The translations under genes were made by a program, and so were the position numbers. From Phytohabitans houttuyneae (GTDB lineage Bacteria > Actinomycetota > Actinomycetes > Mycobacteriales > Micromonosporaceae): a stretch of 64,000 nt of DNA. The notes under the pieces are model-generated. The model searched no databases and was not told the DNA's origin. It worked only from the letters and a program-made list of their open reading frames with translations. The stretch is taken from positions 682,997-746,996 of the forward strand of contig NZ_BLPF01000002.1 of the NCBI RefSeq assembly GCF_011764425.1, given 5' to 3'. Below are positions 1 to 64,000 of the stretch, one piece after another. Positions within the stretch are counted from its first letter, which is position 1; each line of letters begins with the position of its first letter.

Positions 1-58
1 GCGCGACCGCTTCGGCGTCGTCTGGGTCCTCGACGTGCTGGGCGAACACGCGGGGTAG
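1..58 (+). CDS. VOC/PhnB-like protein, C-terminal fragment
   Basis: Only the last 18 codons are inside the window, read from base 2 and ending at TAG 56-58. The peptide contains RFGVVWVLDV, which resembles the last strand of PhnB/3-demethylubiquinone-methyltransferase-like VOC proteins, where a phrase like DRFGVRW is common. The match is short, so the family call is tentative; that this is a real reading frame is supported by codon bias and by the methyltransferase start soon after it. Confidence 0.5.
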   Translation, partial: RDRFGVVWVLDVLGEHAG

Positions 59-89
59 GCATGTGGCAAGGTGCCATGCGGAGGGGAGC

Positions 90-866
90 ATGGTGCGAAA
101 ATCTGTCAGCTACGACACCGAGTTGGAGCGGTACAACGAGGTGCTGCACAGGGCGTGTGGCGTGCGGCCGCACGAGCAGGTCCTCGACATCGGCTGCGGG
201 AGCGGCCAGACGACCCGGGAGGCCGCGCGTGCCGCGCGGGACGGCGGTGCGCTCGGCCTCGACATCTCCGCGCCGGCCATCGAGCGGGCCCGCGAGCTCG
301 CGCGGGCCGAAGGGCTCGGCAACGTGACGTTCGAGCGTGCCGACGTGCAGGCCCACCGCTTCGCGCCGGAGCGTTTCGACCTGGCGATCAGCAGGTTCGG
401 CACGATGTTCTTCGACGACCCGGTCGCCGCGTTCGCCAACGTCGGGCGGGCGCTGCGTCCGGCCGGGCGGCTGGCGATGATCGTCTGGCAGTCCCGCTCA
501 CGCAACGAGTGGGACGTCGCGATCCGCCAGTGCCTCGGGGTCTCCGAGGAGGACACGGCCGGACCCGACGCGTTTACGCTGGCCGATCCCGCGACGGTGG
601 AGCGGATCCTGGCGGCTGCGGGGTTCGCCGACATCGCGTTGACCGATGTCAACCAGCCGGTCTACTTCGGCCCGGACGTGGACGCCGCGCTCGACTGGGT
701 GCGCGGCTTCACGTGTACCAGCGAGGCTTTGGAGCGGCTGGATGCCGCGGACGCCGCGGCAGCGGTCGGGCGCCTGAGCGCGATGCTCGCGGCGCATCTG
801 GGCGACGACGGCGTCTGGTTCGACTCCCGCGCCTGGCTGGTCACCGCGCGCCGCCGTCCGGCGTGA
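90..866 (+). CDS. Class I SAM-dependent methyltransferase
   Basis: A 258-residue cytosolic methyltransferase. The SAM-binding motif I is VLDIGCGSGQTT near residue 32, an acidic residue ends strand 2 (GLDIS), and a motif like DLAISRFGTMFF follows as in UbiE/arsenite-type enzymes. ATG 90 was chosen over in-frame GTG 63 because GGAGGGGAG lies just before it. The substrate cannot be deduced. The next gene is convergent, so this one is probably transcribed alone or with the truncated VOC gene upstream. Confidence 0.85.
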   Translation: MVRKSVSYDTELERYNEVLHRACGVRPHEQVLDIGCGSGQTTREAARAARDGGALGLDISAPAIERARELARAEGLGNVTFERADVQAHRFAPERFDLAISRFGTMFFDDPVAAFANVGRALRPAGRLAMIVWQSRSRNEWDVAIRQCLGVSEEDTAGPDAFTLADPATVERILAAAGFADIALTDVNQPVYFGPDVDAALDWVRGFTCTSEALERLDAADAAAAVGRLSAMLAAHLGDDGVWFDSRAWLVTARRRPA

Positions 867-888
867 CGACGCGGCCGTCCACATCGGA

Positions 889-1287
889 TCAGGCGTCGGC
901 CTCGAGGGCGAAGGTGTTGCCGTCCGGGTCCTGAAACCACGCGATGCGGCCGCCGCCGGCCCGAGCGGTGATCCCCTTGGCGTCGTGCTCGAACTGGTCG
1001 TAGCGGGTGAACTCGACGCCGGAGGAGACGAGCTCGTCGACGACCTGGTCGAGGTCGTCGACGTACCAGGTCGCCAGTGTCGCCGCCGTCGTCCCCGCGG
1101 TGGCCGACTCGTACACGTTCAGCGCGGGGCCGCCACCGGAACCGTAGACGCGGCTGCCGTCGGCGATGTGGGCGCTGGGGCCGGACTCCAGCGCCCGCAG
1201 GCCCAGCTTGCCTTCGTAGAACGCGACCGCGCGCGCGATGTCGGACACGGCGATCGAAGCTCTGACGTGATGGGCGTCCAAGGGCAT
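889..1287 (-). CDS. VOC (glyoxalase/bleomycin-resistance fold) protein
   Basis: A 132-residue single-domain vicinal-oxygen-chelate protein: the start reads RASIAVSDIARAVAFYEGKLGL and the end IAWFQDPDGNTFAL, the two hallmark halves of the betaalphabetabetabeta fold. Members bind a divalent metal and act as glyoxalases, dioxygenases or drug-binding proteins; which applies here is unknown. It starts 8 nt after the TetR gene stop on the same strand, so the two form a TetR-VOC operon that reads away from the DHFR-like gene at 1986. Confidence 0.85.
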   Translation of the reverse strand: MPLDAHHVRASIAVSDIARAVAFYEGKLGLRALESGPSAHIADGSRVYGSGGGPALNVYESATAGTTAATLATWYVDDLDQVVDELVSSGVEFTRYDQFEHDAKGITARAGGGRIAWFQDPDGNTFALEADA

Positions 1288-1295
1288 GCACCACT

Positions 1296-1883
1296 CTAAG
1301 TCGTGATCGCCGCCAGGGCAGCGTCGATCGCGTCGCCGAGCCGGTGCGGCTCGCGCTCGGCCCGGGCGATGACGTGCAGGCCCTGGAGCAACGCCAGTAG
1401 CACGCGGGCGTACGCACCGCAGTCCACGTCGTCGCGGATTTCGCCGGCGCGCTGCGCGTCGACGAGCGCCCGCTCGATCCCGGATTCGAGCTCGCCGAGT
1501 GCGCGCCGGACGATCTGCCCAGCCTCCTCGTCGTCGGGAAGCACTTCCATGGCCGTGTTGCCGAGCATGCAGCCGCGGCCGGGCGTGGACCGCGCCGCGT
1601 CCACCGCGTCGGTCAGCAGCTGCCGCACGCTGGCCAGGCCCGGCCCGCTCGGCTGGAGCGCGGCGGCCGCCTCACCCGCCTGCTCCGCGTACCGATCGAG
1701 GGCTCGCAGGAAGAGCGCGTGCTTGTCGCCGAATGCTCCGTAGAGGCTGCCGGGCAGCACGCCCAGCTCGCCCTTGAGCTCGCGCATCGACGTGCCGGCG
1801 TAACCCCGGCGCCAGAAGATCTCCTTCGCCTGGTCGACGACCTGGGCGTCGTCGAAGGAGCGCGGCCGGCCGATGCGTGTCAT
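1296..1883 (-). CDS. TetR/AcrR family transcriptional regulator
   Basis: A 195-residue repressor. The N-terminal helix-turn-helix (residues about 4-50) starts RIGRPRSFDD and includes GYAGTSMRELKGELGVLPGSLYGAFGDK, shown here only as a landmark; the rest is the ligand-binding helical domain. ATG 1883 gives the usual short arm before the HTH. It is divergent from the DHFR-like gene (1986) and heads an operon with the VOC gene. Two dyads with TTCTTG/CAAGAA half-sites in the 100-nt divergent space (1901-1961) are its likely operators, so it probably represses both itself and the reductase. Confidence 0.9.
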   Translation of the reverse strand: MTRIGRPRSFDDAQVVDQAKEIFWRRGYAGTSMRELKGELGVLPGSLYGAFGDKHALFLRALDRYAEQAGEAAAALQPSGPGLASVRQLLTDAVDAARSTPGRGCMLGNTAMEVLPDDEEAGQIVRRALGELESGIERALVDAQRAGEIRDDVDCGAYARVLLALLQGLHVIARAEREPHRLGDAIDAALAAITT

Positions 1884-1900
1884 GGCACGATCGTACCGGC

Positions 1901-1961
1901 TTCTTGATCGCTCGTTCAAGAACGGCTACCGTGTGACTTCTTGGTCGCCCGACCAAGAAGT
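1901..1961. promoter_or_regulatory. Two dyad operators for the TetR regulator
   Basis: Site 1 (1901-1922) is TTCTTGA-N8-TCAAGAA. Site 2 (1936-1961) is a perfect 12-bp inverted repeat, ACTTCTTGGTCG-CC-CGACCAAGAAGT. Both share TTCTTG/CAAGAA half-sites and their centres are 37 bp apart, between divergent start codons at 1883 and 1986. That position and symmetry fit a TetR dimer binding two operators; the assignment to the adjacent TetR gene is inference. Confidence 0.7.
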
Positions 1962-1985
1962 GGACGCGAGCTACCGGAGGAAGCC

Positions 1986-2549
1986 ATGGGGCGACTCTTT
2001 CTGCACGTCAACGTGTCATTGGACGGCTACGTCAACGACGCCGAAGGCCAGATTGACTGGCACTTCGCGGACGAGGAGTTTCAGCGCTACATCGACGACC
2101 TGCTCAACGGGATCGAGGGCATGGTGTTCGGGCGGGTGGCATTCCAGGAGCTGGCGGCCTACTGGCCGAATGCCGGACCGGAAGCCTCGGCGGTGCAGGT
2201 TCGGCGCATGCACGAGCTACCCAAATACGTGCTGTCGCGGACCCTTCAACACACCGACTGGCACAACTCCCACATCATCGCCGGTGATCCAATTGCGGTA
2301 ATCAGCAAAATGAAGCAACAAAGCAGCGGAGACATCGCGCTATTTGCCGGTGGTGGAGCGGCGAGCAGCGCCGCCTCGCGGGGCGTCATCGACGAATACC
2401 GCCTCGTCGTCAACCCGGTGCTGCTCGGCGGGGGCACGCGCCTGTTCGACGGCCCAATTCCGCGCACCGCCATGCGGTTGACCGGCACGAGGCAATTCGC
2501 CGGAGGTGCACTGCTGCTGACGTACGAGCCGACCACTCCGGCGGAATAG
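1986..2549 (+). CDS. DHFR/RibD C-terminal family reductase
   Basis: A 187-residue protein of the RibD-C/dihydrofolate-reductase-like family: it opens LFLHVNVSLDGYV, has the LFAGGGAASS glycine-rich NADPH loop near residue 119 and ends with VVNPVLLGGGTRLFDG, all typical of small actinobacterial 'dihydrofolate reductase family' proteins. The family's true substrates are mostly unknown. ATG 1986 follows CCGGAGG. It is divergent from the TetR-VOC operon and is probably induced when the TetR releases the dyads at 1901-1961. Confidence 0.88.
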   Translation: MGRLFLHVNVSLDGYVNDAEGQIDWHFADEEFQRYIDDLLNGIEGMVFGRVAFQELAAYWPNAGPEASAVQVRRMHELPKYVLSRTLQHTDWHNSHIIAGDPIAVISKMKQQSSGDIALFAGGGAASSAASRGVIDEYRLVVNPVLLGGGTRLFDGPIPRTAMRLTGTRQFAGGALLLTYEPTTPAE

Positions 2550-2676
2550 CCCTCTTAGTCCGATACCTACTACCGGGGTTGCGAACAGAGAGTGTCGATG
2601 GCTAGCGTGCGCTGTCCCTGCCCGGCCGCCACTTTGTGTCGGGTGTGGAGTCATTCAATTCTGATTGGAAGGCGTC

Positions 2677-4278
2677 ATGCTACCCATGAAGCATCTTGCC
2701 CGCACCGCGCGGCGGGTCGGTGCCGGCGGCGCCGTTTTGGCGATGGCCGCACTGCTCGGTATCGCGACACCCGCGCAGGCGAAGGCGGCCGCGCCGGATC
2801 TTTTCGTCTCGTTCACCAGTGACCCGGTCGCCGAGGTGAACAACGCTGGAATGCAGCTCGGCGTTTACGTGTACAACCAGGGTGATGCCACGGCCACCTC
2901 GGTAAAGGTCAAGTACGACGCGAGCGGCGTGAGTGACGATGTCGCGGTCTCGTTGCCCGAGTGGGGCGAAAACGAAAACTGCACGCAGGACGCGGCGATC
3001 ATCGTCTGCGAGTACGGCACGCTGGAGCCGGGCCAGACCGACATCGTCTACGACGTCGAGCTCAAAAGCGTCAAGGGCGCGGCGGTCGGTGGCGCCGGTG
3101 ACATGGTGGTGAGCATCGAGGGCGCCGAGGAGGAGAGCGACTCGGAAAACAACAGCTCGACGTTCCCGGTCACCGTGATCGCCTCCGGGCCGGACCTCGT
3201 CGCGGCCGCTGACGGCATCGGGTCGGCGCAGGACCGGGTCGGCCCTGGCGACACGGCGCCGCTGCTGGCCGCCGTCTTCAACGACGGTGACGAGCCCGCG
3301 CCCGGCTTCGCGGTGACGTTCAGCCTGCCGTACGGCGCGACCTTCGCCGAGCAGTACAGCGACTGCGTCTACCTGGGCGGCATCGACCGCGACCCGCCGG
3401 CCGGGTACATCTACGGCCCGACGACCGTCACGTGCGTGGCCGACTTCCCGCTCGCGCCCGGCGAGGGCTTCCCGCTCTTCGACCCCGAGTCGGGCGAGGC
3501 CATCTTCAACGCGGTCTTCGGCAAGAACCTGCGCGGGCCGGAGGAGATCTTCGCGTACTTCGAGACCCGGCTGCCCACCGAGGACGAGGCGGCCAAGCTG
3601 GGCGGCAAGCGGGCCGCCGGCGACAAGACCTTCGCCAAGGAGGTGGGCGCGCTCGCGAAGGTGAGCAAGGCCAACCGGCTCGCCGCGGCGGAGGAGCTGG
3701 ACACCTCGAACAACCTTGCCACCTTCTCCATCTGGAGCAAGGCGAACACGATCGACGTCGAGGTGACCGTGCCGCCGGTGGCCGGTGAGGTGGGCCAGAC
3801 CGTGACGGTCAAGTACACGATCGTCAACAACGGTCCGTCCGACGGCGGCGGCCCGGCCTACGACATCACGGCGCCCAGCGGCACGGTGCTGGTGCACCCG
3901 GGTGGGTGGTGCCGCGTGCCGGACGTCGAGGACCAGCCGGCCGAGGCGACCAAGCTGCGCTGCGTGGTCGAGAGCGAGTGGCTGACGATCCACTCCGGCT
4001 ACGGCAGGCTCACCGGCTCGGTCCAGGTGAAGATCAAGTCGACGCCTGGTACCGACGGCGCGATCCACGCGGAGAACATCGCCGTGCAGGCCAAGGAGTC
4101 CAACCCGGCCAACAACACCGCCGCGATCGTCATCACCCAGGGCGGCACCGGTGGCGGCCTGCCGGTGACCGGCCCGCGCGCCGGTCTCGTCGCGGGCGCG
4201 GGCGCGCTGCTCGTGGCCGCCGGCGTGGTGGCGCTCGTGATGATCCGCCGACGCCGGATCATCACCGTCGTCGAGTAA
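2677..4278 (+). CDS. LPXTG-anchored surface protein with CARDB/DUF11-like repeats
   Basis: A 533-residue secreted protein. A signal peptide covers residues 1 to about 35 (MLPMKHLART..., cleavage near TPAQA-KA). The body has at least three Ig-like segments of the CARDB/DUF11 kind (phrases such as VYNQGDATATSVKV and VNNGPSDGGGP followed by NNTAAIVI). The end is a sortase sorting signal: LPVTG, a hydrophobic helix of about 20 residues, then RRRR. It should therefore be covalently fixed to the cell wall by sortase. ATG 2677 follows GGAAGG; ATG 2686 is an alternative. Ligand or role is unknown. A strong hairpin terminator follows at 4287. Confidence 0.85.
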   Translation: MLPMKHLARTARRVGAGGAVLAMAALLGIATPAQAKAAAPDLFVSFTSDPVAEVNNAGMQLGVYVYNQGDATATSVKVKYDASGVSDDVAVSLPEWGENENCTQDAAIIVCEYGTLEPGQTDIVYDVELKSVKGAAVGGAGDMVVSIEGAEEESDSENNSSTFPVTVIASGPDLVAAADGIGSAQDRVGPGDTAPLLAAVFNDGDEPAPGFAVTFSLPYGATFAEQYSDCVYLGGIDRDPPAGYIYGPTTVTCVADFPLAPGEGFPLFDPESGEAIFNAVFGKNLRGPEEIFAYFETRLPTEDEAAKLGGKRAAGDKTFAKEVGALAKVSKANRLAAAEELDTSNNLATFSIWSKANTIDVEVTVPPVAGEVGQTVTVKYTIVNNGPSDGGGPAYDITAPSGTVLVHPGGWCRVPDVEDQPAEATKLRCVVESEWLTIHSGYGRLTGSVQVKIKSTPGTDGAIHAENIAVQAKESNPANNTAAIVITQGGTGGGLPVTGPRAGLVAGAGALLVAAGVVALVMIRRRRIITVVE

Positions 4279-4286
4279 CGGTTCGT

Positions 4287-4319
4287 GGTCGGGGTGCCTC
4301 CGCCCGAGGCACCCCGACC
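4287..4319 (+). terminator. Hairpin terminator after the LPXTG gene
   Basis: A perfect 14-bp stem GGTCGGGGTGCCTC / GAGGCACCCCGACC with a 5-nt loop begins 8 nt after the stop codon at 4278. There is no clear U-tract, which is usual in high-GC actinomycetes. Confidence 0.8.
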
Positions 4320-4395
4320 GCCTGCCGGCCGCCGGCATCGACCGCACTGCGGCCTGGTCCGCGTCGCGTACGGGTGTACCGCCTACCGTGGACCG

Positions 4396-5259
4396 ATGGA
4401 TCTTCTCGTGGTGGGTGGTAGCGGCTTTCTCGGCCAGGAGATCACGCGCCAAGCGCGGCTCGCGGGCAACCAGGTCGTGGCAACCTTCCACAGTCACGCG
4501 CTGCCCATCGCCGATGTCGACTGGCGGCCGCTTGACATCAGAGACCGCGACGGCGTCGCCACCCTGGTCGAGCAGACCCGTCCCACCGTGATCGTCAATG
4601 CCGCGTACCGGCAGGCCGACTGGGCCACCACCGCGGACGGCGCCATGCACGTCGCCGCCGCGGCGGCGGCCGCCGGTGCCCGACTCGTGCACGTGTCCAG
4701 CGACGCGGTCTTCTCCGGCACCGCCGCGCGCTACGACGAAACGTGCAACCCCGACCCCACGACACCGTACGGCGCCGCCAAGGCCGCGGCCGAGACCGCG
4801 ATCAAGGGCCTCGACCCGGCCGCCGTCATCGCGCGGACCTCGTTGATCGTCGGAGACGGTGGCTCACCCCACGAGAAGCTGGTGCACGCGCTCGCCCGCG
4901 GTGCCACCGCCGGTGCCCTCTTCACCGACGACATACGCTGCCCGGTCCACGTCGCGGACCTGGCTTCGGCGCTGCTAGAACTGGCCAGCTCCTCACACTC
5001 CGGCATCCACCACGTCGCTGGTACCGACGCCGTCAGCCGCTACGAGCTGGGACTGCTCATCGCACGCCGGGACGGTCTCGACGAGGCCGCCCTGCCCACC
5101 GGAAAGCGCGCCGACGCCGGTGTTCCGGGCCCGCTCGACGTCCGCCTCGACTGCACCAGAACGCAGTCCCGACTGTCCACATTGCTACGCGGCGCGCGCA
5201 CGTTCCTCGCCCCAAGGCCAGCGGTCGGCCAGCTGCCAGGGTTGAACGGGTCCCGCTAG
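4396..5259 (+). CDS. RmlD-like NAD(P)-dependent sugar reductase
   Basis: A 287-residue short-chain (extended) dehydrogenase of the dTDP-4-dehydrorhamnose reductase type. The N-terminal Rossmann motif is GGSGFLGQE (residues 8-16), the active-site region reads HVSSDAVFSG and the catalytic YxxxK is in TPYGAAKAAAE. Members reduce nucleotide-sugar or related carbonyls in the cytosol. It stands alone, not in an rml cluster, so the substrate is open. Its TAG stop lies inside the CTAG that begins repeat element A, and the last 16 or so residues (PRPAVGQLPG...) look like an added tail. Confidence 0.8.
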   Translation: MDLLVVGGSGFLGQEITRQARLAGNQVVATFHSHALPIADVDWRPLDIRDRDGVATLVEQTRPTVIVNAAYRQADWATTADGAMHVAAAAAAAGARLVHVSSDAVFSGTAARYDETCNPDPTTPYGAAKAAAETAIKGLDPAAVIARTSLIVGDGGSPHEKLVHALARGATAGALFTDDIRCPVHVADLASALLELASSSHSGIHHVAGTDAVSRYELGLLIARRDGLDEAALPTGKRADAGVPGPLDVRLDCTRTQSRLSTLLRGARTFLAPRPAVGQLPGLNGSR

Positions 5260-5800
5260 AGACCTTCGCGGTCAGGGTGAGCCTTGTTTCGAACTTCAAT
5301 CCGAACGAGATGTGAGCTGCCGCGATGTGCGTCGTGGTCCGGACCGTCGCCGCTATACCCGCGGTTGCCGTCTCACCTCTGCGGTCGCTCAGCTCAACTC
5401 AGGAGCCCGCTCCAGCAGATCTTGGCAAGTTAGCGTCGAAATAACGCGCCAACTCACCAAGATTTCGAAGCTCACACCGCATGCGACCGATCGGCAGTCA
5501 TCGACCGCCTTACGGCCTACGGCCGGCTACCGGGGGTTGGGGTGAGCTGGGCGGCCGCGGAGGGTGAGGCCGCGGGAGCAACGGTCCGGACCACCGCGGG
5601 CGTCGCGGTAGCTCGCGTCTTGCTTGGGTTGGATTCACTGAAGGCCGCGGAGATCCCATCCACGCCGACCCCGAAGGGGTCTCTCTAGTCCAGAGAGCCT
5701 TGGGGTCGAGGTGGGCGAATCCGTCCACAACCGAGAGGAGTGGTCGCCGTTGCCCAAGAGCTACCACGGTCGCACCCACCCTGACGCCGAAAATCTCTAG
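5256..5800. repeat. Intergenic palindromic element, copy A
   Basis: This 545-nt non-coding stretch fills the whole space between two convergent genes. It starts and ends with CTAG (CTAGAGACCTTCG...AAATCTCTAG), so the element carries the TAG stop of the RmlD-like gene on one side and of the MarR gene on the other. A central imperfect palindrome (about 5428-5485, arms ATCTTGGCAAGTTAGCG and CGCCAACTCACCAAGAT) is flanked by long subterminal inverted arms: GAGCTGCCGCG...GGTCCGGACCGTC near 5309-5349 is mirrored by ACGGTCCGGACC...CGGTAGCTCGCG near 5580-5615. A further hairpin lies at 5667-5707 (GACCCCGAAGG / CCTTGGGGTC). A second, inverted copy is at 19247-19660. Confidence 0.8.
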
Positions 5801-6252
5801 GCGGAAGGCTCGTGGTCGAGCAGCTTCTGCAGGGTGGCGATCAGTCGCTGGGTGCCGGCGCCGCCGGTGCCGCCAAGCGGTTGGGTAAACCGGTCCACCT
5901 GCTCCTGCACCTTGGGCATGGCCGCCGCGACCACCTCGCGGCCGCGGTCCGTGAGGGAGAGCTCGATGGCGCGCGTGTCGGCCGGGTGGACGGCGCGGGT
6001 GATGAAACCTGACTGTTCGAGGCTGCGAACGAGCTTCGATATGTAGACGGGTTCGAGGCCGGTGAAGTCCGCCAGCTCGCGCTGGCTGGGCCGGGTGCCA
6101 CCGACCGACAGGCCGTGCAGGGACGCGAGCGCCGCGTACTGCGCGTGGGTCAGGCCGTGATCGGCAAGCAGGCGATCGGTGGCGGCGCGCCAGCGGTTTG
6201 AGAGCCGCCAGACGAGATAGCCGACGTTTGCCGAACCGCGTGCCTGATCCAT
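5797..6252 (-). CDS. MarR family transcriptional regulator
   Basis: A 151-residue winged-helix regulator: GYLVWRLSNRWRAATDRLL forms the dimer helix, then the DNA-binding segment QRELADFTGLEPVYISKLVRSLE and the wing HPADTRAIELSLTDRGRE. It is divergent from a second MarR-like gene at 6346; a perfect 9-bp dyad at 6302-6322 lies between them. The TAG stop is within the CTAG that ends repeat element A. MarR proteins usually repress themselves and a neighbour and respond to small aromatics or oxidants; the signal here is unknown. Confidence 0.9.
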   Translation of the reverse strand: MDQARGSANVGYLVWRLSNRWRAATDRLLADHGLTHAQYAALASLHGLSVGGTRPSQRELADFTGLEPVYISKLVRSLEQSGFITRAVHPADTRAIELSLTDRGREVVAAAMPKVQEQVDRFTQPLGGTGGAGTQRLIATLQKLLDHEPSA

Positions 6253-6301
6253 GCGAGGAGCGTACTAGCAGGTACAGGCCGTGGCGGCGGCCCGACCGTA
6301 A

Positions 6302-6322
6302 ACATGGCTATAGTAGCCATGT
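6302..6322. promoter_or_regulatory. MarR operator between divergent MarR genes
   Basis: A perfect inverted repeat, ACATGGCTA-N3-TAGCCATGT, sits in the 93-nt space between start codons at 6252 and 6346. The central TATAGT could double as a -10 hexamer, so binding would block transcription. Length and symmetry fit a MarR dimer; which of the two MarR proteins binds is not decidable. Confidence 0.7.
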
Positions 6323-6345
6323 CAACTATCCGAAGAGGAGTGGGC

Positions 6346-6807
6346 ATGACCAACGCAACCTTGACCGGCCAGGACATCGCGGAAGCCCAGGGTGCCGTCC
6401 GCGGGCTCCTGGACAACGTCCTGGCGACGACCGGCACGACCGCGACCGAGTACGTCGTCCTCCGGGTGATCAGCGCCCGTGGCGAGTTCGCACCGGCGGC
6501 GCTCACCGAGTTTCTGCAGGGCCAGCGGCAGCTGGACCTCGACGAGATCGGCGTCCTCGACCTGCTCGGCGGCCTCGCGGAGAAGGACCTCATCACGGGC
6601 TGGCCTCCGCGGGCGTCCGGTCCGGTCCGGCTCAGCGCGACGGGAGCGGCAGAGTTCGCCGCGCTGAACGACAAGGTCGCCGCCGTCACCGCACGGCTGT
6701 ACGGCGGCATGGACGGCGCGGAGCTGACGACCGCGCACCGCGTGCTGCGCGCGGTCATCGAGCGGGCCACCGAGCTGCGGCATCAGCTCAGCGACACGGG
6801 GCACTGA
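6346..6807 (+). CDS. MarR-like winged-helix protein
   Basis: A 153-residue protein with MarR layout: an N-terminal helix (ATLTGQDIAEAQGAVRGLL), a recognition region (ALTEFLQGQRQLDLDEIGVL) and a helical C-terminus (TTAHRVLRAVIERATELR). The wing is shortened and divergent compared with the MarR at 5797. ATG 6346 follows AGAGGAGTGGGC, a strong Shine-Dalgarno. It is translationally coupled to the lipoprotein gene that starts one base after its stop. Confidence 0.75.
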   Translation: MTNATLTGQDIAEAQGAVRGLLDNVLATTGTTATEYVVLRVISARGEFAPAALTEFLQGQRQLDLDEIGVLDLLGGLAEKDLITGWPPRASGPVRLSATGAAEFAALNDKVAAVTARLYGGMDGAELTTAHRVLRAVIERATELRHQLSDTGH

Positions 6808-6808
6808 G

Positions 6809-7312
6809 TTGACCCGCGGCCGCAAGGCGGTTGCCGCCCTTCTCGCGAGCGTCGTGGTCGTCGGGGCGGGCGCGTGCACGGCCGAGCAGGATCCGCGACC
6901 GGCGCCGACGACGGCGCCGGGGCAGCTGCGCACCGCCGTGTCGGTGCACGTGGTTGCCCGGAAGGTCGAGGCACCGTGCGGCCTCACCGATGGCGGTGTC
7001 CCCGGCCCGGGCGCCGGTGGGGACTGGTGCTACTTCCTCGATCCGGGCCTTGAGTTCACCCGGGCGGAACGGGTCGAGTTGGTTTGGGATCAGAGCGGGG
7101 GCGTCGCCGTCATGCTGACCCTCGTGGCGGCGGACCGCGGCACCTACGCCGCGTGGACTGCGCAGTCCGTCGGCCACCAGATCGCCGTCGTGGTCCAGGG
7201 CCGGGTGCTGGAGGCGCCCGACCTGCTTACGCCGCTCAGCGGCGAGGATCTCCAGATCCCGCGCGAAACCGACGCCGAGGCGCGGGCTTTGTTGCGGCGG
7301 CTGTGGGAATGA
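6809..7312 (+). CDS. Lipoprotein with a SecD P1-head-like domain
   Basis: A 167-residue secreted lipoprotein: charged start TRGRK, hydrophobic stretch, and lipobox GAGAC with the lipid-accepting Cys near residue 23. The segment VMLTLVAADRGTYAAW...IAVVVQGRVLEAP followed by an ISGED-like loop matches the P1-head subdomain of SecD/SecDF, as found in stand-alone actinobacterial lipoproteins. The full SecD membrane part is absent, so it is not a translocase. TTG 6809 is used as start; one nucleotide separates it from the MarR-like stop, suggesting coupled translation and shared control through the 6302 dyad. Confidence 0.65.
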   Translation: MTRGRKAVAALLASVVVVGAGACTAEQDPRPAPTTAPGQLRTAVSVHVVARKVEAPCGLTDGGVPGPGAGGDWCYFLDPGLEFTRAERVELVWDQSGGVAVMLTLVAADRGTYAAWTAQSVGHQIAVVVQGRVLEAPDLLTPLSGEDLQIPRETDAEARALLRRLWE

Positions 7313-7562
7313 GTGGCGGGCGGCGGTTACGGATCGCGGCGGCGAGGTTGGCGACCGCGGTGGCGAACGTGATCAGCGCGTGGAGCGTGGTGAACCAGTC
7401 CTGAGGCATGGGAGCCAGTGCAGCGGCTGGTTCCGGTCTCCGGCCAGTGCCGCGGAGGAACCCGGAGGGCCGCCGGACGGGACCTGCCGGCGGGCGGCGG
7501 TGGCTACGCTGTCCGCCGGAGTCTGCGTGGTCTGGCGAGCGGGCAGCGGGGTGATCTGGGCG

Positions 7563-10500
7563 ATGGTGCGGCAGCCGGCCGACCCGTCCGAGGTGCACAC
7601 CGCCGCCGAGCTGTCCGCCAGCCTGAAATCGCTGTACCGAGGTCGTGGCCTGTCCTACAGCCAGCTCGACGCGCGGGCACGGGCGCTGCCCGCGCCGGGG
7701 GCCGGCTGCGGGCGCTGCCGCGTAGCACGCTCGGCGACATGCTCAACGGCAAGGTGCCGGCCAGGGAGACGCTGGTGACCTTCCTGGCGGTGTGCGGGGT
7801 CGGCGCGGCCGACGAGCAGCGGTGGCTGGCGGCGTGGCAGCGGGTCCGCGACGACGACCCGCGCCGCCCGCCGGGAGGCGTGCGGGTCCGCGACGCCTCG
7901 CCGAGGGAGCTGGGGGTACACGCGGCGATCCAGGGCCGCGCCGGCGACAGCGGTGAGCTTCCGGTGTACGTACCCCGTGATGTCGACGCAGGCCTGCGGG
8001 CGGCGGTGTCGGCAGGCGCGGAGCGGGGCTGCTTCCTGCTGCTGGTGGGGTCGTCGTCGGTGGGCAAGACGCGGTCGGCCTACGAAGCGGTCCTCGCGTG
8101 CGCGCCGGACTGGTGGCTGGTGCAGCCGGCGGACGCGGACGGCGTGTGGAGGCTGGCCGCCGCGCCGGTGCCGCGCACCGTCGTGTGGCTGGACGAGCTG
8201 CAGCGCTACCTCGGCGAGCGGGGGCTGGCCGCCGAGACGGTGCGCGAGCTGCGCCGCGCCGGCGCGGTCGTGATCGGCACGCTGTGGCCCGACGAGTACC
8301 TGGCCCGCACCGTCCCGCGTGCTCCGGGGACGGACGACCCGTACGCCGGCGACCGCGCGCTGCTGGACCTGGCCGAGGTCGTCGACGTTGCCGACACGCT
8401 CAGCGGTGAGGAACGGGGGCGCGCGGCCGCCCTCGCCGCCACCGACAGCCGCCTGCGGGTCGCGCTCGAGACGGCCGGTGCCGGGACGATCCAGGTACTG
8501 GCCGCGGGCCCGGCGCTGGTGCGCTGGTGGGAGCAGTCGCCCGACCCGTACGCCAAGGCGGTCATCACCGCGGCCGTCGACGCCCGCCGCCTGGGTGCGC
8601 GTACGCCGCTGACCACTGCCTTCCTGGCCGCCGCGGCCGCGGGCTACCTGACACCCGCCCAGTGGGCCACCGCCCCGCCCGGCTGGGTGGACGCCGCCCT
8701 GTCCTACGCGCTGACCCCGCTGCACGGGGCGGCCGCCACGCTCGCGCCGGTACCAGCGGCGGGCGGCGAGCCGGGCCGGATCGGTGGCTACGCGATCGCC
8801 GACTACCTGCTGCAGCACGCCCGCCGCACGCGCCGGGCGGCCTGCCTGCCGGCCGCCTGCTGGCAGGCCATGGTGGAGCACATCCACGATCGCGACGACA
8901 CGCTGCGCCTTGCCGCCGCCGCCCAGGCGCGGATGCGCTACCTCTACGAAGAGCTCCTCTGCCGGCGCCTCGCGGCCGGCGACGCCGAGGCCGCCGACAG
9001 CCTGGCCACGCTGCTGGAGCGCCAGGATCGCATCGACGAGGCGGTCGCCGCACTCCGGCCGCACGCCGCCGGCACCCCCTACGCCGAAGACCACCTTGTC
9101 GACCTGCTCCTCGCACACGGCCGGGCGGACGAGGCGATCGCCGTGCTGTGGCCGCCGGACAGACCCAGTCGCGCTTCGTGGAGCGGTGCCGACAAGCTCG
9201 TCGAGCAACTGGTCCGGCTGGGCCGCGCGGAGCAGGCCGCCGCGGTGTTGCGGCCCCGCGCCGGCGCGGGTGATGCCGACGCCGCCTACCACCTTGCCGC
9301 GCTGCTGGTCCACCAGGGCCGCACCGGCGAGGCCATCACCGTGCTGCGGGCGCACAGCGGCGACTCGGACATCGACTCGCGGCTCGCCTCCCTGCTGGAC
9401 CGGGAGGGGCGGAGCGAGGAGATCATCGACCTCATGCGGCCGCACATGGACGCCGGCGGCCCGGACAGCTCGCCGCACTTCGCGATGCTGCTCGCCGAGC
9501 ACGGGCGCATCGACGAGCTGCGCCAGCGCGTCGCGGCCGGCGACGAGTGGGCGGTGCGGCCGCTCGCGGACTGGCTGGCCGACAACGCCTGCATCGAGGA
9601 GCTCACGGCACTTGTCGACAGCCGGCGCGCGTACGCGCCCCTCGACTACTCGGACTGGCTGACCGAGACGCTCTTCGAGCTGGGCCGGGTCGACGAGCTG
9701 CGGGTGCGGGCCGACGCGGGTGACCGCAGCGCGCCCTGGCGGCTCGCGGAGCTGCTCATCGCCCAGGGACGCATGCGGGACCTGCAAGAACGCGTCGAGG
9801 CCGGTGACCACGCCGCCACCTGGCGCCTCGCCCAGCACCTGGAGGGGCAGGGCCGGGTCGACGAGGCCATCGAGATGTTGCGGGCGTGGGGCGATGCCGC
9901 CGGCGCGGGTGGGCTGCTGGCCGGCCTGCTGGCCAAGCAGACACGCACTGCCGAGGCGATCGACGCGCTGCGGCCCTCCGTCGAGGCCGGCGACCTGACC
10001 GCCAGGCATGCGTTCGCCGACCTGCTCGTCAAGCACGGCCGTATCGACGAGCTGCGCCAGCGCGCCGGCGCCGGAGACGACTACGCGACCTGGCGGCTCG
10101 TTGACCTGCTGATCGGGCACGGCCAGCTCGACGAGGCCATCCACGCGCTTCAGGCCCTCGCCGGCACCGGCGACTGGCCCGCCAACCGGCGGCTGGACGA
10201 GCTGCTCGCCGACGAGGGGCGCCTCGACGCGCTGCGCGAACGCGCCGACGCCGGGCACGAGCAGGCCGCCCGGCGCCTGGCCGACCTGCTGGCCGGCCAA
10301 GGGGACATCGACGGGCTGCGGGCGCGCGCCGACGCCGGCGACTCGCACGCCCTCTGGCGGCTGCGCGACCTGCTCGCCGGACAGGGCCGTGCCGGCGAGC
10401 TGAAGGAACGCGCCGACGCCGGTGACCACGAGGCCGCGAAGCGGCTGACCAACCTGCTCGCCGAACAGGAGCGCATCGACGAGCTGCGGGCGGAGGTCGA

Positions 10501-10645
10501 CGCCGGCACGCACGGCGCGGCCGAGCGGCTGATCGCCGCGATCACCGCGCGGGGAGGGCTCGATCGGTACAGCGCCGCGCACGTCAGCGCGTTCGGCTTC
10601 ACGGCGGACGGCGCGGTGTGGTGTGAAGCTCGCCCTCCCGCGTAG
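7563..10645 (+). CDS. HTH-STAND ATPase with TPR-like repeats (frameshifted)
   Basis: About 1027 residues in two frames. The start (ATG 7563) gives an Xre-like N-terminus, VHTAAELSASLKSLYRGRG..., which continues after a missing base near 7700-7716 as LPRSTLGDMLNGK and FLAVCGVG; both halves are needed for a normal HTH domain. A P-loop NTPase follows (Walker A GSSSVGKT near 8047-8070; Walker B TVVWLDELQ near 8180). From about 8990 to 10540 the protein is a run of TPR-like helical repeats, first of about 32 residues (LLERQDRIDEAVAAL) and later of 28 (DLLAGQGRAGELKERADAGD). The layout is that of a STAND signal ATPase: sensor repeats, switch, and here an HTH as effector or adaptor. Target and trigger are unknown. 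The frameshift may be a sequencing error. Confidence 0.75.
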
Positions 10646-10674
10646 GTTCGAGGTCCGACGCCTGGGGGGTCCAC

Positions 10675-11685
10675 ATGCGAACCATCGACTGGCGGCACGA
10701 CCGGATCGTGGCGATCGACCAGACCCGGCTGCCGCACGAGCTCGTCCTGATGGAGATCGACACCGTCGAGGGCCTCGTCGACGCGGTCAAGCGGCTCGTG
10801 ATCAGGGGTGCGCCCGCGCTCGGCGCCGCCGGTGCGCTCGGTGTCGCGCTCGCTGCGCGGCTCGGCCCCGGTGACCCGGCGATGGTGGCCACCGCCGCCG
10901 CGGCCATCCGCACGGCCCGGCCGACCGCGGTAAACCTCGCCTGGGGTGTCGACCGCGCCCTGGCGCGGCTGCCCGAGGGAAGCGAAGCGGTGGTGGCCGA
11001 GGCGCTGGCAGTGCTGGAGGAGGACGTCGCGTGCAACCGGGCGCTCAGCGCGCGCGGCGCCAGCTGGCTCACCGAGCGCGTCGGGGCGCCCCTCGCCGTA
11101 CAGACCCACTGCAACGCCGGCTCCCTGGCGTGTGTCGAGTGGGGGACCGCCCTCGGTGTCGTGCGGGCCCTGCACGATCGTGGCGCGCTCGCCCACGTGT
11201 ACGCGGCGGAGACCCGCCCCCTGCTGCAGGGCGCGCGGCTTACCGTGTGGGAACTGGCCCAGATGGGCGTCCCGCACACGCTGGTGGTCGACTCGGCGGC
11301 GGCCACCGTCCTCGCGCGAGGGTTGGCCACGGCCGTCGTCGTCGGCGCCGACCGCATCACGGCCAACGGCGACGTGATCAACAAGGTCGGCACCTACCCC
11401 TTGGCGCTGGCGGCGGCGCAGGCCGGGGTGCCGATGGTGGTGGCGGCGCCCGAGTCGACGATCGACCTGTCCACACCGACCGGCAACGATGTGGAGATCG
11501 AGGTGCGCGGGGGCGACGAGATCGTCCGGTGGGGTGGCGGTGAGGTCGCGCCGGCCGGTACCGGCACGCTCAACTTCGCCTTCGACGTGACGCCGGCGGC
11601 ACTGGTCACCGCGATTGTCACCGAGCGTCGTGTCATCGAGCCCGCCACGGGCGGGCGCCCTGATTCCACCGTCACCGGCCAGTAG
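10675..11685 (+). CDS. mtnA: MtnA-type sugar-1-phosphate aldose-ketose isomerase
   Basis: A 336-residue isomerase of the MtnA/eIF2B-related family, which converts 5-methylthioribose-1-phosphate (or 5-deoxyribose-1-phosphate) to the ribulose form. Family landmarks: IRGAPALGAAGALG near residue 43, the catalytic Cys in THCNAGSLA (C146) and Asp in VGADRITANGD (D226), spaced 80 apart as in known MtnA. The usual methionine-salvage genes (mtnK, mtnB, mtnC, mtnD) are absent; instead an aldolase/dehydrogenase fusion follows 25 nt downstream. That pairing suggests a DHAP-shunt or 5-deoxyribose salvage role. Confidence 0.88.
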   Translation: MRTIDWRHDRIVAIDQTRLPHELVLMEIDTVEGLVDAVKRLVIRGAPALGAAGALGVALAARLGPGDPAMVATAAAAIRTARPTAVNLAWGVDRALARLPEGSEAVVAEALAVLEEDVACNRALSARGASWLTERVGAPLAVQTHCNAGSLACVEWGTALGVVRALHDRGALAHVYAAETRPLLQGARLTVWELAQMGVPHTLVVDSAAATVLARGLATAVVVGADRITANGDVINKVGTYPLALAAAQAGVPMVVAAPESTIDLSTPTGNDVEIEVRGGDEIVRWGGGEVAPAGTGTLNFAFDVTPAALVTAIVTERRVIEPATGGRPDSTVTGQ

Positions 11686-11710
11686 CCCGCACGCCGAAGG
11701 AGCCCGACCG

Positions 11711-13672
11711 ATGCGCGACGCGTGGGACGCCGCGACCGCACCCGCTGCGGATCAGCCGCTCGCACAGCTCGTCCACGCCTCGCGCCTGCTCGGCCGGGAG
11801 CCGAGCCTGGTGCTGCACGGCGGCGGCAACACCTCGGTGAAGACGACGGTGACCGACCTGACCGGCGAGGCGGTCGACCTCCTGCACGTCAAGGGCAGCG
11901 GCTGGGACCTGGCGACGATCGAGGTGGCCGGCTTCGCCCCCTTGCGCCTCGACCGCCTGCGGCGGCTGTTGACGCTGGAGCGGCTCAGCGACACCGACAT
12001 GATGAACGAGCTTCGCTGCGCCTCCATCGACGCGGCGGCGCCCGACCCGAGCGTCGAGACCCTCCTGCACGCCCTCCTGCCGCACCCCGCGGTCCTGCAC
12101 AGCCACGCGGACGCCTTGCTGGCGCTGACGAACCAGCCCGACGGCGCCGAGATCGTCAAGGAGGTGTTCGGGGAGAGCGTCGTCGTCGTTCCGTACACGA
12201 TGCCGGGTTTCGACCTGGCGCGCCGGTGCGCCGACATCGTGCCGCGGCGCCTGAGCCCGCAGACCGAGGGTGTGGTTTTGCTGCACCACGGCCTGTTCAC
12301 CGTCGGTGTGGACGTCGAGGAGGCGTACCGCCGGCACATCGCGCTGATCACCCTCGCCGAGCGGCACATCGCCGATCACCCGCCGGTGGCGCGGACGCCC
12401 GCGGGGCTGCCACCGGTGGACCCGCTGCGGCTCGCGCGGCTGCGGCGGGAGGTGTCGGACGCCGCCGGCGCGCCCATGCTCCTCACCCGCTACAGCGATC
12501 CCGCGGTACAGGCGTTTCTGGAGCGCCCCGACCTCGGCGCGGTCGCCGCCCGCGGCCCCGTCACACCCGACCACGTGCTGCGCACGAAGCGGACGCCGCT
12601 GGTGGGCTCCGACGTCGCCGGGTACGTCCGGGACTACCGCCGCTACTTCGACGAGCACCGCGAGCGGCGGGGGGCCGCGCTGACCGCCCTCGATCCGGCG
12701 CCACGGGTGATCCTCGACCCGGAGCTGGGCCTGCTTACCGCCGGCCGGCGGGCCAGGGACGCCGGCATCGCGCAGGACATCTACCGGCACACCATCGGCG
12801 TCATCGAGATGGCCGAGGCGATCGGCAGGTACCAGGCGCTGCCCGCGGCCGACATATTCGACGTCGAGTACTGGGAGCTGGAGCAGGCCAAGCTGCGCGG
12901 CGGGCGGGCGGCGCCGGAGTTCACCGGCGAGGTGGCGCTCGTGACCGGCGCGGCCTCCGGCATCGGGCGCGCCTGCGCCGAGGCACTGCGGGCCCGGGGC
13001 GCGGCCGTCGTGGGGGTGGACGTCGACCCGCGGATCGCCGAATCCGGCGGCGAAGACCACCTCGGCGTCAGCGCCGACGTCACCGATCCGGAGGCCGTCG
13101 ACGCCGCGGTCCGCCAGGCTGTGGACCGATTCGGGGGTATCGACATTGTCGTGGCCGCCGCGGGTGTCTTCCCGGACAGCCGGCGCCTCGCCGAACTGGA
13201 CATGTCGACCTGGCGGCGCACGATGGCCGTCAACACCGACTCCATCGCCTACCTGTTCTCCCGCCTCCACCCCTACCTCGCGCTGGCTTCACGGGGTGGC
13301 CGTGCCGTCGTCGTGGCCTCCAAGAACGCCCCGGCACCGGGCCCTGGCGCGGCGCCGTACTCGGCGTCGAAGGCCGCGGTGGTCCAGCTCGCGAGGGTGG
13401 CCGCGCTCGAATGGGCCGCCGACGGCATCCGCGTGAACGTCGTGCATCCCGACGCCGTCTTCGACACAGCACTGTGGACGGACGAGATCCTCCAGGAGCG
13501 GGCCGGTCACTACGGCATGAGCGTCGAGGCGTACAAGCGGCGCAACCTGCTGCGCACGGAGATCACCAGCGCGCGCGTGGCGGAGCTTGTCGCGGTCATG
13601 TGCTCGGACGCTTTCGGCGCCACCACGGGCGCGCAGATCCCGATCGACGGCGGCAACGAACGCGTCATCTGA
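11711..13672 (+). CDS. Bifunctional class II aldolase / short-chain dehydrogenase
   Basis: A 653-residue fusion. Residues 1 to about 380 are a class II (zinc) aldolase: LVLHGGGNTSVK, HVKGSGWDLATIE, and zinc-ligand histidines in LHSHADALLAL and LLHHGLFTVG. Residues about 405-653 are a classical SDR with GAASGIGRA as cofactor loop and YSASKAAVV as active site. Known relatives (RhaE-RhaW type) split a ketose-1-phosphate to DHAP plus an aldehyde and oxidise the aldehyde. Placed after MtnA, it could cleave 5-deoxyribulose- or methylthioribulose-1-phosphate. ATG 11711 follows AAGGAG. Confidence 0.88.
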   Translation: MRDAWDAATAPAADQPLAQLVHASRLLGREPSLVLHGGGNTSVKTTVTDLTGEAVDLLHVKGSGWDLATIEVAGFAPLRLDRLRRLLTLERLSDTDMMNELRCASIDAAAPDPSVETLLHALLPHPAVLHSHADALLALTNQPDGAEIVKEVFGESVVVVPYTMPGFDLARRCADIVPRRLSPQTEGVVLLHHGLFTVGVDVEEAYRRHIALITLAERHIADHPPVARTPAGLPPVDPLRLARLRREVSDAAGAPMLLTRYSDPAVQAFLERPDLGAVAARGPVTPDHVLRTKRTPLVGSDVAGYVRDYRRYFDEHRERRGAALTALDPAPRVILDPELGLLTAGRRARDAGIAQDIYRHTIGVIEMAEAIGRYQALPAADIFDVEYWELEQAKLRGGRAAPEFTGEVALVTGAASGIGRACAEALRARGAAVVGVDVDPRIAESGGEDHLGVSADVTDPEAVDAAVRQAVDRFGGIDIVVAAAGVFPDSRRLAELDMSTWRRTMAVNTDSIAYLFSRLHPYLALASRGGRAVVVASKNAPAPGPGAAPYSASKAAVVQLARVAALEWAADGIRVNVVHPDAVFDTALWTDEILQERAGHYGMSVEAYKRRNLLRTEITSARVAELVAVMCSDAFGATTGAQIPIDGGNERVI

Positions 13673-13792
13673 CCGCCGCCGGAGTTTGCCAAAACCGCAA
13701 GATTGTTTGCCGCCTGCGGCGGTGTCGCGGAAGCTGGACGGCGAGCCCGTCGTCGAGCAGCCGCGGCTGCGCACCGGAAGGAAAGCGGCAAC

Positions 13793-14449
13793 ATGAGTGG
13801 ACACGGACACCAGCTCACCGAGGACGAGGCGGCAGCCTTGTTCGAGCCGCCGAGCTGGGACGAGCGGTACTCCGGCCCGGAAAAAGTGTGGAGCGGAAAC
13901 CCCAACCCGCAGCTTGTCGCCGAGGTGGCCGGGCTGGCGCCGGGCACCGCGCTCGACGTCGGCTGCGGCGAGGGCGGCGACGTGATCTGGCTGGCGCGCC
14001 AGGGCTGGACCGTCACCGGCGCCGACTTCTCCGCCAACGGCCTGGCCCGCGCCGCCCGGCACGCCGAGCAGGCCGGTGTCGCGGACCGCGTGGACTGGTG
14101 GCAGGTCGACGCGCGGACCTTCGCTGCCGGCGGCCGCTCCTACGACCTGGTCACCAGCCACTACCTGCATCCGCCGGACGGCGCGATCGTCGAGGTGGTC
14201 GGCCGCCTCGCCGAGGCCGTCGCGCCCGGCGGCCACCTGCTAGTCGTCGGCCACGAGCCGTCCGCGCACTTCACCCACCTGACCGAGAGCCATCGGCGGG
14301 CGATGTTCCTCGCCGAGCAGATGCTGCCCGGCCTCCCGGAGGACTTCGAGGCCCTGGTGGTCGAGCAGCGCCCGCGCACCGTCGTGCGGGACGGCGCGCC
14401 GGTCGACATCGGCGACTCGGTGCTGCTCGCCCGCCGCGGCGCAGCGTGA
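13793..14449 (+). CDS. Class I SAM-dependent methyltransferase
   Basis: A 218-residue methyltransferase with motif I ALDVGCGEGGDV and strand-2 end GADFS, then a conserved HYLHPPDGA region. The early WDERYSG phrase is typical of actinobacterial homologues near thiopurine/tellurite-type methyltransferases. ATG 13793 follows GGAAGG. It lies downstream of the aldolase gene with a 120-nt gap and ends at a strong bidirectional hairpin; substrate unknown. Confidence 0.85.
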   Translation: MSGHGHQLTEDEAAALFEPPSWDERYSGPEKVWSGNPNPQLVAEVAGLAPGTALDVGCGEGGDVIWLARQGWTVTGADFSANGLARAARHAEQAGVADRVDWWQVDARTFAAGGRSYDLVTSHYLHPPDGAIVEVVGRLAEAVAPGGHLLVVGHEPSAHFTHLTESHRRAMFLAEQMLPGLPEDFEALVVEQRPRTVVRDGAPVDIGDSVLLARRGAA

Positions 14450-14504
14450 CCGAACACAGTCCGGGAACCAGCGTGCCCATCGGCCTTCGCCTTCAGTGCC
14501 GAGA

Positions 14505-14532
14505 TGCTGGCCCGGCACCTGCCGGGCCAGCA
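14505..14532. terminator. Bidirectional hairpin between convergent genes
   Basis: A perfect 13-bp stem TGCTGGCCCGGCA / TGCCGGGCCAGCA with a 2-nt loop, centred between the methyltransferase stop (14449) and the end of the CBM2 beta-helix gene (14553). Confidence 0.8.
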
Positions 14533-14552
14533 CCGTGTGACGCCGGGGCCCG

Positions 14553-16001
14553 CTACGGGGTGACGGCGATGTTCGTCAGGGCCCGCACGGCGTTGGTCAC
14601 CGTGTTGGAGGCGTAGACGACGTTGAGGTTGCCCGAGCATTTGGACGTCGACGTCACGTTGATCGCCCAGTTGCCGACGCCGCCCAGGTCGGAGCGGTTG
14701 TTGCGCCAGACGTTGCCGCACCCGTTGGCGAACGACGGCGTGGTGCTCGGGTTGTGTGTCTCGTACCCGTTGGCGAACGTGCCGGGGCTGCGGAAGGTGC
14801 CGGTGTTGTCCTCGATGACGTACCCGACGCCCTTCGCGTCGACCCACGAGTCGCCGGCGTTCTGTCCCGTGATGCCCCGGCCGTCGAACGTGTTGCCCCG
14901 GATCACGCCGTTGAACGTGCCTTCCTTGATGTCGATCGCTTCCGCGGCGACGTTCGGGCCGATGCGGTTGCCGATGACCTGTACCCGGTCGGAACGGTCG
15001 ACGCCGCCGCTGTTGCCGTGGCAGGCCCAGTTGGAGTTGGCCGAGCCGATGTACACGCCCTCGCCGTACCCGGGCTGCACAAGGCCGGTGTTTTCGATGC
15101 GCGAGTTGCGGATGGCGCTGTCGGCGGACGAGCGGCGGAAGTGCACGGCCTCGTCCTCGACGTCGTGGACGTACACGCCGTCGATGGTGGTGTGGTGCGA
15201 GTTGTCGGCGACGATGCCCTTCTTCGACTCGGCGACGGTGAAGCCGGTCAGTGTCCAGTAGGGCGCGTTGTAAAGCCACAGGCCGTACCCGGAGTCCCAG
15301 CCGGCCGCCGGTACCGGGCAACTCGGCGCGGTGCCGGACGGGCCGTCGTTGATCAGGATCGCGTTCGACGGCCCGGTGAGCCGGATGGGGCTGGACGCCG
15401 TGCCGCCGGCGGTGGCGACGAACGAGCCCCGGTAGGTACCGGCGGCGAGGTTGATGGTCTGTCCCGGCCGTGCGAACGCCAGGGCGCTGCGCAGCTCGGC
15501 GGCCGTCGACACGTCCACCACCGGGCCGCTGGGTGGCGGCGTGGTCGGTGGCGGCGCGGTGGTCGGCGGTGGTGCCGTCGTGGGCGGGGCGGTGGTCGGC
15601 GCTGGCCCGCCGCCGGCGCAGGGGCGGCCGTCGATGGTGCAGTTGAGCGGCGTGCCGAGCCCGGAGACGTTGAACCCGAACGTCTCGCTGGCGCCGGGGT
15701 TGACATCGCCGTTGTACGTGGCGTTTGTGAACGTGTAGTGCTGGCCGTCGCGGGTGCGCACCGAGCTCCACGAGCTGGCGACGATCGAGCCGGCCGGCAG
15801 GTCGAACTCCACCCGCCAGGACGTCGACGCGGCGTCACCGGTGTTGCGGATGACGTAGTCGGCGCCGTACCCGGTGCTCCAGGTCGAGGTCTGTACGAAC
15901 GTGGCGGTGAGCTGCGGCGCCGCGGCGTGCGCGGTGGCGGCGATGCCCACGGCCAGCGCGGTCGCGGATCCGATGGCCGCGGCGATGGCGAGTCTTCTCA
16001 T
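14553..16001 (-). CDS. Secreted CBM2 plus right-handed beta-helix protein
   Basis: A 482-residue secreted protein: Sec signal peptide (MRRLAIAAAIGSA... to ATAHA), a family-2 cellulose-binding module at residues about 30-135 (TSTWSTGYGADYVI, FGFNVSGLG), a Pro/Thr linker (APPPTTAPPPTT), then a parallel beta-helix (VVDVSTAAELRSAL, GTYRGSF, EAVHFRRSSADSAIRNSRIEN-like turns). The helix resembles pectate-lyase or chondroitinase-B-like proteins. It probably binds plant wall and acts on pectic polymer, but no catalytic residues could be fixed. It starts 8 nt after the stop of the upstream gene (16010), with which it forms an operon. Confidence 0.85.
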   Translation of the reverse strand: MRRLAIAAAIGSATALAVGIAATAHAAAPQLTATFVQTSTWSTGYGADYVIRNTGDAASTSWRVEFDLPAGSIVASSWSSVRTRDGQHYTFTNATYNGDVNPGASETFGFNVSGLGTPLNCTIDGRPCAGGGPAPTTAPPTTAPPPTTAPPPTTPPPSGPVVDVSTAAELRSALAFARPGQTINLAAGTYRGSFVATAGGTASSPIRLTGPSNAILINDGPSGTAPSCPVPAAGWDSGYGLWLYNAPYWTLTGFTVAESKKGIVADNSHHTTIDGVYVHDVEDEAVHFRRSSADSAIRNSRIENTGLVQPGYGEGVYIGSANSNWACHGNSGGVDRSDRVQVIGNRIGPNVAAEAIDIKEGTFNGVIRGNTFDGRGITGQNAGDSWVDAKGVGYVIEDNTGTFRSPGTFANGYETHNPSTTPSFANGCGNVWRNNRSDLGGVGNWAINVTSTSKCSGNLNVVYASNTVTNAVRALTNIAVTP

Positions 16002-16009
16002 GGCTGTCC

Positions 16010-18307
16010 TCAGCAGGGGAGGCCGTTGACACGGCAGTTGAGGGGGAGTCCGGTACCGCTTGCGTTGAACCCGAATTCCTCCGAGGCACCGGGGTTGATG
16101 TCGCCGTTGTACGTGGCGTTTGTGAACGTGTAGTGCTGGCCGTCGCGGGTGCGCACCGAGCTCCACGAACTCGACACGGTAGTGCCCGCCGGCAGGTCGA
16201 ACTCGACTTTCCACGTGGTCGTCGCGCTCGTGCAGTTGTTGGTGATGACGTAGTCGGCGCCGTATCCGGTGGACCACGTGGACGTCCGGGTGAAGGTAGC
16301 GCGCAGGCACCCCACGGGCGGCTGCGAGGTCGATGGCACGGACGTGGGTGGCGCGGACGTGGGCGGTTGCGAGGTGGATCCGTTCAGGGACCGCAGGAAC
16401 AGCGACTGCGCGGTGTCGGTCCTCGTCGCGTCCACACCGTGCCCGCCGGTGTAGTCGCGCCGCTCGTTGGCGGCCCAGTCGGCGATCGGTACGCCGCCGA
16501 TGTCCAGGTGCTTGAAACCGCTGCCGTTCCAGCCGAACTGGTAAACGCGCGTGCGGTCCGGGTAGTAGGCCGTGAAGGCGGCGCCGGCGGTCACCTGCTT
16601 GGTCATCGCGTTGTTGAAGAAGACGTTGCGCGGGCCGGACGAGCCGGACCACTTCACGGCCTTCTTCCCGGCCGCCCACCAGATCGGAAACCAGGTCGAG
16701 GCGTCGACCCCGCCGCCGCCCTCCTCGCCGCAGTTTGCCGTGCAGCTGGCCGAGCGGTGTTCGTACGGCACGGTGACGGTGTTGTTCTCGAACAGGTTGT
16801 TGCGCTCCCAACCGCCGTGCAGGTTGAGGTCGGAGTCGAAGTCGTTGCCGACGGCGACGTTGCCGGACGCCGACCACTGGAACGTGAAGTGGCGCAGGTC
16901 GCGCGAGGTGTTGCCGGCGTAGAGCGAGTCCCACACGCGCGAGCCGCGGAAGTACCCGTTGCCGCCCTTGCCCTTGTTCCACGAGCCGTCCAGCTCGTTG
17001 TTGACGATCTGCAGCCGGTACGCCTCCTCGGTGACGATCGGGTGCGAGCCGGTCATCTCGGCGCGCACGCCCTTGACCCACGAGTCGGCCGCCCATTTGA
17101 AGACGATGCCGTGCATCTGGTACGCGGGTGCCATGTTGCCGTAGTTGTACTTCGCCGCCGCCCGGTTCAGGCCCGGCATGTCCTGGGTGAAGGAGAGGTT
17201 TTCGAAGCCGACGCCGACGACCGGGTCCACCAGCGGCGAGACCTTCGAGGCGTACGTGGCGCCGCCGATCGCGGGCGATCCGTCCGATGTGGAGTCGACG
17301 GGCACGTCGAACTCCAGCGGCTTGTCCACGGTGACTGTACGGGCCGAGGCGTCCACGGCGGTGACCGTGAGGATCTGCTGGCGCATGTGCTGGTTGAGCA
17401 GTGTCCCGTCGGACGGCGCGACATCCTGCTCGGCGTAGAACCTGACCGTGTTGGCAGCGCGGACGTTGACCAGCGCGCCGGCGGCGAGGTTGGCCAGCGA
17501 GCCGGAGCTCGCCAGGTAGATCGTGCGGTCGCCGGTACGCGCGGCGAACCCGGTGTCGCCGGGCTTGGCGCGCAGCGCGACGCCGACCTTCCAGTGGACG
17601 TTCACCGTCCCCTCGAAGATGTCCTTGCGGTTGGCGGGCGCGGCCGCGTGGTCGCCGGCGTAGGAGGAGTGCACGCCGCGGGACTGGACCCGGAACATGC
17701 CGCGGCCGGGCCACAGCCAGCCGCCCTTGCCCTGTCCCGAAGTCATCCCGTCTTCGTCCCAGTCGGAGCCGTCGGCGGTGAGCGTGTCGTAGGCGGTGTT
17801 CGCGTCGGGCCGGTAGACGAGGCGCGTGGCGTCCGTCCCGGTGCCGGAGCCGGTGCCGCGCAGGATCAGGTAGTCGGCGTCGACGTGGATCTCGCGGGTG
17901 ACGTTGAGCGTGCCGGCGGGCAGGGACAGCAGGCTCAGCCTGGAGTGCGAGGCCGACGGGCTGCAGCCAGACTTGATCGCGTCGATCGCGGCCTGGATGC
18001 CGGTGGTGTCGTCCGTGCCGTCGTTCGGGCGCACGCCGTACTGCGTGTCGAGCTCGGCGGCCGTGATCTGGCACGCCGCGTTCGGGTTGATGCTGGCGGC
18101 GCCAGGCAGGTCGGCGCCGCCGCGGTACCCGGCCTTCGTCCAGTCGTAGAGCCCGGCGACTGGCGGGCGCCGGTTTGCGGCGGACAGGTTGAGGTTGGTG
18201 AGCGCTCCGGGGCCGGCCCGGGCGCTGGAGGTCTGGGCCAGGTAGACGATGCTCGCCGAGGCGAGCAGCAGGGCAGCCGCGGGAAGGACGAGGGCTCTTC
18301 GGAACAT
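16010..18307 (-). CDS. Secreted pectate-lyase-like beta-helix protein with C-terminal CBM2
   Basis: A 765-residue secreted protein: signal peptide (MFRRALVLPAAALLLASAS), a pectate-lyase-superfamily/GH28-related N-terminal region (TQYGVRPNDGTDDTTGIQAAI is its signature), a long beta-helix, a Pro/Ser/Thr linker (SQPPTSAPPTSVPS) and a C-terminal CBM2 ending in a Cys pair. The CBM2 is almost identical in DNA over about 70 nt to that of the next gene. The presence of two such enzymes next to uronate genes suggests release of galacturonate-containing sugars. It is divergent from udh (18426), and the IclR-type palindrome at 18398 lies between them. Confidence 0.88.
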   Translation of the reverse strand: MFRRALVLPAAALLLASASIVYLAQTSSARAGPGALTNLNLSAANRRPPVAGLYDWTKAGYRGGADLPGAASINPNAACQITAAELDTQYGVRPNDGTDDTTGIQAAIDAIKSGCSPSASHSRLSLLSLPAGTLNVTREIHVDADYLILRGTGSGTGTDATRLVYRPDANTAYDTLTADGSDWDEDGMTSGQGKGGWLWPGRGMFRVQSRGVHSSYAGDHAAAPANRKDIFEGTVNVHWKVGVALRAKPGDTGFAARTGDRTIYLASSGSLANLAAGALVNVRAANTVRFYAEQDVAPSDGTLLNQHMRQQILTVTAVDASARTVTVDKPLEFDVPVDSTSDGSPAIGGATYASKVSPLVDPVVGVGFENLSFTQDMPGLNRAAAKYNYGNMAPAYQMHGIVFKWAADSWVKGVRAEMTGSHPIVTEEAYRLQIVNNELDGSWNKGKGGNGYFRGSRVWDSLYAGNTSRDLRHFTFQWSASGNVAVGNDFDSDLNLHGGWERNNLFENNTVTVPYEHRSASCTANCGEEGGGGVDASTWFPIWWAAGKKAVKWSGSSGPRNVFFNNAMTKQVTAGAAFTAYYPDRTRVYQFGWNGSGFKHLDIGGVPIADWAANERRDYTGGHGVDATRTDTAQSLFLRSLNGSTSQPPTSAPPTSVPSTSQPPVGCLRATFTRTSTWSTGYGADYVITNNCTSATTTWKVEFDLPAGTTVSSSWSSVRTRDGQHYTFTNATYNGDINPGASEEFGFNASGTGLPLNCRVNGLPC

Positions 18308-18397
18308 CGGAAACCTCCGGGCTTAACAGCTCAGTAATGCGCTAGTAAAGTGAACGGCGTCCAGCGCGTCAATAGGCGTCCGTGATTAGATTTAGCA

Positions 18398-18411
18398 TCC
18401 ACATATGTGGA
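18398..18411. promoter_or_regulatory. IclR-type operator before udh
   Basis: The perfect palindrome TCCACATATGTGGA ends 14 nt before the TTG start of udh, immediately before CAGGAGG. The same motif, with one change and the same 14-nt spacing, precedes the ABC transporter gene at 20577. It lies in the divergent region and could also control the beta-helix operon. The binding protein is inferred to be the IclR regulator encoded between the two sites. Confidence 0.75.
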
Positions 18412-18425
18412 CAGGAGGAGGCGGG

Positions 18426-19250
18426 TTGCAGCGCATTCTCATCACCGGTGGCGCGGGCAAGGTGGCGGCGCTGCTGCGGGCGCGGCTGGCCCGACCGGGC
18501 CGTGCGCTGCGGCTGCTCGACGTGCGCACGGCCGCGCCGGTCGAGCACGCGGGGCAGGAGGAGGAGGAGGTCGTCGTGGCCAGCGTCGACGACCTCGAGG
18601 CCATGACCCTGGCGTGCAAGGACGTCGACGCCGTCGTCCACCTGGGTGGACTGGCCAAAGAGGACACCGTGGAAAACGTGTTGCGGGTCAACGCCTACGG
18701 CACGTTCTGCGTGCTGGAGGGGGCCCGCCTGGCCGGCGTGCGCCGGGTCGTGCTCGCGTCGTCAAACCACGCCGTGGGGTTCGAGGAGGTCGCCGGCCGC
18801 ACCGAGGTGCCGGCCGACATCCCGGGCCGGCCCGACACGATGTACGGCTGGAGCAAGGTGGCCGGCGAGGCGGCCGGGCGCCTCTACGCGGACCGGTTCG
18901 GGATGCACGTGTTGTGCCTGCGCATCGGCCTGTGGGTCGCGGTGCCGCCCGGGCTGCGAGGGCTGGCGATGTGGCTGTCGCCGGACGACGGCGCACGGCT
19001 GGTCGAGGCGTGCCTGTCGGCGCCGGATCCGGGCTTTCGGCTTGTGTGGGGGATCAGCCGCAACACCCGGCGCTGGTGCTCACTGGCCGAGGGCGAGGCG
19101 ATCGGGTACTTCCCGCAGGACGACGCCGAGCGCTTTCTGGACGACCTCGTCGCCCGGCACGGCGCGCCCGACTTCGCGCACGACCCGGCCCTGCGCCGCG
19201 TCGGCGGCCCGTGGTGCGAGATCCCGCTCGGCCAGCGCTGCGTGACCTAG
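18426..19250 (+). CDS. udh: Uronate dehydrogenase
   Basis: A 274-residue NAD-dependent extended SDR. The cofactor motif is TGGAGKVA near the start; the phrase SSNHAVGF and the catalytic YGWSKVAGE are characteristic of uronate dehydrogenases, which oxidise D-galacturonate and D-glucuronate to aldarolactones. TTG 18426 is the start because AGGAGGAGG lies 5 nt before it; the in-frame ATG 18405 is inside the operator. It begins the oxidative uronate route finished by the enolase, KdgD and semialdehyde dehydrogenase genes downstream of the IclR gene. Its TAG stop is inside the CTAG that begins repeat element B. Confidence 0.88.
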   Translation: MQRILITGGAGKVAALLRARLARPGRALRLLDVRTAAPVEHAGQEEEEVVVASVDDLEAMTLACKDVDAVVHLGGLAKEDTVENVLRVNAYGTFCVLEGARLAGVRRVVLASSNHAVGFEEVAGRTEVPADIPGRPDTMYGWSKVAGEAAGRLYADRFGMHVLCLRIGLWVAVPPGLRGLAMWLSPDDGARLVEACLSAPDPGFRLVWGISRNTRRWCSLAEGEAIGYFPQDDAERFLDDLVARHGAPDFAHDPALRRVGGPWCEIPLGQRCVT

Positions 19251-19660
19251 CAGACGCGAGCTACCGCGACGCCCGCGGTGGTCCGGACCGTCGCTCCCGC
19301 GGCCTCACCCTCCGCGGTGGCCCAGCTAACCCCGCTCCCGCAAATCGTGAAGTGGGGGTCGGTGCGAGCTTCGAATCTTGGTGAGTTAGCGCGCGATTTC
19401 GACGCGCGACGCCAACTTGCCAAGATCTGCCGGAGCGGGCTCCTGGGATGAGCTGGGCGACTGCGGAGAGTGAGGGTGACGGCAGGGGTGAACAAACGGT
19501 CTGGACCGCACTGGTTCCTTGGGGACCCGGGTTTAGCTCGCCCACTGCGGAGGGTGAGGCCGCGGGAGCAACGGTCTGGACCACGACGGGCGTCGCGGTA
19601 GCCCGGATCTGTTTCGAATTGGGTCTTATGAAACGCCCACCTGGCGCCGAAGGTCTCTAG
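19247..19660. repeat. Intergenic palindromic element, copy B (inverted)
   Basis: A 414-nt non-coding stretch filling the space between convergent udh and IclR genes. Read on the minus strand it aligns to copy A: it opens CTAGAGACCTTCG, has the same core (arms around CAGATCTTGGCAAGTT and CTCACCAAGAT at 19370-19435), and the same end block with GGTCCGGACCACCGCGGGCG and CGGTAGCTCGCGTC. Its plus-strand left end is shorter than in copy A by about 170 nt and begins CTAGCAGACGCG. As in copy A, the terminal CTAGs provide the TAG stops of both neighbours. Nothing in it codes for protein. Confidence 0.8.
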
Positions 19661-20463
19661 CGGATGCCGGCGCGGCGCAGGGCCGCGGCCAGGAGGCCGG
19701 TGTGGCGGGTCAGGGCGTCGGCGATGCGGTCGACCTCGTCGGCGTCGGCGAGCTTGGCCGGCATCGAGCAGCTGATCGCGTCGGTGGCCGGGATGCGGTA
19801 GTCGACCGGGACGGCGATGCAGGCCACGCCCTCGGTGCCCTGCTCGCGCTCGAACGCCCAGCCGCGCGCCCTGACCGCCTCCAGCTCGGCGTAGAGCTCG
19901 TCCTTGTCGGTGATCGTGTTGACGGTCAGCGCGTCGAGCCGCTCCGGCAGGACGGCCTCGACCTCGGCCTGGGTCAGGCAGGACAGCAGGCACTGCCCGA
20001 GCGCGGTCACGTGCGCCGGCAGGCGGCGGCCGACGCGTGAGACGACCGACGTGCCGCCGCGCGACTCGCGGCTGGCCAGGTAGAGCACGTGCGCGTCGTC
20101 GCGGCGCGCGTAGTGCATCGTGTGGCCCAGCTCGGCGCGCAGGTCTTCCAGCGTCGCGTAGGCGAAGGGGAGGGCCGGGTCGCGGTCGAGGTAAGCGGTG
20201 CCGGACAGCAGCGCGTGCGGCCCGACGCCGAACGCCGAGCCGCTGGTGTCGGCCTCGACCCACTTCATCTCGCGCAGCGTGCGGATCAGGGCGTGCAGGC
20301 TGGATCGGGGATACCCCATCCGCTCCTGCAGCTCGGCGATCGTGAGCCGGGTGGGTGACGCGGCGAGTGCCTCGAGGATCCGGACCGTCCGCTCCGCGGA
20401 CTTGACCAGCGAAGTGTCGGATCCGGTCTGGTCCTCATTGGAGTCCCGGCGCCTGGCTGCCAT
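19657..20463 (-). CDS. IclR family transcriptional regulator
   Basis: A 268-residue regulator: winged HTH at residues about 20-85 (SAERTVRILEALAASP, LTIAELQERMGYPRSSLHAL) and the GAF-like effector domain (RVGRRLPAHVTALGQCLLS, then FEREQGTEGVACIAVPV). IclR members such as KdgR repress pectin and uronate genes until a pathway intermediate binds. Its gene lies between two target-like palindromes (18398 and 20549) and is divergent from the transporter operon, so it is the best candidate for pathway control. Its TAG stop is in the terminal CTAG of element B. Confidence 0.9.
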   Translation of the reverse strand: MAARRRDSNEDQTGSDTSLVKSAERTVRILEALAASPTRLTIAELQERMGYPRSSLHALIRTLREMKWVEADTSGSAFGVGPHALLSGTAYLDRDPALPFAYATLEDLRAELGHTMHYARRDDAHVLYLASRESRGGTSVVSRVGRRLPAHVTALGQCLLSCLTQAEVEAVLPERLDALTVNTITDKDELYAELEAVRARGWAFEREQGTEGVACIAVPVDYRIPATDAISCSMPAKLADADEVDRIADALTRHTGLLAAALRRAGIR

Positions 20464-20548
20464 GTGCGATCCCCTGCCCCCAGTGTGTTGACGGCCATGT
20501 TACAGGACGTTAGCTTGTCTGTGCATGCCTTCACATGCAGAGATAGCG

Positions 20549-20562
20549 TCCACATATATGGA
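20549..20562. promoter_or_regulatory. IclR-type operator before the sugar ABC operon
   Basis: TCCACATATATGGA differs by one base from the palindrome at 18398 and ends 14 nt before GTG 20577, again directly followed by CAGGAGG. A weaker dyad TGCATG-N6-CATGCA lies just upstream at about 20522-20539. Confidence 0.75.
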
Positions 20563-20576
20563 CAGGAGGCAAGGAA

Positions 20577-21908
20577 GTGTCTGGACGGCACCCCACGCTC
20601 GGACTTGTCGCCCTGCTCGCATTCGCGAGCCTGCTGGCCGCCTGCGGCGCGGACGCGGACCCCGCCGCGGATCAGGACGCCGGCGCGCAGCTGGAGATCT
20701 GGGTGCGCAAGCCCCCGGGCTCCAACACGGAGAAGACCACCAAGGAGCTCGCGGCGACGTTCACCGCGAAATCCGGTGTACCTACCCACGTGACCGCGCT
20801 GTTCGACGACTTCGAAACCAAGCTGCAGCAGGCCGCCGCGCAGAAGCAGCTGCCGGACGTGGTCATCAACGACACCGCGCAGCTCGGCTCGCTCGTCAAG
20901 CAGGGCCTCGTGCGCGAGGTCGACCGCAACACCATCGCGGGCCACGACAAGCTCACCCCCGCCTCCTGGGACGCCGCGAAGGGCGCCGACGGCAAGTTCT
21001 ACGGCGTGCCCAACAGCGCGCAGTCGTTCGCCCTGTTCATCCGCAAGGACTGGCGGGACAAGCTGGGCCTCGCCGCGCCGAAGACGTGGGCCGAGCTGGA
21101 CGCGCTCGCGGCCGCCTTCACCACCAAGGACCCGGACGGCAACGGCAAGGCCGACACCTACGGCTACGTCGTGCCCGGATCCACCAAGCGCGGCTACATC
21201 TCGTGGTACTTCACGAGCTTCCTGTGGGCCGGCGGCGGCGACTACTTCACCGAGAAGGACGGCAAGTTCACCCCGGCGATCGCGAGCGACAAGTCGGTCG
21301 CGGCGGTCGAGTGGTTCAAGGCCCAGTTCTGCGCGGCCAAGACAGTCGCGCCAGGCGCGGTGACGATGGAGACCACGCAGGCGCACCCGGTCTTCGAGAC
21401 CGGCAAGGCCGGCATCTACTTCACCGGGCCGTACAACATGGCCCGCTTCGACAAGAACCTTGGCGCCGACAAGTACGAGGTCGTGCCGGCCCCGCCCGGT
21501 CCCGACGGCACCTCGGCCTCGCTGGCCGAGGGCGAGAACATCTACCTGATGGCCGGCTCGAAGAACCAGGCCGGGCAGGAGAAGTTCGCCGAGTTCGCCA
21601 TCTCCGTCGAGGGACAGACCCTCGGCATGGCCGGCGACACCGACGGCAACATCGTCCGGCTGCCGGTCAACTCCGAGGTGACGCTCGCCTCGGTACGCAA
21701 GGACACCCGCTGGGCGGTCTTCGACAAGGTCTACAAGGACGTCGGTCGGTACACCCCCACCGTGCCCGACTGGACCCCGTTCCGGCAGGCGTCATCCGAC
21801 ACGATCAACGCCATCGTCGCCGACTGCGGCTCGGACACCAAGCGGGAGCTCACCGAGCTGGCCTCGACGTTCCAGCAGGAGCTGACCAAGCAGGACGCGG
21901 CGGGCTGA
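20577..21908 (+). CDS. Sugar ABC transporter substrate-binding lipoprotein
   Basis: A 443-residue family-1 solute-binding protein. The signal peptide ends in lipobox LLAAC (Cys near residue 22), then an acidic linker and the binding fold starting LEIWVRKPPGSNTEK. It should deliver a sugar acid or pectic oligosaccharide to the two permeases that follow. No ATPase gene is in the operon, as is usual for actinobacterial CUT1 systems that share one MsiK-type ATPase. GTG 20577 follows GGAGGCAAGGA. It is the first gene of a six-to-seven gene operon with overlapping ends. Confidence 0.88.
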   Translation: MSGRHPTLGLVALLAFASLLAACGADADPAADQDAGAQLEIWVRKPPGSNTEKTTKELAATFTAKSGVPTHVTALFDDFETKLQQAAAQKQLPDVVINDTAQLGSLVKQGLVREVDRNTIAGHDKLTPASWDAAKGADGKFYGVPNSAQSFALFIRKDWRDKLGLAAPKTWAELDALAAAFTTKDPDGNGKADTYGYVVPGSTKRGYISWYFTSFLWAGGGDYFTEKDGKFTPAIASDKSVAAVEWFKAQFCAAKTVAPGAVTMETTQAHPVFETGKAGIYFTGPYNMARFDKNLGADKYEVVPAPPGPDGTSASLAEGENIYLMAGSKNQAGQEKFAEFAISVEGQTLGMAGDTDGNIVRLPVNSEVTLASVRKDTRWAVFDKVYKDVGRYTPTVPDWTPFRQASSDTINAIVADCGSDTKRELTELASTFQQELTKQDAAG

Positions 21909-22849
21909 TGGCGGCCATCGCACCGCCGCGGGCAGGGGTGCGCCGCACCCCTGCCCCGGCTCCGCCCGGCACCCGGCGCGTGCGGATGCGCGCCGGCCTC
22001 GTTCCCTGGGTCTTCCTGGCACCGGCGCTGATCCTGTTCACGCTCTTCAAGTTCGTGCCGATGGCCCGCGCCATCGAGATGAGCCTCTACGAGGTGCGGC
22101 CGTACCTCGGCGACCGTTGGGTCGGCGCCGACAACTACCGGCAGGTCGTCACCGACGACACGTTCCTGGCCGCGATCTGGCACACGGTACTGCTGGCCGT
22201 CGGCCAGACCGGCGGCTCGATCGTCATCGGCCTGATCCTCGCGCTGCTCGTCGAAGGCCAGGCCAAGAGCCTGTGGTTCGTGCGCACCGCGGTGTTTCTG
22301 CCGACGGTGGCCGCCATGGCCGTCGTCGCCGAGGTCTGGCGCATCCTGTACTACCCGGCGGCCGACGGCACGATCAACAGCATCCTGGGCTGGGTGGGGC
22401 TCGGGCCTTCGCAGTTCCTCAACTCGCAGGACACGTCACTGTGGTCGGTCATGGCCGTCGGCATCTGGCGCGGCGCGCCGTACGACATGATGATCTTCAT
22501 TGCGGGCCTCGCCGGCGTCGACCGGACCCTCTACGAGGCCGCGTCGGTCGACGGGGCCAGCGGCTGGCGGCGCCTGTGGCACGTGACGTTTCCCGCGCTG
22601 CGGCCGGTCTTCGCCATCCTGCTCACCCTCGCCGCGATCCGCGGCATGCGGGTGTTCACCGAGGTCTTCCTGCTCACCAACGGCGGTCCCAACGGCTCGA
22701 CCGAGGTGCTCATGACGCTCATCTACAAGCTCGGCCTCGAACGCAACGAGCTCGGCGTCGCCGCCGCCGGTTCGGTGGTGCTGCTGCTGGCCACAGTGGT
22801 GCTCACCCTCGCGGTCCAGTACGGCCGAGCCCGGAGGGCGGACCGGTGA
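21908..22849 (+). CDS. Sugar ABC transporter permease (MalF type)
   Basis: A 313-residue inner-membrane permease with six predicted helices. The basic, proline-rich N-terminus leads into WVFLAPALILFTLF; the EAA loop that docks on the ATPase is EAASVDGASGWRR. Its ATG overlaps the TGA of the binding-protein gene (ATGA-type overlap). It pairs with the next permease. Confidence 0.9.
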   Translation: MAAIAPPRAGVRRTPAPAPPGTRRVRMRAGLVPWVFLAPALILFTLFKFVPMARAIEMSLYEVRPYLGDRWVGADNYRQVVTDDTFLAAIWHTVLLAVGQTGGSIVIGLILALLVEGQAKSLWFVRTAVFLPTVAAMAVVAEVWRILYYPAADGTINSILGWVGLGPSQFLNSQDTSLWSVMAVGIWRGAPYDMMIFIAGLAGVDRTLYEAASVDGASGWRRLWHVTFPALRPVFAILLTLAAIRGMRVFTEVFLLTNGGPNGSTEVLMTLIYKLGLERNELGVAAAGSVVLLLATVVLTLAVQYGRARRADR

Positions 22850-23715
22850 AGGCGTCGCGCCACGACACCGCCCTCGGCTTCGCCGACCTGTCCGGCGTAC
22901 CGGCCCGCATCGTCCGGTTCGTCGTGTACACCGCGATGGTGCTGGTCTTCGCCGGACCGCTGCTCGCACTGCTGGTCAGCGCGTTCGGCGCGGTGCAGGA
23001 CCCGACCGGCTTCACGCTCATCCCGCGGCGGCTCACGCTCGACAACTTCCGCGCCGCGATCGAGCAGGACGTCCTGAAGTACCTGCTGAACTCCTTCATA
23101 GTCGTCGGCGGGGGACTGCTGCTGCAGATCCTGGTGAGCATCTCCGCGGCGTACGCGCTGGCCCGCAAGCGCTTCCCAGGCATGCGACTTGTGTTCCTGC
23201 TGATCCTGTCGACGATGATGCTGCCCGAGGAGATCCTCGCGATCCCGCTGTCGCTGGTCCTCGCCGACGTGCCGGTCGTACACGTCAACCTCATCGGCAG
23301 CCTGTTCGGCATGATCGTGCCGGTCGGCGCCTGGGCGTTCTCGATCCTGGTGATGACCGAGTTCATGCGCGAGATCCCGATCGAGCTGGAGGAGGCCGCG
23401 CGCATCGACGGCGCCGGGGACCTGCGCATCTTCTGGTCGGTCGTGCTGCCGCTGTGCCGTCCCGCGCTCGGCGTGATCGGCATCTTCGGCTTCAACATGA
23501 TCTGGGACCAGTACATGCTGCCGCTGCTCGTCGCGCGGGACTCGGCCCAGTTCACGCTCCCGCTGGCACTGCGCAGCCTGCGCGCGGACGAACAGGTCGG
23601 CGTCGGCGTGGTGCTCGCCGCCGCGCTGCTCGCGCTGCTGCCGTCGGTCGTCGCGTTCCTTGGCTTCCAGCGCCAGTTCATGCGGGGCCTCACATCCGGC
23701 GCCGTCAAGGGATGA
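22846..23715 (+). CDS. Sugar ABC transporter permease (MalG type)
   Basis: A 289-residue permease with the family EAA loop EEAARIDGAGDLRIFW and the usual end FLGFQRQFMRGLTSGAVKG. GTG 22846 overlaps the previous stop by four bases (GTGA). It completes the membrane channel of the importer. The C-terminal phrase is typical of MalG/CUT1 proteins. Confidence 0.9.
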   Translation: MKASRHDTALGFADLSGVPARIVRFVVYTAMVLVFAGPLLALLVSAFGAVQDPTGFTLIPRRLTLDNFRAAIEQDVLKYLLNSFIVVGGGLLLQILVSISAAYALARKRFPGMRLVFLLILSTMMLPEEILAIPLSLVLADVPVVHVNLIGSLFGMIVPVGAWAFSILVMTEFMREIPIELEEAARIDGAGDLRIFWSVVLPLCRPALGVIGIFGFNMIWDQYMLPLLVARDSAQFTLPLALRSLRADEQVGVGVVLAAALLALLPSVVAFLGFQRQFMRGLTSGAVKG

Positions 23716-23729
23716 AGGGACATTCGCTC

Positions 23730-24659
23730 ATGCGCCTCCACGGCCTGCTGTCGTTTCCACTGACGCCGTTCACCGAGGACGGCAAGGTCAACCTCGCCGT
23801 GCTCGCCGACCACATCGAACGGCAGCTGGCCGCGGGACCGTCCGGGCTGTTCGTGGCCTGCGGCACCGGCGAGTTCACCAGCCTGTCGACGCAGGAGTAC
23901 CGGGACGTGGTCGGCACGGTCGTGCGGGTGGCCGCGGGCCGCGCCCCGGTGTTCGCCGGTACCGGCGGCGGGCCCCAACTGGCGCGCGACTTCGCCGCCG
24001 CGGCCGCCGAGGCCGGCGCCGACGGCCTGCTGCTGCTCCCGCCGTACCTCGTCAGCTCCACGCCGGCCGGCCTCGTCGAACACGTCCGGTTCGTGGCGGA
24101 GGCGACCGGCCTGCCGATCACCGTGTACCAGCGCGGAAACGCCGTGCTCGACCCGGCCGCCGCCGTGGCGCTGCTCGACGTGCCGACCGTGGTCGGGATC
24201 AAGGACGGCCGCGGTGATGTCAGCGCGATGCTGCAGCTGGTCACCGCGATCCGCGCCAGCGGGCACCCGCGAGCCGCCGAGTTCGGCTTCCTCAACGGGC
24301 TGCCCACCGCCGAGCTGTCCGTCCAGGCGTACCGGGCCATCGGCGTCGACAGCTACTCCTCGGCCGTGCTGTGCTTCGTGCCCGACATCGCCACCGCCTT
24401 CTACCGGGCCGTCGAGACCGGCGACAGCGCTGCCACCCAGGCCCTGCTCGCGGCGTTCTACCTGCCGTTCGTGGCGCTGCGCGACCTGGTGCCCGGCTAC
24501 GCCGTCGCCCTGGTCAAGGCCGGCGCGCGGCTGGAAGGCCTGGACGTGGGCGCGGTGCGGCCGCCGCTGGTCGACGCCACACCCGAGCACGTGGAACGCC
24601 TCGCCGCGACAATCGAGGCCGGTCGCGCGGCGCTGCGCGGGCTGAGGAGGGCGGCATGA
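23730..24659 (+). CDS. kdgD: 5-dehydro-4-deoxyglucarate dehydratase
   Basis: A 309-residue enzyme of the DHDPS/NAL class I aldolase family. It opens LHGLLSFPLTPF and has GTGEFTSLS, ITVYQRGN (Tyr) and the Schiff-base Lys in VVGIKDGRGD (K158), then YSSAVLCFVP, as in KdgD. The reaction removes water and CO2 from 5-dehydro-4-deoxyglucarate to give 2-oxoglutarate semialdehyde. ATG 23730 is preferred for its SD (AAGGGA); in-frame ATG 23712, overlapping the permease stop, is possible. Confidence 0.9.
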   Translation: MRLHGLLSFPLTPFTEDGKVNLAVLADHIERQLAAGPSGLFVACGTGEFTSLSTQEYRDVVGTVVRVAAGRAPVFAGTGGGPQLARDFAAAAAEAGADGLLLLPPYLVSSTPAGLVEHVRFVAEATGLPITVYQRGNAVLDPAAAVALLDVPTVVGIKDGRGDVSAMLQLVTAIRASGHPRAAEFGFLNGLPTAELSVQAYRAIGVDSYSSAVLCFVPDIATAFYRAVETGDSAATQALLAAFYLPFVALRDLVPGYAVALVKAGARLEGLDVGAVRPPLVDATPEHVERLAATIEAGRAALRGLRRAA

Positions 24660-25903
24660 GGATCGTCGACGCGGTGGTCACGCCGATCGCGTTTCCCGAC
24701 CCGCCGCTGCTGAACTCCGCGGGCGTGCACGAGCCGTGGGCGCTGCGCACGATCGTCGAGCTCTCCTGCGGCGACGGCCTCATCGGCCTGGGGGAGACCT
24801 ACGGCGACGCGCCGCACCTCGAACTTGTACGTAAGGCCGCGGTGGCGCTCGCCGGCGCCGACCCGTTCGATCTCACCGCGATCCGCCGGACGGTGACGGT
24901 CGCGGTGGCCGGGCAGGACGCCGCCGACCGGCACGGGCTGACCGGCCTGCCCGACACGGTGGCGAAGGTGTTCGCGCCGTTCGAGGTCGCCTGCCTGGAC
25001 CTGCAGGCGCGGTCGATCGGAAGGCCGGTGTACGCGCTGCTGGGCGGGCGCTGCCGGGACTCGGTCGCGTTCTCCGCCTACCTCTTCTACAAGTGGGCCG
25101 GCCACCCCTCGGCGCCGCCCGACGCGTTCGGCCCGGCGCTCGATCCGGACGGGATCGTGGCGCAGGCGCGGATGCTCGTCGACCGGTACGGGTTCCGGTC
25201 GATCAAACTCAAGGGCGGCGTCTTCGAACCGGGGGCCGAGGTCGAGGCGATCCAGGCGCTGCGCACCGCCTTTCCGGAGCATCCGCTGCGGCTCGACCCC
25301 AACTGCGCCTGGTCGGTCGCCACGTCGCACTCGGTCGCCGCGTCGACGGCCGGGCTGCTGGAGTACCTCGAAGACCCGACTCCGGGCATCGAAGGCATGG
25401 CCGAGGTCGCCCGGGAGGCGGCGATGCCGCTGGCCACGAACATGTGCGTCGTCCGCTTCGCCGACATCCGACCCGCGTTCACCCAGGGCGCGGTCGGTGT
25501 CGTGCTCGCCGACCACCACTACTGGGGCGGCTTGCGCGCCTCGGCCGACCTGGCCCGGATCTGCGACACGTGGGGCGTCGGCGTCTCGATGCACTCCAAC
25601 AGCCACCTCGGGATCAGCCTCGCCGCCATGGTCCAGCTCGGCGCCGCCCTGCCCAACCTCACGTACGCGGCGGACACGCACACCCCCTGGCAGGATGGGC
25701 TCGACGTCGTCACCGCGCCACTGCCCATTGTGGATGGAGCGGTCGCGGTGCCGGACGGGCCGGGCCTCGGCGTCGAGCTGGACCGCGACACGCTGGCCCG
25801 CCTGCACGAAAACTACCTGCGCTGCGGGGTGCGGGTCCGCGACGACACCGCGTACATGCGCACCTTCGATCCGGCGTTCCGGAAGCTGCGCCCGCGGTGG
25901 TGA
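24656..25903 (+). CDS. gudD: Glucarate/galactarate dehydratase, enolase superfamily
   Basis: A 415-residue mandelate-racemase/enolase-type enzyme. The general-base pair is SIKLKGG (K184, K186), the metal ligands sit in LRLDPNCAWS, YLEDPTPG and the following strand, and SMHSNSHLGISLA is the glucarate-dehydratase form of the catalytic His region. It would dehydrate the aldarate made by Udh to 5-dehydro-4-deoxyglucarate. Glucarate versus galactarate preference is not decidable. ATGA overlap with kdgD indicates coupled translation. Confidence 0.82.
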   Translation: MRIVDAVVTPIAFPDPPLLNSAGVHEPWALRTIVELSCGDGLIGLGETYGDAPHLELVRKAAVALAGADPFDLTAIRRTVTVAVAGQDAADRHGLTGLPDTVAKVFAPFEVACLDLQARSIGRPVYALLGGRCRDSVAFSAYLFYKWAGHPSAPPDAFGPALDPDGIVAQARMLVDRYGFRSIKLKGGVFEPGAEVEAIQALRTAFPEHPLRLDPNCAWSVATSHSVAASTAGLLEYLEDPTPGIEGMAEVAREAAMPLATNMCVVRFADIRPAFTQGAVGVVLADHHYWGGLRASADLARICDTWGVGVSMHSNSHLGISLAAMVQLGAALPNLTYAADTHTPWQDGLDVVTAPLPIVDGAVAVPDGPGLGVELDRDTLARLHENYLRCGVRVRDDTAYMRTFDPAFRKLRPRW

Positions 25904-26994
25904 CCCTCAGCGGCCACGCGTACTGCTGGGATGTGCTCGGCGACCCGGCGTTCGCGGACCGGGCCGCCGACCTCGGCCTCGACTTCGTCACCCTCGCCGC
26001 CGCGTACCACAGTGTCCGCGCCGCGACCCCGCTGCACCCGCGCCACCAGGTTGTCGACGCCCGGTACGCGGTGCTCTACCGGCCGGTGCGCGAGTCCGTC
26101 TGGCGCGGCCGGCGGCTGCGGCCACTCGCGCCGGACTGGATGGACGGCCCGGACCCGTTCCGCGCGGCGGCCTCGGCGCTGTCGGTGCGCGGGATCGAGG
26201 TCGCGGCGTGGGTGGTGCTCACCCACAACAGCCGGCTGGGCACCGCGCACCCGGACCTCGCGGTGGTCAACTGCTTCGGCGACCCGTACCGCCACGCGCT
26301 CTGCCCGTCCTGGGAGGAGGTCCGCGACTACGCGGCGCTGCTGGCCGCCGAGGCGATCCGCGACGTGCCGGTGGCCGCGGTCTCCCTGGAGGCGTGCGGG
26401 CAGCTCGGTGTCGTGCACGCCGCCCACCACGACAAGACCGCCGGCGCCTGGAGCGAGCAGGCACGGCGCTGGCTGTCGGTGTGCTGCTGCCCCGCCTGCC
26501 GACGCGGCTGGGACGCGGCGGGCGCCGACCCCGAGCGGATCGTGGCGCAGCTGCGCGCAGGGGTGCGAGCCGGAACACCGGTCGACGACGCCGAGACCAT
26601 AGTGGACAGCCGGCTGCGCGCGGCGGAGACGTTGCGTGCCCAGTGCGTCGCCGCACTCGGTGGCACACCCGTGATCCTGCACGCCAGCGTCGATCGGTGG
26701 GCCACCGGCCCGTCACCCGGCCGCGCCGCGGCGACGCCTGGCCGGCTGCTGCTCAACGCGTGGGCCGTCTCGCCCGAACCGGTCCGCGCGGTCCGGACGG
26801 CGGTCCAGCGCGGCGACACGGTACACGCGTACGTCACCGCGCTCGCGCCAACCTCCACATCGGACCTTCCCGAACACGTCCTGCGGCTCGTCGACGCCGG
26901 AGCCAGCGGCATCAACCTCTACCACCTCGGCCTCGCACCACCGCAGGGCCAGCAGGCCATGCGCGCGGTCGCGAAGATACTGGAGCGAACGTGA
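25900..26994 (+). CDS. Uncharacterised TIM-barrel-like protein in the uronate operon
   Basis: A 364-residue cytosolic protein of no known function. It begins LSGHAYCWDVLGD and has alternating strand/helix phrases (GLDFVTLAAAYHS, GIEVAAWVVLTHN, VAAVSLEACG) and a cysteine motif CCCPACRRGW near residue 190, a pattern like putative glycoside-hydrolase-type TIM barrels. It overlaps the enolase stop by GTGA and the next gene starts on its own stop, so it is made with the pathway. A lactonase or a glycosidase acting on imported uronate oligomers are both possible; no catalytic residues could be assigned. Confidence 0.7.
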   Translation: MTLSGHAYCWDVLGDPAFADRAADLGLDFVTLAAAYHSVRAATPLHPRHQVVDARYAVLYRPVRESVWRGRRLRPLAPDWMDGPDPFRAAASALSVRGIEVAAWVVLTHNSRLGTAHPDLAVVNCFGDPYRHALCPSWEEVRDYAALLAAEAIRDVPVAAVSLEACGQLGVVHAAHHDKTAGAWSEQARRWLSVCCCPACRRGWDAAGADPERIVAQLRAGVRAGTPVDDAETIVDSRLRAAETLRAQCVAALGGTPVILHASVDRWATGPSPGRAAATPGRLLLNAWAVSPEPVRAVRTAVQRGDTVHAYVTALAPTSTSDLPEHVLRLVDAGASGINLYHLGLAPPQGQQAMRAVAKILERT

Positions 26995-27485
26995 GCCACG
27001 CCCTGCACGACGTCGCCGACGCCCTCGACGCCGCGCGCGACCCGGTGCTCAAGGTCACGGCCGCCGAGACCGGGCTCACCGGGGCCCGGCTGGCCGCGGA
27101 GCTTGACCGGACCACCGGCCAGCTGCGCCTGCTCGGCGAGGCCGCCGCCGGCGCCCGCCAGCTGATCCGCTCACCACGGGCCGCGCCGGACGGTGCCGAC
27201 ATCACCCGGGTACAGGTGCCGATAGGCCCGGTGGCGGTGTTCGCCGCGCCCAACTTCCCGCTCACCTTCGGCGTGCTCGGCGGCGACACCGCGTCCGCCC
27301 TGGCGGCCGGCTGCCCGGTCGTCGTCAAGGCCCATCCCGCGCAGCCCGAAACGGCCGACCTGCTCGCCGGCATCGCCGCCACCGTCCTCACCCCGGACAC
27401 CTTCCGGCTCGTCCACGGCGGCCCGGACGCGTCGCTCGCGCTGGTCCGCGACCCGGCCATCCGGGCCGTCGCCTTCACCGGATAA
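26991..27485 (+). pseudogene. Truncated 2-oxoglutarate semialdehyde dehydrogenase
   Basis: The first 164 residues of an aldehyde dehydrogenase of the KGSALDH class: PIGPVAVFAAPNFPLTFGV, DTASALAAGCPVVVKAHP and AVAFTG match the N-terminal cofactor domain. The frame then stops at TAA; intact relatives are about 480-530 residues with GSxxGG following FTG and a catalytic Cys much later, both absent here. No continuation is seen in any frame before the next gene. The operon's last pathway step is thus missing at this locus unless another copy exists elsewhere. Confidence 0.85.
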
Positions 27486-27578
27486 GGTCCTACCCCGGTC
27501 CGCCTAAGGTCCTTCGTGGACGCCGCGTAGGAGATCTTCCGATGTGGAGGCCGCCGAGCCCGTGCGACCGTTGCCGCC

Positions 27579-28271
27579 ATGAATTTCAGGCAGCAAGTCT
27601 CGTCGCTGCGCGCGCGGCTCAGCGTCCTCGTGTCGCTGGCCTTGCTCGTCGCAGCAGCGCTCGTCGCCGGTACGCCGGGCGCCGCCCGCGCCGACCCGGG
27701 AACGTGCGGAAACTGTCCGATCCCCTGGCCGCCGCCGCGCATCGTGTACGTGCCCTGCTCGCAGCTCGGGCCCATCGACTGGTGGTTCTTCAACCAGGGG
27801 CCGCCGTTCGTCCAGTCGGGCGTGCGTTACACGATCGTCTCGTCCACGCCGACCCTGGACGTGGCGTACGGCCGGTTCGTGGAGAACCCCACCGATCAGC
27901 CCATCACCGGCAACTGGACCGCCACCCAGCAGCGGATGGTCACCATGACCTCCAGCATCGCGCTGACCATCGCCGGCAACGGCGGCCGCGCCAACCCGGA
28001 GGCGATCGCGCTCAGCGTCACGCTGGCCACCGGCATCCAGGTCGCGGTCTCCTACACCACCACGATTGGCGTCGGCGCCACCGCCGAGGTACCGCCGCGC
28101 CGCACGATGCTCGGCGAGTACGGCCTGCGCAGCCTGGACATCGTGATGGATGTCCAGGTCGTGTCGATGATGCAGGACCGGGTGACCTGCGCCTACCGCG
28201 AAGGCGGCGCGGAACGGCATACCGCGCACGTGCCAACCATCAACGAGGGCTGGCGCTTCACCCTCACCTGA
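27579..28271 (+). CDS. Secreted protein of unknown function
   Basis: A 230-residue protein with a Sec signal peptide (basic start, VLVSLALLVAAALVAG, cleavage near ARA-DP). The mature part has four Cys, an N-terminal proline-rich piece (PIPWPPPRIVYVPC) and alternating Thr/Ser strands (TSSIALTIAGNGG, VSYTTTIGVGATAEV) reminiscent of beta-rich toxins or adhesins. The family is not recognised. It sits between a truncated dehydrogenase and a GH43 remnant, so it may have arrived with the rearrangement. No good SD precedes ATG 27579. Confidence 0.65.
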   Translation: MNFRQQVSSLRARLSVLVSLALLVAAALVAGTPGAARADPGTCGNCPIPWPPPRIVYVPCSQLGPIDWWFFNQGPPFVQSGVRYTIVSSTPTLDVAYGRFVENPTDQPITGNWTATQQRMVTMTSSIALTIAGNGGRANPEAIALSVTLATGIQVAVSYTTTIGVGATAEVPPRRTMLGEYGLRSLDIVMDVQVVSMMQDRVTCAYREGGAERHTAHVPTINEGWRFTLT

Positions 28272-28424
28272 CGGTCCACGAAGGAGCAGGGCCCCCGGTC
28301 AGGACGACGGAGGCACCTGCTCCTCGACGCCCGCCGGCGCGCGCCCAACTCAGCGACCGAACGAGGAAACCAGGGCGGCGACGGCGAAGATCAGCGCTGC
28401 AGCGGCCCGCGCGGCCGGCACCCG

Positions 28425-28600
28425 CCGCGCCGGCGCGGGACGACTTCGACGACGAAGAGCTGCACCCGCGCTGGGTGTCGGTGCGCTCCCGGCCAGCCGG
28501 GTGCTGGTCGAGGAGCGACCGCCCGGGCTGGCTCACCCCTGCACGCCCGCGGCGGGTCGCTGGGACGCGCGGCCGGGCGCGGATGAGACGGAAGCCGATA
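28425..28600 (+). pseudogene. GH43 beta-xylosidase C-terminal domain remnant
   Basis: The 377 nt between the secreted gene (stop 28271) and the LacI gene hold no intact ORF, but 28436-28540 reads RDDFDDEELHPRW, VSVRSRPAG, DRPGWLT, then after a one-base slip LHARGGSLGRA and a stop. This is the opening of the concanavalin-like C-terminal domain of GH43 enzymes. The rest of the enzyme is gone. An inverted pair GGAGCAGG / CCTGCTCC at about 28281-28325 may be a terminator of the gene before it. Confidence 0.5.
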
Positions 28601-28648
28601 TCCTTGCCCGACGAACGCGGCGCGCTGCCGGTAGGGAGGGGAGCCAGG

Positions 28649-29707
28649 TTGTCACATGCCGAGTCGGGTGAGGTCGTGGCCGACCGGGAGGACCCGCGCG
28701 GCGACGCAGCCCGGCCCGTGACGATCGCCTACATCGCCGAGAGCGCCGGCGTCTCCATCCCGACGGTGTCGAAGGTCATCAACGGGCGCAACGGCGTCTC
28801 TCCGGACACCCGCGCCAAGGTCGAGGCGCTGATCAGCCGGTACGGGTACCGCCGGCCGCCGCCGTCCACCCGCAGCAACATGATGGAGCTCGTCTTCGAC
28901 CAGCTCGAGCACATGTGGGGCGTCGAGATCATCCGGGGTGTGGAGCGGGTGGCCCGGGAGCAGCGGGTGGGCGTGGTGCTGACCGAGTTCGGCCCGCAGC
29001 GCAGCGCGATCCACTACTGGATCGACGACACCCTCGCCCGCCGGCCGGACTGCGTCGTCTCCGTCGCGCAGCTCTCCGACGAGCAGCGCGACCAGCTGCG
29101 CGCGCGGGGCATCCCGTTCGTGGTCTTCGACCCGACCGTCGAGCTGCCCGACGGCGTTCCCTTCGTCGGCGCGACGAACTGGTCCGGAGGCCGCTCGGCC
29201 ACCCGCCACCTGGTCCAGCTGGGGCACCGCCGCATCGCGATGATCGCCGGTCCCGACCGGGTCCTGTGCTGCCGCGCCCGGCTGGACGGGTACCGCGCCG
29301 CCATGGAAGCGGCCGGCCTGCCCGTCGACACCGACCTCATCGTGCGTACCGACCTTAATACCGGGTCCGGCCGCGCCGCCGCGCTGGAGCTGCTCGACCG
29401 CCCGCAGCGGCCGACCGCGATCTTCGCCAGCAACGACCTGCAGGCCCTCGGCGTGTACCAGGCCGCGCGCGAGCGTGGTCTGCGGATCCCGGCCGATCTG
29501 AGCGTGGTCGGCTTCGACGACCTGCCGCTCGCCGCCCTTGTCGATCCGCCGCTGACCACCGTCCACCAGCCGCTGACCGAGATGGCGGTGGCGGCCACCG
29601 AGCTCGCGCTCGCCCTCGGCCGCGGGGAGAAGACGCCGCAGGTCGGCCTCGAGCTCGCGACCACCCTCGCGGTCCGAAGCAGCACCGCACCGCCGCCGGC
29701 CAGGTGA
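28649..29707 (+). CDS. LacI family transcriptional regulator
   Basis: A 352-residue LacI/GalR repressor: HTH VTIAYIAESAGVSIPTVSKV with hinge near residue 70, then the periplasmic-binding-like sugar domain (GRSATRHLVQLGHRRIAMI, TAIFASNDLQALGVYQAA, DLSVVGFDDLPLAAL). TTG 28649 is chosen because GGAGGGGAG precedes it. LacI regulators of this subgroup often control xylan genes; the adjacent GH43 remnant and the GH11 gene at 37376 fit that. It is monocistronic as far as can be seen. Confidence 0.88.
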   Translation: MSHAESGEVVADREDPRGDAARPVTIAYIAESAGVSIPTVSKVINGRNGVSPDTRAKVEALISRYGYRRPPPSTRSNMMELVFDQLEHMWGVEIIRGVERVAREQRVGVVLTEFGPQRSAIHYWIDDTLARRPDCVVSVAQLSDEQRDQLRARGIPFVVFDPTVELPDGVPFVGATNWSGGRSATRHLVQLGHRRIAMIAGPDRVLCCRARLDGYRAAMEAAGLPVDTDLIVRTDLNTGSGRAAALELLDRPQRPTAIFASNDLQALGVYQAARERGLRIPADLSVVGFDDLPLAALVDPPLTTVHQPLTEMAVAATELALALGRGEKTPQVGLELATTLAVRSSTAPPPAR

Positions 29708-29750
29708 CGCAGGGCAAGATAGGGGGTGCCACGAAAGGGGTGACCTCACC

Positions 29751-30467
29751 ATGATTGGCCGACTCAAGACGGTCGTGCTCGACGCGCCGGACATCGCCGG
29801 ACTCTCGGCGTTCTACGCCGGGCTCGCGGGATGGACGCAGCGGTACGCCGACGACGAGTGGATCACGATGACCACCGACGACGGCTGGCGGATCGGCTTT
29901 CAGGCCGCCCCGGACCACGTGCCGCCGACCTGGCCCGATCCGGCCCGGCCGCAGCAGGCCCACCTCGACCTGCGGGTGCCCGACCTGGAGGTGGGCACAG
30001 CGCGGGCGGTCGGGCTCGGCGCGACCCTGCTCAGAAAGAACGAGAGCTGGCACACGCTTGCCGACCCGGCCGGGCACCCGTTCGACCTGTGCCTGAACGC
30101 GGACGATCCGAAGACCACGCTGATGGGCGTCATGATCGACTGCCCGGACGCCAAGGAGCTGAGCGGCTTCTACGCCGAGCTGCTCGGCAAGCCGATCACG
30201 TACGAGGGCGACGGCATGGCGATGATCGGCGCGGACGGCGAGCATCCGGTGCTCTTCCAGCAGGTGTCGTCGTACCAGGCGCCGAGGTGGCCGGACCCCG
30301 CGTACCCGCAGCAGTTCCACCTCGACGTCGTCGTGGACGACGTCGAGCCGGCGGACGAGGCAACCCTGGCCCTCGGCGCCACCCGGTTGCCGGGTGAAGG
30401 GGAAAACTGGCGGGTCTACGCCGATCCGGCCGGCAAGCCCTTCTGCCTGGTGTGGGACGTCGAGTAG
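29751..30467 (+). CDS. Double-domain VOC protein
   Basis: A 238-residue protein with two tandem VOC modules: residues about 5-120 (VVLDAPDIAGLSAFYAGLAG ... LADPAGHPFDLC) and 125-238 (MIDCPDAKELSGFYAELLG ... VYADPAGKPFCLVW). Such proteins bind a metal between paired modules; function unknown, likely small-molecule binding or detoxification. ATG 29751 follows AAAGGGGTGA. It starts 43 nt after the LacI gene. Confidence 0.85.
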   Translation: MIGRLKTVVLDAPDIAGLSAFYAGLAGWTQRYADDEWITMTTDDGWRIGFQAAPDHVPPTWPDPARPQQAHLDLRVPDLEVGTARAVGLGATLLRKNESWHTLADPAGHPFDLCLNADDPKTTLMGVMIDCPDAKELSGFYAELLGKPITYEGDGMAMIGADGEHPVLFQQVSSYQAPRWPDPAYPQQFHLDVVVDDVEPADEATLALGATRLPGEGENWRVYADPAGKPFCLVWDVE

Positions 30468-30582
30468 GGGGTACGCGCCCGGCTCAGGCCGGGGCTGGGG
30501 GAGCTGGCCGGCCTCGATGTGGTCCAGCGTGTAAGCCAGCAGCCAGCGGTAGCCCAGCGAGCCGGGGCGGGACAGGCGGTCG

Positions 30583-31292
30583 CTAGCAGCTGCCGGCGTT
30601 GTCGTCGCGTTTCACTGTGGTCCAGCCGAGCCGTTCGCCCGGTACCGATGGCACCCAGTAGGGCTCTCCGTCGTGTGTGGACAGTTCGGCGGCGTACGAG
30701 TCGCTGACGGCGTACGCGTGCAGCTCGAACCGCTGGCCCGCGCTCGTCTGGTCGCCGACCACGACGCGGTTGGCGCGCCACGTCTGGCGGGCGGCGTCGA
30801 AGCGCAGCGGCTGCTCGTAGTAGTAACGCGTGTGGCCGGGGACGCGGACGAAGAGCACCGCGGTGCGACCTCTCGGCGGCGAGTCGCCCGTGCCGTGCAC
30901 GTCCGAGCAGTTGGGCACCGTCCCCGCGCTGGTGAAGCTGAACGCCACCGGCGGCGGGGGCGCCGGCGTGCTCGGCTTGGCCAGGGTGGGCGTGGGCGTC
31001 GCCGATGGTGACGCAGTCGGTGACGGGGTCGGGGACTGGCTCACCGGCGGCTCGGTGGCCGGTGCCGTCGTCTGCGGCGAGGCCGGGGAGTCGTGGGTGT
31101 GCCCTGTGGAGTCGTCGAAGTCTGTGGCCCAGGCTTGTCGGCGGCGAGCACCAGGTACGTCGGCAGGGCGCCGAAGACGCCGACGATCAGGGTCGCCGCC
31201 ACACCGAGCGCCGCGACCTGGCCGCCCGCCTTCAGGGAGCGCCACCACCGCCGGAAGCCGGTCCGCCGCCGCTCCGGTGTGCCTGCTGCCAT
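30583..31292 (-). CDS. Membrane-anchored Pro/Thr-rich protein (frameshifted)
   Basis: The start (ATG at 31290-31292) encodes a basic stretch and one membrane helix (GGQVAALGVAATLIVGVFGA), then a Pro/Thr linker that runs out of frame near 31085-31100 at a CCCC run and continues in the next frame (PATEPPVSQSPTPSPT). The outer domain of about 130 residues (VAFSFTSAGTVPNCSDVHG ... VPGERLGWTTVK) ends with a Cys and is seen in other actinomycetes near regulatory modules. One base appears missing; about 236 residues if repaired. Function unknown. Confidence 0.65.
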
Positions 31293-31381
31293 GTCGCGGG
31301 CCTCCTCGGTTCCGTGCACGTTGTCAGTGCATCGGCTGCGGCGGCGACGCGCCCGTTCTTGTCGGATGGCCGACGGTCAGA

Positions 31382-34300
31382 TCACGCCGGCGTGGGGTCC
31401 GTGGGGTCCGAGTCGGCGCGGATCGTCCACAGTGTCCCCTTCAGCTCGGCGGTGAATGGGACGCCGCTTTCGAGCAGCGTCTGAGCCAGCGGTGCGGCCG
31501 CTGGCCCGTCCGCGTTGCTGCCGAGCCAGGCGCGCGTGGCGTCCTCCAGCCACCGCACCTCGTCGCCGGTCAGGTCGTCGCGCCGCGCGACGGACGCGAT
31601 AACCAGATGGGCGTTGGTGACCTCGGCGAACGTTGCCAGCCACGTGCGGGCCAGGCGCATGACCGTCTGCCGGATGTCGGGGTCCAGTGCCGGCTCGCCG
31701 ACGATCACTCCCAGGGTGAACCGGCTCTTCGGCGCGCTGATCCGCTGCTCGATGACCCGCAGGTGCCCGGCCAGGACGTCGCGGACGAGGTCGGGCTGCG
31801 CGGACTGCCGGTGGAAGAGGGCCTGGAGGACGAACCGTGCACCGTAAGCGTGCAGCTTCTCCCGGCTCAGCCAGAGCTCCGCCGCTTTGAACGCCCGGGG
31901 TAGCAGGTCATCCGGCAGGTCCTGGCTGCCCAGCACGTCGGAGATGATCTCGGACGCGCGCGGCGTTCCGGCGTACTCGTCGAGCCAGCCCACCGCGGCC
32001 CGAAGCACGCGGCGTCGCGTCCGGGCGTCCGAGACGTGCGGCTGCAGCATCAGGACGATGACCTGGCGGGCCTCCGTGGTGGATTCGAAGTGCGAGAGCC
32101 ACTGCAGCGCCCGTTCCGTCAGCCGCAGGCGCTGGTCGTCGGTGAGGTCCCAACTGCCCTCGTCCGGGCCGTCCTGGAGAACGGCTCGGAGGGCCGCGCC
32201 GGCGGTCGCCTCCTGCCACCACGCGTCCAGCCAGGACATCACCGCGTTGACGGCGGCCTGGCGAAGCGCGGACGGCCGGCGGGCGATCTGCAGCAGGGCG
32301 TCGATGAGGTAGCGCGTGTCCGGCAGCTTGCCGTGGTCGTGGAGCCAGGTTTGCGCGGTGGTGAAGGCGGCGGTGCGCAACGCCGCCGGCAGCTCGTGCG
32401 CCTGCAGCAGCGCCTGGATGAGAAACCGCGAGTCCGGCAGTTTGCCGTGTATCCGCAGCGAGGTCTCCGCCGCGCTGTACGTGGTGGTGCGCAGGTCCGC
32501 CGGCAACCCGGTGACGCGCAGCAGTACCTCGATGAGAAAGCGCGCGTCGGGGTGCTCGCCGTAGCGCCGCAGCCACGTCTGTGCGGTGCTGTAGGTGGCG
32601 GTGCGCAGGTCCTCGGGCGGATCTTTGGCCTTCAGGAGTACCTGCAGCAGGAAGTTGGTCCCGGGGTCGTCGGGATGGGCACGCAGAGAGGTCAGGGCCG
32701 CGGTGAACGTGGTCGTGCGTAGCTCCGCCGGCAGTCCGTCGGCCCGGAGCAGGATCTCGATGAGGTACCGCGCGTCGGGGTGCTTGTCGTGGGTCTGCAG
32801 CCAGGTTTGGGCGGTGCTGTAGGTGGTGGCGCGCAGCTCCTCGGGCAGGTCGTCGGCCTGCCGGAGGAGCACCTGGAGCAGGTAGTTGGTGCCGAGGTGC
32901 TTGCCGTGGGTCCGCAAGGTGGTGAGGGCGGTGGTGTGTGTGGTGGTGCGCAGGTCGTCGGGCAGGTCGGCGAGGCGGAACAGGATCTGGAGGAGGAAGG
33001 CCGAGCCGACGTCGGCGCCGTGGGTCCGCAGCGACGTCCGCGCCGCGGTCAGGGCGGTGGCGCGCAGGTCCGCCGGCAGCCCTTCGGTCTGCAGCAGCAC
33101 CTCGATGAGGTACCGCGCGTCGGGGTGCTTGTCGTGGGTCTGCAGCCAGGTCTCGACCGTGGCGTAGGTGGTGGTGCGCAGGTCCTCAGGGGCGTCTTTG
33201 GCCTTCAGGAGCACTTGCAGCAGGAAGCTCGCCCCGAGGTGCTCGCCGTGGATCTGCAGCCAGGCCCGTGCCGTGCTGAAGGTGGCGGTGCGCAGGCTCT
33301 CGGGCAGGTCTTTGGCCTTCAGGAGTACCTGCAGCAGGAAGTTCGCGCCGAGGTGCTCGCCGTGGACACCGAGCCAGGCTTCGGCCGTGCCGTGGGTGGC
33401 CGTGCGCAGCTCCTCGGGCAGCCCGCTGTCCTGCACCAGCGCCTGCAACAGGTAGTTTGCCGTCTCCGTCGTCCCGTACCGGCTCAGCCAGTCCTGCGCC
33501 GCGGCACGGACGACCGCGACCATGTCCGCGGACATCGCGGGCTGAGCCAGCGCCCTGCGGATGAGGTAGTCGGCGGTCGCGCTGTCCGAGTTTTCCTCGA
33601 GCCACTCCCGGACGTGCCCGAGCGTCTCGGTGAGCGTCGCGTGGGTGAGGTCGCGCCGTCCCAGCAGGTGCGCCAGTACGTAGTTGGCTTCCGGCATCGT
33701 CGAGTGGCTTGCGATCCAGCGCCGGGCGAACCCGATCAGACCGGAGGAGCGGTCTTCCGGTACGCCCGAGTCGCTGAGCAGCCCGGGCAGCACATAGCTC
33801 GCGTCGACGCTCTGGCCGTGCGGGCGCAGCCAGGCGCGGGCGAACGTGACGAGGGGGTCGATGGCGTGGGCGGGCAGGTTTTTGACCTTGCTCAGCGCTT
33901 GCAGGAGGTAGGACGCCCCCAGCTGGGTGCCGTTTTCGGCCAGCCACTCCAGGGCGAAGTCGACCAGCCGCTCAAGGTCGGGGTCCCCGTCGTGGTCCAC
34001 GACGTCGCACCACAGGATCGCGCTGAGCAGAAAGTCGGACTGCGCGTCGCGGGCGTGGAACTGCAGCCAGTTGAGTCCGAGCTGGACGGCGGCGCGGCCC
34101 TGCTCCGGCGGCAGGTCGTCGCGCCTGACCAGGATGCGCATGAGCTGGCTGACGCCGCCAAGAGGGCGTCCGGTCAGCCACGCCAGGGCGTAGTCGGCCA
34201 GTTCGGCGGCCGTGTCCCGGCGTTGCGGGGGCAGGCTGCGGGCGGCCGCCAGAAGCAAGGTGTACGCCTCGTGCCGGTGCCCGAGCGCGGCGAGCAGCGG

Positions 34301-36331
34301 GCTGAACAGATGCTTCCAGTACTCCTGCCGGGTGGTGGTGAGCATCCCGCTGCTCAGCAGCACCGCCGCCGTCCGCGCCCCCGCACCCGGATCCTGCAGC
34401 AGCAGCTGCGCCACCTGCTCGCGCCGCTGCGCGAACCACCGGTCGGTCTCGGCGACCACCGCCGCGTGCTGCTGCTCGTCGAGGTCGTCGACAAGCCGGC
34501 TGAGCGCGACGAGGGCGTGCTCCAGGGAGCCCGGCCGCCCGCTGACGGCGTCCAGCAGCTGAGCCGTGATCGCCGGTCGCAGGGCGTGCGTGGTGCTCCA
34601 GAACATGACGCCTGCGACGAGGAAGTCGGTGACGACGTCGTGCACGGATTCGAGGACGTCGTCGACCTTGGTGAGCCAGCCCATCTCGGTGAGCAGGCGT
34701 AGCAGGTTCGCCGCGGAGGCGCGGTCGCCGAACAGGTGCGTGGCGGCCTCCAGCAGCGCCGGCTCGTCCGCCGGCGTGGCGAGGAAGACCGCCGCGGCCG
34801 CCTGGATGTGTACCTTCACCTGCGGACCCCAGAGGCTGTCCGGGGTGTCGAGCCGGGGTACGAGCTGGTCCTCGTCCAGCCGGATGTCGAGCCACTGCTG
34901 CAGATCGCTGGCGTCCATGCTCGCGCGGGGCAGCGGCGGCAGGTCGCGCTTGATCCGGTCTTCGATCTGCCGGGCCACCAGCAGGGTCAGGATCGGGCGG
35001 ATGGCGCCGGTGTACGCCAGCAGCGTCTCCGGTCCCAGCGTCTTCGCCGCGCGCGGGGCGGCCGCCTGTGCGAGCGACGCGCAGATGGCCTTCAGATCTT
35101 CGCCTTCGGGCTCCAGGCGGATCTGTTCCAGGGCGACCACGTCACGCGCGTGGGCCGCCGTGAGCAGCCAGCCGGTACGCGCACTGGCCACGACGGCAAG
35201 GCGCGGGCTTGCGCCCCGCCGGCTCTGCTGCACCAGTGCCAGCAACTGCGCCAGGTCCAGGTCCTTGGCCATGCTCTGGTTGAGGTAGTCGACGACCAGC
35301 AGCACCGGCGTAAACGAGGACCGCACGACCGCGGCCACGTGATCCACCACCGCGGCGGCGTTTCCCGGGCGGACGTGCAGGACGGTCCAGTCGTCCTCGA
35401 CCGCCAAGCCGGCGACCTCCAGCAGCGTGCGGGTCTTGCCGACGCCACCGTGCCCGCTCACCAGCACGGAGTTCGCCCCGTCGCCGGCACGCAGCCGCCG
35501 CCAGATGTTGCGTGGATGCCACGCGGTCGTGGACGGTGGCTCGACGTAAGGCATCACGTCGTACAGCAGGCTGGACCGGTACCCCTCGAGCGACCGCAGG
35601 ATCGTCTGGTGATGCACGACGCACGGCGGGCCGGCGGGCCCAGGCCGTACGACACTCAACGAGGCGCTCCGCGTGACCCCGAGGGCCGACCACCACTGGT
35701 CCGCCTCCGCCGCGCCGTCCAGCGCGGTCAGCGGAATGGCGATCAGCGCACCCGGACCCTCGGACAACCCGTGTGTCGTCACGACGGCCGCCAAGTGACC
35801 GTCGACCAGGACCGGCGCCCCGGAGAAACCCTGCCACGGCGAACCCGGCCCGGTGGTCGCCGGCGGGCTGCCGCCGACGTCGATGCGCAGCAGGCCGTCC
35901 CGCAGCCGGCTCATGACGTCGATGCTCCCGACCGCCGAGTAGGTGCTGCGGCGCGCCCCGACCGGGCCGTCCATGAACCGCGGCCAGCCCACCACCCGCA
36001 CCGACTCCAGCGCGCCCATGCCGCCGCGGTCGATCTCCGCGACCGGAAAGGGCGGCGCGTCCAGCGCGGGGTCGTCGATCTCCACGATCGCCAGGTCCGG
36101 GGCGGTGCCGGCACCGGGAGCGCGCGGGTCGCCGCGCCACCGCACCTGCCCGGTGTACCGGTTGCCCACCGCGTCGTCCAGCAGCACCGTCCGGGCACCG
36201 GCGACTACGTGCGCGCAGGTGAGCACCGCCCGGCCCGCCACAAGAAAGCCCGAACCGTAGGCATAACGGCCACCTGGGCGACCGCTGCCGCGATCGGCGA
36301 CTATTCCGAGGACACGCTCTGCGACCCGCAT
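31382..36331 (-). CDS. Trypsin-like protease - STAND NTPase - helical-repeat protein
   Basis: A 1649-residue protein with three parts. Residues 1 to about 215 are a trypsin-like serine protease with a complete triad: H41 in TCAHVV, D79 in PDLAIVEID, S170 in GFSGAPV. Residues about 240-700 are a STAND-type NTPase: P-loop GHGGVGKT (293-300), Walker B VLLVVDY (D348). Residues about 760-1600 are superhelical repeats; the central ones have a period of 38 residues (LPESLRTATFSTARAWL, HGEHLGASFLLQVLLKAK). Proteases joined to NTPase switches and repeat sensors are a known design of bacterial conflict/immune proteins. It is the second gene after the trypco2 gene, 22 nt apart. Confidence 0.88.
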   Translation of the reverse strand: MRVAERVLGIVADRGSGRPGGRYAYGSGFLVAGRAVLTCAHVVAGARTVLLDDAVGNRYTGQVRWRGDPRAPGAGTAPDLAIVEIDDPALDAPPFPVAEIDRGGMGALESVRVVGWPRFMDGPVGARRSTYSAVGSIDVMSRLRDGLLRIDVGGSPPATTGPGSPWQGFSGAPVLVDGHLAAVVTTHGLSEGPGALIAIPLTALDGAAEADQWWSALGVTRSASLSVVRPGPAGPPCVVHHQTILRSLEGYRSSLLYDVMPYVEPPSTTAWHPRNIWRRLRAGDGANSVLVSGHGGVGKTRTLLEVAGLAVEDDWTVLHVRPGNAAAVVDHVAAVVRSSFTPVLLVVDYLNQSMAKDLDLAQLLALVQQSRRGASPRLAVVASARTGWLLTAAHARDVVALEQIRLEPEGEDLKAICASLAQAAAPRAAKTLGPETLLAYTGAIRPILTLLVARQIEDRIKRDLPPLPRASMDASDLQQWLDIRLDEDQLVPRLDTPDSLWGPQVKVHIQAAAAVFLATPADEPALLEAATHLFGDRASAANLLRLLTEMGWLTKVDDVLESVHDVVTDFLVAGVMFWSTTHALRPAITAQLLDAVSGRPGSLEHALVALSRLVDDLDEQQHAAVVAETDRWFAQRREQVAQLLLQDPGAGARTAAVLLSSGMLTTTRQEYWKHLFSPLLAALGHRHEAYTLLLAAARSLPPQRRDTAAELADYALAWLTGRPLGGVSQLMRILVRRDDLPPEQGRAAVQLGLNWLQFHARDAQSDFLLSAILWCDVVDHDGDPDLERLVDFALEWLAENGTQLGASYLLQALSKVKNLPAHAIDPLVTFARAWLRPHGQSVDASYVLPGLLSDSGVPEDRSSGLIGFARRWIASHSTMPEANYVLAHLLGRRDLTHATLTETLGHVREWLEENSDSATADYLIRRALAQPAMSADMVAVVRAAAQDWLSRYGTTETANYLLQALVQDSGLPEELRTATHGTAEAWLGVHGEHLGANFLLQVLLKAKDLPESLRTATFSTARAWLQIHGEHLGASFLLQVLLKAKDAPEDLRTTTYATVETWLQTHDKHPDARYLIEVLLQTEGLPADLRATALTAARTSLRTHGADVGSAFLLQILFRLADLPDDLRTTTHTTALTTLRTHGKHLGTNYLLQVLLRQADDLPEELRATTYSTAQTWLQTHDKHPDARYLIEILLRADGLPAELRTTTFTAALTSLRAHPDDPGTNFLLQVLLKAKDPPEDLRTATYSTAQTWLRRYGEHPDARFLIEVLLRVTGLPADLRTTTYSAAETSLRIHGKLPDSRFLIQALLQAHELPAALRTAAFTTAQTWLHDHGKLPDTRYLIDALLQIARRPSALRQAAVNAVMSWLDAWWQEATAGAALRAVLQDGPDEGSWDLTDDQRLRLTERALQWLSHFESTTEARQVIVLMLQPHVSDARTRRRVLRAAVGWLDEYAGTPRASEIISDVLGSQDLPDDLLPRAFKAAELWLSREKLHAYGARFVLQALFHRQSAQPDLVRDVLAGHLRVIEQRISAPKSRFTLGVIVGEPALDPDIRQTVMRLARTWLATFAEVTNAHLVIASVARRDDLTGDEVRWLEDATRAWLGSNADGPAAAPLAQTLLESGVPFTAELKGTLWTIRADSDPTDPTPA

Positions 36332-36353
36332 TGGAGGCTGCCTGTGGAACGCC

Positions 36354-36683
36354 TCACCGCTTCAACTGGTCCGCCGTGTCTGTGACGCTCACCTGATTTC
36401 CGTGCGCGTCCACAGGAGCGCCCAACTCTAGGATGATCGTGCTGACCGCCTCGTCCTGCCGGCCCACCTCGCCGCCCAGCTCCGCGTTGACGAACGGCAC
36501 CTTGAAGCCCGCCTTGCCGCTCTTGCTGCGGGTCGCGACAACCTTCAGCTCGATCGTCGCCGACGTCACCGGAAACGTCGGGAAGCCGGACCCGCTGGCG
36601 GCGGCCGCCGCGAGATCCGCCTTCAGCGCCTCGATCGCGTCAGCGAGGCCCCATCCCCGAGCGTCCGTGTCGTCGACATCCAT
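36354..36683 (-). CDS. Trypco2 (trypsin-co-occurring domain 2) protein
   Basis: A 109-residue protein matching the trypco2 family: GWGLADAIEALKADLAAAAA, then a strand-rich part (FPVTSATIELKVVATRSKSG, FVNAELGG, VSTIILELGAPVDAHGN). Family members sit next to or are fused with trypsin-like proteases in NTP-dependent conflict systems, where they are thought to be the partner or substrate of the protease. ATG 36683 follows GGGAGGG; GTG 36689 is possible. It is the first gene of a two-gene operon with the protease-STAND gene. Confidence 0.82.
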   Translation of the reverse strand: MDVDDTDARGWGLADAIEALKADLAAAAASGSGFPTFPVTSATIELKVVATRSKSGKAGFKVPFVNAELGGEVGRQDEAVSTIILELGAPVDAHGNQVSVTDTADQLKR

Positions 36684-36689
36684 CGGCAC

Positions 36690-38469
<1,780 letters not shown>

Positions 38470-38481
38470 GCAATGCTCGTC

Positions 38482-38511
38482 GGTGCCGGGCCTGGCAGCA
38501 GGCCCGGCACC
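38482..38511. terminator. Hairpin terminator after the xylanase gene
   Basis: Perfect 13-bp stem GGTGCCGGGCCTG / CAGGCCCGGCACC with a 4-nt loop, 12 nt after the stop. The next gene (38517) is convergent, so it can serve both. Confidence 0.85.
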
Positions 38512-38516
38512 TTCGG

Positions 38517-39128
38517 CTATCCACGTGGGCCCGCTTTCGCGCTCAACGCTTCGAGCTTGTGACGCAGGTCGACCGCGGGGATCCTGGTCCGAGCCGGGTC
38601 CGGCGTCTCGGCGTACGTCACGTCGACGAACACGTCACCGGCGGCCTTGTACACGAAATGCGGCGTGATGGCGGGCTCCGGCTCCAGGTCCAAAGTGGAT
38701 CGGACTCCGCCGAAGATGACCAGCCGCGTGCCGGGGGTGAACGTGCTCTTTGCCGGCGCCTCGTCGATCACGTACCGCAGGCCACCGGCCTTTCCGCCCA
38801 TCGAGCGCACCGTGACCTTCGAGCCGGCCGCCGCGTCACCCACATAGCTGCGCTCCACGACGACGGTCACGGGCGTGTAGACCGCCTCGATCGTCCGGCC
38901 GCCGGACAGCGAGTCAGCCACCCGGCGGTCGGCCCGTACGGCGGTGACCGTCCCCTCGAAGACGTACGCGTTGTCGAAGAAGGCCAGCGCGCTGTCCGGG
39001 CTGCTGTCCACGGCATACGCCTGCGCCCGGACCACCCGGTCGCCCGCGGGGGCCGGATCGGCACATCCGGTGGCACCGAGCGCCACCGCGGTCGAGGCCA
39101 CCAAGAGCACCGGCCAGTTGCTTCTCAT
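38517..39128 (-). CDS. Secreted lipoprotein of unknown function
   Basis: A 203-residue lipoprotein: signal peptide with lipobox LGATGC (Cys near residue 22). The mature part begins with an acidic, Asp/Ser-rich piece and contains FEGTVTAVRADRRV, VVVERSYVGDAAAG and TRLVIFGG, a beta-sheet pattern like small OB or tissue-inhibitor-like folds seen in other secreted actinobacterial proteins. It begins 10 nt after the stop of the matrixin gene, so these genes are co-transcribed. Confidence 0.75.
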   Translation of the reverse strand: MRSNWPVLLVASTAVALGATGCADPAPAGDRVVRAQAYAVDSSPDSALAFFDNAYVFEGTVTAVRADRRVADSLSGGRTIEAVYTPVTVVVERSYVGDAAAGSKVTVRSMGGKAGGLRYVIDEAPAKSTFTPGTRLVIFGGVRSTLDLEPEPAITPHFVYKAAGDVFVDVTYAETPDPARTRIPAVDLRHKLEALSAKAGPRG

Positions 39129-39138
39129 CCCAACCTCC

Positions 39139-39759
39139 TCAGTAAAGCGAGCGCACGCCGGCGATGTCGTCGGTGGTCAGAAACCGTCGAGTACCCGTGT
39201 TGACGGTCGTCATGACGGCGAACTGCTCAGCGGCGGTGTAGTCGGTACCGTCGGTGCACGGCCCTGGGTTGGGATGGGCGAGGCCGGTGAAGTGCCCCAT
39301 CTCGTGGACCACGACTGTCGCCGTGTCGGCCACGCCGCCGGTGACGTTCTGGTTGCCGTTGATCCATTCGTACCGGTCGGACAGCCACAGGTCGCCTTGG
39401 TCGTGGGTCGTGCCGCTGATGAACGACCGCTGCGCGTACCCGGGCGCCGTCCCCATGATCGAGCTGTACGCGTGCTCGCCCCGGAACTTGAACAGCAGCC
39501 ACCCGTCCTGATAGGAGGGTGCGTTGTAGCGCAGGACGGACTCGCTGCGGTTCCACTGGCTGGTGCCGTGCTCCAGCCCCCACCGCATGCCGCTCGGGAA
39601 GCTCGGGTCGAGCCCCATCCCGCGGCTGGTCGTCGGGTTTTTCCACGTGGTCAGGTTGCTGGTGCAGAACGCCGCGGCCGGCGCTCCCGTCACGGCGACT
39701 GTGCCCGCGACGAGCGTGCCGGCCAGCGCGGTCCGCACCATCCAGGTGAACGGTCGCAT
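39139..39759 (-). CDS. Secreted matrixin-type metalloprotease
   Basis: A 206-residue secreted protein: signal peptide ending near PAAA-FC, then a metzincin catalytic domain with HEMGHFTGLAH, the zinc-binding HExxHxxGxxH motif, and a downstream Met in FAVMTTVN, the Met-turn. This size and layout fits small bacterial matrixins. It acts outside the cell on peptide bonds; the substrate is unknown. It lies in the middle of a three-gene cluster of secreted proteins (38517, 39139, 39763), which may include a processing target or inhibitor. Confidence 0.85.
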   Translation of the reverse strand: MRPFTWMVRTALAGTLVAGTVAVTGAPAAAFCTSNLTTWKNPTTSRGMGLDPSFPSGMRWGLEHGTSQWNRSESVLRYNAPSYQDGWLLFKFRGEHAYSSIMGTAPGYAQRSFISGTTHDQGDLWLSDRYEWINGNQNVTGGVADTATVVVHEMGHFTGLAHPNPGPCTDGTDYTAAEQFAVMTTVNTGTRRFLTTDDIAGVRSLY

Positions 39760-39762
39760 GGG

Positions 39763-40080
39763 TCAGCGCACCTCGTACCACGCGTCGTAGAGGCGGGGCG
39801 GGCCGGAACAGGTGGCCGATGACGTCGCCTGGATGTTGACCCAGGGACCGGGGCGGGTCGCGATGATCGGATCGCTGCCGGGCTTGATGGTGATGCACTC
39901 CAGCACCACGCGGGACTCGCCCGTGCCGCCCGAACACCACACGTTGGCGCCATCCACGGGCGTTTCCATCTGCAGGACGCAGCCGGTCGGCACGGCCTGG
40001 GCCGCGGTGGCGCCGCCGCCCAGCATCCCGGCCGTGACGATGGCGCTGCTGACCAGCAGCCGCCCAGCGAGAGTTTTCAT
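39763..40080 (-). CDS. Small secreted protein of unknown function
   Basis: A 105-residue protein with a signal peptide (MKTLAGRLLVSSAIVTAGML ... AAQA) and a mature part of about 75 residues with four Cys (TGC, VWC, LEC, ATC), probably two disulfides. It precedes the matrixin gene by 3 nt, so it is translated with it. No family was recognised; inhibitor or substrate of the protease is a guess. Tandem GTCCGGACC motifs lie just upstream at about 40101-40120. Confidence 0.7.
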   Translation of the reverse strand: MKTLAGRLLVSSAIVTAGMLGGGATAAQAVPTGCVLQMETPVDGANVWCSGGTGESRVVLECITIKPGSDPIIATRPGPWVNIQATSSATCSGPPRLYDAWYEVR

Positions 40081-40185
40081 CCCTGCCTCCACGACGCTCG
40101 TGGTCCGGACCGTCCGGACCTCGTGCCACTGCCGAACAGCGTCGTGGGTGGCCTTCATCGAAACGGCATCGATCCATTCATCGCC

Positions 40186-41208
40186 TCAGCGGGCGTCGAC
40201 GCGCCATTCGTCGTGCCACTCGATGAGCGGCATGTCGCCGTCGAAGCGGATGGGGAGCCAGACGTAGTCGGCGACCGAGGTGTCGACCGGCGGGGGAGTG
40301 AAGGAAGCCCCGCCGCTGGCGTAGAGCTGGTGGAAGGCCTCGGTCTGGTTCGACTGCTCCTCGGCCAGGTGCGGCAGCCACCGGTCGGCGAGCGCGATGT
40401 AGAGGTCCGGCTCGCTCGGGTGACGGAAGACCGAGCTGACCTGCGAGCGAAACGAGGTGCCGCTCGGGTCCGTCGGGTGCGGGTCTCCCAGGACGGTGTA
40501 CGGCCCGTGGTACGTCCCGGCCACCGCCACCTCGGACGCGTTGGGGTAGTACCAGGTCGTGCCCGAGGTGATCAGGTAGTGCCTGTCGCGGCGGCGGAAG
40601 TACGCGGGCGCCTCCCGCACGAGCGGCGGGTGCGGCTGCGGAAAGTGCCTGGAGTAGCGGCCGGTGACGTCGGTGAGGTCGTCGGTGAGGTCGGCGCAGA
40701 TCAGCTCGCTGCGGACCCGCTCGAAGAAGTAGTAGCCCTTGCCGTCGACCGGGTCCACGGCAAGGTCGAAGTCCCCGGCGTACATGCCCAGCGGTGCGAG
40801 GCCGGTGCGCACGATCTGGTACGGCCCCAGGACCGAGTCGGCGGTCAGGACCGTGCTGAGGTGCGACCCGTCGTCGGCCCAGACCTTCAACCAGCAGACC
40901 CATTTCCCGGTACGCGCATTGTGGACGATGTGCGGCCGGTCCATCCCCTGGGCCGGGTGCAGCGGGGAGTCGGGGTCGTGCGGCACCGGTGGGATGATCA
41001 GGCCGCGGTCGTCCCAGTTGTAGAGGTCGGTGGAGGAGTAGCAGCGCACACCCCAGTGCCAGATGCCGCTGCCCGGCGTGGAGCGCTCCTTGTTCTCGCC
41101 GTACCAGTAGTAGGTGCCGTCGACGAACAGCAGCGAGCCGCCGTGCGCCTGGATGCGCTCACCCTTGGTGTCGTGCCACACCTGCCCGGGCCGGAACGAG
41201 TCGTACAT
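40186..41208 (-). CDS. GH43-like glycoside hydrolase
   Basis: A 340-residue five-bladed beta-propeller enzyme. It opens WHDTKGERIQAHGGSLLFVDG and YYWYGENKE, the GH43 (subfamily 24-like) start; DLYNWDDRGL, MDRPHIVHN and GDFDLAVDPVDG are blade motifs with the expected acidic residues. Relatives act on galactan or arabinan side chains of pectin. There is no signal peptide, so it is cytosolic or leaves by another route. It may share control with the secreted genes nearby. Confidence 0.82.
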   Translation of the reverse strand: MYDSFRPGQVWHDTKGERIQAHGGSLLFVDGTYYWYGENKERSTPGSGIWHWGVRCYSSTDLYNWDDRGLIIPPVPHDPDSPLHPAQGMDRPHIVHNARTGKWVCWLKVWADDGSHLSTVLTADSVLGPYQIVRTGLAPLGMYAGDFDLAVDPVDGKGYYFFERVRSELICADLTDDLTDVTGRYSRHFPQPHPPLVREAPAYFRRRDRHYLITSGTTWYYPNASEVAVAGTYHGPYTVLGDPHPTDPSGTSFRSQVSSVFRHPSEPDLYIALADRWLPHLAEEQSNQTEAFHQLYASGGASFTPPPVDTSVADYVWLPIRFDGDMPLIEWHDEWRVDAR

Positions 41209-41232
41209 CGATCGTTCCCCGCGACACCGGCC

Positions 41233-41667
41233 TCAGCGGATCTGGATCGCGGTCGGCGGTACGGAGCCGTGCTGGAGGCCGCCGCCTCCCTCGACGTAGC
41301 CGGAGGCGCTCCACGTCGCGCTCGCGCGGCGGAAGGCGGTGCCGTCGACGGTGGACACGCCGGCCGCGTACCACTGTGGAGTGCCGTCGCAGACGGTCGG
41401 CGTGAGGTAGCCGATACCGCGGCGGGTCGCGCCGTTGACCTGCTGGTTGAGGCTCAGGTCGATGACGCCGCGGTCCGGGACGCCGCCCGGGAACGGGCCG
41501 CAGGTGTACTGCCCGACAAGGACCGCCGTCGCGGGGGCGTCGCTGAGCAGGGCCCAGCGGGCGGTGACCGTGAGGCCGGCGTCAGCGGCGGCAGTGGCCG
41601 TGGCGGCTGGTGCGAGGGTCAGCAGGAGGGAGACGGCGAGCATGAGGGTGGTCGCGATCCGGCGCAT
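41233..41667 (-). CDS. Secreted protein of unknown function
   Basis: A 144-residue secreted protein: signal peptide MRRIATTLMLAVSLLLTL to ATATA, then a compact beta-rich domain (LTVTARWALLSDAPATAVLVG, CGPFPGGVPDRGVIDLS, ASATWSASGYVEGGGGL) with two Cys. No family was recognised. It is 24 nt upstream of the GH43-like gene on the same strand, probably in one operon. A GGAGGGGT Shine-Dalgarno precedes ATG 41667. Confidence 0.7.
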   Translation of the reverse strand: MRRIATTLMLAVSLLLTLAPAATATAAADAGLTVTARWALLSDAPATAVLVGQYTCGPFPGGVPDRGVIDLSLNQQVNGATRRGIGYLTPTVCDGTPQWYAAGVSTVDGTAFRRASATWSASGYVEGGGGLQHGSVPPTAIQIR

Positions 41668-41779
41668 CAAACCCCTCCGATCGTTGTTTCCCGCAGCGTA
41701 TCCACGATCGTTGATCCATTGGCTCGGCTGTTCGACCCTATCGACCGGATCGCCGCGCGGCCCGTGCATGATGTCGGCC

Positions 41780-42328
41780 ATGGCGAAGCCTCCTCCCGGC
41801 CGCGGCTGGTACGCGGTCGCGGGTACCGTCACCGCACTCGGCCTGATCGCCGCGACCGTCGTGCTGGTGATCGGCGTGCGCTCGTGGCTCGACGGCTTTC
41901 CCGACCTGGGCGAGCGCTTCCGCGGCGGCGAGACCGTGCGGATAGACGTGCGGGCCGGCGAGACCGTCATGCTGTACGCCAGCCCGGACTCCGCCCCGGC
42001 GGAGTACGTGTGCGAGGGCGAGGTCGCGGGCTCGCCGATCCAGGTGACCGAGTCGCGGACGTTCACGTTCTTCAGCGGGCTGCAGACCTGGGCGGCGCGC
42101 TACGAGCTGGTCGCCGACCAGACCGGGACCGGGCAGCTCACCTGCGTGGCACCCGCGGGGCGCGGCGCTGAGCTGCTGGCAGTGGGAGAGATGCCGGACA
42201 ACGGGCGGCTCCTGCGCATCCTCGGCACGACGATCGCGATCGCCGGCGGGGCGGCGCTGATCAGCGTCGCGGTCGGCGGCGGGATGGTCCTGGGCGTCTG
42301 GAGGCGCCGTCGCCCACGTCGCGGTTGA
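41780..42328 (+). CDS. Membrane protein with two helices, unknown function
   Basis: A 182-residue protein: an N-terminal helix (GTVTALGLIAATVVLVIG), an extracytoplasmic domain of about 95 residues (GETVRIDVRAGETVMLY ... GTGQLTCVA) and a C-terminal helix ending RRRRPRRG. This layout is common among uncharacterised actinobacterial envelope proteins. ATG 41780 is one of three clustered starts (41768, 41771); no SD discriminates between them. Confidence 0.65.
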   Translation: MAKPPPGRGWYAVAGTVTALGLIAATVVLVIGVRSWLDGFPDLGERFRGGETVRIDVRAGETVMLYASPDSAPAEYVCEGEVAGSPIQVTESRTFTFFSGLQTWAARYELVADQTGTGQLTCVAPAGRGAELLAVGEMPDNGRLLRILGTTIAIAGGAALISVAVGGGMVLGVWRRRRPRRG

Positions 42329-42353
42329 GGATGCTTCTGAGGCAATAGGGGTG

Positions 42354-42380
42354 GGAGGGGCCGGCGTGGCCGGCCCCTCC
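42354..42380. terminator. Bidirectional hairpin between convergent genes
   Basis: Perfect 12-bp stem GGAGGGGCCGGC / GCCGGCCCCTCC with a GTG loop, midway between stops at 42328 and 42402. Confidence 0.85.
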
Positions 42381-42401
42381 GTCGCATGCCGCCAGGCGTC
42401 G

Positions 42402-45089
42402 TCAGCGCAGCGGCTGGCTGATGCCCGTGGTGGCGTCACCTGACTTGTAAGAGACCAGCACGACGCTGCCGGTCGGGAGCGCTTCGCTGAGCGGGAGCCA
42501 CACGTACCGCTTGCCGCTCTGCTTGAACGGCACCGTCGACTCCGCCAGGATCCTGCTGCCGTCCCAGATGAATACCCGGGCGGTACCGGACTGGCGTGCC
42601 TTGAGATCCACTCCGACGCCGTCGCGCCGTTTCGCGACATCCTCGATGCGGATCGTGTTGGCGGTGAGGGCAGTCCAGCCTCCCGGCGCTACACCGTCCT
42701 CACTGGACTGGAGGATGGTCTGCGGCGAGTTCACGCTCAGCGCCGCGGTGTCCGGGATGATCGGCTCCTTGGGCGCGGATGGCTGTGTGCTGTACCCGGC
42801 CAGTTTGGCCACGCCCCACCGCCACGGGTCGGCGCGCACGCCGCTCCAGGTGGACCAGCCGACGCGGGTCTGCGCTGCCAGGTCCTGCGTGTCGGAGTCG
42901 TTGACCAGGATGTTCATGCCCATCTTCTCCGCGTCCACGCCGTCGGGCAGGACACTGAACGGGACCTTCACCTCGATCCGGTACCCCGTGTAGGGGTTGC
43001 TGGTGACGACCGACGCGACGCTCATGCCGGGCGCGGTCTGCGGGCCGGGACCCTGGTGGTTGTCCCGCTCCCGGGCGTAGCAGGGCGGGTTGCCGTTGGC
43101 CGGGTCCTTCGTGGCCGGGAAGAGCGCCACGTTGAACACCGTCGACGTGTTCGGCGAGCCGCCGCGCGGGTCGATGCCGAACTCGATGTTGTCGTTGCGC
43201 CGCGGTCGCTTGCAGTCCTCCGGCGGGAGTACCGTGCCGAGCACGTCGTCCGTGATGGTGAACAGCGCGTAGACGGCGTCGTCGGTGTAGGTCAGCTGCG
43301 CGGTGCCGGAGATGTCGGTCGCCGGCGCCGCGGTGCCCTCCCAGCGGGTGGAGATGTCGATGACCTCACCGGTGTACTCGCCGGGGCTCGCGGTGCCGTC
43401 GACCGTCGGTGCGGCCGCGGCCCTGGGGACGCTCGTGACCGGCACGATGTTGAGGATGCCAGGCTCGACCGCGCTGCCCCCGTTGTAGCTGGTCTCGATC
43501 TGTACCGGGTAGCGGCCGTCGTTCGGCGCGCGGTTGGCGGTCGGGAGCGACGCGTCGCTGTTCGTCACGGTGAATGTGACCGAGCCGCGGGCGCCGGGCT
43601 GCAGGCCGCTGTATGTCTGCTGCGCCTCCGCCACGGTGAAGCCGGCGGGGACCGTGAGCTTCACGGCGCCGGACTGCACGGTGGTGCTGTGGTTGGTGAG
43701 GTCGACGCGGACCGGCCGGGTACCCCCGCTGGGGATGCTCAGCATGGAGTCGATCAGCGCGTCGAGCGACTGGACCTGGTTGCGCTCGGTCCACTCGCGG
43801 AAGTCGCCCACCTCGGGTAGCGGCTCGAGCGTGCCGCGTACCGGTGCGGTGGCCTGCACCAGCGCGGTGTTGCTGCCGGTGCCGTCCTTCTTGGTGGTCA
43901 TGAGCGCCCGCAGCCGGAACCGCGTGCCGGCGGTCAGGTTCTGCGACGGCGTCACGGTGAACCGGGCGATGGACTCGCCGTTCTTGGTGACGGTGCCGAT
44001 GTTGCCGTCACCCTTGACGGTCCAGCCCGACGGGACGTCGAGCGTCACCCGCGCGCCCGGGATGGCCTGCGTGGCCCGCACGTGGGTCTTGACCACGAAC
44101 GGCTGCCCGGCCAGCACCTCCCAGCTCTCCGGACGGACGTGCACCTCGGTACCGAGCGGGAGGCCGCCCTTGGCGCGGATGCTGGTGCCCTGCAGCGCCG
44201 CGGTGCCGCCGACGTTCGGGTCGGGGTACGGGCTCCGGCTGTCGATCATCGTGATGCGGTTGCAGCCGATGCTCGCGGGGTTGGTCTGCGCGTCCGCGGT
44301 GTCGGCCCAGCCCTGGGACGCGTACTCGCGGCGCGCCCACACGTTGACCTGGTTCCACCGCGTGCCGTCGTGAGTGGCCGACTCGTAGCCCTGCCAGGTC
44401 CCGAAGATGACGTTGGTCGGCTGGGCCGGGGTGAACGTGGTTTCGCAGGCCGGCCCGTTCTGGCTGCTCCCGCTGCCGCCGGCCTGGAAGAGCCGGGCCA
44501 CCCGGAACGGCCGGAGCCCTTCCTTCTTGATCTGCTCCGGGAAGGCGTTGGGGTCGGCCGCGGCATAGAACGCCTCGACGGCGAGCATCGCGGCCTCTTG
44601 GTGGTTGCCGTGGTTACCCTGCGTCGCCGACGGGTTCATCGTGACGATGACCTCGGGCCTGGTGGTCCGGATGGTCCGCACGATGCGGGACAGGGAGTTC
44701 TGGTAGCCCCAGATCTGCTCGGACAGGGGCGCGCTCGCGGTGTAGTAGAAGTCCAGCGCGTCGAGGTTGTACACGTTCTTGACGCCGGCCCAGCCGACGG
44801 CGCGCCGCTCCTCGGCCTCACGCAGGATGCCGAGCGCCGGACCTTCCTCGAGACCGACCGCGTTGCCGCCGCCCTCACCGCGGGTCATCGTGATGACGCC
44901 CGCCTTCATGTCGTGAGTCTCGTTCCAGTAGCCGAACATGCCGAGCTGTCCGGCCTCGTCGTCCGGGTGTGCGCCGATGAACATGATGTCGAGGTCGATC
45001 GGTTGGCTTGGCTTCGCTTGCGCGGGGCTGGCCAGGCCCGTCAGCAGCAGACCGCACGCGGCGATCACGGCTTTGGCGCGCCATCTCAT
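42402..45089 (-). CDS. Secreted PIG-L deacetylase with NEW3 and CBM9-like domains
   Basis: An 895-residue secreted enzyme. A signal peptide (residues 1-25) is followed by a PIG-L/LmbE zinc N-deacetylase domain of about 300 residues: AHPDDEAGQLG, TRGEGGGNAVG, and HGNHQEAAMLA hold the zinc ligands. Next are Ig-like NEW3/alpha-galactosidase-associated segments (GARVTLDVPSGW, LTNHSTTVQSGAVKL) and a CBM9-like domain (YTDDAVYALFTITDD, NDNIEFGIDPRGG). It should remove an N-acyl group from an extracellular glycan or glycoconjugate. It is divergent from the ROK regulator gene and shares its control region. Confidence 0.85.
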   Translation of the reverse strand: MRWRAKAVIAACGLLLTGLASPAQAKPSQPIDLDIMFIGAHPDDEAGQLGMFGYWNETHDMKAGVITMTRGEGGGNAVGLEEGPALGILREAEERRAVGWAGVKNVYNLDALDFYYTASAPLSEQIWGYQNSLSRIVRTIRTTRPEVIVTMNPSATQGNHGNHQEAAMLAVEAFYAAADPNAFPEQIKKEGLRPFRVARLFQAGGSGSSQNGPACETTFTPAQPTNVIFGTWQGYESATHDGTRWNQVNVWARREYASQGWADTADAQTNPASIGCNRITMIDSRSPYPDPNVGGTAALQGTSIRAKGGLPLGTEVHVRPESWEVLAGQPFVVKTHVRATQAIPGARVTLDVPSGWTVKGDGNIGTVTKNGESIARFTVTPSQNLTAGTRFRLRALMTTKKDGTGSNTALVQATAPVRGTLEPLPEVGDFREWTERNQVQSLDALIDSMLSIPSGGTRPVRVDLTNHSTTVQSGAVKLTVPAGFTVAEAQQTYSGLQPGARGSVTFTVTNSDASLPTANRAPNDGRYPVQIETSYNGGSAVEPGILNIVPVTSVPRAAAAPTVDGTASPGEYTGEVIDISTRWEGTAAPATDISGTAQLTYTDDAVYALFTITDDVLGTVLPPEDCKRPRRNDNIEFGIDPRGGSPNTSTVFNVALFPATKDPANGNPPCYARERDNHQGPGPQTAPGMSVASVVTSNPYTGYRIEVKVPFSVLPDGVDAEKMGMNILVNDSDTQDLAAQTRVGWSTWSGVRADPWRWGVAKLAGYSTQPSAPKEPIIPDTAALSVNSPQTILQSSEDGVAPGGWTALTANTIRIEDVAKRRDGVGVDLKARQSGTARVFIWDGSRILAESTVPFKQSGKRYVWLPLSEALPTGSVVLVSYKSGDATTGISQPLR

Positions 45090-45343
45090 GTGGACATACC
45101 TCTTCGTGTGGAGGACGGGGGTACCAGAGGGCCGGCGTCCGGCGGGAGAGCCTCGGCCGCCGGTTAATTCGGATCAGAAAAAATGCCATGCGCAGGCGGT
45201 GTCGACCCGCGCGTGCCGTCCGCGTCCGGAACGGCCGGCGCGGCATGTCACAGCACCACGGCGCACCCCGTTGGCGCTGGAAGGACCTTCGAGCCGTAAC
45301 GCTAAAGATCACTTCGGAGGGCCGTCAATACCCGTCTGGGCAC

Positions 45344-45501
45344 TTTCTTCGCTATGGAAAGAATCATGGCGAGTCATGGGTCGAAACATCTGGTATGCCC
45401 GATGTGAAGCCCTATGTGGACATGAGAAGTGCCAGGTCAGCGCCCTCAGTCGAGATCATTTCGTGACTTGACCGGGGGAGTTTCTTCGCACTAGTAAGAA
45501 A
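45344..45501. promoter_or_regulatory. Two ROK operators in the PIG-L/ROK divergent region
   Basis: Two dyads of the same form: TTTCTT-N9-AAGAAT at 45344-45364 and TTTCTT-N9-AAGAAA at 45481-45501, both with CGC after the left arm. The second lies just before ATG 45504 and downstream of a TTGACC -35 at 45468, so it would block the regulator's own promoter. The 414-nt region between 45089 and 45504 is otherwise non-coding and AT-richer than its surroundings. The ROK protein is the inferred binder. Confidence 0.75.
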
Positions 45502-45503
45502 GC

Positions 45504-46658
45504 ATGATCACCGAGGGGAAGACGCCGACCAGTCCGGTCAGCCGCGAGCGGTCGCGTGAGATCAAGCGCCAGTCGGTGATCTCGGCTGCTCGGCAGGCAC
45601 GCCTGCTGTCGCGCGTCGACCTGGCCGAGCGCACCGGGCTGCCGCCCGCAACCCTGACCGCCCTGGTGCGCGAGCTGATCGCGGAGGGCTACCTCATCGA
45701 GCGGGGCACGGCCGCGCAGACCACCGGCCGGCCACGGGCGATGCTCGAGTTCAACCCCCGCGCCGAACTTGTCGCCGCGGTCTCCCTGGAGCCGCCGCGG
45801 ATCACCTGCGAGATCGCCGACAGCAACGGCACGGTGATCGCGCACCGGACGTCGCGGCTCGGCGGCGACATGGTCCAGACGGTCTGCCATTTCGTCGCGG
45901 AACTCGTCGGGGACAGCCGCCCCGCGCTGTGCGGCGTAGCGATCGCGGTGCCCGGGGTCTCTTCGGACGGCGCGGTCCGGCTCGCCCCGTCGGTCGGGCT
46001 CGTGGAAGCCGAGCCGATCGGCCAGACCGTGCAGCGCGAGCTCGGCGTGCCGGTCGTCGTCGACAACGACGTCAACCTCATGGCCGCGGGGGAGCGGGTG
46101 GCCGGCGCGGGTAAGGACGTCGACGACCTGCTGCTGCTACACGTAGCCGACGGGATCGGCGCCGGGCTCATCCTCGACGGCAAGGTGCGCCGCGGGGCGA
46201 GCAGCGCGGCCGGCGAGGTCGGCTTCCTCCCGCTCGACCCCGAGCCGGCGCCCGCATACGGCGGCGTCGGTCCCTTCGAGGCGCGTTGGTCGGCCAACGC
46301 CATCGCCGAACGGGTCGTTGCCCTGCATCCCGGCCGGCGACCCGAAACGCCGGTCAGCGAGCTGATCGGCCTCGCCGACACCTCCGCCGCGGCCCGTGAC
46401 TACCTCGATGAGGTGTTGCACGCCTGGGCCCGGCTCATCGTCACCTGTGCCTGCGTCGTCGACCCGGGCCGGGTACTGCTCAGCGGCGCGGCGGCCCAAC
46501 TCGACGACGCGGCGCTGGCAAAGATCCAGAACCTGGTCTCCGCCAAGGCGCCCGCCTCGACGGAGGTACGGCGGGCAGTGCTCGGAGACCAGGCGGTGCT
46601 GCACGGCGCGATCAGCTATGCCCTGTCGGCCGCGGTACGCCTCCCCGCCCTCACCTGA
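45504..46658 (+). CDS. ROK family transcriptional repressor
   Basis: A 384-residue NagC/XylR-type regulator: N-terminal winged HTH (VISAARQARLLSRVDLAERTG, PPATLTALVRELIAEG) and a ROK sugar-binding domain (DNDVNLMAAGERVAGAG, GIGAGLILDG, GASSAAGEVGF). The zinc motif CxCGxxGC usual after this point is missing (APAYGGVGPFEARWS instead), so effector binding may differ. It probably represses itself, the downstream transporter operon and perhaps the divergent deacetylase until a sugar ligand appears. Confidence 0.88.
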   Translation: MITEGKTPTSPVSRERSREIKRQSVISAARQARLLSRVDLAERTGLPPATLTALVRELIAEGYLIERGTAAQTTGRPRAMLEFNPRAELVAAVSLEPPRITCEIADSNGTVIAHRTSRLGGDMVQTVCHFVAELVGDSRPALCGVAIAVPGVSSDGAVRLAPSVGLVEAEPIGQTVQRELGVPVVVDNDVNLMAAGERVAGAGKDVDDLLLLHVADGIGAGLILDGKVRRGASSAAGEVGFLPLDPEPAPAYGGVGPFEARWSANAIAERVVALHPGRRPETPVSELIGLADTSAAARDYLDEVLHAWARLIVTCACVVDPGRVLLSGAAAQLDDAALAKIQNLVSAKAPASTEVRRAVLGDQAVLHGAISYALSAAVRLPALT

Positions 46659-46702
46659 CCGATTCCTGGCGCAAACCGATAAACCACCCCCCGGAGGTAC
46701 CC

Positions 46703-47761
46703 ATGAGACGTCGCCTGGCTCTCAGCATCGCGCTCGGCGCGATGGTCGCCAGCCTGGCCGCGTGTGGCGGCGACAGTGACGAGACCGAAACCCCGAGCGG
46801 CGGCGGCGCCGCGGCCGAGAAGATCGTCGTCTACAGCGCCCGCGACAAGAAGGTCACCGACTACGTCGTCGAGCAGTTCGTCGCCAAGCACCCCGAGTAC
46901 AAGGGCAAGGTCGAGGTGCTCAACATGGGCGCCCAGGAGGTGCTGGAACGCACCCGCGCGGAGAAGGCCAACCCGCAGGGTTCAGTCTGGTGGGGCGGTA
47001 CCCAGCAGGGCCTGTCCAGCGGCGCGAACGAGGACCTGCTCGAGGCGTGGCAGCCGGCCTTCGCCGGCGAGATGGACGCCAGGTACAAGGACGCACAGGG
47101 CCGCTGGTTCGGCGAGATCCTGCTGCCCGAGGTCATCATGTACAACAACAAGGCGATCCCGGCCGACCAGGCGCCGAAGGACTGGGACGAGCTGATCGAT
47201 CCCAAGTGGAAAGACAAGGTCATCATCCGCGACGTGCCCGCGTCCGGCACCATGCGGTCGATCTACGCCTCGATGATCCAGCGCCTGTCGGCGGACGGCA
47301 GCAACCCGCAGCCCGGCTACGACTGGCTCAAGAAGCTCGACGCCAACACCGTCGAGTACGCCGCCAACCCCGCTGACCTCTATCTCAAGATGTCCCGCGA
47401 GCAGGGCGTGCTGAGCGCCTGGAACCTGCAGGACATCCTGCTGCAGTCCGAGCAGTCCAACATGCCGTTCGGGTTTGTGATGCCCGCGTCCGGCGCTCCG
47501 GTCCTGGTCGACGGTGTCGCCGTCATCAAGGGCGGCAACTCCGAAGGCGCAAAGACCTTCCTGGAGTTCCTTTACGACGGCACGCTGCGGGCCAGCCTGG
47601 CCAAGGACTTCTTCCAGATCCCGGCCGTACCGATCGCGGAGCAGCCGGAGTGGTTGGCCAACCTCGGTCTCAAGCCGATGGACGTCGACTGGGACGTGAT
47701 CGCCAAGCACGAAACCGAGTGGATCAACCATTGGAACGCCGAGATCAAGAACAAGGGCTGA
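46703..47761 (+). CDS. ABC transporter substrate-binding lipoprotein (Fe/phosphonate-type)
   Basis: A 352-residue solute-binding protein: lipobox LAAC (Cys near residue 21), then the COG1840-type fold (KIVVYSARDKKVTDYVVEQF, MYNNKAIP, DVPASGTMRSIY, VNGVAVIKGG-like end). This family binds ferric ion, phosphonates, sugar phosphates or similar anions. The tyrosine pair that binds iron in FbpA was not found, and the ROK control and enzyme neighbours argue for an organic substrate. ATG 46703 follows CCCGGAGG. Confidence 0.85.
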   Translation: MRRRLALSIALGAMVASLAACGGDSDETETPSGGGAAAEKIVVYSARDKKVTDYVVEQFVAKHPEYKGKVEVLNMGAQEVLERTRAEKANPQGSVWWGGTQQGLSSGANEDLLEAWQPAFAGEMDARYKDAQGRWFGEILLPEVIMYNNKAIPADQAPKDWDELIDPKWKDKVIIRDVPASGTMRSIYASMIQRLSADGSNPQPGYDWLKKLDANTVEYAANPADLYLKMSREQGVLSAWNLQDILLQSEQSNMPFGFVMPASGAPVLVDGVAVIKGGNSEGAKTFLEFLYDGTLRASLAKDFFQIPAVPIAEQPEWLANLGLKPMDVDWDVIAKHETEWINHWNAEIKNKG

Positions 47762-47767
47762 CCGGCA

Positions 47768-47799
47768 GCCGGGCCGCCGCGCACTCGCGGCGGCCCGGC
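47768..47799 (+). terminator. Intercistronic hairpin after the binding-protein gene
   Basis: Perfect 14-bp stem GCCGGGCCGCCGCG / CGCGGCGGCCCGGC with a 4-nt loop in the 61-nt gap between binding protein and ATPase. In such a position it more likely stabilises or partly ends the abundant binding-protein message than closes the operon. Confidence 0.8.
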
Positions 47800-47822
47800 C
47801 CGGGAGCTGACCTGGAGGACAG

Positions 47823-48956
47823 ATGATCGACGTCGAGCTCGAATCGGTGAGCAAGCGCTTCGCCAAGTCCGGCGACGCCGCCGCCGTCGACGACGTCAAC
47901 CTCACCATCGGCGCGGGCGAGTTCTTCACGCTCCTCGGGCCGAGCGGATGCGGGAAGACGACCACACTGCGCATGGTCGCCGGGTTCTACTTCCCGAGCG
48001 CGGGCAACATCCGCTTCGGCGGCCAGGACGTCACCCGGCTCGCGCCGAACAAGCGCGACACCGGCATGGTGTTCCAGAACTACGCGCTGTTTCCACACAT
48101 GACCGTGGCGCAGAACGTCGCGTACGGCCTGAAGGTCCGCAAGGTCTCCCGGGCCGACGCGGCCCGGCGGGTGGCCGAGGCGCTCGCCGAGGTGCATCTC
48201 GACGGGTACGGACCGCGCCGCATCGACCAGCTCTCCGGCGGCCAGCAGCAGCGCGTCGCGCTGGCCCGCGCACTGGTGATCCGGCCGCGCATGCTGCTGC
48301 TCGACGAGCCACTGTCCAACTTGGACGCCAAGCTTCGCGAGGAGACCCGCACCGAGATCCGCCGGATCCAGCGAGAGTCCGGCACCACCTCGATCTACGT
48401 GACCCACGACCAGGCCGAGGCGATGGCCATGTCCGACCGCATCGCGGTCATGCAGTCCGGGCGGGTACAGCAGGTCGGCACGCCGCGCGAGGTCTACCAC
48501 CAGCCGGCCAACGCGTTCGTGGCGCGATTCATCGGCCGCAGCAACGTGCTGTCGCTGCCGGTCGCCGCCGCCGAGGCGACCCGCGTCGACGTGGTGCTGC
48601 CCAGCGGTGGGCAGGTATCCGCCGGCGCGCCCGAGGGACACGGGCTGCGCGAAGGCGACACCGCCTTGGTCTCGGCCCGCCCCGAGTACGTCACCCTGGT
48701 CAGCGCCACCGACGCCGACGCCCTGCGGGGACAGGTCACCGCGGTCGAGTTCACCGGCATGACCACCCACCTCACCCTCGACGTTGCTACCCGCGACGTT
48801 GCTACCCGCGACGTTGCTACCCGCGACGTCGACACCGGCGGCGAGAAGACGCAGATGACCGTCGCCGCCGTCGACACGCCGGAGCGGATCGGCGTCGGCG
48901 ACCGGGTCGGGCTGCGCCTGCCCTCGGCCCAGCGGCTGTGGGTGGTACGGCCGTGA
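47823..48956 (+). CDS. ABC transporter ATPase (PotA/FbpC type)
   Basis: A 377-residue ATPase: Walker A GPSGCGKTT, Q-loop MVFQNYALFPHM, signature LSGGQQQRVA, Walker B LLLDEPLSN, H-loop TSIYVTHDQAEA, then a TOBE domain from about residue 240. In the TOBE part, three perfect copies of a 15-bp repeat (48780-48824) encode DVATR units, an insertion using GTT/GCT codons unlike the rest. It energises the permease that follows; the stop overlaps the permease GTG (GTGA). Confidence 0.92.
   Translation: MIDVELESVSKRFAKSGDAAAVDDVNLTIGAGEFFTLLGPSGCGKTTTLRMVAGFYFPSAGNIRFGGQDVTRLAPNKRDTGMVFQNYALFPHMTVAQNVAYGLKVRKVSRADAARRVAEALAEVHLDGYGPRRIDQLSGGQQQRVALARALVIRPRMLLLDEPLSNLDAKLREETRTEIRRIQRESGTTSIYVTHDQAEAMAMSDRIAVMQSGRVQQVGTPREVYHQPANAFVARFIGRSNVLSLPVAAAEATRVDVVLPSGGQVSAGAPEGHGLREGDTALVSARPEYVTLVSATDADALRGQVTAVEFTGMTTHLTLDVATRDVATRDVATRDVDTGGEKTQMTVAAVDTPERIGVGDRVGLRLPSAQRLWVVRP
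48780..48829 (+). repeat. 15-bp tandem repeat inside the ATPase gene
   Basis: Three exact copies of GACGTTGCTACCCGC followed by a partial fourth (GACGT). It keeps the reading frame and adds five residues (DVATR) per copy. Such units expand or contract by slippage. Confidence 0.9.
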
Positions 48957-50679
48957 CCGCTGTGCGGCTGAAACAGCGACTGCGCGGCGGCGCGAACTCG
49001 GCCTGGTTCCCGTACCTGCTGGTCGCCCCGCTCGTGCTGATCCTCTGGGGTTACGTGGTGCAGCCGATGCTCGCCACCTTCGTGGAGAGCGTCAGCGAGG
49101 ACGGCACTGCCAACTACACCCAGTTCTTCACGTCCTCCGGCGTCGCACGCACGTCCCTGCTCACCTCGCTGGTGATCTCGGCGGCCAGCGTGTTGCTCTG
49201 CGGGGTCGTCGGCGTCGCGATGGCGTTCCTGCTCAAGCGCTTCTCCTTCGCCGGCCGCCGCCTCATCGAGGCGTTCATCCTGGTGCCCGCCGCGCTGCCA
49301 CCGCTGATCGGGGCGGTCTCCTTCCAGATGCTGTACAGCGACATCGGCATCCTCCCGCGCGCGCTGCAGAAACTCTTCGGCACCGAGCAGCCGGTGCTGG
49401 CGTTCGACGGCATCGCCGGCGTGCTGGTCGTGCACACCTTCACCATGTACCCGTTCTTCTATCTCGCGGCGTCGGCCGCACTCGCCGGCATGGACCCCTC
49501 GATCGAGGAGGCCGCCTACAACCTCGGCGCCGGACGGGTCCGGGTGTGGCGCACGGTCCTGCTGCCGATGCTGACCCCCGCGCTGGTCTCCGCCTCACTG
49601 CTGGTCTTCATGACCTCGCTCGCGTCCTACACGGCGCCGCTGCTGTTCGGCGTCGACCAGACCATGACCATGCAGATCTACATCAACCGCACCAACGGCG
49701 ACCTGCCCATGGCCTCTACATACGCCGCGGTGCTCGGCCTGGTGTCGATCGCGTTCCTGCTGATCATGCGCTGGTACGAAGGGCGGCGCAGCTACATGTC
49801 GCAGTCCAAGGGCATCTCCGCCCAGCGCCGGGAGATCGCCAACCCGGTCGGGCGGTGGCTCGCCCCGGTGGCCTCGGTCCTGGCGACGATCGTGCTGCTC
49901 GCCCCGGTCGCCACGATCGCGCTGGTCGCCCTCTCCGCTGACGGGTCGTGGACCACGGAGGTCATCCCTCCGAGTACACAATGGAGAACTTCGTTACGAT
50001 CCTGACCGAGCCGAAAGCCTTCGAGCCGATTCTCAACTCGCTCCAGATGAGCCTGCTGGCCACCGCTGGCTGCGTCGTGGTGGGCGTGCTCATCGCGTAC
50101 GCCGTGCGGCGGCTGCGGTTCGTCGGACGGAGCCTGCTCGACATCGGTGTCATGATCGCCTGGGCGCTGCCCGGCACCGTCGTGGCCATCAACCTCATCT
50201 CCGCCTTCAGCACCGGCAACGGGTTCAGCTTCGGGCAGGCGCTGATCGGCACCTTCTGGATCCTGCCGCTCGCCTACTTCGTGCGGTTCCTGCCACTTGT
50301 GTTCCGGGCCAGCTCGGCGTCGCTGGCGCTGGTCGACCACTCGCTCGAAGAGGCGGCCCGAAACCTTGGCGCGTCCTGGCCGCGGGCGTTCCTGAACATC
50401 ACCGTGCGGCTCATGCTGCCGGGCGTGATCGTCGGTGCGCTCCTCGCCTTCGTGCACGGTGTCGGCGAGTTCGTCGCCTCGGTGCTCATCTACACCTCGT
50501 CCACGGTCCCCATCTCCGTGGCCATCAACAACCGCATGTACTCCTTCGAGATGGGCACCGCGGCCGCTTACGGCATGCTCCAGGTCGTCCTCATCTTCGT
50601 GGTGATGTGGTTTTCCGGACGGCTCGAAAGCGGCGGCGGCCGAGCCGCGTCACGGCAGGCGGAGCAATGGACGAACTGA
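48953..50679 (+). CDS. Fused two-domain ABC permease (FbpB/ThiP type, frameshifted)
   Basis: Two permease halves in tandem, about 575 residues if joined. The first half (WFPYLLVAPLVLILWGYVV, EAAYNLGAGRVRVWRTVLLP) and second half (ILNSLQMSLLATAGCVVVG, EAARNLGASWPRAFLNI) each carry an EAA loop. The frame breaks near 49970-49974: VIPP should run on into EYTMENFVTIL, which needs one more G in CCTCCGAG. Without it the product ends at 50005 and the second half lacks a good start of its own. A single fused permease is usual for this importer class, and a missing base is the simplest explanation. Confidence 0.82.
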
Positions 50680-51500
50680 TCGACACCTGGCAGGCCCGCG
50701 GCGGGTTGGTCCCGGCCAGCCGGCTGCCGGGGCACGAGCTGGCCCGTGTCGCCGAGGCGGCCGACCTGGCCGTGCTGCCCGTCGGCGCCGTCGAATGGCA
50801 CGGGCCGCACCTGCCGCTCGGCACCGACCTCATCCTCGCCGAGGGTTTCGCGTCCGAAGTAGACAGTGCCGGGGTGCGGGCCGTGCTCTTCCCGCCCGTG
50901 GCGTACGCGGCCTGCCCCGGCCAGACCCGGCCGTGGCCCGGGACCGTCGCGGTACGCCCCGAGACCGCCGTCGCCTACCTGTGCGACGTGCTCGAAGGCA
51001 TCGTGGCCGCCGGCTTCCCGCGCGTGCTCGTGGTCAACGCGCACGACGCGAACATGTCCGTGGCGCGGGCGGCGATGGAGTGGGTGTCCGGCCGCCGGCA
51101 GGCCAGCCTCATGCTGGTGAACTGGTTTCAGCTCGTCGGCGCCGACGAGACCACGGAGATCTTCGGCGAGCTGACCTCCCGCGGTCACGGCGGCGCGTAC
51201 GAGACCTCGGCGGTACTCGGCTTCGACCCGGCGGCGGTGAACCCGGGCGCCGCCGCCGACCTGCCGCCCCGGCCCAAGCTGCCGACACCCCACCCGTACG
51301 CCCTGATCGAGTCCCGACCCGAGCCATGGCAGGGCTGGAGCGGCTACGTCTCACTCGCCAGCGAGACGGCCGGCCGGCGGGTACGCGAACTGGCCGCCAC
51401 ACGGCTCGGCGAGATCCTTCGGGCCTGGGTCGCGGCGCCGCTGCCCAGCCCGCCCAGCACCGATCCGGTACCACCATCACAACCGGGGGAAACGCCATGA
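50667..51500 (+). CDS. Creatininase-family amidohydrolase
   Basis: A 277-residue enzyme of the creatininase/MftE family: GAVEWHGPHLPLGTDLILAE carries the metal-binding Glu, His and Asp; VVNAHDANMSVAR replaces the common NGHGGN motif, and GHGGAYETSAVL follows. Members hydrolyse cyclic or linear amides (creatinine, formamido groups, peptide C-termini) in the cytosol. ATG 50667 overlaps the permease end by 13 nt. The substrate may be the amide of the imported compound. Confidence 0.82.
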   Translation: MDELIDTWQARGGLVPASRLPGHELARVAEAADLAVLPVGAVEWHGPHLPLGTDLILAEGFASEVDSAGVRAVLFPPVAYAACPGQTRPWPGTVAVRPETAVAYLCDVLEGIVAAGFPRVLVVNAHDANMSVARAAMEWVSGRRQASLMLVNWFQLVGADETTEIFGELTSRGHGGAYETSAVLGFDPAAVNPGAAADLPPRPKLPTPHPYALIESRPEPWQGWSGYVSLASETAGRRVRELAATRLGEILRAWVAAPLPSPPSTDPVPPSQPGETP

Positions 51501-52957
51501 CCCGTCCGTCGTTGACCACGTACCAGCAGCATCACCTGCGGTTCACCTTCGATCACCACGCGACCCAGCTGTACGGGCCGATGGTGAAGGCGAGCGAGGC
51601 GCACGTGGTGATGCTGGCCGAGCGGGGCCTGATCCCCGCCGAGTCCGCGGCGCAGATGCTGGGCGGGCTGATCACCCTCCGCGATGACCGGCCGGAGACG
51701 TTCACCTATGACGGCTCCGTCGAGGACGTCTACTACACGCTGGAAAAACGCCTCGCCGAAGCCTGCGGCATACCGACCAGCGAGCTCAACGTGCAGCTCG
51801 CCCGCAGCCGCAACGACCTGGATGCCGGCGTGTTCCGGATGATCCTGCGCGACCAGCTGCTCCGCGTGCTGGCCGCGATCATAGACGCGGGCGCCGAGCT
51901 GCTGAACCGTGCCGACCGCTACGCCGACGTGGTCGTCGTCGGGTACACGCACCGGCGCCCGGCCCAACCAACCAGCATGGGGCACGTGCTCGCCGGGTAC
52001 GCCGAGGCGCTGGCGGGGCAGGCCGCGGCCTACTCGAGCTTGCTGGCCGAGATGAACCGCTCGCCGCTGGGGTCGTGCGCCTTCGCCGGCACCGACCTCG
52101 ACATCGACCCGCGCCGGCTGGCCGAGCTGCTCGGCTTCGACGAGCTGATCGTCAACTCGTACGAGGCGGTCGCCGGCGCCGACCACCTCATGCGGACCGC
52201 CGCGCTCAACGCGCAGGCGATGGCGACCGGTGCCCGGTTCACCCGCACGCTCATGGACTGGCTCAGCTGGGAGTGGGTGCGCACGCCCGAAGACTTCACG
52301 CAGGGCAGCACGATCATGCCGCAGAAGCGAAACCCCGTCGTCATGGAGCATCTCGTCTCGATGGCCGGAGCCGCGGCCGCTGACGCCGCGTCCGTCTACA
52401 ACAACGTCGGCGCGGCGTGGTGGGAGGATTCCAACAACGCCACCACGGACGTTCAGGTGCGGCTCTGGGAGAGCAACGACCGCGCGTACCGGTTCTTCGC
52501 CCTGCTCGGCGGGCTGTTCCAGCGGCTGGAGCCGCTGCACACGCCGACCGGCGAGGCCATCGTGGCGACCGGTGCGACGACGACCGCCGCCGCTGACGCG
52601 CTGACTCGGCACGGCGTGCCGTTCCGCGCCGCCCACTCCGTCGTCGGCCGGCTCGTCCGCGCCGGCGCGCCTTCGACGTGGACCGACGCGGGGGTACGCG
52701 AGGTGGCGCAAACCGCCGGCGTCGGCACGCTCACCGACGACGCGGTCCGCGACCTCGTCGCCGCGGCGCTGCGCCCCGAGCTCGTCCTGGCCCGGGAGCA
52801 GGTCGACGGGCCGGGAGAGGCGGCCGTGCGCGCACAGGTCACTCGAATCCGCTCCACATTGGACGACGTGGTCGGGCGCGCCACCGCTCTGCGCCAGCGG
52901 CTCGAAGATGCCGACGTCACGCTCGCGGCCGCCGTCGCGGAGAGGGCCGCCAAGTGA
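51497..52957 (+). CDS. Argininosuccinate-lyase-like enzyme
   Basis: A 486-residue member of the fumarase/aspartase superfamily. The signature GSTIMPQKRNP (near residue 272) is complete, and RSRNDLDAG matches the ASL phrase RSRNDQ. Such lyases split a C-N bond by beta-elimination, usually releasing fumarate. Being in a catabolic operon and not next to argG, it is more likely a lyase for an N-substituted aspartate or similar compound than the biosynthetic ArgH. ATG overlaps the previous TGA (ATGA). Confidence 0.8.
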   Translation: MTRPSLTTYQQHHLRFTFDHHATQLYGPMVKASEAHVVMLAERGLIPAESAAQMLGGLITLRDDRPETFTYDGSVEDVYYTLEKRLAEACGIPTSELNVQLARSRNDLDAGVFRMILRDQLLRVLAAIIDAGAELLNRADRYADVVVVGYTHRRPAQPTSMGHVLAGYAEALAGQAAAYSSLLAEMNRSPLGSCAFAGTDLDIDPRRLAELLGFDELIVNSYEAVAGADHLMRTAALNAQAMATGARFTRTLMDWLSWEWVRTPEDFTQGSTIMPQKRNPVVMEHLVSMAGAAAADAASVYNNVGAAWWEDSNNATTDVQVRLWESNDRAYRFFALLGGLFQRLEPLHTPTGEAIVATGATTTAAADALTRHGVPFRAAHSVVGRLVRAGAPSTWTDAGVREVAQTAGVGTLTDDAVRDLVAAALRPELVLAREQVDGPGEAAVRAQVTRIRSTLDDVVGRATALRQRLEDADVTLAAAVAERAAK

Positions 52958-53838
52958 ACCTCCAGCACGACCGGCGGCTCCTGGGCATCGACTTCGGCGG
53001 TACCAAGATGGCGATCGGGATCGGTGACGCCGACGGACGCCTGCTGATCTCCGAGCGGGTACCGACCCGCGCGGCACGCGGTGCGCGGCAAGCCCTGGCC
53101 CGCGCCCTCGACCTGGCGCAGAAGCTCGTCACCGACACGGGCGGCACCCTGCACGCGGCCGGTATCGCCTCACCGGGCGTGATCCGTGACGATGGGATCG
53201 ACCTCGCCCCCAACGTCCCGGGCTGGGAGCAGCTGCGACTGGCCGAAGCGGTCCGCGACCATCTCGGCATCACCCGCGTACAAGTGGCAAACGACCTCAA
53301 TGCCGCCGCCCTCGCCGAACTGGACCGCGGTGCGCTGCGCGACGCGGACCCCGGCCTGGTGATCGGGCTCGGTACCGGCGTCGCGGCCGCCATCACGGTC
53401 AACGGCGCGGTGATACCCGGACACCGCGGCGCGGCCGGCGAGATCGCGTACGCCGTCAGCGGCCCCGGCTGGCCGACCTCGGCTGAGGCGCGGCTGGAGG
53501 CCGACTTCTCCGGCCGAGCCCTCGACGAGCTGGCCGACCGGCTCAATCTGCCCGGCGGTGCGGCCGGCCTGTGCACCGCCGCCCGGTCTCCCGGCCCGGC
53601 CCGGGACGCGTTGATGCCGCGCATCGACGAACTTGCCCGCCACGTGGTCACCTGCTGCCTGCTCTTGGACCCGAAGCGCGTGGTGCTCGTCGGCGGCGTC
53701 GCCCGCGACGAGCTTGTCCGCGACCTGCTGATCGAGCGGCTCGCGCGCGCCCTGCCGTACCCGCCTGAGGTCGTGCTCTCGACGTTCGCGCAGGATGCCG
53801 CGCTGCTCGGCTCGCTCAGCCTCGCCGCCCAAGCGTGA
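52954..53838 (+). CDS. ROK family sugar kinase
   Basis: A 294-residue kinase-like ROK protein without an HTH. The phosphate loop is GIDFGGTKMAIGI; the sugar-binding region includes VANDLNAAALAE and GHRGAAGEIAY; LVGGVARDEL is near the end. The CxCGxxGC zinc motif is absent, as in the repressor at 45504. It probably phosphorylates a hexose or amino sugar released by the two enzymes before it. GTG 52954 overlaps the lyase stop (GTGA). Last gene of the operon. Confidence 0.85.
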   Translation: MNLQHDRRLLGIDFGGTKMAIGIGDADGRLLISERVPTRAARGARQALARALDLAQKLVTDTGGTLHAAGIASPGVIRDDGIDLAPNVPGWEQLRLAEAVRDHLGITRVQVANDLNAAALAELDRGALRDADPGLVIGLGTGVAAAITVNGAVIPGHRGAAGEIAYAVSGPGWPTSAEARLEADFSGRALDELADRLNLPGGAAGLCTAARSPGPARDALMPRIDELARHVVTCCLLLDPKRVVLVGGVARDELVRDLLIERLARALPYPPEVVLSTFAQDAALLGSLSLAAQA

Positions 53839-54028
53839 GCTGGGCCGCGCCTCAGGTCGCCGCCGTCTCGTACCGCGGCGCGGACTGCCGGAGGTTGTCA
53901 GCTGCCGGGAGCCAGTCCCATGAATGTGTGAATACCGCCGCCGGGGGAGCACCGCCGCCGAAATACTGCTGGTGAGGACCGGTGTACGGATGCTCCGGCA
54001 CCGCCACCTAGCCGCCAGGGGTGATGAG

Positions 54029-54334
54029 ATGCGCGTGCTGATGAAGGCAGAGTTCGACACGGAGGCCGGCAACCGGGCGATCAAGGAGGGCCGGCTGTCG
54101 CAGGTGCTCGGCGCGACGATGGAGCAGCTCAAGCCCGAAGCCGCCTACTTCACCACGATCAACGGCCACCGCGGCGCGTTCATCGTGTTCGACCTGAACG
54201 ACCCGTCGGACATCCCGATGCTCGCCGAGCCGCTCTTCGTCGAGATGGGCGCGAAGATCGAGCTCCTGCCGGTGATGAACGTCGACGACGTGCAGAGCGG
54301 CCTGAGCAAGTGGCAGCAGGCCAGCGGCGCCTGA
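54029..54334 (+). CDS. Small conserved cytosolic protein
   Basis: A 101-residue protein with a ferredoxin-like pattern (MRVLMKAEFDTEAGN, AAYFTTINGHRGAFIVFDLN, PLFVEMGAKIELLPVMNVDDV), close to the small YCII/DUF3303-like or dimeric alpha-beta-barrel proteins. ATG 54029 follows AGGGGTGATG. Function unknown. The 190 nt before it hold nothing recognised. Confidence 0.7.
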   Translation: MRVLMKAEFDTEAGNRAIKEGRLSQVLGATMEQLKPEAAYFTTINGHRGAFIVFDLNDPSDIPMLAEPLFVEMGAKIELLPVMNVDDVQSGLSKWQQASGA

Positions 54335-54374
54335 GATTAGGGCTCCACCTGCGGCCCGCGCCGGCGTGATCAGA

Positions 54375-54875
54375 TCAGCCGGTGGGTTCCGCGGCGAAGC
54401 GGGCAAGGTGGACCATCACCGGACGCAGGCCGCGGCGCTGGTAGAGGCGGATCGCGGCGTCATTGCCGTGCAGGGCAGCGATGAAAAGGTCGCCGATGCC
54501 CTGCGCGGCAAGCTCGGCGTCCACCCCGTCGAGCAGCATGGTCCCGATGCCCGCCCCGCGTGCGGCTGGCGCTACCGAGAGCGTCTCCAGCTCGGCGATC
54601 CGGTCACCGGTGACCCAGGTGTCGTCCGGCCCCGGCTTGACGTGGACCATCGCGTAGCCGACCGCCTCCTGCCCTTTCTCGGCGAGAAGGATGAACGAGC
54701 CCGGCGACGCCAGCCATTCCAGGTACGCGCCGCGACGGGCGGCCCACGAGCGATGCGGCGGCTGATAGACCGCAGGCGGTGCGACCGACTGGTGGTGCTC
54801 GTGCAAGGCCAGCCACAGTGGCTCCAGCCGGTCGACCGCCTCCGCGCCTACTTTGTGGATGGTCACGTCTGCCAT
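54375..54875 (-). CDS. GNAT family N-acetyltransferase
   Basis: A 166-residue acetyltransferase: motif A is ETLSVAPAARGAGIGTMLL (the acetyl-CoA pyrophosphate loop RGAGIG) and motif B is AALHGNDAAIRLYQRRGLRP. Substrate unknown, small amine or protein. It starts 35 nt after the L,D-transpeptidase stop on the same strand. Confidence 0.9.
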   Translation of the reverse strand: MADVTIHKVGAEAVDRLEPLWLALHEHHQSVAPPAVYQPPHRSWAARRGAYLEWLASPGSFILLAEKGQEAVGYAMVHVKPGPDDTWVTGDRIAELETLSVAPAARGAGIGTMLLDGVDAELAAQGIGDLFIAALHGNDAAIRLYQRRGLRPVMVHLARFAAEPTG

Positions 54876-54910
54876 GAAATGATCATCCCTTACCCGCCGC
54901 GCCGGCCTGA

Positions 54911-56185
54911 TCAGTCGCCGGCACTTGTGGACGGGACCGGCGCCGGCGTTCCGCCGCCGCCGGCGGTGTTGGGGCGCTCCTCCGCGGGCGGGGCCGGTCG
55001 CAGTTCGGCTGGCACGGGCAGCGCGCTGCCCTCGACGAACTCGTCCCAGCTGACGTTCCAGGCCGTCCAGCCGTTGCCCGGTGCCAGGTCCACCCCGGTG
55101 CCCTTGACCGTGACCAGGTCGCCGACCTGAGTGACGCTCATCAGCCAGTCGGCCGCGGCCGAGGAGACGTTGGTACAGCCGTGCGAGACGTTGGTGTGGC
55201 CCTGATCGCCCTCGGACCACGGCGCCGCGTGGATGAACTCGCCGCCCCAGGTGAGCCGCTGGGCGTCCGCGACGTCGACCACGTAGCCGCCGTTCGGCTC
55301 GTTGCGGGTGTCGAACCGCGTGTAGTCGTGCTTCTCCATGATCACCATCTTGCCGCTGGAGGTCGGCGTGTTCGGCCTGCCGAGGCTGACCGGGATCTTG
55401 CGGATCAGCTTGCCGTCGCGCAGGACCGACATCTGTTTGGTGGCGTTGTCGATCTCCAAGGCGACCTGGCGGCCGATCTTTGCGGTGGCGGTGCGGTCGA
55501 CGTCTCCGACGTGGCCCTTTCCGATCGGCAGCCCCTGCAGGCCGGTGCGGACGCTGATCGTCGTGCCGGGACGCCAGAAGTCGGGCGCCCGGTAGTAGGC
55601 CTCGCCGCCGTCGGCAAGCCAGGACCAGGTCCCGGGCTGGGGCGGGTTGGTCTTTACGAACAACCTGCGCTGCACATCCGCCCTGGCGTCTTTCGCAATT
55701 GGTGGGTCGAATCGCACGGTTACCGGCATTGCGGTGCCGTACGTCCGGTCGTCGGTGAAATAGAGCGTAGTGGTGACGACCGGCTTCGTCGATTTAGGCA
55801 TCGTGGTAAATGTTGTTTTCTGGGTGACCGTTTTTCCGGAATCGCCGGTGGCGGTCACCTCGGCGGTGTAGGTCCGGCGGGGTTGCAGGGGCGTGGTCGG
55901 GACCCAGGCGGACGCGTCCTCGCGCGGTTCGGCCTTGACCGGTGTGCCCTTGTCGTCGGTGATCCGCACGTCGGTGACCCGCCCGCCCTTGACGGCGGTG
56001 CCCAGCTCGGCGCTGATCGGCACGTCGCGTGCCTGGTCGGCTGGGGTCACGACAAGTTCCAGCGGCGCGACCGGCGCCCCGGTCGGCCGGCCGTCCGGAC
56101 TGTTGTGCGAGGTACATCCGACCAGGACCAGCGGTGTAATCGCGACGGCCACGTACAGCAGGTTTGATCTTCGCCTCGACTCCAT
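54911..56185 (-). CDS. L,D-transpeptidase lipoprotein (YkuD)
   Basis: A 424-residue cell-wall enzyme. Lipobox LVGC puts the lipid Cys near residue 24; two Ig-like domains follow (residues about 40-250), and the YkuD catalytic domain has HTNVSHGCTNVSS, the HxxSHGCxN motif with the acyl-enzyme Cys. It joins peptidoglycan stems by 3-3 cross-links, as mycobacterial LdtMt2 does. A Pro/Gly-rich tail ends the protein. ATG 56185 follows GGGGGGAAACAGC. Confidence 0.92.
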   Translation of the reverse strand: MESRRRSNLLYVAVAITPLVLVGCTSHNSPDGRPTGAPVAPLELVVTPADQARDVPISAELGTAVKGGRVTDVRITDDKGTPVKAEPREDASAWVPTTPLQPRRTYTAEVTATGDSGKTVTQKTTFTTMPKSTKPVVTTTLYFTDDRTYGTAMPVTVRFDPPIAKDARADVQRRLFVKTNPPQPGTWSWLADGGEAYYRAPDFWRPGTTISVRTGLQGLPIGKGHVGDVDRTATAKIGRQVALEIDNATKQMSVLRDGKLIRKIPVSLGRPNTPTSSGKMVIMEKHDYTRFDTRNEPNGGYVVDVADAQRLTWGGEFIHAAPWSEGDQGHTNVSHGCTNVSSAAADWLMSVTQVGDLVTVKGTGVDLAPGNGWTAWNVSWDEFVEGSALPVPAELRPAPPAEERPNTAGGGGTPAPVPSTSAGD

Positions 56186-56279
56186 GCTGTTTCCCCCCGT
56201 TTTGAGCTTCCCTTCCACACATTTTCCCCAAGCGCCGTGAGGCGGCAGCGCAGTTTTCCAACAATGGCAGGAGCCGCGA

Positions 56280-56801
56280 TTACGACGAGCGGGCTTGCTG
56301 GCGGCGGGCGCTTCGCCGGGCGCGAACCATCCGCCACAGGTACCCCGGCGTCGGCGGCACCCAGCCGAGCTGGCTGGCCATGCCGAGGTCGTCGCGGTTG
56401 GCCCAGTGCTCGACGACCTGGCCGTCCCGGAGCCGGAACCAGTGCGTCTGCGTGATCGCCATCGTGCGGCCCCGGGAGGGGAACGCCTGGGCGACCTCGC
56501 CGCGCTCGTCGTATGCCAGGAACGTGCCGGTCTGGCGACCGGACATGGTGCAGTGCACGACGACCAGGTCGCCGTCGGTCGCGACATCGTGGATGTCGAA
56601 GTCCAGGTCCGCGAACGCGGATCGCAGCCACCGGGCTGTGGCGGCGAACGCGGCCGGTCCGCGGCCGCGGCAGTCGAGCGGCTCGTCCTTCGCCTCGCGG
56701 TTGACCGCTTCCGGGTGGACGACCCGGGCCAGCTCGCCGAGGTCGCCGGAGGCCATGATCTTCATGGACGCGACGCAGGCGTCACTGTCGATGGTGCGCA
56801 A
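56280..56801 (-). CDS. SnoaL/NTF2-like ester cyclase family protein
   Basis: A 173-residue protein of the SnoaL-like (NTF2-fold) family: MKIMASGDLGELARVVHPEAVN, FAATARWLRSAFADLDFDIHD and VEHWANRDDLGMASQLG are typical. Such proteins are hydrolases, cyclases or plain binding proteins. TTG 56801 follows GAGGAG; upstream in-frame starts lack an SD. It is divergent from a TetR gene with 62 nt between and is likely its target. The C-terminal tail is Arg-rich. Confidence 0.75.
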   Translation of the reverse strand: MRTIDSDACVASMKIMASGDLGELARVVHPEAVNREAKDEPLDCRGRGPAAFAATARWLRSAFADLDFDIHDVATDGDLVVVHCTMSGRQTGTFLAYDERGEVAQAFPSRGRTMAITQTHWFRLRDGQVVEHWANRDDLGMASQLGWVPPTPGYLWRMVRARRSARRQQARSS

Positions 56802-56836
56802 GATGGCTCCTCGATAGTATCGGGTACACCACGCAA

Positions 56837-56847
56837 GTATTGAATAC
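56837..56847. promoter_or_regulatory. TetR operator in the SnoaL/TetR divergent region
   Basis: GTATT-G-AATAC is a perfect dyad; wider arms GTACACCA (from 56824) and TGGTGGTAC (to 56860) surround it. It lies between start codons 56801 and 56864. Binding by the neighbouring TetR is inferred. Confidence 0.6.
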
Positions 56848-56863
56848 CGTTTGGTGGTACGCA

Positions 56864-57499
56864 ATGTCCCGTCGGGCATACGACAACACCCGCCGTGCCG
56901 AGCAGGCGCAGCTGACCCGCCGCCGCGTCCTCGACGCCGCCCGCGACCTGCTCACCGAGCGCGGCCCCGCGGCCGTCACCATGCGTGACGTCGCCGCGCA
57001 CGCGGGCGTGTCCGCCGAGACCGTCAAGAAGGCGTTCGGCACCAAGACGGCGCTGATCAAGGCCGTGTACGACGTCACGCTCGCCGGCGACGACGAGCCC
57101 ATCCCGATGATCGACCGGCCCGAGATCAAGGCCGTGCGTGCCGCCACCAACCCCCGTGACAAGCTCGCCCGATACGCCGCCGCGGCGCGCCAGATCGGCG
57201 AACGCGTCGGACCGATGCTCGCCAAGGTGCTCGCCGCCGCCCGCGGCGGTGATCCCGAACTGACCGAGTTCCGCACGACCATCAACGGCGAACGGCTCAT
57301 CGGAGCCGGTCACATGGTGAGCCACCTGGCCTCGACCGGCGGTCTACGTGCCGATCTCGACGCCGACCGCGCCCGCGACATCGTCTGGACGCTGATCTCC
57401 CCAGAGGTCTACGAGCTGCTCGTCAACGACCGTGGCTGGTCGCCCGACCAATATGAGCAGTGGCTGGCGAAGGCTCTGGCCGACGCTCTCGCGCCGTAG
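56864..57499 (+). CDS. TetR family transcriptional regulator
   Basis: A 211-residue regulator: HTH in AQLTRRRVLDAARDLLTERG and VTMRDVAAHAGVSAETVKKA, then a ligand domain. ATG 56864 starts MSRRAYDNTRRAEQ. It probably represses the divergent SnoaL-like gene and itself. Its 3' end overlaps the convergent VanZ gene by 77 nt. Confidence 0.9.
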   Translation: MSRRAYDNTRRAEQAQLTRRRVLDAARDLLTERGPAAVTMRDVAAHAGVSAETVKKAFGTKTALIKAVYDVTLAGDDEPIPMIDRPEIKAVRAATNPRDKLARYAAAARQIGERVGPMLAKVLAAARGGDPELTEFRTTINGERLIGAGHMVSHLASTGGLRADLDADRARDIVWTLISPEVYELLVNDRGWSPDQYEQWLAKALADALAP

Positions 57500-58043
57500 C
57501 GCGCCACCAGCGGCGCGAGGCCAGCGCGGCCAGTCCGGCGCCGGCGGCGTTGAGCAGGACGTCGTCCACGGACGAGACCCGATCCAGTCGCAGGAGGTAC
57601 TGCGCGGTCTCGACCAGGACCGAGCAGCCCGCCGCCAGTGCCAGGATCCGCGGTACCGACGCCAGCGCCGCGAACCGCATCGGCGCGAAGAAGCCCAGCG
57701 CCGCGAACACCAGCAGGTTGCCGACGACCTGACCGACCAGCGTCACCGGCCCGCCGTCGGAGACGATCGTGACCAGATCCCGCAGCGGTACCAGGCTCAG
57801 CCGGCCGGAAACCTCGCCGGCCTTCTCGCCCGGCAACATGATCATCCATACCCACGGCACCGTCCCGTAGACGATGCCGACCTCGGCCAGCGACATCCGC
57901 CACGCCCACGCAGGCGTGGCGCCAGTGCGGGTGCGACGGCGTGCCATGACCCAGACCAGCAGCGCGGCCAGCGGCAGGACGAGCACCGTGAGAAGGACGA
58001 CGCCGGTGAACGTGCCGACCCAGCGGTGCCACCCGTCGACCAT
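57423..58043 (-). CDS. VanZ family membrane protein
   Basis: A 206-residue protein with about five membrane helices (FTGVVLLTVLVLPLAALLVW, LVGQVVGNLLVFAALGFFAP) and the VanZ phrases NLLVFAALGF, ETAQYLLRLDRVSSVDDVLLN. VanZ proteins lower teicoplanin binding in some hosts; most actinobacterial ones are uncharacterised. It overlaps the TetR 3' end on the opposite strand. Confidence 0.85.
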   Translation of the reverse strand: MVDGWHRWVGTFTGVVLLTVLVLPLAALLVWVMARRRTRTGATPAWAWRMSLAEVGIVYGTVPWVWMIMLPGEKAGEVSGRLSLVPLRDLVTIVSDGGPVTLVGQVVGNLLVFAALGFFAPMRFAALASVPRILALAAGCSVLVETAQYLLRLDRVSSVDDVLLNAAGAGLAALASRRWWRATARERRPEPSPATAHIGRATSHGR

Positions 58044-58090
58044 GCCCGCACCGTACAGGTGGGTCGTGAAGAACCGCCGAAGAAGCGGGC

Positions 58091-58122
58091 TTGACCCTGA
58101 CGCAGCGTCAACCCTCCATGCT
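58091..58122 (+). promoter_or_regulatory. MerR-type promoter of the efflux ABC operon
   Basis: TTGACC (58091-58096) is followed by a dyad (TTGACCCTGACG / CAGCGTCAA) and a long spacer to CATGCT (58117-58122), the over-spaced arrangement activated by MerR regulators. Transcription would start at or next to ATG 58130, giving a leaderless message. The MerR gene at 59735 is the likely activator. Confidence 0.65.
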
Positions 58123-58129
58123 GGCCGCC

Positions 58130-58924
58130 ATGAGCATCCCGCCGGCAACCGGTCAGGCCCGTGGGCCCGCGATCCATGTGCAGGGCCTGGAGAAGTCGTA
58201 CAAGGAGCTGCACGTGCTGCGCGGCGTGGACTTCGACGTGGCGCCGGGCAGCATCTTCGCCCTGCTCGGCTCGAACGGGGCGGGCAAGACCACGGTGGTG
58301 AGGATCCTGTCCACGCTGCTCAGGGCCGACGCCGGTACCGCCCGGGTCAACGGCTTCGATGTCGCGACGCAGGCGGCCGACGTACGCGCGTCCATCAGCC
58401 TCACCGGGCAGTTCGCGGCGGTCGACGAGATCCTCAGCGGGCGGGAGAACCTCGTCCTGGTCGCCAGGCTGCGGCGGCTCGACGACCCGGGCGCGATCGC
58501 GGACGACCTCCTCCGTCGCTTCGCGCTGAGCGAGGCCGGCGCGCGGCGGGTGGCGACGTACTCCGGTGGCATGCGCCGCCGGCTGGACATCGCGATGAGC
58601 CTGGTCGGGAGCCCGCCCGTCATCTTCCTCGACGAGCCGACGACCGGGCTCGACCCGCAGGCGCGCATCGAGGCGTGGCAGGCCGTCAGGAAGCTCGCCG
58701 AGGGCGGCACGACGGTGCTGCTCACCACGCAGTACCTGGACGAGGCCGAGCAGCTGGCCGACCGGATCGCGATCCTCCACAAGGGCCGGATCATCGTCGA
58801 CGGCACGCTGGCCGAGCTCAGACAGCTGCTGCCGCCCGCCAAGGTCGAGTACGTCGAGAAACAGCCCTCCCTCGAAGACGTCTTTCTCGCTGTGGTCGGC
58901 GACGCCGGCGAAGATGGGAACTGA
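58130..58924 (+). CDS. ABC-2 exporter ATPase (DrrA type)
   Basis: A 264-residue ATPase: Walker A GSNGAGKTT, signature YSGGMRRRLD, Walker B VIFLDEPTTGLD, and the DrrA-like end VEYVEKQPSLEDVFLAVVG. With the next gene it forms a two-part exporter for a drug or lipid. ATG 58130 lacks an SD, which fits leaderless translation from the MerR-type promoter; ATG 58118 is in frame but inside the -10. Confidence 0.92.
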   Translation: MSIPPATGQARGPAIHVQGLEKSYKELHVLRGVDFDVAPGSIFALLGSNGAGKTTVVRILSTLLRADAGTARVNGFDVATQAADVRASISLTGQFAAVDEILSGRENLVLVARLRRLDDPGAIADDLLRRFALSEAGARRVATYSGGMRRRLDIAMSLVGSPPVIFLDEPTTGLDPQARIEAWQAVRKLAEGGTTVLLTTQYLDEAEQLADRIAILHKGRIIVDGTLAELRQLLPPAKVEYVEKQPSLEDVFLAVVGDAGEDGN

Positions 58925-58933
58925 GGAGCGACA

Positions 58934-59695
58934 ATGGCCACACGCTTTTTCGGCGACACCGCCGTCCTCACTGGACGGACCATGCGCCACGTCACGCGAA
59001 GCCTGGACACCGTCATCACGACCGCGATCACACCGGTCGCCATGATGCTGCTGTTCGTCTACGTGTTCGGCGGCGCGATCGACACCGGGTCGGTCTCGTA
59101 CGTGAACTACCTGCTGCCCGGCATCCTGCTCATCACCGTCGCATCGGGGGTCGCCTACACCGCCCTCCGGCTCCTGATGGACCTGAAGGGCGGGATCTTC
59201 GAGCGGTTCCAGTCCATGCCGATCGCCCGCTCGTCGGTGCTGTGGGCGCACGTGCTGACCTCGCTGGTCGCCAACGTGGTCTCGCTCGCGGTCGTCGTCG
59301 GCGTCGCGCTGCTCATCGGCTTCCGCTCGGGAGCGGGGGTACTGGCCTGGCTCGCGGTCGCCGGCCTCCTCATCCTGTTCACCCTGGCTCTGACCTGGAT
59401 CGCCGTCATCCCCGGCCTCACCGCGAAGAGCGTGGACGGCGCGAGCGCGTTCTCCTATCCGCTCATCTTCCTGCCGTTCATCAGCTCGGCCTTCGTGCCC
59501 ACCGAAACCATGCCCGGCCCGGTGCGCGTCTTCGCCGAACACCAGCCGGTGACCTCGATCGTCAACACGATCCGCGACCTGCTCACCCAGCAGCCGGTGG
59601 GCACCGACATCTGGACCGCCGTCGCCTGGTGCGCCGGCATCCTGGTCGTCGCCTACATGTTCGCCTCCGGCGCCTACCGCCGCAGGATCTCCTGA
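58934..59695 (+). CDS. ABC-2 exporter permease (DrrB type)
   Basis: A 253-residue membrane protein with six helices: LDTVITTAITPVAMMLLFVY, LLPGILLITVASGVAYTALR, the FERFQSMPIARSSVL loop typical of DrrB, and PLIFLPFISSAFVPTETMP. It starts 9 nt after the ATPase stop behind GAGGAG. It forms the channel of the exporter. Confidence 0.92.
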   Translation: MATRFFGDTAVLTGRTMRHVTRSLDTVITTAITPVAMMLLFVYVFGGAIDTGSVSYVNYLLPGILLITVASGVAYTALRLLMDLKGGIFERFQSMPIARSSVLWAHVLTSLVANVVSLAVVVGVALLIGFRSGAGVLAWLAVAGLLILFTLALTWIAVIPGLTAKSVDGASAFSYPLIFLPFISSAFVPTETMPGPVRVFAEHQPVTSIVNTIRDLLTQQPVGTDIWTAVAWCAGILVVAYMFASGAYRRRIS

Positions 59696-59734
59696 GCCGG
59701 CGCCGGCCGGGCGCGTCGAGGGCAGGATCAGAGC

Positions 59735-60517
59735 ATGCTGACGATCGGTCAACTGGCGGAGTACGCCGGCGTCACGGTGCGGGCCGTGCGGCACTATCAC
59801 CAGGTCGGACTCCTGCCCGAGCCGGAGCGCGACGCCTCGGGGTACCGCCGGTACGGCGCGACGGCGGTCGTGTCTCTGATCAAGATCCGCACCCTCGCCA
59901 ACGGTGGTGTGCCGCTGTCCGAGATCGGCCGGATGCTCGAAGCCGACGCGTCCACCTTCGCCGAAGCGGTCGAGCGGATCGACAGCCGCCTGCGCGAGGA
60001 GATCGAGCGCCTCGAGACAAGCCGCAAGCAGATCGCGCAGCTCACCGCCGGGGACGGTCTGGCGCTGCCACCCGAGGTGACCGCCTATCTCGATCGGCTG
60101 CGGGAGATCGGGGTCTCAGAGCGGATCGTGCAGGCCGAGCGGGACGGCTGGATCCTGGTGGTGGCACGCTGGCCCGATCGCATGCGGGACGTCATGTCCG
60201 CCAAACACGCGCAGCTCGATGACCCGCAGGTCATCCGGCTCTACCGGCTGCTGTCGGAGATGCTCGAAAACGACGCCGAGGCCGACGACCCCCGCCTGGA
60301 GGAGGTCGCCGACATCATGGCCGGCCTGGCCGAGCGGGCGTACACCTCCGGCGAGGTCCTCCCCGAGGAGATGGCCCACGACGACCTGCCGTTTCACCTC
60401 CTGGACGCCCTCGCCATCGAGTCCGATCCCCGCGCGCGGCGGATGTTCGACCTGATGCGCGAGCGTGGCTGGGCCAGTTGGACCCGGTCGGAACGCCTGG
60501 CCGAGCCGCCCGACTGA
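59735..60517 (+). CDS. MerR family transcriptional regulator
   Basis: A 260-residue regulator: HTH TIGQLAEYAGVTVRAVRHYH and wing GYRRYGATAVVSLIKI, a coiled-coil dimer helix and a large helical C-terminal domain (TipAS/antibiotic-sensing-like in size). It follows the exporter genes by 39 nt, probably as third gene of the operon, and would switch the promoter at 58091 when its ligand binds. Confidence 0.9.
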   Translation: MLTIGQLAEYAGVTVRAVRHYHQVGLLPEPERDASGYRRYGATAVVSLIKIRTLANGGVPLSEIGRMLEADASTFAEAVERIDSRLREEIERLETSRKQIAQLTAGDGLALPPEVTAYLDRLREIGVSERIVQAERDGWILVVARWPDRMRDVMSAKHAQLDDPQVIRLYRLLSEMLENDAEADDPRLEEVADIMAGLAERAYTSGEVLPEEMAHDDLPFHLLDALAIESDPRARRMFDLMRERGWASWTRSERLAEPPD

Positions 60518-60696
60518 TCGGGTCCGTCAGGCGTACTTCCATTTGATCCCATGCGGCCGCCGGTTCTGGTACCGATCGGCATATTGGCATTGTGCGCACT
60601 ACACGGTGGGACCGCACGAGGGCCGAGTCGCGCACCGCTGGTGTAGCGGTTCGGGGTAGTCTTCCCGGAAACATTTGCATGTGGGGGTGTGGAGTC

Positions 60697-61044
60697 GTGG
60701 CGCGGCAGGTAATCGAGACGCTGATTGACGACATGGACGGTAAGGCTGCGGACGAGACCGTCAGGTTCGGCATTGACGGGGTCGACTACTCCATCGATCT
60801 ATCGGGCAGAAACGCGGGTAAGCTCCGCTCGCTGCTGGCGGTGTATCAGGAGGCTGGTACGCGAATCGGTCGGTCGGGGACGTCCACATCAGGACCGCGG
60901 GGAACGGTCGGTGGGCGCCGGGCAGGTGGCCGGGATGAAAACAAGGCAATCCGCAAGTGGGCGGCCAAGCAGGGTAAGGAACTGTCGGACCGTGGCCGGA
61001 TCCCCGCGGCCATCGTCGACGAGTACCACGCCGCAAACAAGTAG
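60697..61044 (+). CDS. lsr2: Lsr2 nucleoid-associated protein
   Basis: A 115-residue Lsr2: dimerisation domain (RQVIETLIDDMDGKAADETV, FGIDGVDYSIDLS, NAGKLRSLLAVYQEAG), a flexible linker with RAGGRDENKAIRKWA, and the AT-hook-like RGR in LSDRGRIPAAI. It bridges AT-rich DNA and silences foreign genes. GTG 60697 gives the canonical start (MARQ...). A hairpin terminator follows. Many actinomycetes have two or more; whether this is the main copy is unknown. Confidence 0.95.
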   Translation: MARQVIETLIDDMDGKAADETVRFGIDGVDYSIDLSGRNAGKLRSLLAVYQEAGTRIGRSGTSTSGPRGTVGGRRAGGRDENKAIRKWAAKQGKELSDRGRIPAAIVDEYHAANK

Positions 61045-61055
61045 TGCCGGTTGAC

Positions 61056-61087
61056 GCGTTGGCGGCCATGGCCGTCGCCGCCAACGC
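61056..61087 (+). terminator. Hairpin terminator after lsr2
   Basis: An 11-bp stem GCGTTGGCGGC / GCCGCCAACGC with a 10-nt loop, 11 nt after the lsr2 stop. Confidence 0.75.
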
Positions 61088-61186
61088 ATCACCGGTCCAC
61101 GCGGCCGCGACATTTGTCGCCCGCTGGAGGCCCGGCCGGGCGGCGAGGTGACCTGGCCGGTGGTGGCGATGCCAACGGGGGCGGCG

Positions 61187-61849
61187 ATGAGCACCGACGA
61201 GCGGATCGAACGCGCAAGAGTTGCCTATGCGCGGGCTGTTTACGGCGGCGATACCAGCGCGCTTGGCGACGCTGAAAAGGGCCTGGCCGCAGTCGAGGCC
61301 GATGCCGCGTTGGCGCGTGGGCTGCTTCTGCACGCGCGGTTTCAGAGCGCGCCGGCCGACGCTGGTTCTCCGCCCGTCGAGGATCCCGAGGAGCTGGCGT
61401 CCTTCGAGCGCGCGTTCGAGTTGTACCAGGCGCTGGGGGACACGCGCGGTGAGGCCGAGGCGTCGTTCTGGATCGGCTGCCTGCACCAGTTCATCCGCCG
61501 TGACGACGAGACCGCGCTGCCGTACCTCGAGCGGTCCCGCCGGCTCGCGGCGCAGGCCGGTGACAAGCCGACCTGGTCCGAGGCGCTGCGTCACCTGGGC
61601 ATCGCGGCGCACGCGGCCGGCCGGCTGGACGAGGCGCGTGAGCGGCTGGAGGAGTCGTCGCGGCTGCGCCGGGAGGTCGGTGCCCTGCCGGGCGTCGCCT
61701 CCAACATGGTCGGGCTGGCCTACATCGCGGCGGCTCAGGACCGCCGGGCGGACGCGTTCGCCACGCTCGACGAGGCGCTTGCCATCGCGCGCGCCCACGA
61801 CGCCCACGCCATCGTGCGGCACATCGAGCAGGCCAGAGCGCGGATCTGA
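61187..61849 (+). CDS. TPR protein
   Basis: A 220-residue helical protein with about four tetratricopeptide repeats: LASFERAFELYQALGDTRGE, ALPYLERSRRLAAQAGDK, WSEALRHLGIAAHAAGRLDE, AFATLDEALAIARAHDA. A short charged N-terminus precedes them. TPRs mediate protein binding; no partner is evident. ATG 61187 follows GGGGGCGG. Confidence 0.82.
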   Translation: MSTDERIERARVAYARAVYGGDTSALGDAEKGLAAVEADAALARGLLLHARFQSAPADAGSPPVEDPEELASFERAFELYQALGDTRGEAEASFWIGCLHQFIRRDDETALPYLERSRRLAAQAGDKPTWSEALRHLGIAAHAAGRLDEARERLEESSRLRREVGALPGVASNMVGLAYIAAAQDRRADAFATLDEALAIARAHDAHAIVRHIEQARARI

Positions 61850-61893
61850 GCTTGGGGCAGGCCGCGGCTGCCGGTCGCGCTACGGTCGAGCCT

Positions 61894-62409
61894 ATGACGT
61901 CGACGATCGGCAGCCTGGCAAGCGTGGGAAACGTCGTGGACGAGGACTATCACCACGTCACGAAAGCGATTGTCCCGCGGCCGGCGCTGGTCCTGCCCGA
62001 CGCATATCTGAAGTGGTACGACCTCCACCGCGAGGACCAGCGGGTCGATCCCGACGTCGACCTCAAGGCGCGCGAGTTTCTGCGCGCCGAGGCGGCCACC
62101 GGCCGGCTGCCCATTTCCGGCGACCTCGGGTTCGTCATCGACCACCTTTCCGGCGAACACATCCACCTCCTGCTGGTGTTCACCTGGCGGAGCAACAACG
62201 AGATGTGGGAGTCGGTGTACTACATGGACGTCCGCGACGGTGAGCCGTTCCGGCTGCTTCCGCAGGGCACGCACCGCGGCGCCATCTGCGTCTGGGAGTT
62301 CGGCGCGGTGGCGCACGAGCACCTGGCCTGGACGCGATATCTGCGCTCCGACCGTGACGAGCAGGCCAAGCGGGCGTACGTCGAAAGCCAGTTCACCGGC
62401 CTGATCTGA
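61894..62409 (+). CDS. Hypothetical cytosolic protein
   Basis: A 171-residue protein without signal or membrane segments: VDEDYHHVTKAIVPRPAL, FVIDHLSGEHIHLLLVFTW, NEMWESVYYMDVRDGEPF, HEHLAWTRYLRSDRDEQAKRAYV shown in parts. The mixed alpha/beta pattern resembles uncharacterised actinobacterial proteins of this size. No function can be assigned. Its stop is 5 nt from the end of the convergent gene. Confidence 0.7.
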   Translation: MTSTIGSLASVGNVVDEDYHHVTKAIVPRPALVLPDAYLKWYDLHREDQRVDPDVDLKAREFLRAEAATGRLPISGDLGFVIDHLSGEHIHLLLVFTWRSNNEMWESVYYMDVRDGEPFRLLPQGTHRGAICVWEFGAVAHEHLAWTRYLRSDRDEQAKRAYVESQFTGLI

Positions 62410-62414
62410 CGCGG

Positions 62415-63821
62415 TCAGACGCCGCCCACGCGGCCGGGCTCCGGGACGGCGGAGGGCGTGCGCAGGTCGGCCGTCCTGCGGATGAACTCCGCGGCCTGAT
62501 CGTCGCTGAGCTGAAACGCCGTCGCGGCATCCACCACGGCGACACCGGCGGCGTCCAGGGCTTCCTCGGTGCGGGTCAGCAGCCCGTCGAGCCTGATCCG
62601 GGCGTCCTCGAACTCTTCCACCGACCGCGGGAAGAACCGGGCGAGCGACCCCGGCGTCATGCAGAACGCGAGTTCCCGCGAGGCCTGCGCGTACTGGCCA
62701 GCGGCACCGGCCAGGTTGACCTTGCCGGCCCGGTACAGCGCGACGACGGTCAGGACGACGGGATCCCGGTCCAGTGGTACGCCGGTGGACCTGTTGAGCG
62801 TCAGAGCCTCGAACGTCTCCGCGCCCGGGTTGGCGATCTGTGGCGGGTCCATGGCCATGCCGGGGTTGGCGAGCGCCCTTTCGCTGGTCAGGACTTCCGC
62901 GAGGGCGGCCGACAGCTTGACGTCCCCGTCGGTGAAGGACTGCTCGATCGTGGTGAGCGTCTGCCAGGTGGCCTGGATGACTTCCCAGACGGTGCCGCCG
63001 TCGGCCCCCACCTCGGCGACTCCGGGGTTCGCTCGGGGATCGACGACGTACGGCGCCGCGAGCGTGACGACACCCGCGCCCAGCGAGATGGGCCCGGCGA
63101 CCGGCGCGAGAGGCGGAAACAGCGACAGCGCGCCGAACACGACCGACGCGATGGACAGGCCGAGCATCGCGCTGGCGAACTCCTCCTCCGTCGGCGGGAT
63201 GCCCGGCTTGCCGAGTGCGGCGAGGCACTCCTCCGCGGCCATGAGCAGCGCGTTGCCGATGGCGATCACGTAGTCGTGCAGCGTCTGTGCCGTGACCGCC
63301 ATCTGGTAGACGTACGCCCTCTGCCGCAGCGAGGTGTCGTGAAACGGCACGAGGAACCTGCTGTGGAAGGTCTGTGCGGCATCACCCTGCCACTGCCACT
63401 CGACGATCAGCGCGCTGACCTCCGCCACGGTGAGGTCGGCGTACCCGATGCGGTCGTGGATGGTGGCTGGCGGCCCGTCGGGCGGCGGCTCGGCGCTCTG
63501 TCCACCGAGCAGACCCACCAGCGCGGTCAGGTTGAGCGAGTCCAGGTCGTAGTACGCCCGGAACCGGGCCAGGAGCGCGTCGAGGTCGCTGTTGAACCGG
63601 GACGTCTGCTCCTGCGCGGTGGCGATGAGCTGCCTCTGCGCCTCCTCGTCCCATTGCTGGCCGAGCGTCGGCTGGTTCATCGGATTTGCCCAGTCGAAGG
63701 CCACCTCGCCCCGGTCGTCGAAGTGCAGCCCGTACTTGTGCAGCTCGTTGGCGGCGAACAGCTCCATCGCCCACCTGCGGATCTCAACCAGCTTCGGTTC
63801 GAGCTCGTCGGCCAAACGCAT
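62415..63821 (-). CDS. WXG100-like, putative type VII secretion-related protein
   Basis: A 468-residue protein. An N-terminal helical domain is followed by a WQWQGDAAQTFHSRF segment in a long helix pair, matching the W-x-G turn of WXG100/ESX proteins, and then hydrophobic helices around residues 205-260 (LGLSIASVVFGALSLF, GPISLGAGVVTLAAP). The C-terminal half is helical. Such composites occur as ESX-type substrates or their chaperone partners in actinomycetes. It is 37 nt downstream of a further helical gene that runs off the window. Confidence 0.6.
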   Translation of the reverse strand: MRLADELEPKLVEIRRWAMELFAANELHKYGLHFDDRGEVAFDWANPMNQPTLGQQWDEEAQRQLIATAQEQTSRFNSDLDALLARFRAYYDLDSLNLTALVGLLGGQSAEPPPDGPPATIHDRIGYADLTVAEVSALIVEWQWQGDAAQTFHSRFLVPFHDTSLRQRAYVYQMAVTAQTLHDYVIAIGNALLMAAEECLAALGKPGIPPTEEEFASAMLGLSIASVVFGALSLFPPLAPVAGPISLGAGVVTLAAPYVVDPRANPGVAEVGADGGTVWEVIQATWQTLTTIEQSFTDGDVKLSAALAEVLTSERALANPGMAMDPPQIANPGAETFEALTLNRSTGVPLDRDPVVLTVVALYRAGKVNLAGAAGQYAQASRELAFCMTPGSLARFFPRSVEEFEDARIRLDGLLTRTEEALDAAGVAVVDAATAFQLSDDQAAEFIRRTADLRTPSAVPEPGRVGGV

Positions 63822-63858
63822 GCGATTTCCCCTCCGGCGGTCGGCCCGCGAATACGGC

Positions 63859-64000
63859 TCAGCGCGCCCCGTTGAGCACCGCTGTGGCGGCCTCGTCCTG
63901 ACCGCGTAGGAGGCCCTGCCACTCGGTCAGCGCGGTCGGCTCGTCTCCGAGCTCGCGTCGCTGGGCGTCGGCGAGGCTGGCGTACGCGTCGGCGAGGTAG
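63859..64000 (-). CDS. Partial helical protein with a WQG-like motif, C-terminal end
   Basis: The last 46 codons of a gene that continues beyond the window on the minus strand, ending at TGA (63859-63861). The sequence YLADAYASLADAQRREL and TEWQGLLRGQDEA is helical; the gene precedes the WXG100-like gene by 37 nt and probably forms an operon with it, perhaps as its small ESX-like partner. Confidence 0.6.
   Translation of the reverse strand, partial: YLADAYASLADAQRRELGDEPTALTEWQGLLRGQDEAATAVLNGAR

Follow-up and report, generated by a model that had tools for sequence, protein, structure and literature searches.

We infer that a Trypco2 gene and, 22 nt downstream of it, a gene for a large protein combining a trypsin-like protease, an NTPase and a helical repeat array probably form a minimal two-gene conflict system, which is likely to act against phages and consists of a sensor, an NTPase switch, a protease and a Trypco2 partner. 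The pair lies on the minus strand within a 64-kb window, by which we mean the whole stretch of DNA analysed here, of an 11.3-Mb host genome. The parts of such a system are already known; what is added here is that they occur in a two-gene form, which is present or absent as a unit and predominates among the Trypco2 loci that were examined. Trypco2 and its protease are found here in isolation from the multi-gene systems where they were first described and, since this two-gene unit has empty sites in relatives, the role of Trypco2 becomes directly testable. The pair would also add a non-nuclease partner to an emerging rule, namely, that bacterial immune receptors act via a fused protease and a neighbour.

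The gene pair and its domains

The initial annotation, made from the letters alone, described a trypco2 gene followed by a protein with an intact serine protease triad and a P-loop switch, and this observation proved accurate down to the coordinates (Table 1). The match of the small gene to PF19631 exceeds the gathering score, upholding the trypco2 assignment, and this is the only Pfam family that the gene matches; its product was placed in one alignment with 13 relatives encoded at other loci, and its structure model, built on 8 sequences, has a pLDDT of 44.9. In the large protein, the triad was confirmed in the sequence, from which the His, Asp and Ser were read, and the predicted structure has the protease fold that had been proposed: a fold search with the model indicates an HtrA-like N-terminus, in rows that cover mainly residues 1-218. 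The motifs of the claimed switch are present, namely GHGGVGKT and LLVVDY, the Walker A and Walker B motifs, respectively. The NTPase region, modelled mostly with a pLDDT below 50, scores 30.7 and 33.6 bits against the nSTAND5 profile, just below the cut-off of 34; the same profile is matched at E 0.01 by 21 of the 52 ORFs of the survey described below, and GK[ST] occupies the corresponding alignment position in 39 of the 44 triad-bearing members, the window protein included.

Table 1. Features of the Trypco2-protease pair in the window
Feature	Position	Strand	Basis
Trypco2 gene, 109 aa	36354..36683	-	PF19631, 66.1 bits (cut-off 24.2)
Trypsin-NTPase-repeat protein, 1649 aa	31382..36331	-	ORF and Pfam
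HtrA/trypsin-like serine protease domain, residues ~1-225	35657..36331	-	H41, D79, S170
STAND-type NTPase region, residues ~226-560	34652..35656	-	nSTAND_NTPase5, 33.6 bits (cut-off 34); Walker A GHGGVGKT at 293, Walker B LLVVDY
Helical region, 38-residue alpha-alpha repeats from residue 740, putative sensor	31382..34114	-	16 units; two helices per unit in model

The two ORFs at 30583-31319, directly downstream of the pair, were considered as a third gene and rejected. The second of them has homologues in 2 other genomes of 101 (G038 and G048), and this gene is not tied to the pair because G038 has no Trypco2 match and the G048 homologues lie on other contigs than Trypco2. The two ORFs overlap in different frames, possibly owing to a frame break in one gene, and the first appears transmembrane-like by eye.

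Trypco2 loci in related genomes

Of 201 related genomes, the host genome among them, 46 contain matches to PF19631, at 62 places in total; of 14 control genomes, 2 have a match, and neither is from an actinomycete. Sixty of these places were examined, two below the cut-off (G074, G039) being left out. A trypsin frame on the same strand adjoins Trypco2 in 52 of the 60 loci; the H-D-S residues are in a single frame in 49 of them and split over two frames in the remaining three (L004, L102, L114), and no loss of the triad by substitution was seen among the 52. The trypsins beside Trypco2 in this survey have, hence, retained their catalytic residues, in contrast to the trypsins in the vWA effector position, which, according to excerpts of the original description (PMC7159879), are almost without exception inactive, the VMAP trypsins differing from them in this. 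The NTPase profile is matched in 45 of the 52 loci, the trypsin and NTPase profiles of the survey having been built from 39 of these loci; an independent count with Pfam Trypsin_2 gives matches in 41 of the 52 downstream ORFs with a length of 350 aa or more. The layout is that of an operon: the distance from stop to start does not exceed 40 nt in 40 of the 44 loci in which the triad was read in the downstream ORF (starts being those of the longest ORF), and a third linked gene is rare, since on the same strand a gene follows within 60 nt in 4 of 42 loci and precedes within 80 nt in 2 of 44.

The trypsin is absent in 8 of the 60 loci (L082, L086, L113, L116-L120), of which L113 is cut by a contig end; it lies upstream of Trypco2 in L080 and L111, and in L109 a fragment intervenes between Trypco2 and the full trypsin, which starts ~1.3 kb downstream. 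Seven of the 52 (L004, L036, L045, L094, L100, L105, L107) have no same-strand match to the NTPase profile, although L004 and L105 contain a P-loop motif. As for the window protein as a whole, relatives were found in 17 of the 201 genomes at E 1e-10, its own included, with none in a scan of genome contigs and, at that same threshold, none in the 5 congeners; three of these five (G001, G003, G004) carry other Trypco2 genes. Trypco2 was found neither in viral contigs, with a 7-sequence subset as query, nor in phages, with the window Trypco2 as query.

Several loci depart from the common form. The second Trypco2 gene of the host genome (L004, 9729-13110) is followed by a trypsin frame that is interrupted and thereby divided into two parts; ORFs in the vicinity resemble, by eye, remnants of an IS110 transposase. 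Trypco2-linked protease genes are broken or frame-split in L004, L102, L110, L114 and L135; the breaks may reflect the cost of carrying immunity genes or may result from sequencing error. In L036 (8589-10965) and L100 (genomes G064 and G089), a Trypco2 subtype goes with a short trypsin of ~380 aa, without an NTPase profile match, directly followed by a ~320-aa protein that looks membrane-like by eye, the one of L036 having no Pfam match; this is possibly a membrane-linked variant. L116, L117 and L118 encode Trypco2-matching proteins of 162-173 aa that begin just where a larger gene ends, with no trypsin nearby, and in L119 and L120 weakly Trypco2-like small genes, also without a trypsin, adjoin genes that by eye resemble copper-resistance genes.

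Presence and absence of the pair

Comparison of related genomes shows the pair to be present or absent as a whole. In genus g39, G043 shares its flanks with G082 and G095 and has 14 bases in place of 4.3 kb in G095, which comprise Trypco2, the trypsin-NTPase gene and ~0.25 kb beyond; in genus g32, G036 has 0.1 kb in place of 4.7 kb in G104, and 0.7 against 4.6 kb in the comparison with G080. Since the empty sites in two genera lack the two genes, the pair is a unit that is gained or lost, the comparison being one of presence and absence that does not distinguish the direction. The "minimal two-gene form" of the initial annotation agrees with this, in that the empty sites of two relatives are without the two genes and little else. 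For the window locus, no empty site could be demonstrated, the flanks being scattered in the congeners, with G005 having them on the same contig but ~42 kb apart.

Trypco2 is also found in 17 plasmid records, and the pair is borne by plasmids of actinomycetes. All seven examined have a trypsin beside it, in one case as a fragment, and five of the seven match the NTPase profile; in a Rhodococcus plasmid the Trypco2 copy is directly behind mobF, and the copy with the trypsin fragment is one gene away from mobF. Public annotation already places a "trypco2 family protein" beside trypsins.

The window pair is surrounded by xylanase, LacI, glyoxalase and GH43 genes and is not in a defence island. 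The initial annotation had regarded a conserved order among housekeeping genes as evidence against an immune role. Although the flanks consist of ordinary metabolic genes and, in two species pairs, sister species have the locus at the same site, the pair itself varies.

The repeat region

The 38-residue repeats include ten similar copies at residues 971-1351, followed by sparse matches; the two-helix units were modelled to residue 1199. The ten central repeats are of two types, with pairwise identity of 28-81% and a pN/pS of 0.78; columns such as 2, 5, 6, 29 and 33 are invariant, and columns 19, 27, 36 and 37 are the most changeable. Thus, the region appears to be an expanded repeat array under loose constraint, with positive selection not proven by a pN/pS below 1.

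The C-terminal parts of 41 relatives, cut at ORF residue 1800 (L078 and L081 ending with the fetched stretch), contain TPR families (up to 13 relatives), WD40 families (3) or nothing among the matches listed, i.e. those to the best 25 of 74 families, and the window protein has no family match there among these. In two of three ortholog pairs, identity is lowest in the C-terminal part (0.78 with 140 gap columns, and 0.85), and in the third this part is at 0.66 compared to 0.64 for the NTPase. Hence, as judged from sequence comparison, the putative sensor part is variable among relatives, and Trypco2 less so. In G107, a related NTPase and repeat array are found behind a trypsin, preceded by a pentapeptide-repeat gene and by a gene with very weak resemblance to Trypco (E 0.0055) and no Pfam match. 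The related NTPase and repeats of G083, the latter continuing in a second frame, stand behind another N-terminus that is not a trypsin, with an LCAT-like lipase gene upstream. Such arrangements indicate an exchange of modules.

Evolutionary rates

Trypco2 distances correlate more closely with those of the trypsin (r 0.50, partial 0.40 given the NTPase) than with those of the NTPase (r 0.40, partial 0.25 given the trypsin; n=39), and for 32 dereplicated members the values are 0.47 and 0.38 for the trypsin vs 0.39 and 0.26 for the NTPase (0/2000 permutations in all cases), these being raw distances that still contain the host phylogeny. In three ortholog pairs, Trypco2 identity is 0.92-0.94 and its dN/dS is 0.12-0.23, slow even when that of the trypsin is 0.60 (pair L034/L032); a slow Trypco2 beside a fast trypsin argues against tight protease-specific co-evolution. 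In L034/L032 the large gene clearly outpaces its flanks (dN/dS 0.48-0.72 vs 0.05-0.39) and in L042/L046 it hardly does so (0.12-0.26 vs 0.10-0.20), flank-gene rates having been compared for these two pairs and not for L084/L085.

Relation to known systems

In AVAST type 1 (Avs1a/Avs1b) and other nuclease-protease pairs, as described in the accessible text of PMC12799240, the partner gene is, as in the window, typically immediately upstream, and the trypsin is N-terminally fused to the defence protein; upon infection, the Avs1 protease cleaves the product of the partner gene, a gated nuclease. The nuclease partner there has the MBL fold, whereas the window pair has Trypco2 in its place: among the flanking genes checked, there is no MBL-fold pro-nuclease gene beside the window protease. 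The HxHxDH motif, the MBL signature, occurs in one called gene within 5 kb of the 60 Trypco2 loci, and that gene is non-adjacent. The PADLOC model of Avs1b matches 19 of the 52 survey ORFs at 1e-3, as do other models (LmuA 18, RT-Protease 17 and 16, STAND_TPR 15, HamA 7); with matches to so many models, what is shown is that the protease and switch parts are akin to those of known systems, and not that the pair belongs to Avs1. The window protein itself has no PADLOC match at 1e-3, the best being RT-Protease_XI at E 0.0053, and Avs1b is absent from its matches up to E 1.

The VMAP-MoxR-vWA ternary systems (Kaur 2020, PMC7159879, in excerpt) share with the window a trypsin domain with a neighbouring Trypco2 gene, but in the window the trypsin is carried by an NTPase-repeat protein and there is no VMAP-C. 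Specifically, VMAP-C has no match in the host genome, and none of the 62 Trypco2 places has one closer than 67 kb on its contig (by-eye comparison of tables, with reach limited by contig ends). At the window locus, Pfam matches to MoxR or vWA are absent from the ten genes that flank the pair from 25.9 to 41.2 kb and from the two ORFs just downstream. The CARD-NLR-like LypABC system, as far as the available part of PMC13236601 goes, also has a trypsin-like peptidase fused to an ATPase, and the peptidase serine is required for lysis; it differs in having three genes, a CARD-like domain and a trypsin-endonuclease partner, with no mention of Trypco2 in that part. The DGR loci contain a Trypco2 gene and diversified sensors, which are C-type lectins there and a repeat superhelix in the window (PMC10907252, in part). 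A free-standing pair of Trypco2 and a trypsin-NTPase was not found described in the main-text portions of the literature consulted (supplementary files lying outside this scope), which tie Trypco2 to VMAP systems and DGR loci.

Proposed mechanism and alternatives

The mechanism can be envisaged as follows. The C-terminal alpha-alpha superhelix would sense a trigger, upon which the STAND-type NTPase would switch and assemble, and the N-terminal HtrA-like protease would then become active, with Trypco2, translated just ahead of the protease, as its dedicated partner. The trigger, the NTP-driven assembly, the activation, the proteolytic target, the outcome for the cell, be it immunity or abortive infection, and the role of Trypco2 are what we infer. 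Trypco2 would most likely be a substrate of the protease or its obligate cofactor, and less likely a restraint on it, the genome data not deciding between these roles. The logic would resemble that of Avs1, with Trypco2 in the slot of the pro-nuclease. By extension, Trypco2 and the trypsin could form a portable protease-plus-partner effector cassette, a counterpart of the nuclease-protease pairs, mounted on STAND receptors here and on VMAP proteins elsewhere, with Trypco2 as a new proteolytically activated effector that is released or unmasked by cleavage; this we offer as a speculation that is rather unlikely to hold.

The restraining role deserves consideration in the form of an antitoxin-like inhibitor that is produced before the protease and keeps it inactive until the trigger is sensed, whereupon the inhibitor is displaced or degraded. 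Antitoxin genes often sit just upstream, as does the small gene here (overlapping or within 40 nt in 40/44), its distances track those of the protease, and it is under strong purifying selection. However, the partner in Avs1, the closest worked case, is a substrate although its gene, too, is typically upstream (PMC12799240, in excerpt), and in one pair a fast protease is accompanied by no matching change in Trypco2, so that an inhibitor seems to us an unlikely, if respectable, alternative. There is a smaller chance that Trypco2 is a mere adaptor recruiting the large protein to a component encoded elsewhere, such as a ternary MoxR-vWA system: Trypco2 is so called in the accessible part of PMC10907252, was defined beside VMAP trypsins (PMC7159879, in excerpt), and the 38-aa repeats match part of a SAV_2336-type protein adjoining a MoxR gene on a Streptomyces plasmid. 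This is countered by the empty sites, which lack little more than the pair, and by the VMAP-C results given above, which cover the VMAP type among the ternary systems (iSTAND and TERNS3 being others).

Equally improbable, in our estimate, is a role outside immunity, as a regulated protease that serves the stress response or the development of hyphal actinomycetes. The fold of HtrA is also that of protein-quality proteases, the neighbour genes are ordinary, and the locus has stayed in place in two sister-species pairs. Arguments against a protease of this kind are the patchy distribution (46/201 genomes), the plasmid-borne copies, the presence or absence of the pair as a unit, the broken frames in some loci and the variable C-terminal part. 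The conflict system remains our preferred reading of the pair. Elsewhere in the window, at 7739-10645, a 968-aa protein with TPR matches, 84-bp tandem repeats and an EAD11 match below the cut-off is possibly another conflict protein.
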